35,631 nt of DNA from Nannochloropsis salina CCMP1776 (taxonomy: Eukaryota > Sar > Eustigmatophyceae > Eustigmatales > Monodopsidaceae): positions 2,103-37,733 of the forward strand of contig SDOX01000080.1 of assembly GCA_004565275.1 (NCBI GenBank). Reading direction: 5' to 3'. This document shows positions 1 through 35,631 of the stretch, piece after piece. The translations under genes were made by a program, and so were the position numbers. Numbering within the stretch: position 1 is the stretch's first letter; each line of letters opens with the position of its first letter. The notes under the pieces were generated by a model, which was not told the origin of the DNA, did no database searches, and worked only from the letters and a program-made list of their open reading frames with translations.

Positions 1-189
1 TAACCCTAACCCTAACCCTACCCTAACCCTAACCCTAACCCTAACCCTAACCCTAACCCTAACCCTAACCCTAACCCTAACCCTAACCCTAACCCTAACC
101 CTAACCCTAACCCTAACCCTAACCCTAACCCTAACCCTAACCCTAACCCTAACCCTAACCCTAGCCCTAAGACTAACCCTAACCCTAAC
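1..189. repeat. Terminal telomere repeat array, CCCTAA type
   Basis: Tandem CCCTAA units (TTAGGG on the other strand) start at base 1 in the orientation expected for the left end of a chromosome. One unit near 18-22 is shortened. From about 161 the array degenerates (CTAGCCCTAAGACTAACC), as is usual where telomere passes into subtelomere. About 30 units are present; the true tip may be longer because assemblies truncate telomeres. Confidence 0.97.
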
Positions 190-748
190 CACAAGATCTC
201 GGCAAGAAGCTCACGTCCTTCAGCATGACACTTACAGAGCTGAATTCAGAGGAAGGAATGAATGGGAGTCTTTTTCTGTTAGGCTTAGGGTTAGCCTTCT
301 ATTCTTCAATTCTTCCAATTTTTCAAATCTTCTTTTACATCACTTTATCTCCATAAGGCAGACAAGACGCCCTTCGCTTTTTCTTGTCATTCAGATTCCC
401 CGGATGGTGGTAGGGTTAGGATACTATGAGTCTCTCTCCCTGAATCATAGTGGGACTCCTTTAGATTCCCCGTATAGTGTGATAATAGTATGAGTCTTTC
501 TCTCGAAAGCATAGAGGGGCCCACTGTCTTCATCTTGTCATAGAGTCAGTGTGCGCAAATAAGTCGTCCGTAGCATCAACTCTCCGTGAAAAGTGCTCGA
601 AGGGTCCTTTTCCTTGATCGTCGGTGTATCGTTCTAGTAGGTACGCTTTCATAGTGAACTCAAGGACAGGACTTGTTGGTTCTCTCGCGTGGGACTTTTG
701 GCTCGGGAAATCGACTCGATGCTTATTGGGAAAATTCTTGTTGTATAA
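190..748. other. Telomere-proximal spacer, no gene seen
   Basis: No coding region is supported. Two imperfect tandem units of about 70 bp lie at 393-462 and 463-532, each starting AGATTCCCCG and containing a TATGAGTCT core. Reversed telomere-like words (TTAGGGTTAG) occur near 285-295 and 411-420. The stretch also serves as the 3' flank of the minus-strand gene ending at 749. Confidence 0.6.
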
Positions 749-3349
749 TTAGATTCCAGTTTTGTAGATGAAAATGTCATTGCTACCAGCAGACGTGAGG
801 GCGGTGTTGTCTACTGTCATGCTCCCTTGGAAACTACCGGTAGTGTAGGAGCTGCCTAATGCATCCACAGCAATGCCTCTTCCCAAGTCAGTACTGCTTC
901 CTCCGAGGCTCGTAGCCGAGACAGGACTGCCGCTGGACTCCAGCTGGATGATGAATATGTCAGTGCCACCAGCAGACGTGAGGGTGGTGCTGCCTACTGT
1001 CATGCTCCCTTGGAAACTACCGGTAGTGTAGGAGCTGCCTGATGCATCCACGGCAATGGCATATCCAATGTCAAAACTGGTTCCTCGGAAGCTTGTAGCC
1101 CAGACAGGACTGCCGGCGGAGTCCAGCTTGATGATGAATATGTCAGTGCCACCAGCGGACGTGAGGGTGGTGCTGCCTACTGTCATGCTCCCTTGGAATT
1201 CACCGGAAGTGTAGGAGCTGCCTGATGCATCCACAGCAATGGCTCTTCCAACGTCATTAATTGTTGCTCCGAAGCTCGTAGCCCAGACAGGACTGCCGCT
1301 GGAGTCCAGCTTGATGATGAATATGTCAGTGTTAGCAACAGACGTGAGAGTGGTGCTGCCTACTGTCATGCTCCCTCGGAATTCACCGGTAGTGTAGGAG
1401 CTGCCTGATGCATCCACAGCAATGCCTCTTCCAATGTCATTACCGATTCCTCCGAAGCTCCTAGCCCAGACAGGACTGCCGCTGGAGTCCAGCTTGATGA
1501 TGAATATGTCAAAGAGACCAGCAGACGTGAGGGTGGTGTTGCCTACTGTCATGCTCTTTTCGAAATTACCGGTAGTGTAGGAGCTGCCTGATGCATCCAC
1601 AGCAATGGCTCTTCCGTCGTCAATACTGGTTCCTCCGAAGCTCGTAGCCCAGACAGGACTGCCGCTGGAGTCCAGCTTGATGATGAATATGTCAGTGCCA
1701 CCAGCAGACGTGAGGGTGGTGTTGCCTACTGTCATGCTCCCTCGGAAATTACCGGTAGTGTAGGAGCTGCCTGATGCATCCACGGCAATGGCAAATCCAA
1801 TGTCATTACTGGTTCCTCCGAAGCTCGTAGCCCAGACAGGACTGCCGCTGGAGTCCAGCTTGATGATGAATATGTCAGTGCTACCAGGAGACGTGAGGGT
1901 GGTGCTGCCTACTGTCATGCTCCCTTGGAAACTACCGGTAGTGTAGGAGCTGCCTGATGCATCCACAGCAATGGCATATCCAATGTCACTCTCAGTTCCT
2001 CCGAAGCTCGTAGCCCAAGAAGGTGCTTGGGTAGGCGTACGAGTCGGTCCTGGAGTAGGCGACGCTGTGGGTGTCGGTGTTGGGGGAGTTGTTGGAGTCG
2101 TTGAAGGTGCTTGGGTAGGCGTACGAGTCGGTCCTGGAGGAGGCGACGCTGTAGGTGTCGGTGTTGGGGGAGTTGTTGGAGTCGTTGAAGGTGCTTGGGT
2201 AGGCGTACGAGTCGGTCCTGGAGTAGGCGACGCTGTAGGTGTCGGTGTTGGGGGAGTTGTTGGAGTCGTTGAAGGTGCTTGGGTAGGGGTACGAGTCGGT
2301 CCTGGAGGAGGCGACGCTGTAGGTGTCGGTGTTGGGGGAGTTGTTGGAGTCGTTGAAGGTGCTTGGGTAGGCGTACGAGTCGGTCCTGGAGTAGGCGTTG
2401 CTGTAGGTGTCGGCGGTGGCGGAGCCGTTGGTGGCGCTGTAGCAGGAGGAATGGAGGTTGGAGGAAGCGTTCTGGGTAAGAGCGCTTCGTACACGTTGTA
2501 ATCAGGATCGACGATGAGGGGTGTGCACACCCCGGCGCAGCAGAAGCACTGGCTGGTCACGGTATTCCAGCTGAAGAGGAATGGTACTTCCTCGCCCCCG
2601 TTCAATGAGCAGTATTCATAGCAAGCCTCCGGGGTGTTGATCGATTGCAGCTGTCGATCTTCAGGATGGTAGAGGGCGATGATGCCTTCATGCCTATTGA
2701 TTCCAGTGTGCAGCGAAAGACGATTGTTCTCGAAGGGGGCTAGCCGCTCCCCTTGAGAGAAGCGCAAGCCTTCACCAAAGAGCACAAAAGGCTGTGTGGG
2801 GTTGACAGTAGGAGCTGGAGTGGGCGCGCACGTCGCGTCTTTGTTGCGTTTCAAGTATTGCACTATTACGATGGCGGGGTTGCCCAGCGGCGTCATGCAC
2901 GAGGTGTCTGTAGCATTCATTAGGTAAGCGAAGCCGTCCACCGCGAGCGTCTCAGGGGCACACTGGTCGGCCTTCACCTTGACGCGAAAGCGGCGTTTGC
3001 CCCCCTTGCGTTTGGTGAAAGCGAGACCCTGCCAGGAAATAGCTGTCACTCCATCCGCATCCTCAACAATTTTCGGCGGTGTATAGGGCTCTGAGGACGG
3101 ACGCATTGCTGTTCGCTCAACCGATAGCCCGTCCGGCAGGTTCAACTGAAACTCCACGTTGTCCACGGGATCTTTGCTCCTCAGCGTGACGGTGATCTTA
3201 GCCATTCCCTTGCCCGCTACGATCCCACGCCGAGGATTTGGCTTAACATTGGCCGTCAGAGAAAGCCGGGGACACCCTTGAGAGACGGTGGTGAAAATGC
3301 TTGCAAAGCCCAGGAGAGCGACAAAGAGAACGCAAGAGAAATCTTTCAT
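749..3349 (-). CDS. Secreted SBBP-repeat surface protein with WSC-like segment
   Basis: A single uninterrupted reading frame of 866 residues from the Met codon at 3347-3349. That start is preferred because it opens directly on a signal peptide ([19 protein letters not shown]); an in-frame ATG at 3425-3427 would add 26 residues. Domains in order: signal peptide; an Ig/DUF11-like beta segment (about residues 30-160); a Cys-rich segment with spaced Cys (CYEYC, CFCC), resembling a WSC carbohydrate-binding module; a Thr/Pro-rich linker of 28-residue repeats; seven 61-residue repeats of the [21 protein letters not shown] type, matching the SBBP beta-propeller family, the last cut short. No C-terminal anchor is visible. 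Likely exported to wall or surface; ligand unknown. SBBP repeats are mainly bacterial, so transfer is possible. Domain names are from recognition, not a search. Confidence 0.85.
752..2011 (-). repeat. Seven coding SBBP repeats of 183 bp
   Basis: Units recur every 183 bp (for example, the ACAGGACTGCC word at 920 and again at 1103) and stay in frame. The first six are nearly identical at both DNA and protein level, which points to recent amplification or gene conversion. The final unit, at 752-910, is the most diverged and lacks its last few residues. Confidence 0.9.
2021..2440 (-). repeat. Coding minisatellite, 84-bp unit, five copies
   Basis: The Thr/Pro linker is built from 84-bp units (28 residues) at about 2021, 2105, 2189, 2273 and 2357. 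They alternate at one position (GAGTAGG versus GAGGAGG, giving SPTPG versus SPPPG), so the array probably grew by duplicating a 168-bp dimer. The length is probably variable between strains. Confidence 0.88.
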
Positions 3350-3719
3350 TTTTGGATGCGTGGATTTGTGCTTGAGTATGGACGCGTATGGATTGACAGG
3401 TCGACCTGTAAGAAAGTGTGCGATCATCACCCCATTATAAATAAATCAAATGGGATACAGCTATCTGCAATGTCTCATGAAGACTTTGTAGGTCTCATAG
3501 ATGACTACACCATGTCAAGAATGTCTGTATCCCTTGGTTCCGTTTACGTCCTCGGGATTCAGGCCAGGATCTCATTCCGAACCAATGTGCTACTGCTATG
3601 ATTTCGTGGGTGGACCTCAGCAGACAATGTAGAAGGCAAGCGAGAAAAATAAAGCATGAGCAGTGCACAGATATTTGCGGGTAAGGAAAGCGGTAACCCG
3701 TCAAAGTATAGGCACGAGC
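3350..3719. other. Spacer upstream of SBBP gene
   Basis: Presumed 5' flank and promoter of the minus-strand gene starting at 3349. Short open frames cross it on both strands, but none has domain-like content. No clear core promoter motif could be picked out. Confidence 0.4.
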
Positions 3720-5015
3720 TACCAAACTCCGCACTCTGGCTCGAGTGAACACACGAGAGAATCCGGTCCAATGATTATCCTTACGATTTAATTCTCTTCC
3801 AAAGTGAGTCTCACGAAAGCGAAGAATGAATATGTGACGGCTATACTATATTGCTCTAGTGGAAGTAGCTCAAGCTTCGACGTACAGTTTATAGTAAGCG
3901 TACTACTCCCTTGTCTTGCTACATGAATATTCAACCCCCAACCTCTCTCTCGGACGAATACATGAGAGAACGCGACCCGATGAATATTACCGCCTCTTGA
4001 CTCTCTCCGTTTATCACGGGGTCTAGAAATGGCCACTTTCAATCAGTAAGTGTTCTCTTCGTGGGAGGAGGAATGAATGATGGAGCGTGTTCTTTCGATT
4101 GTACGAAACTCAAGAGTCGACAGAATAGAGGAATTGTGCTACTCTTTTGTCTTGGTATGTGAATACTCTCTATTGCGCATTCTTTCTCGGGCGAACACGC
4201 TAGAGAAGTGGTCCAATCAATATTCCTCCTTTTTTGATCTTTCTCACGGTAAACGCAATGAGATTAAGATAAAAATAAGTCCTCTACCCATCTCTTCTCT
4301 TTGAAGGAATTCAAGATTCCTCGGAAATTATTTAGTAAAAATAGTACTAGCTTGTCCTGGTACATGAATCCTCACTTCTCTCGCGAGTTAGCGCGAGAGA
4401 ATGCCGTCCAATGAATATTCCTAGCTTACGATTAATATACCAAAAAGAAGATATAATAAGTTTTGGACTTTTTCCTTGTCTTTGAGAAAACTCTAGATTT
4501 AACGGATAGTATATGCTAAGAATACCAAATCGTTGTCAAAGTTTATATATATTTTCAAATCCGCATATTCTTTCGGGCGAACACGCTAGAGAAGTGGTCC
4601 AATCAATATTCCTCCTTTTTTGATCTTTCTCACGGTAAACGCAATGAGATTAACATATAAATAAGTCCTCTATCCATCTCTTCTCTTTGAAGGAATTCAA
4701 GATTCCTGGAAATTATTTAGTAAAAATAGTACTAGCTTGTCCTGGTACATGAATCCTCACTTCTCTCGGGCTAACTCGCGAGAGAATGCCGTCCAATGAA
4801 TATTCCCCCCGTTTAATCCTAGCTTACGGTTCATATACCAAAAAGAAGATATAATAAATTTTGGACTTTTTTCTTGTCTTTGAGAAAACTCTAGATTTAA
4901 CGGATAGTATATGCTAAGAATACTTGATCGTTGTCAAAGTTTATGAATATTTTCAAATCCGCATATTCTTTCGGGCGAACACGCGAGAGAACGCGACCCG
5001 ATAAATGTTTCCTCT
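3720..5015. repeat. Subtelomeric satellite block 1 (about 200-bp degenerate units)
   Basis: Seven units spaced 190-235 bp apart, with cores near 3733, 3948, 4183, 4374, 4567, 4759 and 4968. Each core carries a dyad (TTCTCTCG ... CGAGAGAA with about 10 bases between) around CGAACAC, then GGTCC or CGACC, then ATGAATATTCC. Between cores, weaker shared blocks occur (TTCAAGATTCC, TAGTACTA, TACATGAAT). Sequence between units has drifted much more than the cores. No coding potential is supported. Confidence 0.8.
4190..4976. repeat. Tandem duplication inside satellite block 1 (386-398 bp period)
   Basis: About 4190-4575 is repeated at about 4576-4976, with offset 386 at the left end and 398 at the right, so one small indel separates the copies. 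Each copy holds two satellite cores. Identity by eye is above 90 percent, so this duplication is younger than the satellite itself. Confidence 0.85.
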
Positions 5016-5101
5016 TCTTAACTCTTTTTGGTGTACAGAATGATCATATTTGACGTATTGACGCGAATATGTGGATGACATGAGAATGCTGAGGGAGCAG
5101 G

Positions 5102-5152
5102 AGATCAGCGATAGGAGGTTGGGTGACTAGGATATCAGCGATAGGAGGTTGA
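5102..5152. repeat. Short direct repeat around ATCAGCGATAGGAGGTTG
   Basis: The 18-bp word ATCAGCGATAGGAGGTTG occurs twice, about 31 bp apart, just inside satellite block 1. Too short and too few copies to call a named element. Confidence 0.7.
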
Positions 5153-5439
5153 GAGAGTGTTACAGGATTATATCCTTTATGGGCTCTCAGTCCGTACCAC
5201 GTCGTGCTGATCGCCATTGTATCATGTCATGTTTGCGTCCACCTAATCATTTTGTATGTTATATCATTCTACGACAACAGGACTGGCGTCGACCAGTGTC
5301 TTTAGTTGTCTTCGATTATCTTTGGTCTGTTGGTTATCTTAGAACGAGATTCTTGGATGAATCATTGATATACATTCTCAGGGAGAATAGTGGTCGTACT
5401 GAAGAATTAATTGGCTATTGGGTGATCCAGCAACGTTTT

Positions 5440-5990
5440 GGTTTGTTTATTCGCATCACCAATGAATATTCTCGCTTCTCGACCGGCATACATACCATAG
5501 GATGAAGTTATATTTTTGACTTAAAAAATTTTGTTGTATAGGATAAAGTCCTACTCATGACCAAGAAAGTTTCGTTGAGGCTTGAAGATTGCTTCATGCC
5601 TCATGATTCATATACTTGGGCTGCTTTTTGCGTATTTTCTGAGAGGTGGACCCCTCACAAGCGCCCATAAAACTTCGAACGCTCCCATACAAGCACATAT
5701 TCACTCACGCGTACTCACACTATACTCAGACGTGACCCATTAGATGAGGAGCACTACATTAGATCGGTGCATATGCATTTTTTTGGGGAGGAAGGAAGAC
5801 ATGCACATCTTAGAACGTCTTAACACATTTTCCCTGGCTTTTCTCCTCACAATTTTCTTTGGTGATGGCTTGAAATTTTCATAGCTAGGGCAAGGAATAA
5901 ATGTAAGTTCTGGGATGATCGGCTTATGTTCATTGTCAACCTGCTTACATTGTTGTTTCATTTATTTGGTAAACTCCGGCTTATTTTGTT
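5440..5990. repeat. Subtelomeric duplicon A, copy 1
   Basis: This segment is a diverged match to 13050-13470. Shared landmarks in the same order are AGGATAAAGT, a GCTTG.AGATTGCT.CATGCC block, ACTCACAC..CTCA, CAGACGTGACC, a block with ACATC.T...CGTCT, and TTTTCTT.GTGATGGCT. Identity by eye is about 65-75 percent with indels. A long open frame at 5149-5505 runs into this repeat but shows no protein-like features. Confidence 0.7.
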
Positions 5991-7084
5991 CATGCTAAAT
6001 TGGATGGGGGGACAAGAGGTGTCAGTGCATGATTTCGCGGTTGTGGCGACGCAAGCCACTTGAGATTTCGTCTTAAAATCTAAGTCCTATATCTCTATCT
6101 CATGTTGTAGAACAAGTCGAAGTGCATCTCATACGGGGGAATATATATTGTCTACAGGACTGGTGCCCGGTACTGGATATTTTTCGTGCCTTAGCTTTTC
6201 CCATTCTCCTTCGTCAGACGCAAGGATAATGATGGTGCTAATCCTTTGTAATCTCGCGCGCTTTTGTCACCTCCTCAGCGCTTAATGCGAGACTCCCGAT
6301 GTGAGCAGGAAACATCTGAGATGGAAGAAATGTAAAGCACTATGAAAGAAAAATCAAATAATCCAAAATTCCCCTTCCTTTTTTCTCCCGTAGTGCCACG
6401 GGGCCTAGTTTTTATACCCTCTTCCTACTGAGGACGTGCCCGTCTACTTCAAGGCAGTGAGTGACCTTTTTCTTTTTCTTTCCCTCCTTTCTCAGACGCT
6501 TTGTTCGTTGTAGAAGAGATGCTGCTATTTGCCATGAGCTCAAGAATGATACTCACCAGCGTAATCTCCCCCTCGTTTTGATTGCATGTTTAATCAGCCA
6601 GATGGGCACTCTTTCCTTCTGAAGAACGTAGAGGGCATGATAAGAAATGAAGTGTGCGGAAGCATTGAAGCGGGAAAAGGACAAAAAGATTCGATGTACC
6701 TCCAGTTCGCATGTGTGGCTGTAAAATAGCTAATGTAAGAAACATATATCGACAACGAGAACAGGCCCCCAGATTATGACGTAGCCGCCCAATACATGGC
6801 TTTTTTATTGGATGCAGTAAGGACGGAAACGTGCGATCTTTTCTCGGCTCGCGACTTCTAGGAAATAAGTGGCGCATGAGATCAGTCGTCTCGATCCAAT
6901 CAGATACTCGCGCTTCCATGTCAGTCCTTGACTAGGGCATCGGAACTTCGGGCAACATGGCTACTTTTCCTTTCCCTAGCTTTTCATAATCATTTTCTTA
7001 AAGTCCTCTTGTGTATAAATACCGGATGTTTGAAACTTTTCTGGTGGCGTCTGTTGAGCTTCTTTCGACTTTTCTTTGTGTCCT
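5991..7084. other. Subtelomeric spacer, no gene seen
   Basis: About 1.1 kb without a supported gene. The longest frame (minus, 6590-6919) has no recognisable domain and no homologue-like composition. This interval separates duplicons A and B in copy 1 and is absent from the matching region near 13.5 kb. Confidence 0.5.
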
Positions 7085-7203
7085 ACTAACCATAACCATA
7101 ACCATAACCATAACCATAACCATAACCATAACCATAACCATAACCATAACCATAACCATAACCATAACCATAACCATAACCATAACCATAACCATAACCA
7201 TAA
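7085..7203. repeat. Perfect CCATAA hexamer array, about 19.5 units
   Basis: A homogeneous run of AACCAT units without any visible substitution. The unit differs from the telomere repeat CCCTAA by one base. It is followed at once by duplicon B. The frames through it (Val-Met, His-Asn, Ile-Thr dipeptides) are artefacts of the repeat. Confidence 0.95.
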
Positions 7204-7280
7204 TATTTACGAATTCTCAATCGAGGCCAAAAAGCAAATAAGCGAACTATTGAAGATATCAAAGGAAGCAACGTCATAAT
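7204..7280. repeat. Subtelomeric duplicon B, copy 1
   Basis: Matches 13564-13640 closely: GAATTCTCAAT.GAGGCC, then AAAAAGCAAATAAGCGAACT, then TATCAAAGGAAGCAA. In both places it directly follows a telomere-like tract (CCATAA array here, degraded CCCTAG tract there). Confidence 0.85.
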
Positions 7281-7597
7281 CATGTCATTTCTACATTCGC
7301 GTCAATTCTTTTCATTCCATGGACCTCTTCTCAAGTCGAGTTATGAGATGACACACACGCACACATCAATTTGTCGGAGGTCGAGGCTTGCGGTGCACAT
7401 CCTATCCAATCTCCTTGCATCCAACGCAAACGCCTCCATTCAACAAGCATGACAGATATCACATTCAACAACAACGATTTATCGCTTCTCTTATGCAGGA
7501 AGAAGACGAAATACACACACCACCATTCAAAAGAACAACACACAGAACAAGAGCTTGCTACTTTACTGCTCGTAGGTCTGGTACCCCCTTGGTGTCT

Positions 7598-10500
7598 CTA
7601 TTTGACAGAGACGACCAAGTTTTCGATCCACTCCGCCACACTCACAGTCAGGGGCAGCTCGGTGCCGCTGGCAACAGCCCGGCCGAGGTAAATCCTCCAC
7701 TTGATCTTGTAGGACTTGCCGAGGACGATACCTCCGGCAGGGAGGGTCCATGCGAGCTCGTCTTCCGTCTTAATATAGCGAAGCCTGGACAGAGGGGCGG
7801 AGAAGAAAGGTGAGGATACGAGAAAGAGCAACCCAATGACAAGCAAAGAAAAACATGCGGCAGGATGATACTTAAAGTATTGACGTTAACGGGAGAGAGA
7901 TCAATGACTCAGCGTGCCTGGGGGATCACGTGTAAGAGGACGGCGGTGAACGACGACACGAGCCTGTCAGGTGCTCTGAGAGAGCTTTTCAAGTCCAGAG
8001 ACATCACCCTACAGAAACAATGCATAATGACTAAGGGAAAGATATAGGGACGGAGCGAGAAGCACGTACTTGGGCTTCCACGTGTTGGGCTTCAGGACGC
8101 CGCGCTTGAAACTCAGAGCCTCGTCACCGAGTCGAGCACGCTTGAATACCTTGGTACTGCGACCCTGGAGAAGCCATGTCGCTTGTCCTTCGACGTGGAG
8201 GGCAGAGGAATTTCCTCCCAGCAGGCACTGTAGGAAAGCAAGCGTGGGGATGGTTGTGAGGGAGTCGTCCACACAGCAAGACACCCTTCCTACCTCTTCA
8301 TCCGCCCAGCACAAGCAACGTCTTCCCCTGCTGTCTTCATACATCTCAATCCTCTCCTTCCCTCCCTTTAAGAGTTGAAGAACTTACCGAGACGACCACG
8401 TCCTCCTGCGGCCGCTCCAAGATAAGTAGGTCCAGAAAGACCGTGAACCGGCGACCAGGATGGTGAAGCAATGACTTCAAATAGGCTTGTGCCAAAACAG
8501 TCGGCGATGTGACGGTGCCGAGGGCGAAGGGGCTAGAGGAGGTAACGACGCCGCAGACGAGCGGCGCGGCGGGGTCGACACGGGTCGTCACGTCGACCCA
8601 GACCTCGTCGACAAAATTATAGAGACGAGGCCGCGTGCCGAGCGGGAAGGCAGAAGGGAGATAAGACAGGCAGACGGTGATGTCTCCGCTGAAGCTGGCA
8701 TCGGTAGAGATCGATTTGTAGGTTGAAGGGTCGCCCAGGACGAAGCTGCTGGGAGGCACGAAGAGGGGGTCCGTGGAGTCAGGGACCACGTCTACCACCA
8801 CCTGTGCATGATCCAGGAGAGAGACATAGGGAAAAAGGAGGCTCAGCTTACTCCCCGTGCGAGATCCACGCACGCAGCGCATTGTCGTCAGTGGCACGTT
8901 CTGCAGAGACATCCCGCGTCCCACGCCCACGTACCAGGACCCCGGGGGCCGTGACGTTGGCGAACTCGATGCTGCCAGAGTTGGTGTTGGTGGACGCGTC
9001 CAGGATAGGAACGGCGACGTCTTGGCCTTCGGATATAGGCGTCACCTGAGATCTGACGGTGCCGAGGGCGAAGGGGCTAGAGGAGGTAACGACGCCGCAG
9101 ACGAGCGGCGCGGCGGGGTCGACACGGGTCGTCACGTCGACCCAGACCTCGTCGACAAAATTATAGAGACGAGGCCGCGTGCCGAGCGGGAAGGCAGAAG
9201 GGAGATAAGACAGGCAGACGGTGATGTCTCCGCTGAAGCTGGCATCGGTAGAGATCGATTTGTAGGTTGAAGGGTCGCCCAGGACGAAGATGCTGGGAGG
9301 CACGAAGAGAAGGTCCGTGGAGTCAGGGACCACGTCTACCACCACCTGTGCATGATCCAGGAGAGAGACATAGGAAAAAAGGAGGCTCAGCTTACTCCCC
9401 GTGCGAGATCCACGCACGCAGCGCATTGTCGTCATTGGCACGTTCTGCGGAGACATCAGTCTCGCGTGTCCCACGCTCGCGTACCACGATTCCAGGGGCC
9501 GTAACGTTGGCGAACTCGATGCTGCCAGAGTTGGTGTTGGTGGACGGGTCCAGGATAGGAACGGCGACGTCTTGGCCTTCGGATATAGGCGTCACCGCAT
9601 AGGCTTCAAAGTAGACAGAGAGGATTGAATGAGTTCATGAAAGCGGGCTCGTTAGTTCACGTAAAAGGGCACAGCGGCGGAGCACTTACGAAAAATATCA
9701 CAAGAACCCGTTCGAAAAGCTGCAGCGACATTTCCCTTGTAAAGTACAGATCCGGTACAGCTCGTTTGACAGTAGCAATCTCGAGTAGAAATCGCGTACC
9801 GGACATATAGATTCAGAGCGCTGTCCAAACTACACTGATTGACACATTCCTGGAGACTTGTGACAGGATTACTAGGCCTTGTTTCTGCATCACTGCAAAC
9901 CACGTCGATAGAACAAGGAACAAGAGGGACATCCGGACATGTATTTGAATGCAATGCGTAGGCATCTTTTGTCCCGACACTGTAGGTAGCATTAGAAGAT
10001 GCGCAAGCGCATTGATTATTTGTGTCATTGTAGTTTATGTACTTGGTCGACGGAATTTCTTCCGCACAAGCGAGAGCGCAGTCGTCCGCTGATGTGATAC
10101 CGAGCGTTCCAAAAACCTGGACATTTGTGATTTCAAGTCTAGCACCGAGAAGTCTACCACCGGTTTCGTCATAAGTGCCCGAAATGAACACAAATCTATA
10201 GTCCCCGGCAACACTTATGGTGATTCGTCTGGTCTCCCATGCTCCATTCAGCCCCCACTCATTTAAAATCTCAATGGTCTGACCCGCACCCTCTGAATCT
10301 GTCCGGAGCAAGTAGGCATAGACGTCAAAAGCATCATCTCCTGCATTAGCACGCCAATCGAAGCTAATTTCACTACCGACAGGCATGAACAATGATTGAT
10401 TGCTAGTCATATACGGTCCATGGATTATGCTGAATCTGGAAGACCGCAAGCCTCTCGAAGACAGTACGAGATATTGTGTCACCCCACTTCCGGGCGGAGG

Positions 10501-10869
10501 CGTGATGTCGCTAAAACTAACGTCGAATATTCCTTCAGTAAGGGTGCAATCGTCACTCGCGCACGGGACATTTGGCGGCAAGTTATTATCGTCCGGTGTC
10601 GGGTGTCCCCCCACAGTGGATCGTCCATTCAGCTGAACTCGCTCATTGAACACATTCCATCCATCCACATAAAAAACAGTATTGAAGGAAGAATTACTAG
10701 CAGACACCAGGGCGCCATTAAGGTCACCGTTTGGAAAAGTTCCTAACGGAGTAGCGGGGGTAATCTCCCACCCCGTGTTGCACTGGATCACAGGGGAAAT
10801 TTCTTGCGTTTGTGATACTGATACTAGCAGAAATAAGCCTAGAATCCAATTAAATCCAGCACGGATCAT
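7598..10869 (-). CDS. Secreted modular protein with duplicated bacterial-type modules, six exons
   Basis: Exons 10869-9690, 9603-9485, 9345-8935, 8801-8388, 8227-8070 and 7784-7598 join in phase through GT-AG introns of 86, 139, 133, 160 and 285 bp to give 822 residues. Start ATG at 10869 opens on a signal peptide (WILGLFLLVSVSQTQ). Residues about 30-250 form a beta domain whose core (FDWRAN..DAFDVYAYLL, then GDYRFVFISGTYDETGGRLLGA) resembles modules in marine bacterial surface proteins. Two Cys-rich WSC-like segments follow (CALACAEE, CQTSC). Exons 2-4 then hold two copies of a module with TPISEGQDVAVPIL, FANVTAPG, ITVCLSY and VWVDVTTRVD...VCGVVTSSSPFAL, a pattern frequent in bacterial repeat proteins. 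The C-terminal 150 residues are unrecognised. Probably extracellular; function unknown. Introns in bacterial-type modules suggest an old transfer. Confidence 0.8.
8511..9596 (-). repeat. Tandem duplication of an exon-intron unit, 544-bp period
   Basis: About 8511-9052 and 9055-9596 are nearly identical (a few percent difference) with a 544-bp offset. Each copy carries one intron (8802-8934 and 9346-9484) with the same donor GTAC and acceptor CACAG. The duplication is in frame and doubles one protein module. Confidence 0.9.
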
Positions 10870-11460
10870 CGGCCTGTCCAGATTGTTCGAAAAAGAATGC
10901 GTTTCAAGATAGTGAAATTAGTTTTGAAGCGCGCAGTGTCCGAATGAGGTATTGGGTGTTTACCTATCAACTTGATCGATACACTAGAAAACAGTGCATT
11001 GAAATTCACAGCCTTTAAACTTACGTTTTCATCCTGGGTTTTAGGGAGCTGCTGAGTGTCTTGTTGAGGATAGTTAGGAGGGATTCTCGGGGACAAGTCA
11101 GGTAAAAGGATAACGGAGCCTTGGGACCCGTCGAAATCAAAGATTATTCTCTGCTATGGAGACAGAAAGACAGAGAATAATGAGTCCCTCTGCCGAGATC
11201 GCCGTGAAAGAATCATGCAGCCAACAACAAAGTCTGCAACTGTGTCTCCAAACGATGAATGCATGTCGTTCGGGGTCGATAATGTAATGGCGATCACGAC
11301 CTTTTTAGCTAAAAGAAAGCGTCAGTAGCATGAGAGATAAATAGAAAAACTTTCGAAAATAGATCGAAAAAGGATATCGTTGCATTCAAAAAACTCATCA
11401 AGTACAGGTAAGAATCCTCCTTGGCTTAAATATTTAAGCTCGCTCACAATACTGCATTCT
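10870..11460. other. Spacer upstream of 7598-10869 gene
   Basis: Presumed 5' flank of the minus-strand gene starting at 10869. No gene, RNA or strong repeat recognised. Satellite-like words begin near 11440. Confidence 0.4.
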
Positions 11461-11650
11461 TGTGGATACATAAATATTCAACTCCTGTCTCTCTATCGGG
11501 CTAAGAGAAATGAATAAATTCAAATGAATATTCTCCCCTCATGAGAATTCTCACCTTTCATTGCATGGTGAAAGACGAAGCGATGAGTTCGTTTTCTATC
11601 CTATCTTTCTCTAAAAGGAAACTCGCGATTCTCGCTTTACTTTAGTGCAA

Positions 11651-11791
11651 GAATATTCTCTTTTCTCGAGCGAATACGCGAGAGAATATGGTCCGATGAA
11701 TATTCTCTTCTCTCGAATGAATACGCGAGAGAATATGGTCCGATGAATATTCTCTTCTCTCGAATGAATACGCGAGAGAATATGGTCCGAT
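11651..11791. repeat. 47-bp minisatellite, three copies of satellite core
   Basis: Units 11651-11697, 11698-11744 and 11745-11791. The second and third are identical; the first differs at a few bases near TCGAGCGAA. The unit is the satellite core alone (dyad arms plus GGTCCGATGAATATTC), showing that the core can amplify independently of the flanking 150 bp. Confidence 0.9.
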
Positions 11792-12026
11792 GAATATTCT
11801 CTCTTCTCAAACTTTCCGTTCTATGGTTAGAATCACATTTGACCCGCGACGAGGGGTCTTCAAACTGTCACTCGGAGTTGACACGAGAGCGAGCGATGAG
11901 TTCGTGTTCTACCCTGGTTTTTTCTTGGAGAAAACTCAAGATTCCACGTAAAGCATATAGTAGGAACACTACGCGCTTGTTTCAGCGCAAGAATATTGTC
12001 ATCTCTCCGGCGAAGACACGAGAGAA

Positions 12027-12066
12027 AACCCTAACCCTAACCCTAACCCTAACCCTTACCCTAACA
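12027..12066. repeat. Interstitial telomere tract inside a satellite core
   Basis: About six CCCTAA units (one reads CCCTTA) interrupt a satellite core. Left flank AGACACGAGAG (12014-12024) and right flank AGACGCGAGAT (12066-12076) are copies of the same core arm, so the tract is bounded by an 11-bp imperfect direct repeat. This looks like an insertion at a break rather than a decayed end. Confidence 0.85.
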
Positions 12067-12138
12067 GACGCGAGATGGTCCTATGAATATTCTTTTTTCT
12101 TCTTCTTTGTGGTAGTATTTCAAAGTCCAAGCTCACTC

Positions 12139-12854
12139 ACAACACTACTTTCTTGTGGATACATAAACCTTCAATTCCGGTATCCTTAAAATCGTCCGCT
12201 TCGCTTTCTCTCGGGGGAACACGCGAGAGATTGGGGTTCGTTGAATATTCGTGTGGATATCCTCAACTCGATTCTTTCTCTCGGGCAAACATACGTAAGA
12301 ACGCAACGCGATGAATATTCCACTTTCCTAAAAGTCTGCGATGTATCGCAAGAATCCTGTTCATCCTATATCAAGGCGTCTTGCAGTTGGTATTGCCCAT
12401 TAATAAGTGTTCTCTTTGTTGGGAGAATTTCAAAATTCCGCAGAAAGTAGATAGTGACAGTACTACCGCTCTCTTGTAGTGCACAAATATTCTAACCCTT
12501 ACAACACTACTTTCTTGTGGATACATAAACCTTCAATTCCGGTATCCTTAAAATCGTCCGCTTCGCTTTCTCTCGGGGGAACACGCGAGAGATTGGGGTT
12601 CGTTGAATATTCGTGTGGATATCATCAACTCGATTCTTTCTCTCGGGCAAACATACGTAAGAACGCAACGCGATGAATATTCCACTTTCCTAAAAGTCTG
12701 CGATGTATCGCAAGAATCCTGTTCATCCTATATCAAGGCGTCTTGCAGTTGGTATTATCCATTAATAAGTGTTCTCTTTGTTGGGAGAATTTTAGAATTC
12801 CGCAGAAAGTAGATAGTGACAGTACTACCGCTCTCTTGTAGTGCACAAATATTC
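12139..12854. repeat. Recent 362-bp tandem duplication in satellite block 2
   Basis: 12139-12492 and 12501-12854 differ at only a handful of bases over about 354 bp. Eight bases with a telomere-like word (CTAACCCTTA across 12492-12501) sit at the junction. Each copy contains two satellite cores, so the higher-order unit is a dimer. Confidence 0.92.
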
Positions 12855-13049
12855 TCAATTCCTCATTCTCTTTGGGGCGAACATGCGAGGAACCGCAATC
12901 CGAGGACTATTACCCCCTTATTACTCTCTCCGAAATACGGTAAGAATCATATTTGACCTATATTAGGAGGAGTCTACGAAGTGCCGCTTTGAATCGAATT
13001 GCGACTCGCAACTCTGCTTTAATGCGCGATATGTGACAAGAAAGTAGTT

Positions 13050-13470
13050 TATTTGTCAGTATCGGAATGAGCATTCATAGCATAGGATAAATTATTATTT
13101 TCGCCCTAGAAAGTTCTGTTCATTAGGATAAAGTAGTCCTCTTTTCGACCTCGAGAGTTCTGTCCAGGCTTGCAGATTGCTGCATGCCCAATAATCTATG
13201 TACGGGTCACTGATGTTAGCGTCTCTGACAGGTCAATTTCCTACAAGCACCAATATAATCTCCTACGCTCCCATGCAATTACATGTCCACTCACACGCCC
13301 TCATGCTGTATCAGACGTGACCAATAAAATGGAAAGCACTAAATAATGAAACTCCATCTCCAATTCTTCGGGTAAAGACGACATCTACATCTCAGGGCGT
13401 CTCGATCCATCTTATATGGTTTTTCACTCAAGATTTTCTTCCGTGATGGCTCGAATTTGCATCAAAACTA
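13050..13470. repeat. Subtelomeric duplicon A, copy 2
   Basis: Diverged copy of 5440-5990, same strand and order (CATAGGATAA, GATTGCTGCATGCC, CAGACGTGACC, GTGATGGCTCGAA). As in copy 1 it lies directly right of satellite, so satellite and duplicon A were probably copied as one block. Confidence 0.7.
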
Positions 13471-13509
13471 GGAACTTTGGGAGGATGCGAGATGTCTCCG
13501 TTACCACCT

Positions 13510-13563
13510 CAACCCTAGCCTTAGTCTTAGCCCTAGCTAGCCCTAGGACTAGCTCTAAGTTAT
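13510..13563. repeat. Degenerate telomere-like tract
   Basis: CCCTAG/CCTTAG/TCTTAG-type hexamers with many substitutions, immediately left of duplicon B. It occupies the same relative position as the CCATAA array at 7085-7203. Confidence 0.75.
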
Positions 13564-13640
13564 TGAATTCTCAATGGAGGCCAAAAAGCAAATAAGCGAA
13601 CTATTGCCGAGTTATCAAAGGAAGCAAACAAGCATAGAGT
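13564..13640. repeat. Subtelomeric duplicon B, copy 2
   Basis: About 90 percent identical by eye to 7204-7280 over its first 50 bases (GAATTCTCAATGGAGGCC and AAAAAGCAAATAAGCGAACT), with small indels afterwards. Confidence 0.85.
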
Positions 13641-15372
13641 AAACCAATCAATAAGCATACCAACAGATGTATCCATGAAAAGAAAAGACTGCGTGGCAGG
13701 TTGACGAAATCCGTACAACTAAAGACTTGTTTTTGCTTTGATCGCACTAATTGCACCATATGAAATCCTACACCTTGAATAAAAGATTGCGATAATTCGA
13801 GTATCTGTCCCAGACAGGTTAACGTCACCAGCCGCTTTCCCTTAAGATCGACCTCCACATCGACCGTAACAAGGACGTGCTCTCACTTTGTGCTTTGGTC
13901 TCCCCCCTCACTCGCCTCGCCGATTCCTTTTGCATCTCACATACTGCTATTCTCATCCTTCGTCCATACTTGGTGCGACTCTTTCCTTCACACCTTGACT
14001 GCCTATTCTCCTCTAGCTCTCCTTTCTCGCTCCTGCGCCGCCGCCCGCAGCAACCCTAGAACTGGGGGACTGGGTGCCGTCGGACGACTCTTGAACTCCG
14101 GATGGAATTGGACCGCGGCGAAGAAGGGGTTGCCCTGCCTGCCATTCCTCCTCTCCTCCGTCGTTTCCCCCAGCTCTATGTGATTGTACATATTGATCCC
14201 GCCGCCCTCTCTTCCATTCCTCCCTATCTAACCATTCTATTTGAGCGCACACAGCTCTGTGGCAAGGCCTCAAGGCCTGCATCGGTACTCAGCGAGCTGG
14301 CTCCGAATGTATATCTCCTCCATCAAATCTTTCCGCGGGTGGTCGCCATATCTCTGGTCCACATTTAAGCAAATCCTACACTAGGCCAAAGGACAACGAA
14401 AACGATGAGGAGGATGACGAGGAGGGGACAGTGGCCCAAGAAGCGACATGTTCGAGGCCACACTGTCCGTCGTAGGGATGGAGAGCGCTAAAGCACCCAA
14501 GATTCCTATCAAGACAAGCCTTCAAGGCAAGAAGGGCGAGCGAGTCGAAATAAATTGCTATATTTCTGCTAGTATGAAGATACAAAGGCCGCAAAACAGA
14601 CCGCTTCGCGATGTTTCGCGCGCAGGAAACGCCTTCCTTTTTGTTAGCATGCGCATTGCAAGACTCCTCCTAAAATCATCAAATTGATAAGAAATGCTAC
14701 GAAACGTCCTCTACACTACATATTTTTAGATTTTCAATTAAATTTTATCATTGTGATTCGTATATATTCCTGAAATGCTACCAATAATCGGTACCACGTC
14801 CCAGGGTGTTCGATTGCTCGATGAGCCATTACATTTTTCAAACTGCGTTTACTCACAGGTAGACTCGTTTTTTTAAATGAACTCCCGTTGCTGCACTTCT
14901 TAGACTGCATCGACATGCGATCAATAAGCTATATCCCGTTCTAAGGTACATGATTGATCGATGAGTCGCTATATCATTCTAAGTGCGACGACTATTGCAC
15001 ATCTGGACGAGAGATTTCTGGCCGAGCTATTAGCGTTTACGCCATCCCTCATGTTGCTGCCCTTTGCCTACTGTCGGTTTACGTGAGCCGTTTACATGGT
15101 GGCGAGATGTAATATTGAAGTCTCATGCATATAGTGTATGGATCACGTGGACTATACAATATGCAGTCTATCGTTGCTAGTATCTCGGGCCATTTTCATT
15201 TAATTGACAGTCCTCTTCCCCCTGGCCACATGTAAGGCACTTAATTTTCACTCGGAGGACAACTAAAGATAAGGCAACACAGGAATTTGACTGCCTCCTT
15301 CCTTTTCAATATATCGATTCCCGCGCCCCCTATTCGGAAATACCATTTCACGCTATCAGGTTGGCCAGCAAC
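13641..15372. other. Intergenic region, no gene supported
   Basis: Transition from AT-rich subtelomere to the gene region. 13870-14370 is GC-richer and open in several frames, but no frame shows domains, a convincing start or splice phase. 14700-15360 is AT-rich and forms the 5' flank of the STELLO-like locus. A relic gene at 13.9-14.3 kb cannot be excluded. Confidence 0.45.
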
Positions 15373-18103
15373 ATGAGGAATTTGGGGGAAAGGAACCGCT
15401 TATGGATTGTTCCCATTGTTGTCCTGGTGCTTTTCTATGTCATGAGTGTGAAACACGGGGCCCGACCGCTTTTTTCAGTCAAGGCCCTCTTCTCAGACAA
15501 CAATTTTCCATTCGATGACGAAATTCAAGCGGCGAGGGGCATGGCGGAAGTAAAAGGAGCACACGGGGGACAAGTATTCATGGCTGCCAAGAGAAGGACC
15601 TACCATGGTCCTCGCCCCTTTAGCAGCAACATTTCAGCCTCAGCTGTTTCATATAAGCTATATCCCCGTAGTCCGGAGCAACTTATGTGCACGAAATGGG
15701 CCGTGGTGACGACCATATTTGAGCCTACTGTACTTGTGAAGTAACTTGCAGGGATGAAAAATTGGTGTGTGGTCGTTGTCGGGGATAAGGTGAGGAAGTA
15801 TGAAACAATTTTTCGGCAATCATTTTTGTCCTTGGTCGCCACCTTAATTATGACAAGTATGAAGATAATCATTATGACAACAATTTATCATTGCATTACC
15901 GCACAGTCTCCACCTATTTATGATATCTCAAGTGACACCCTAGTATTCTTGAGTCCAGAAGAGCAAGGTGAGATTACACGACACCAGCGCGATAGTATAG
16001 GAATGCACACTCATGTCGCATCTCTATCACTGCTTGTCATCATTCGCCGTGCTTGCACCTGTCACAGAAGCATTGCCGTACAACATCATCCCTCTCCTAA
16101 GATGGAACCACTTCGGTCGTAAATACATTGGCTTTCTTTATGCCATGCACCACGGCGCCGAAATGATCTACGACACGGACGACGACAATATCCTCAAAGT
16201 CGATAGCGAAGGCAATCCTTTCATACCTGATTTTAGCCTGGGCGAGCTTGCTTCGTCGAAGGATGTTGTGCGACCTGGCCAGTCCCACGTTTATAATCCC
16301 TACCCGAGTTTTGATAGCGTGCACGTGAAGGATGGGAGCCCTGCTTTCGTGTGGCCGCGTGGTTTTCCTGTGGATCTCATCACTGATGCAAGTACCTGGA
16401 ACGTCAGTCGCGGGGTGGAGGAAGGGACCCACGAAGGAGGAGTAGTTACCATCGTGCAGAGCCTGGCCGATCACGATCCTGATGTTGACGCCTTATACCG
16501 TCTGACGAGTCACCTCCCCTTGAGTTTCCGCTCGGTAGGAAGTGCCAGATTGGAGGTCATTCCCCCGGGAGTCATGACCCCTTTCAATGCCCAGGCGACG
16601 GTCTTCGGCAAGGCCGGCTTTTGCGGTATGCTCCTTCCCGTCACCGTGCATGGGAGAGTGTCGGACATTTGGCGCTCGTACGTCACCGGGAGGAGCATGT
16701 GGGAAGCACGGCAACGGGTGGCGTTTGCCTCACCATTTGTCACGCAGGTGAGAGATGAATGGAGGCCAGATCCAGGGAGAAGAGGGCTCCTCCGGCCCCT
16801 ATTTGCCCCCAAAAAAGCAATCGACGAGGCAGGGCCTCTTTTTCAAAATCAAAAGTTTCGAGGCAAAGCTTGATAAACACGCCCCCCCCCAGAGCCTTGA
16901 CCCTCCCAGTCCTAGAACCAATCAGCTTCTCACACTCTACTCTGTGCTATCCCACTGCAGTGTCGTAACCCCCACAGCTACCTGGCTGACTTCGACGCCG
17001 AGAGCGATCTCTATGAACGGGTGGGCGTCCTCGTCTCGTGGCTACTTAAATGACGCTCCGTCTCCCGTTCCCTGGAAGGCATGATAGAGGAGATGGCGGT
17101 AGCCATGTACGAGATGGATTTCTTGCACGACCCTCTGGACGTGGACCTGGCAATCGCCTGGATCGAGGACCTTCAAGGCATAGGAGTCGCTATGCCCAAC
17201 ACACTATCTCAGTCCGATAGAGGCTATCTTAGTGCCTATGCCAATAGAACGGACGGGGCTTTAGAGATTATTAAGAGCGATGGAACCTGCGAGCAACGCA
17301 TACCACGGTGAAGTCTTTGGCTTTGAGAACATTTACGTCTTCGACGGCAGCGTCGTCCACAAAAGGCGTACCTTGACTCCATTGCAGCGCTGTACCCTAT
17401 CCACGTCAAGCACAGCCTGGTGGACCTAAATTGAATCACCCAAGAGCTAGCACAATGGATCGACGAGATCAAAGATGGATATGAATGGATTTTCAAGGTC
17501 GATACGGACGAGTTCTTGGTTGGCAAAGGCGGCGGAGACGATGGGCCAGCATTGACAAATTCAGTACTTCTGCTCCCGGCGTCCAATGCATGGAACGCCA
17601 CCTTAAGAGTGGATCATATGTACATTGCCGCCCCCGTGACAAGCGGGTCACCGACAGAGAGTGAGCGTTCCTCGAGCGTGCAGGCAGGAAAGCTTAAGCA
17701 GTTCTACAGCGGGGAGAAATTTAAAGCAGGACACTTCAATCTTGGAAGCCACGCGCCCAGTCTGCTGCCAGTCGCGCAAGGCATTGCCGTCGTGCATTAC
17801 CATAGTCGTAGCTTTGAGGATAATGTGCAACTGGCTACACAGACGCTTTTGGGACATGGCTATGTGAAGGCGACGGATAGCAAGGAGGAAATGATCGAAA
17901 AGCTCAAGAAACTGGACGAGCGGCCCTCGTGCCGTCGAAATTCTTGCCATGAGATCCCGATTGTGCTCGATGCCCTCACGAAGTACGAGGAGACGCAACA
18001 AAAATTTTATGAGCACTTCAAGGTATGGCCGACGAACCTGGTGGGGTTTCGGGAGCATCTGCGTAAGATATTTGCAAAGTACCCATACATAGTGATTGAT
18101 TGA
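15373..18103 (+). pseudogene. STELLO-like (DUF288) protein fused to GT2/GT92-like glycosyltransferase, disrupted
   Basis: Exons 15373-15789, 15907-15967, 16068-16747 and 16961-18103 join in phase by GT-AG introns of 117, 100 and 213 bp. The start ATG at 15373 precedes a type II membrane anchor (LWIVPIVVLVLFYVMSV), fitting a Golgi protein. DUF288/STELLO hallmarks follow: KWAVVTTIFEPT, WCVVVVGDK, WNHFGRKYIGFLYAMHHGA, IYDTDDDN, GRVSDIWRSY. Plant STELLOs act in the Golgi with cellulose synthase. Downstream lies a glycosyltransferase-like part (GFENIYVFDGS, EWIFKVDTDEFLV, VVHYHSRSFEDN). In-frame stops at 15742-15744 (TAA), 17051-17053 (TGA) and 17432-17434 (TGA), and a displaced frame at about 17292-17365, break it. 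Family sequence continues on both sides of each break. Sequencing error or recoding are alternatives to decay. Confidence 0.75.
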
Positions 18104-18149
18104 TCACGAGTCCGAGGCAAAAGAAAGGTGTTCTGTATACATTGGTATT

Positions 18150-18260
18150 AAAAAAGCAAAAAAGGTATGGTGTCGATGCCCTCATAAAGAACGAGGAGAA
18201 GCAACGAGGGTTTCATGGCTTTGATTTCGAAGCCATATATTTGTAAGATACTTGTCCAGA
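18150..18260 (+). pseudogene. Relic copy of the 3' end of the preceding glycosyltransferase
   Basis: TCGATGCCCTCATAAAGAAC and GAGGAGAAGCAACGAGG at 18171-18210 mirror TCGATGCCCTCACGAAGTAC and GAGGAGACGCAACAAAA at about 17967-18003. Weaker similarity continues through GTAAGATA.TTG. It looks like a decayed tandem duplicate of roughly the last 120 bases of the gene. Confidence 0.65.
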
Positions 18261-19333
18261 CTGATAAGATGATTACAAGCCCTAGGCAGCATCGGTGTTC
18301 GAAGTCGATACTTAACAATGTCAAAGATAAAGAATATGCAATACCCACAAAAAGCAAAATTCCTATATACTTAAAACATATATACAGGCATGTAAAAACC
18401 TCATAATCATGTACTGCCCGTGAGCAATCTCCTCGAGAGTTCCTTGCCCCATGTCCAGCACTACTCCAGAGGCTGAAATTGATACCATTATCATCACGTA
18501 GTTTCTTGAACAACATTGGGAGTCTTCTTGTTGAAGTCACGGGCAAGCAGCGTTTTTAAGCGCTCTAGTCGAGTTCCAAGGCCTCGTCCCGTACACAACC
18601 CATTGCTACCTTGCTGAACGAGCTTCAAGGTCTTAGCCGTCAGCTTATCTCTAGCACGGCAACCAGAGACACAGGATAGTCAAACCCGCGACACACAGCA
18701 CAATTATCTGCTCATAGATTTAAAAGGCCCGCCGACAATGGTCCCGATATGAACACAAAATTGGAAAAAGATAGTGCACGCTTCTGGTACCCACTTCCTA
18801 ATTTGATTGAAGGGCCATAAAACCAAGAAAAATGCACAACCTGATCAAGAAAGAATCGGACTGAGTCTTTCGCGTCAACAAAAATCTGTACAGGTATACT
18901 TGTTTCAGACATCCTCTCATTGACTTACACGCAAATTCACGTATCGCCATTCGCCACCATCTGGCCACCTATACCCTCCTCTGCATAGATCAAAGCCTGA
19001 CGTCGCATTTGACCCTTTTTAAAACTGCAGGGGATAATTAGCTGACCGAGATTCCTCCACCAGAGCGCTAACTCCACCTTTTTTAGCTCCAGAGTTTACG
19101 AATTATTCGTACCTCTGATCTCCTATTGCATCTCCTTCCCTCCTCGACAACATCGGGCCTCGTCCGCTGACGCCAAACACCTCCAACCTGCAACTCCACA
19201 CACTCCCGGTCCCCCCGAATTTCTCTTGACTCTTCTTCTCTCGTCCTTCAAAGGGGCTGGGAGGCCGAACAAAGTCCGTGGCTTGTAAGGGCGGGGAGGG
19301 CGCACGGGTGTCGCTAGGCTCTTGACCTTGGGG
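18261..19333. other. Intergenic region between convergent ends
   Basis: 3' flank of both the STELLO-like locus (plus) and the Nudix gene (minus). No open frame with domain content, no RNA gene recognised. 18540-18680 is mildly GC-rich and could be further gene debris, but no match could be made by eye. Confidence 0.45.
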
Positions 19334-20128
19334 TCAAGCCTCCAGCCTGACCAGGTCGAACTCGATGTTGATGACACCTTTCGCCACGAGGCGCTCCACC
19401 CGCATCACCACGTCGCAGACATTCCCCACCAGCAGTCCTTCCAAGGACATGGCCTTGAGCTCCTCCAATGTCTTGAACGTCAGCTCCGCCGCATCGTCCC
19501 CTGCGCGCGCCCGGTCCATGGCTCCGGTGGTGATCCAGGCCGCCTGGTGCGTGATCACGTAATGGAAGAGGATCCCCCGGGCCCCGTCCTCCCGCCTGTA
19601 GATGGCGTCGGTGGTGCATACCGCGTGCGGAAAAAAGCGGAGATCCTCCTTGGAAAGACTGGTCTCCTCTCTGGCCTCGCGCGCGGCGGCCAGAAGGGTC
19701 TCCTCCCCGAGCTCCACGCTACCCCCCGGCAGGCTCCACTTCCCTTTTCCGGGCTCTTTGCTGCGCTTCACTACGCAATAACGGGTGGTCTGAGGCCAAT
19801 ATGGAGTGGCATGTGTCGGAATGCGGAAGACGAATGGATCAGAGGGTAGCGATATGGTAGGAGAGGACGGGGTCGACAGGAAATCGCGACCCCGTCTTCC
19901 GCTGACACGTTCTTCGAGGGACATGACTCCAGAATCTCGGCTATCAGACAGCTGTCACAAGCGTCCAAACCAAACAAGAGGTAAAAAGCCAGCGACCAGA
20001 TACCCACCGGTCCTCTATTTCCCCTTCCCCTCCTTCCCTACCTTCTCAAAGGCGGAGGGTCTCGTGGCAATGGTGACGGCCACCGCGGCGCGAGCGTGCA
20101 GCGGATATGCATTTACATTTGTTTTTTC

Positions 20129-20159
<31 letters not shown>

Positions 20160-20770
20160 ATGTCGCCGACATACGCGCCCTCTCCGGTGCCGGCATTGAC
20201 GTTGCTGGCGGGCGGGCCCGTGCTTTTGCTTTTGTTCGGCAAGGCGCCTTTTATAGGTGGAAGCGATGAAGCGCCCTTTCTTTTGTTGTTTGTGCCTAAA
20301 TTGACGGGGTGGGCGGGGGCTGATGACTGATCCGCACCTGGGTTCCCGGAGACGGGCTCAGCACCTGCTGAAGGCCAGTGGAGGGGAGGCAAGCCCGTGC
20401 GAAAGACTTCATCCCCTGCTTCCGCAGAACCCTGAATGCTTCCAGCGTTCCTGTGGTCGCTGCTGGCAGCGCTGCCTGCGCCACTAAAGCCACTTGTATT
20501 TGCGTCTGACTTCATGAGTAACCTTCGGCCTACGCCCAGCCCGTTCGTCATCCAGTATCTCCGAGCCATGCCTCCATTTGCGGCCATAAAACCCATCGCT
20601 GGTGCCTTCACAGGAGGGAAGAAGCTTTTCGACCAAGAGGTACAACTTTTAGCGCTCCGGAGTGTTGGTGGTGTGGCCATTGTTGCAGTTATGAGGAGGA
20701 GGGCGAGAGGTAACGCGCCTAAAATGTGATGCAAGAGGGAAAAAATGCAGCACCCTATCTTTGCGCGCAT
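19334..20770 (-). CDS. Nudix hydrolase with long low-complexity N-terminal extension
   Basis: Two exons, 20770-20042 and 19789-19334, joined by a 252-bp phase-0 intron, give 394 residues. The intron is needed because the first Nudix strand (ARAAVAVTIATRPSAFEK) lies in exon 1 and continues as TTRYCVVKRSKEPGKGKW in exon 2. The Nudix box is complete except that the late Gly is Ser: G-SVELG-E-ETLLAAA-REAREETSL, with the REAREE metal-binding core intact. The tail (AGDDAAELTFKTLEEL) resembles the ADP-ribose pyrophosphatase group (COG1051), so hydrolysis of a nucleoside diphosphate derivative is likely; substrate not provable here. The first 230 residues hold a hydrophobic stretch (IFSLLHHILGALPLALLLIT), possibly a signal or targeting peptide, then low-complexity sequence with nine Ser. 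ATG at 20770 is chosen as the first in-frame Met. Confidence 0.82.
20130..20159. repeat. CTG triplet run encoding polyserine
   Basis: About ten CTG triplets on the plus strand, read as AGC (Ser) codons by the Nudix gene on the minus strand. Perfect, therefore likely length-variable. Confidence 0.9.
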
Positions 20771-21487
20771 ACTACAATCTGTCTTGGCAGTGTGCAGAAG
20801 AGATAGAGATGTAAGTACGTCTGTCTCCAGCAATTTTGAGTGAAACTGATTTCCAGGCTGTCTAGGGGGTAAGACATATTTGTCCAAGCAGAGGGACTCC
20901 GGAAGCCCCAGCTTGACATGTATCTGCAAGTTGTTCCTCTCTGCTGGCTTGGCCTCGCGACTTTCTCATTCCTTTTGGACAACAGCGCTTCAAAAAGCCG
21001 GGCATCCCTCGCACGGCTTCACTCGGTACTGCCGGCGTGGTGGTGTTCCTTGTGTCTCGATAGTCCAAATGTTGCTGGTGAGGACCTTGGGCGAGGACTG
21101 TCTCGCTTGTGCCGGGTATCGTTGTTGTGTTGTTCCTGACCCGAGACGCCCTAACCACGTAAGTGTGCATGCCACAGCTGTCGAGTGAGATATTGCATCT
21201 TCACCAAGTCTTAAAATGAGCTTTGAGACGATACTGAGAATTACGCTTCTCATCCAAGGGGACTGACTGGCCGTCTGTCACCATTATTTTCCACCCTGTT
21301 CATATCCTCCCTTTTGGCGAATGTGCAAGTGCCTCCTTTCCGACGCAAAACACGAAGGCCGTGGACAAGAGCGAAGGAGCACAAAAATTAAAAATCTCTG
21401 AACCAAAAACATGCTATGCAAAAGGGAGAAGAGCCGCATTACATTTTTTGGTCATTGCCTCTTCTTCTGACCGGCATCTTGCATCTT
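20771..21487. other. Intergenic region, Nudix 5' flank and SPP 3' flank
   Basis: Between the Nudix start (20770) and the SPP stop (21488), which are transcribed in the same direction. Open frames on both strands lack domains. Promoter elements of the Nudix gene should lie here, but none is recognisable. Confidence 0.45.
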
Positions 21488-24306
21488 CTACGCTTCCCCT
21501 GACCCTTCTACCTCCCCCCCTTCGCTGTTGAACGTCCACACTTCTTCCCATCGGCCTGTCACAGTCGCTGCACCTAAAGCTGCCGCTATAAGGGACGGCA
21601 CGATGTATAGTAACGCTGGCTGGCCCCGATGCATGAGAATGTTCGCGGAAAATGTGAGGAGAAGTCCGAGAGCGTACCCTCCCATGCCGGCCGCAAAGAA
21701 GGTGTTCTTGGTGCCTAAACCGTCCAGACCTGTAGAACATAGTGGAAATAGAGCGTGCGTGTATAAAGCTCGCGAGATCAGAACGCGTAGACGAGAAAGG
21801 TGTCGATCTGACGGAAAGCAGAAGGGGCCGAGACACTAGTTCGTAAGGCAGAACTTGTTAAACCGAGGAGATCGTGCCAAAAGCCTTTGCTTCCTGTCGA
21901 TTCTGTCCACTGCCCTCCCGTCATCCCACCTTCGTCGATGCGCTTGAGAAGACCGACGAAGAGGCCCGGTACTACGATGTCGCCGAGTCCCAGGATGGAG
22001 AAGGGGTACTGGCCGGGGGCCGTGGCCGCCTGAAGGACCAAGGGGAGAGGGCAGAATGGGTGGGGAGCACGAAGGGAAGGGATGAGTTGACTGCGAGTAG
22101 GGGCAGGGAGAGAAGAGCGCGGTCGAACGCGAGAAACGCGACTGGAAGCGAGGAGGATATGGAGACGTAATGCCCTCTTTGTTCGGGCGGCGACCCTCCC
22201 TTCTCACCGCCGCCCGCGGGGACAGCAGCTTGACAGGCCCCTCCAGGCTGGTAGCGACGCTCTCCATGACGCCTCCGGGGGAAAAGAAAACAAAGTAGAT
22301 GTCGTAAAGGAAGAGCCCCGTCAGGAAGATGAGCGCCGGCTTCAGGGACTTGATCGGGATGGAGGCCTGTGGAAGACAAGAGCTGGTGAGGGGGAGAAGC
22401 GGGGCAAGAAGAGGTAGTGGGAAGGACGCACCTGCGCCTGAAGGGCAATGCCGCTGGTGATGAAGTTGGCCGCGAGGAGGGCGCTGATGGCCCCGAGAAA
22501 GACGGCGCCGGAGGCTGAGGATAGTGGGAGGGCGGGAGGGAGGGAGGGAGGGAGCAGCAGGGCGCGTGAGAAGTGAAAAGTGTCGTGGCAACAGCTCCCT
22601 CGGACCCCAAATCCTCCCTTTCTCCCCGCCTACGGCCTCCCCCCATCCAATCCTCACCTCCGCCGCTTGCCCCGGCCGCCGCTACCGCCGCCGCCGGCCC
22701 CCACAGGTAGGTGGCGCAGACCCCCCCCGAGAGCAGCGTCGCGGCCAGCTTCAAGCCGTCGAGCTCGCCCTCGTCGGGGTCTCGCAAGGGCGGGAAGGAG
22801 GAAGAGGAGGCGGGAGGGGAAGGAGGGGTAGGGGCGGGCGAGGAGAAGGGGCCGCGGCGGGCGGGGATCGGTTTGGGGGGGGGGGCGTAGAAGGACTGGA
22901 TAGAGCCGCCGAGCCCCAGGGCCAGCAGGGTGGAGATGAGCACGTCGCGCAGGCAGTAGCCTCCGAAGAAGGTGGTCATGAGCTGTGCCGAGGGAGGGAG
23001 GGAGGGAAGGAGGGGAGATGGGTGGAGGGGAAGGGAGCGATGGGGTGTGAGGGAGGGGGAAGCGAGGGGGGAGCATGGACACGGCACCTGGTAGACAGTG
23101 GCGATGTCGAATTGGTTCTTGAGGAGGTAGTACGTCCCGAAGAGGCTGAAGCTGGCCGCGATGGGGGCGGCGAAGGCGTTGCGGGTGGTGACAGCCTGGG
23201 CGAGGGGGGGGAGGGGAGTAGTCAGAGGAGGGTGAGGAGGAAGAAGGCAAGGAGGGGCAGAGGTCGGAGGGGAGGTAGGACATGAGTTAAGATGAGATAG
23301 AAGAAATGCCAGTCTTCGGGTTAGGCTTAGAGCTACGGCGGCGAGTGAGGGAAAGGGCAGAGAAGAGACAGAGGAAGCCCTCGGGGAGGCACTTCCTGAG
23401 CCTTCCTCCCTCCCTCTCTTCTTCCCGCCCCCTCCCCTCCTTCGCTTCCTCCACCCGCTACCCCGACCTGGAAAATCTCCCCCGCTCGAGCCACGGCGCT
23501 GCTCCTCTTGGCGCCCAAATACACGCAGGTGCAGGCCGTCAGCCAGAAGAATAGGAAGTTGCCTCCGACGAGCCGTGGGGGGGGGGGGGGGAAATGGCAT
23601 GGGCCGGGGGTTCGTGCACTGCCCGGCGAAGATTGCACCACTGTCGTGCAATATTTCAGGTACTACCATCGTCCCTCCTCTTCAAGGGTCTCTTTCCCGA
23701 TGCCTGCGGCCCACTCGACCTCCCTCCCCCCCGCCCCCTCCACTCACCCGCCCGCCAGCACAGGGATGGCCTGGACGCCGATCAGGAACAGGTACACGGG
23801 CCAGTCTTCCTGAAGAGCTTGCGCAGCCAGCACCAGGCGTTTGTCCAGTATCTTTTGTAACCGTATGGCTTCTTTCTCATCGTCGCTCATTTCCTCCTCC
23901 TCTTCCGCCTGGGGAGAGCATACGCAAGATGTCAGGTGATGCAGGTCGTGAACAGGGAACTCAACCCCATCCCGTACTGTCTCTCTTTGCAAGCACGTAC
24001 CACGTCCCTCTCCTCTGTCTGCCGCTGCCAAAAGGCGAGGGGGCGAGCCCGTGCGCGATGGGGCTGTAGGGGCGCGAGCTGGTGCTTACGTCGTAAGTAG
24101 AGGGCGTTAAAAGAGAGAGAACTTGCGGCCAGGACGGGTGAAAGCGGCGAGGAGGAGGCAGAAGGGAGTGTGAAGGTCGATGTTGAAGGTGGCAGGATAA
24201 AGGCCGAATGGAGGGATGCGCTAGGAAGCAGCATATTGGGAGCCTGAAAGGAGCGGAGGAGGTGCCCGTGTCGAAGCTGGCTGACGGGACGAAAAGGAAG
24301 ACACAT
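21488..24306 (-). CDS. Signal peptide peptidase-type intramembrane aspartyl protease, nine exons
   Basis: Exons 24306-24001, 23908-23748, 23618-23468, 23195-23088, 22982-22658, 22514-22432, 22366-22208, 22029-21930 and 21729-21488 join in phase (544 residues). Introns are 65-272 bp, GT-AG. SPP/presenilin-fold signatures are all present: the catalytic YD (GLFLYDIYFVFFSPGGVM, exon 7), the catalytic GxGD (ILGLGDIVVPGLFVGLL, exon 8) and the PAL motif (QPALLYIVPS, exon 9). Several upstream hydrophobic segments match SPP membrane helices (VYLFLIGVQAIPVLAGG, NFLFFWLTACTCVYLGAKRS, SFSLFGTYYLLK). Role: cleavage of signal-peptide remnants or other type II membrane segments in the ER or a related membrane. 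Oddities: a Pro/Ser-rich insertion in exon 5 and a Pro run in exon 3 encoded by a C homopolymer near 23578-23591. Start is uncertain: ATG 24306 or 24234 (520 residues). The exon 3 donor could be 6 bp further on. Confidence 0.88.
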
Positions 24307-24581
24307 GAACTAATGAGGGCCTCTTCATGAATAGCGCTCGACAAAATCCCCAAGAATCTCGTCAGGAAGCACAATGGAATGCATGCGCCGAACCAAGGCT
24401 AGAGGTGGTGCTCAGGCCGCGTCGGTGCGGCTGTGAGTCACATCACGGTGTCCTCGATGGCGCCGGCAGCGGGGGGGTAACCGATCGGAGCCCCGGCCCA
24501 TGCCCTCTCCCTTCCCGCTGCAAATCTCACGCCGCAACTCATCTAATTTTGGGTACCACAATAGGAAAGAAACCGGGGGAA
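24235..24581. promoter_or_regulatory. Divergent promoter interval between SPP and DENN-DUF547 genes
   Basis: The two genes are head to head. If the longest frames are used (starts 24306 and 24327) only 20 bp separate them; with the internal Met codons (24234 and 24582), 347 bp remain. The latter leaves room for a shared promoter. No core element was identified; the call rests on gene arrangement only. Confidence 0.4.
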
Positions 24582-27500
24582 ATGCAGTGCAGCCATCTCA
24601 TTGACGTGGAAACCGTACAACGTGCTGAATGGGCGGCAGCGACGAACCTTTTTAATTGGGGCGCCCTCTTAGTTCCCACCTCGGCTGCCTCCTCCTCCTC
24701 GTTTTATGAAGTATGCGCCTTTCTTCCTCCCTCCGGGCGCGCTACGCAACGTCAAGCTACTTTGGATGCGTTTGTTTCCTTCCTACCCAATGCTCTTCCG
24801 TTGCGACGCCCTCCGATGCACGTGATTGTGGTTACAGATGGGGATGGTCGGCGGCATTACGGCTTCCTCGCCAAGACAGGAGCAGAGGAGGAGTCCTCAG
24901 TCCTTCTTTTGGAGAGCAGCTTCCCCGCTTTCGCGCCTGCTACCACCGTGCTAAACTACTTGATCAAATACCCCAGCGCCATCGCCGTGGAGACGCTGCT
25001 CGTACAAGGACTGCCCGCGCCTCTGCCGGGCCTGGCCATGGAGGTCCCCTTGCCACGACCCCCGCCGACGGGCCCTCCCGGACGCAAAGACTCCGGCGCC
25101 CTCTGCACCGAGGCCGCCCAGCCTCCCTGCCCCTCGCTCTTGCGGTACAGCTGGCGCCTCGGCAGCCCTCTCCCGGAGGACGGCGTCGTGGACGGGCTCG
25201 TCGCCCTGGGCTTGGGCCCCCTGACCCTCACTCGGCTCTGGCTCGCCCTCCTCTTCGAGAGGAAGGTAATATTGACCACACGGGGCCATCCCCAGCTACT
25301 TCCACTTCTATGCGAGGTAAGCGTCACCGCCGATGGAGACGAGCGCCCAGGGCATGCGGCCTTCCCGGTCCCCGCCCCTCATCGCTCCCTCCCCTCCTTC
25401 CCTCCTTCCCTCCTTCCCTCTCACCCTAGCTCCTCCTCTCCTGGATCCTGCCTCTACCTTGGGCCCATGCCTGCATTCCCTCCCTCCCCCCCGGCCTGGA
25501 TTTCCGCGGCTGCCTGGCCGACGTCCCCTTCCCCATCTTGGCAGGCCTGGAGGGCGGGAGGGAGGACGTGGGGGAGGAGGGGCCTGAGGACGGCTGGGTG
25601 CACCTGGACGTGGACACGGGGGAGCTGAGGGGCTGGGCGTGCGGGCTGGATAGGAGGGAGGAGGAGGGGGGCGAGGGGAGCGGGAGGGAGGCCTCGATCG
25701 AGGAGGAGAGGGCGGGGTGGCCGCCGTGGGCGGAGGAGGCGGTGCGAGACCTGGTTACGTTGCCCTTGGCGGGGGCGATGCAAGCCGCGGCCTTGAGGGA
25801 GGGAGGGGGGGTGGACGGGGCGGCGGGCAGGGCCTCTCTGGCCCGGCGGGTGCAGTCGATTTTCGGGAGCGGGACGGCTGGCGGTGGATGGGGCCTCGGT
25901 CGGCGCCCATGGAGGAGGGGAGGAGGGGGGGGGCAGGCGAGGGACCGGCCTTTCCGCCTCCGGCAGATACCACCCCGTCCTCGAGCCCCCCCTCCTCCCC
26001 TACCTCCTCCTCCCCCCGCTTCCTCGCCGGTTGGCTGAAACTCCTTCCCTCTGCCCCGGTCGCCCACGCGACCTCTACCTCGCCCCCTCCCTCTGCCTCG
26101 CCCCCTCCACGGGAGCCCTCGACGCAGCGAGAGCCCAAGACGCGCGGAGAGGGAAGGGGGCGGGAGGAGGAGGAAGAGGAGCTGGCCTCCTCCGTCTCGC
26201 TTTCCTCCACTACCTCTTCCCTACCTACCTACCTCCCTCCCTCCCCCCCTCCCTCCGACGTCCTTCTCTTCTGGGCCGAGCTCGACTCCTCCCAGCTTCT
26301 CCTGTACCCGCCCTCTGCCCGCCCGCCATCCCTCCGCCCCTCCCTCCTCGCCCGCCCTCCCCCTCCCCCTCCCCCTCCTGCGCCTCCCCCTCAAGGAGCT
26401 GACCGCCCTCACCCCCGTCCTCCGCGCCGAGCCCCTGGGCCTGGTATTCGACTGCCACGTGGCGGGGGGGACCGAGCACTACCGTCTCTGCGCCACCTCC
26501 ACCCGGGAGAGGCAGGCATGGATCAAGACCTTCGAGGCGCTCAAGCGGAAGCGCTGCGGGAGGGAGGAGGAGGAGGAGGAAATGGGATCAAGTGTGGGGC
26601 TAGGGAGCTCGCCCGTCTCTTTCCAGCACGTTCCCTCCCCGTCCCTAGTCCAGTACCGGCACTGGTCGCTCCGACCCTAGATGTTGCCCTCCCCTCTGCC
26701 CTTTCCCCTGTTCTTCCTCTGCCCTTTAATCCTTCGCCCGCCCTCTCCTACTGATTTCCTCTTTACCCTTCATCAAGTCACTCGCCCCCCCCATTTAATT
26801 CCTCTTTCCTATGTCACCCGCCGCCCTCCTACCAACTCCCTCTTTCCCTGAAATCCTTTGCCCACCCTCTCCTACTGACTTCCTCTCCCCCCTTCATTCA
26901 CCCCCCTCCTTTCCACTGACTCCTCTTTCCCTTCGTATGTCGCCCCCCCCTCATACGGACCCCCTCCCTCCCCCTCATGATTCCCCCCCTCCACCCGTCC
27001 CAGGGCATGGAGGTCCTCCAACGCCGGGCTAAGGAGACCCCCCTGGCGGTAAGCAGCCTCTGCGAGGACGAGGTAGTGCTGGAGGCGGTGGTGAAGGCTC
27101 TGGAGAGGGAGGATCCGCCGCCCTCCCTCCCCCAGCTCCTCACCGCCATGCACGAGGTCTATGTGGAGCTTCGCGAGGGACGGAAGGGGGGGAGGGGGAG
27201 GGGAAGGCAGGGGGTGGGGAGGGCCACCCGTCGAAAGGGAGGAGGGCACGCCTGGAAGGGAGGAGGCAACCGCGGTGAGCGGTGCGGGACACAGCGCAGG
27301 CGACGTGTCCTGCCTGCCCCTGGCCCTGGGGAGGAAAAAGCCTCGCCCCGCCCCCGCCAGCCTCGACGCCCTGCTCGACCGGCTCTTCTCCTTCCCGTCC
27401 TCCTCCCCCCCCCTGTCCCTTCCCCTCCGCCGGCTCCTTTCCTCGCCTGACCCCGTGGCGCCTTGACCTTATCCATCTTGATGCGAATTCAGCCCCCGGC

Positions 27501-30500
27501 GCCGCCTCCTCTCCCTCCCCCCCCTCCTCCGCCCCTCCCTCCGGCCCGCCCTCCCTCCAGGCCGCCTTCGAGGAGGTGGTCAATGCCTGGGCCCCGCGCC
27601 CCTCAGCCCTCTCGCTTTCCGCCGCCGCACAGGCAGACCCCGGCCATACGAGGGTGAGTGCGACCGCCCTTCGCCTCCCGGGAAACCAGCCATTGCCCTC
27701 CTTCCCCCTCACCCTCCTTCCCGCCCTCCCCCCAGGCCTCTCGCGCCTTCACCCGCGGCCTCAGCTTCATGCGCCGACACCCCTCCCTCCCCTCGGCCCA
27801 TGCAGACAGGCCCCGGTCTGTCCGGCTCAAACGCCTCGTCAGCAAGTGGCGACTCCAGCTAGGGCAGGTGCGTTCCGATCCCTTCACGGTCATGAGGGAG
27901 GCGGGGGGACGGGACGCGCGCGAGCGATCCGATCCGTTCAATACTCTCCCGAAAAGGCCACAACCGTCCTCGTCGCCTCAGCTGGCTCCTTGCTCTCCCT
28001 CTCTCCCTCCCGCCTCCCCCCTTTCCCCCAGCCTCCCGCCTCCACTTTCGCCGCGGCCGCCCAAGCTGCCGTCCAGTCTGGCCCGGCTCCAGCCCCCTCC
28101 ACGTCTTCTCCCGCCCCTCCCTCCGCCCCTTCTTCCGCCCCTCCCTCCTCGTCGCCCCTGGCCCACCCCCCTCCAGTCTTCCCCATGCTCCACCAGGCCT
28201 CTTTGCGCCTGCACTCCGCCCTCTACGCCTGTGGAGAAGATGGGGAAGGGGGGATAAGGACCGATAGGGCGCGACCGGAGAGGGAGGGCGCCTTGCCTCC
28301 CAACACAGTGCGGCCCGCGCCCCGCCCCTCCTTCCCTCCTCGGCAGCACCCTTACTCCCTCCTCCTGTCCTCCCTCCTCGAGAAGCAGGGCCTGGCCCAC
28401 CCCGCCCTCGCCGCCCTCCTCGCCCCTTCCCCTTCCTTCCCTCCCTCCCTCCCTCCCTCCCTCGTCCCCACCCCCTCCCTCACCCTGAACCGGCCCCGGG
28501 TGCGTCGACTGCTGCGCTTGGCCTTTCGACAGGAGCTGGGTAAGAGGTCGCGAGGGAGGAAGGGAGGGAGGGAGGGAGGGAGGGAGGGAGAGAGGGAGGG
28601 AGGGAGGGGCAAGGCCGGGCCGTGAGGTCCAGGAAGAGGAGGAAGAGCACCTGAGCCTCCTCCCTCACTTCTTCCCCCCCCTCCTCACCCCATTTTCCCC
28701 CTCATCTCCCACCCCCTTCCCTTCAGCCACAGCCGCATCCTGGCGGGAGGCCCTGCACTCGCTGACCCTGGGGCTGGGCGGGGGCTGGGTGGGGTTGGAG
28801 GCTCTCAAGGTGTTCGCACTAGGCGCTGCGGCCTGGCACCTGCAGCGACAGCAACTCGAGCAGCACGCGCAGCACGCAGGAACTGCAGAGGTACTGGGGG
28901 AGGCGGGGAAGGAGGACGGGCCGGAGGGACACGGCCCGCGCCCAGCCCTCCCGGGGGAAGGAGGGGGAGGCCCGGGGGGAGGTCGGGGCGGGGGAGAAAG
29001 CCGCAGGAGGCGCTTCTTCTTCCAGGTCATGGGCCGTCAGAGCTCGTCTTCGCCCGGCCTGAGCCTTCTGCGTCGGACCGGCTCCTCCCTCCCGACCTCG
29101 GCCCCGCCCTCGCCCTCGTCCACGCTGGGACTCCCCTTCGCGCCTTACACCAGCCCCCCTCCCAAGGCCGCCTACAGCCGCCTGCCCCCTGCCCCCCCCT
29201 CTTCCAAAAAACACAAGCATCACTCCCACAGCGCCTTGTGTCTTCTCAATGGTTCGTTGTCCACCCTTCTCCCCGTCAGTGCGCTCTGCTTCGCCTCTTT
29301 CGCCCGCTTCTCCCTCACCCTCACCCTAACCCTAAATTTAACCCTAACCCTACCCCCTCCCCTTCCAGACAAGGCCCGCTGGACGCGCCTGCCCAACCCC
29401 TCCCAGAGTCCCTTGGAGCTCGTGGCCGACCTGCTCGATCGCCTCCTTGCCGTCTGCAAGACTCACGCTGTCCCCCTCCCGGACGTTGGTGAGTCGCTCC
29501 CTCCCTTGCTTCCTCCCTCCTTTTCGTTCCCGACCCCTCGGGCCGCGTCTGTCGGGAATGGACAATATACTCTGACGCAGAATATCCCCTGCTCAAGGGT
29601 TTTGAAACGTGTCTTTTTCCTCCATGCTCCTCTCTCCCTGTATCTTTCTTTTGCCGTCCCTATCTCCTTCCCTTGGCTTCCCTCTCTTCCCCCTTCCACC
29701 CTCCCTCACTTGCCCCTCTCCCTTCCCACATGTAGGCCCCAAGGTCTTCTCTCTGGGAGAGGTGGAGCTTGCCGCCATCAAGGCTTCGGCTGCCTTCTCC
29801 CTCTTCGAAGCCTTCACCTCCCAGGTACCTTCCTCTCCTAAACCCTCGTTCTCCCCCCAGACACAAAAGAGTCCGGAGTCCTCACCGCATTCGCCTTTCT
29901 CTCTCCCGACCCTCCTCTACTTTTAGCTCCTCCTCGTGGATTTGGAGACGTCCTGCGACATGCAATCGTACGACCTGCTGGTAAGGGGGGACGAGGGGAG
30001 ACGGGCGCGGTGAAGGTACTCGCCGCGGCCTAGGGTCTCTGATCGCCCCTCCCCCTCTTTAATCATGCTGTAACCCTAACCCTAGCCCTAACCCTCCCTC
30101 ATGCCCCCGGCACAGGAAGGAGAAGATCCCGAGGACGAGGACGCCCGCCTCGCCTTCCTCCTCACGCTCCACAACCTCCTCTCCCTGCACGGCCTCATCG
30201 ACCAGGGCCCCTCCCTTTCGGTATCCCCCAAACACCGGGAGTCTCCCTCGGCGCTCTTCCAGGAACGGCAGCGGAGCGTGCGCTACCGACTTGGAGGACA
30301 AGAAGGAGGACGGGAAGCAGGGCGAGAGGGAGGAATGACGCTGACGCTCTCCGCCGCCTTCATCGAGCAGCGGCTCCTGCGGAGGGAAGCCTCGAGCGGC
30401 GGCTTTCGGCTTTTCCCCGCCTCCATCAGCCGCTACTTTCTCCCTTCATCCTCCTCCTTCCCCTCCTCCACCTTTCCTGTCTCCTCTCCCTCCCCCTCCC

Positions 30501-31153
30501 CTTCGCATCCCTCCAGCCAACCTTCCCTCGACGAGGACGTGGGCGATCCCGCCCGGGCGCCTTCTCCATCCCCCTTTCCCGTCTCTTCCTCCTCGTCACC
30601 CAAGCAGCTCGCTCTCCGTCAAGCCCAGCCCCTCCACTACTTCGGCCTTGCCTACGGCACTGCGTCCTCCCCTCCCATCCGCGCCTACCGCCACCCGTCC
30701 TCCCTCCGTCCTTCCCTCCGAGAACAGGCCAGGACCTACCTCCTTCGCCACGTCCACGTCCGGAGGGAGGGAGGGAGGGAGGGCGGCAGGAAGATGTTGG
30801 TTCTCCCCGAGTTGTTGCAGCAGCACTGGCAGGTCTTCGGGACTGATCTGGCCTCTGCCTTGTGGAGTGTGTGGGCATTGGCGGAGGAGGGTCTGAAGCG
30901 GGGGAAGGAGGAAGGATGGAGCAAGGGGGGGCGACGGAGGGACGCGGACGAGCGTCGGCGTGAATGGCAGGCGTGGGAGGTGCTGAAGGCAGAGGTCGAG
31001 GAAATTTTGGCGGGAGAAGTGGAAGGAGAGGGGATGGGGGGGGGCAACAGGCGGAAGCAGGGGGAGGGGAAGGAAAAACAAGGCAAGAAAGCGCTATGGA
31101 AGCGTGTGGAGTTCGTTCCGCACGACTATGGGCAGTGGCAGATCTGGCTATAG
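24582..31153 (+). CDS. DENN-PH-DUF547 multidomain protein, about 13 or more exons
   Basis: Start ATG 24582 (or 24327). Exon 1 ends at 25316; later exons: 25430-25883, 25967-about 26593, 27004-about 27275, 27561-27653, 27736-27867, 28197-28539, 28727-28890, 29026-29251, 29369-29488, 29736-29824, 29927-29980, 30116-31153. From 27561 on, all phases agree. Exons 1-2 carry a DENN module: uDENN (MHVIVVTDGDGRRHYGFLAK), cDENN (LLFERKVILTT, ILPLPWAHACIPSLPPGLDF, VPFPILAGL) and a dDENN-like part (GWVHLDVDTG). Exons 3-4 hold a PH-like domain ending HYRLCATSTRERQAWIKTF. The last exons match DUF547 (LAFLLTLHNLLSLHGLIDQG, YFGLAYGTASSPPIRAY, terminal HDYGQWQIWL). DENN proteins are Rab exchange factors; DUF547 function is unknown. 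The frame shifts by one in a CCCTCC tract near 26340-26390, and 27275-27560 is unresolved, so two adjacent genes cannot be excluded. Confidence 0.68.
28437..28612. repeat. Opposed TCCC and GGGA arrays around a splice donor
   Basis: A TCCC run at about 28437-28462 (inside exon 28197-28539) faces a GGGA run at about 28557-28612 in the next intron. The two are complementary and enclose the donor at 28540, so the transcript could fold back across it. Confidence 0.75.
29317..29353 (+). repeat. Telomere-like repeats in an intron, 15 bp before the acceptor
   Basis: CCCTAA-type hexamers (TCACCCTAACCCTAAATTTA then ACCCTAACCCTACC) end about 15 bases before the 3' splice site at 29368. They take the place of the polypyrimidine tract in the 29252-29368 intron. 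Confidence 0.85.
30071..30095 (+). repeat. Second intronic telomere-like tract
   Basis: About four CCCTAA units (one CCCTAG) in the 29981-30115 intron, 20 bases before its acceptor. Confidence 0.85.
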
Positions 31154-31616
31154 CGAGGGCGAGACCGGGAGGTGGGGAGGGGAATAAGAAGGACGTACAG
31201 GGGGAGGGTTCAGCTTGTAAATGTATGTAAAGGACGCGATGCATGTGTAAGGAAAGAGCAAGCGCGCCAGAAGGCCCGTTAATTAGCGAACCAGGTGATG
31301 CGGCTGTTTAAATCCCCCTCCTGCCGCCGCGAAACAGAATTAAACGATCTAAGAAAGAATGGAATGACGCGTCATAATCGTTACCTCGCAATACTCTGCG
31401 ACCATTTCGGATCCTTCTTGTGCGAAAGCACCTTCCCTCGGCCGTCACAGCGCTCCAGCTGTCCCAACCTCCAGATTTGTGTCTCCCTTTTCCTCCCTTA
31501 GAATAAATGCACGCGGAAAGTCGTCTCCGCTGGGGCCCTCTCGCCACTCGCCTTTCGTCCTCCCGCCCCTCCCTCTATCTGTCTCGCCTCTCCCGTACAA
31601 AAGTCTTCCTTTCCCC
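31154..31616. other. Convergent 3' intergenic region
   Basis: Lies between the stop of the DENN-DUF547 gene (31153, plus) and the stop of the RBR gene (31617, minus). Holds both 3' ends. No gene seen. Confidence 0.5.
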
Positions 31617-34243
31617 TTACAGCTTCAGCTTTTTCTGCGACTTCTCCCTCCCCTCCCACCGTCCCCCATTCCCCGCCTCCCTTCCTTCCCCGTCGTGAGG
31701 GAGCGAGGAAGAAGCCTCGCACCCGCGTCTGTTGATGGCTCTGTTGATCACGTCCAGGTCCTCGCACCCGCGTCTGTTGATGGCTCTGTTGATCAGGTCC
31801 AGGTCCTGGGCCGGAGACTGTTGAGGAAGGGAGGGAGGGAGAGACGCGCGGGGGGACAAGACACGTGAGGGAAAGGAGGGCCGGGGGTAAGGACGAAAGA
31901 AAGAGAGGCAAGAGGGGGAAGGAGGGAAGAAGGGAGGGGAGCTGGCTGAGGAGGAGGGAGGAGGGCGGGCCGCACCTCGCCAAAGGCGTAGAGCACCCGG
32001 GTACGGGGCGTGAGCTTGGGCATAGCCTCTTGATAGGGATAGGGGGGCTGGGGAAGGAGGGAGGGAGGGAGGGAGGGAGGGGAAGAGTGAAGCAGTGGCA
32101 GCGGTCGGATTCGCCCATGGACAGGATGCTAGGAAATCCGAGCAAACGTGATTTTATCCATGGTCGAGACTACGTACTACGTCAACATCGTGTCCCAAGC
32201 CCGATTCCTCTCAGCGCTACCTCCATACCTGCAAAGGGCCGCGCGCATTTCGCGGCGGACTCATCCCTCCCTCCCCCTCCCCTTCCTCCCCATGGTACGG
32301 CTGTGGAGGTGGCGTCCGAGAGACGTCCTCCCCGCCCGCCCTCGGGGAGGGAAGGGAGGAAGGGAAGGAGGGGGAGAAGGAAGGGAGAGGGCGTGCTGGA
32401 TGTGCGGCGGCATGGAGGGAGGAAGGGAGGGCGGGGCGGAAGGGCGAGAGGGTGGAAGGAGGGGGGGAGGAGGAGGAGGAGGGAGGGGGGGGGCACCATG
32501 CTGGGTCCGAGGAGGCCTCCTGTGATGCTGGTGGTGGTCAGGTACACGTTCGAGTGGCGGATGCGCCGCTGAGGAGATCGGATCGGCGAGGGATGGGGCA
32601 GGGCCGAGATGGCCGGGGAGGAGGCTGGAAGGGAGAGAGGGAGGGAGGGAGTGAGTGAGTGAGAGAGTGAGTGAGTGAGTGAGTGAGTGAGAGAGTGAGT
32701 GAGTGAGTGAGTGAGTGAGTGAGTGAGTGAGTGAGTGGGTGAGTGAAGGAAGGGATAAAGGCAATTCAAGAAGCAAGCGGATAATTCATGCAGTGATGAG
32801 TCATTACGGGGGATGAGGAGACGAGTGGGAGAGGCCAAGCGAACTCACTTGCTCCAGTTCCCCTCCTGCCGTCCCCTCCCCCTCCTCCTTGTCCTCCCCT
32901 CCTCCTTCCTCCTCGCGGCGGTCTCGGGGGGGGGGACATGGGCGCCATCGATTTTGCCGTTGACGACGGCGACCCATCCTCCTTCCCTCCCTCCCTCCCT
33001 CCCTCCCTCCCTCCCTCCCTCCTTCCCTCCTGCCCGCCCACTCTCTGCGAGGCGGCATCTGGAGGGAAGGAGAAGTGAAGGATGTAGTGCTTGAGGGAGG
33101 GAAGGAAGAGGAGGTTGTAGTATCGGATAATGTCTCCTCGCCGGTCGTTGGGCAACGGGATATCCTGAGGGAGGGAGGGAGGGAGGGAGGGAGGGAGGGA
33201 GGGAGGGAGGGAGGGAGGGAGGGAGGGTAAGCAAGCCGACCGGGTCACGGGCAACATTGGCCCTCAGTGCGAGGCGCCAGATCCGTGTCACATTCCTTCC
33301 CCCCGCCCCCTCTTCCCTGCCCTCCCTCTCTGCGCACCGGTGTCGATGCAGCCAGAGCTGGCGGTACTTGAAGTAGACGGAGGAGTAATGCGTGAAGTCT
33401 TGCCTGTCCGTGGGAGGGAGCGGCGTCGTGTGTCAAAGAGGGCCCCTGGGCCCACGGACAAGACGGGGACCCGTCCCTCCCTCCCTCCCTCCCTCCCTCC
33501 CTCCCTCCCTCCCTCCCTCCCTCCCTCCCTACCGCAATCCGCCCGCCAGGGCCTGCAGCTCCTCGGAGAGTCCCGGGAGCCGCTGAGAGAGGAGGGTCAG
33601 GTGGGAGAGGAACTCGTCCATCCGCTCCAGGCCCGTCGCCTGCGGGTATTTGCACATTATCAAAAGCACGCGCCGGTGAATGTGAAAATTGCTTTCTGAT
33701 GAACCAACGCTGGCCTTCAATCGTGCAGTCGACTCGCCATTTCCCCCCCAATCCACCCTCCCCTCCTCCTCCTCTTCCTCTTCCTCTTCACATCCCTCTC
33801 AAGCTTGCCACCCTCGCTTTGGCACGCTCCTCTTCCCGCCCTTCCATACCTTCAGCACATCGCCCAGCGTCCTTCCTCCCGGCATGTTGTGCTCGTAAAG
33901 CGCCATGAAGATGCTGCACGCCGCCCACACCCACGGCCCGGGGCGATGGGCGTCGGGAGGGATCCCCAGGGCCAAGACGGCGGTCAAGTGCTGCATGAAA
34001 ACACCAATCATCCCAGACAAGATATAAGACAGGCCATAGGAAAGAAATTGGTGAGCGACGCTTCATCTTTTTGTGTTTCTATGGAAGCTTTCTCAAAGAA
34101 GTAAAATACCCTCCTCCTGGAACACTTCCGCACGCCCCTTTCTTCACCTCGGTCGCCCTTGTTTTGACATTGTTTGGTAGGTCCAGGGCAGCTACCACCT
34201 CTTCAAAGCATAACTGTGCCACGGGATCGATGTTTGCTGCCAT
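31617..34243 (-). CDS. Retinoblastoma-related protein lacking the A/B pocket
   Basis: Exons 34243-34148, 33990-33850, 33639-33533, 33403-33338, 33295-33241, 33164-32849, 32624-32497, 32047-31976 and 31817-31617 join in phase (393 residues). N-terminal part (MAANIDPVAQLCFEEVVAAL, WVWAACSIFMALYEHN, DFTHYSSVYFKYRQLW) follows the order of the RB N-terminal cyclin-like domain. Exon 6 holds the last pocket-B helix (GDIIRYYNLLFLPSLKHYIL), exon 7 the RHSNVYL motif, exon 8 KLTPRTRVLYAFGE and exon 9 LDLINRAINRR, all in the order seen in the human RB C-terminus. Normal RBRs are roughly 900-1,200 residues and bind E2F and LxCxE proteins through the pocket, to restrain S-phase entry. Here some 500 residues between exons 5 and 6 are missing, at a GAGG array. 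Exon 5 has weak splice sites. Either a true pocketless form or a collapsed assembly. Confidence 0.72.
31727..31806 (-). repeat. 45-bp in-frame duplication in RBR C-terminus
   Basis: The block encoding DLDLINRAINRRGCE occurs twice in succession (offset 45 bp, near-identical; the copies read DLDL and DLDV). It duplicates the conserved C-terminal helix of the RB family. Confidence 0.9.
32649..32743. repeat. GAGT tetranucleotide microsatellite in an RBR intron
   Basis: About 23 GAGT units with occasional GAGA, within the intron between exons 6 and 7. Purine-rich on the plus strand, C/T-rich on the transcript strand. Confidence 0.95.
32981..33027. repeat. TCCC array inside RBR exon 6
   Basis: About eleven TCCC units on the plus strand, read in frame on the minus strand as Arg-Glu-Gly-Gly repeats. 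Exon 6 stays open through it. Confidence 0.85.
33166..33228. repeat. GGGA array at RBR exon 5/6 junction
   Basis: About fifteen GGGA units on the plus strand fill nearly all of the short intron at the point where the RBR pocket would be expected. It is complementary to the arrays at 32981-33027 and 33474-33531. Confidence 0.9.
33474..33531. repeat. TCCC array in RBR intron 3
   Basis: About fourteen perfect TCCC units on the plus strand, ending next to the splice donor of exon 3 (33532). Confidence 0.92.
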
Positions 34244-34931
34244 TCTAAATTCACCAGTGGCTAGTTGTCAGTGTGGGAGGAAGCAAGGCATCGGAGCGAA
34301 TGAGCAAGAAATGATGGAGTGATCGACCTTTCCGTTTTTTTAAAAAGACGCAAATCACTTTTCCAACCCACATAGAAACCGTGCACGTGAAAAGAGTTGG
34401 TTTTCAAAGTCTCCCTTGTGCCGGCATGCGAGAATGTCCATGCACTTGGTGCTTTCTTGGCTCTTTTCTCTGCCCCCCTCGGGCTCCTGCCTCCTCGCCC
34501 ACAGGCCTCGCTGAGATCCTCACGGGCCGGCAGATCAGGGCCATGGTCCTGGCACTTTAAAACACCTACAGTCCCTGCTCAGCCAATTTAGGACAGTCTG
34601 CCGCTCTCTAGGTCATACGCGACGATGTCTTACCATTATACTCGAGTTCACTGGCAGCTTTCTGTTGAAGTGGGAGGGAGCGGAGTGCGTCATCGCTTCT
34701 TCAGGCCCATGTACCTCCTCACCCCCTTCGAGTTGTCGAGGAAAAACAAGGACACAGCTACCATATTTACCACCGTATCATTGAACAAAATTAAAAGCAA
34801 ATGAAAAATCTTGCACCAAAATGGCCAAAATCTCCCATCTAGAGAGAAGGTGTTCCTTATGCCCAATATTTTTTTACAGGAGTCAAAATGTAAAAAACGC
34901 CTTCTCTCCACGCACATGCAACCACTCCCTT
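34244..34931. other. Intergenic region, RBR 5' flank
   Basis: AT-richer interval upstream of the RBR start (34243) and downstream of the RluA-type stop (34932). Open frames on either strand carry no domain. Promoter of RBR expected here; no E2F-like site was found by eye. Confidence 0.45.
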
Positions 34932-35631
34932 CTAGTCTTCCTCGTCCCATTCTTCCTCCTCCAGATCCGTCGCCTCTGCCGCTTCCCCTCCAGTTGCCCC
35001 AATGGAAGGGGCATTGCTTGCTATTACCGTGCTCGGCACCGGGGACGCGACGTCATGACCCAAAGCCGGCGTCAGGGGTTCACCGTCTCGAAGCAGTCGC
35101 AGGAGCTTCCGCTTGTCCTCTGGGAAGAGAATGGAAGGAAAGGAAAGAAAAGGGGAGGACAGAGTCGTAAATACGGCATCACTCCTCGGCCCGGCGTGCC
35201 CACCATGCAAGTCGCCAGGGGGAAAGAACTCCTCTTCCTATCAACGTGCGCAGAAGCAGCATCCATACAGCCCCACGCCGCGAGGAAGATTCTCAACAAA
35301 AAGAAAGAAAACAAGCCCTTCCCGGCGGAAAAGGGCCTTACCGTGGTTGCCCGTAGGCCCGGGGCCTTTGCTGAGGACGAACTGGGCGACGGAGAGCATG
35401 TCCCGCGGGAGGGGGGCGAGGAGGGTGAGGGGCGTCTGCCGGGCCGGGTGGACGAAGGCGAGGGAGTACGCGTGGAGGAGGACGCGCTTCAGGCCTGTGG
35501 GAAGGGAGGGAGGGAGGGGAGAAAGCGCAGGGGAGGCGGGGAAGGTCGCTGTGGGGCCAAGAAAAGTCGGGTGGACGGAAGGCAGAAGGCGCTGTATCCT
35601 CGCTCCGCCCTCCCTCCCTCCCTTCCTCCCC
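34932..35631 (-). CDS. RluA-family pseudouridine synthase, 3' part only
   Basis: Two exons lie inside the window: 35494-35342 and 35119-34932, joined in phase 1 by a 222-bp GT-AG intron. The reading frame enters from an intron running past 35631, so start and catalytic domain are outside. The segment LKRVLLHAYSLAFVHPARQ, then PLTLLAPLPRDM, is the typical C-terminal end of RluA-type RNA pseudouridine synthases (LHA..L.F.HP, then APLP.D). These enzymes isomerise uridine in rRNA or tRNA. The last exon adds an acidic tail (TDLEEEEWDEED) not usual in bacterial RluA. The catalytic Asp motif cannot be checked here, so activity is unproven. Confidence 0.7.

Follow-up and report, generated by a model that had tools for sequence, protein, structure and literature searches.

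The interval 31617-34243 on the minus strand of the window (the whole stretch of 35,631 nucleotides that was analysed) is identified by its two ends, and by the partners predicted in the same genome, as a putative retinoblastoma (RB)-family gene, which as assembled fails the formal pocket test. The gap in this gene is real in the assembled sequence. We consider it somewhat more probable than otherwise that the gene, from a small eukaryote, is of the ordinary RB-family (RBR) type and that its middle has been lost, in assembly rather than in life. The features of the gene are listed below.

34148..34243, minus strand: exon 1, an open frame with donor gtgaag and phase 0 out; its start codon is at 34243
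33850..33990, minus strand: exon 2, RB-N start, an open frame with acceptor tgcag and donor gtatgg; the DUF3452 match starts at the exon end
33533..33639, minus strand: exon 3, RB-N, phase 2 out, spanned by the DUF3452 match
33338..33403, minus strand: exon 4, last recognisable RB-N piece, ends in phase 2; DUF3452 match to position 68
33337, minus strand: exon 4 donor, gtgcgc, score 6.29
33165..33337, minus strand: apparent intron 4, 173 bases, proposed to be two introns fused into one; the 5' end is in phase 2 and the 3' end in phase 0
33167..33227, minus strand: CCCT array (GAGG on the plus strand) at the 3' end of intron 4, 15.2 copies with 100% matches (Tandem Repeats Finder)
32849..33164, minus strand: exon 5, last helix of pocket B followed by a low-complexity linker; needs phase 0 in
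32497..32624, minus strand: exon 6 (RHSNVYL), in phase with exon 5, 3' end uncertain
31976..32047, minus strand: exon 7, RbC (LTPRTRVLYAFGE), match to 5tuv_C, E 0.15
31617..31817, minus strand: exon 8, RbC helix twice and the stop codon, match to 5tuv_C

Three independent matches to one family, colinear on one strand within 2.6 kb, were obtained from these exons. None of the RB-type family matches reaches its curated cut-off and each is weak alone; the RB identity is assigned because the three share one strand and follow the order known from RB proteins. The DUF3452 (RB-N) profile was matched with an E value of 0.063, 0.031, 0.014 or 0.0062, varying with the piece queried, and over its first half only (the alignment starts at profile position 10 or 11 and ends at 68-75, of 135), with scores of 13.4-16.6 bits where the cut-off is 26.3; it was the sole family listed for all three further RB-N pieces (E 0.031, 0.014 and 0.0062). 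When exon 5 alone was compared with 24,736 families, only RB_B was listed, matched over its last 20 positions (125-144 of 144) with E 0.018 and 15.4 bits, the cut-off being 26.9. Against the PDB, exons 7-8 matched the p107 C-terminal chain 5tuv_C (RbC, the C-terminal E2F-DP contact). The LTPR, LY.F, SP and IN spacing of this p107 domain (5tuv chain C) is shared by the predicted protein, but the match reaches an E value of 0.15 only, and the matching helix occurs twice here, as a 45-base tandem duplication at 31715-31807 (2.1 copies, 97% matches) that reads DLDLINRAINRRGCE DLDVINRAINRRGCE. The same order of RB-N (DUF3452), RB_B end and RbC can be observed in RB1, p107, p130, plant RBR and algal MAT3. 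The original prediction of RB-like pieces colinear on the minus strand is thus borne out by the DUF3452, RB_B and 5tuv_C matches.

No other RB-family gene was found in the 26.5-Mb genome, and all eight protein matches lie on the window's contig. The six DNA matches of the locus comprise itself, three repeats on the same contig and two stretches of about 40 bases (in contigs C45 and C48); no relatives were confirmed in viral_contigs and genome_contigs. That this is not an RB gene, the resemblances having arisen by chance in GC-rich, low-complexity sequence, would agree with the failure of every match to reach its curated cut-off, with the absence of RB chains among the PDB matches of the RB-N piece (only two O-methyltransferases, E 0.34 and 0.39) and with the absence of any Pfam family for the piece covering exons 6-8. 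Such an origin is nevertheless highly improbable, given that RB_B alone out of all families was listed for exon 5, that DUF3452 alone was listed for the RB-N pieces, and that the pieces stand in the order of RB proteins.

Like the RB-family pocket proteins, the assembled gene is accompanied in its genome by E2F and DP; unlike them, it has neither the second half of RB-N nor RB_A (196 positions; no Pfam match in the gene) nor positions 1-124 of RB_B, and both binding clefts are missing with these. The missing length is presumably about 500 residues or more, the linker lengths being estimates. A pocket cannot fit between exons 4 and 5, because the apparent intron is only 173 bases long, and no pocket-like context was found in a motif scan of the whole contig (60,917 bases, N blocks included). 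The absence of a pocket between preserved ends, as originally predicted, is therefore upheld by the profile coverage and by the intron length. The predicted loss of about 500 residues holds for its size, but not for its restriction to the A/B pocket, since half of RB-N is absent as well. Reading exon 4 through into the array, without an intron, raised the DUF3452 score only from 14.4 to 15.5 bits, with the match ending at position 75; this reading, though conceivable, was not adopted.

The two ends had also been described as kept in phase, and this is not supported at the natural splice sites. The last codon of exon 4 is cut after its second base (CACCG/gtgcgc, phase 2), whereas exon 5 starts with a whole codon (ctcag/GATATC, phase 0) and its frame reads RRGDIIRYYN; the donor at 33337 and the acceptor at 33164 are thus in conflict, and the in-phase donors are far worse. 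Donors were scored with a small matrix, built from seven donors (five of the RB gene and two of a cyclin gene). The natural exon 4 donor, with its score of 6.29, is in the top 3.5% of the 1714 GT sites on the strand, and the four phase-0 donors near exon 4 scored -8.77, -4.18, -0.92 and -0.58. From the start of exon 4 to the array there are seven GT sites, six of them scored with the final matrix and the phase-1 site at 33248 (-2.02) with an earlier one. By this seven-donor matrix the phase-0 donors are weak, and usable splice sites do not join the RB ends in one frame; natural splicing of exon 4 to exon 5 would give a frameshift and a product of 270 residues from which RbC is lost. A homopolymer error is an unlikely cause of the phase conflict, because the longest single-base run has two bases in exon 4 and three within the initial 60 bases of exon 5. 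Counting against the phase test, the exon 5 donor gtgagt scored only 0.11 in leave-out scoring. At the exon 6-7 joint, the one donor that keeps the frame scored -0.59, a stronger donor (10.5) being out of phase, and the 3' half of the gene model is less sure.

The gap had been placed exactly at a GGGA array. Its location at the junction is confirmed; a special significance of the array is not, as it is an ordinary CCCT tract before an acceptor. Such CCCT-rich tracts precede the acceptor in four of the six other introns of the RB gene (that of intron 3 being only short), so that the array at the junction is unremarkable by itself, and both of the cyclin-gene introns that were read end in one as well. 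Stretches of exactly 100 N were found at two distinct places, in C55 and at C87:50608-50707 (the window's contig), both GGGA-rich, in a scan of 25 loci (90,597 bases, overlaps included). No N run was found at the exon 4/5 junction itself or in 16 cyclin loci. On its two sides the window is bordered by longer blocks of N (2102 and 1037 bases); these may stand for withheld sequence and were not counted as assembly gaps. Three of the four contigs listed are longer than 1 Mb, and the window contains an assembled array of 1.25 kb (Tandem Repeats Finder); the large contigs and this array indicate that the reads were probably long, in which case a 61-base tract should not collapse easily.

Both E2F and DP were found in the genome, where the E2F_TDP profile matches at four places; the values are 1.6e-25 for E2F (with CC-MB at 7.8e-27) and 1.1e-27 for DP, and one further frame carries two E2F DNA-binding domains. 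Human E2F1 docks in the RB pocket with FGLEEGEGIRDLF. The E2F locus ends with FGMTDAEGISEMW, which resembles this docking tail; the end lies in another frame than the rest of E2F, after G runs, and reads DPVFQFGMTDAEGISEMWLTEES followed by a stop. This frame change is located near runs of 10 G and 8 G in gene L002 (G000:C15:717979-721176, minus strand, approximately positions 2083-2475 of the reverse complement), and may be a sequencing error. The docking-tail pattern, which was composed after the motif had been seen, occurs once in 395,844 six-frame residues (partly overlapping), and its six-residue core once more. The tail gave no Pfam family and no PDB match at E values up to 10, among chains of at least 20 residues. 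Binding of the E2F tail to the A/B pocket is described in excerpts of PMC11931385, the LxCxE cleft is named in those of PMC2082274 as one of the features that the family has conserved best, and human E2F6, whose RB-binding domain is lost, does not bind RB according to those of PMC3224931. The kept tail suggests that a pocket is still present or disappeared only very recently.

The rest of the genome had been proposed as a place to look for RB_A and RB_B domains. This search was run and gave no matches, with the Pfam RB_A profile at E values up to 0.001 and the RB_B and DUF3452 profiles at E values up to 10, but its sensitivity was low: the genome searches with these three profiles show little, because they missed the window's own exons as well. 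Control profiles on the same genome gave four matches for E2F_TDP and 16 for Cyclin_N. The p107 query and the consensus pocket query had no matches in the genome, and the single candidate of a plant-type pocket query (E 0.289) was rejected, as it lies on the strand opposite to a frame that we take to be a guanylate kinase. The patterns RHLDQ and KVIExF occur at five and three places in the genome, respectively, none of the five and none of the three with an RB-like context by eye. LxCxE motifs in cyclins were also considered as proof of a pocket and rejected: there are 18 occurrences in 285,250 six-frame residues (partly overlapping loci), and the two cyclins concerned, L027 with the motif in its open frame and C12 with the motif in an open frame upstream, read like A/B-type cyclins by eye, so that they prove no pocket. 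The cyclin of G000:C12 (loci L030 and L031) is B-type-like, and LECME is found upstream of its cyclin-box exons, in an open frame that is very acidic.

Taking these observations together, we infer that tracts were joined, that assembly was the cause, that pocket exons exist, and that the protein works as other RB proteins do. On this view, the intron that follows exon 4 and the one that precedes exon 5 would have enclosed the exons coding for the rest of RB-N, for pocket A and for most of pocket B. Two CCCT-rich intron ends would have been fused into one tract, most likely during assembly, with the intervening exons dropped. Such a fusion would leave a single hybrid intron of normal size and signals with discordant phases. 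An intron of normal appearance but mismatched phase, the gaps at GGGA-rich arrays and the E2F tail motif are all in keeping with a CCCT tract at which sequence was deleted or collapsed. Loss in assembly also agrees with the colinear weak RB matches in a single genomic copy, with the strong phase 2 donor (6.29) facing a phase 0 acceptor, with CCCT-rich intron ends being common and one of the 100-N gaps lying on the same contig, and with the presence of DP and of an E2F locus ending in a docking-like tail. It is opposed by the probable length of the reads, through which a short tract should survive assembly, by the failure to find the pocket anywhere in the assembly, though the searches were insensitive, by the lack of N runs at the junction and in the 16 cyclin loci, and by the E2F motif, which is in a different frame from the rest of E2F and is named by no library. 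In the organism, the RB pocket would most likely hold the E2F tail, as in other RB proteins, while RbC would touch E2F-DP and phosphorylation would release the partners.

As the place of joining, the junction, with its hybrid intron and mismatched phase, has the same anatomy whether the joining was done by a computer or by a cell. We therefore also weighed a true deletion in the strain or species, in which recombination at CCCT tracts removed the middle exons and left a broken RB gene making at most an N-terminal fragment. It shares this anatomy with a loss in assembly, and it suits the probably long-read contigs, the 270-residue product without RbC and the open frames retained by both recognisable halves; but the flanking RB pieces look intact, so that it would have to be very recent, and the E2F tail is kept, and we regard it as a doubtful though not a slight possibility. 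A working pocketless RB, in which half of RB-N, the pocket-B tail and RbC are joined in frame and act on E2F-DP through RbC alone, seems quite unlikely. Recognisable RB sequence is kept at both ends, in-phase donors do exist, the exon 6-7 joint likewise needs a donor just as weak to keep its frame, and the tandem doubling of the RbC helix is the one feature that would fit; yet a weak exon 4 donor would be needed (at best -0.58, against 6.29), RB-N would be broken in mid-domain and the E2F tail would be left without a partner. Just as improbable is its elaboration, in which E2F-DP would be held by RbC alone, the helix recently doubled in compensation and the E2F tail a relic. As for a pocket encoded elsewhere in the genome, in a separate gene or in a misplaced piece of the RB gene, the searches were too insensitive to count heavily, the RB_B profile having missed even exon 5, but two Pfam models, three protein queries and two patterns revealed none in a genome in which E2F_TDP and Cyclin_N were readily matched, and we consider it very unlikely. 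Of the original prediction, the RB identity and the missing pocket stand; among its three readings, deletion or collapse fits, and a true pocketless RB is weakened by the phase mismatch at the natural sites.

RB is a tumour-suppressor family found from plants to animals, and the pocket is viewed as its working core; a pocketless RB, if true, would contradict this. Loss in assembly, the reading preferred here, would instead be a warning that similar arrays in this genome may have cost other genes their exons, and it is unsafe to claim the loss of a domain on the strength of the assembly alone. Short-tract deletions and microsatellite assembly gaps resemble the present case in the junction within a CCCT tract and in the 100-N gaps at GGGA-rich arrays, but differ from it in that the RB junction has no N run. 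RB, E2F and DP are reported across eukaryotes in excerpts of PMC4862756, and in a diatom, as unpublished data, in those of PMC2872877. In the literature on Nannochloropsis retinoblastoma (including an excerpt of PMC10487731), on stramenopile RB loss and on pocket-lacking RB, no title on a pocketless RB was found.

Telomere-like arrays (TAACCC, TAACCA and AACCCT) are present in the window at 1-190, 7087-7203 and 12027-12065, so that the contig looks subtelomeric. An open frame of 898 residues at 749-3445 (minus strand) matches SBBP beta-propeller repeats (E 5.7e-16) and overlies a 183-base tandem repeat at 767-2017. The minus strand also carries a frame with a NUDIX domain (19334-19954, E 2.5e-14) and, at 21836-22681, an exon of a signal peptide peptidase (Peptidase_A22B, E 1.6e-7). 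A frame with a DUF547 match at 30092-31153 (plus strand, E 4.4e-9) adjoins the RB gene in convergent orientation.
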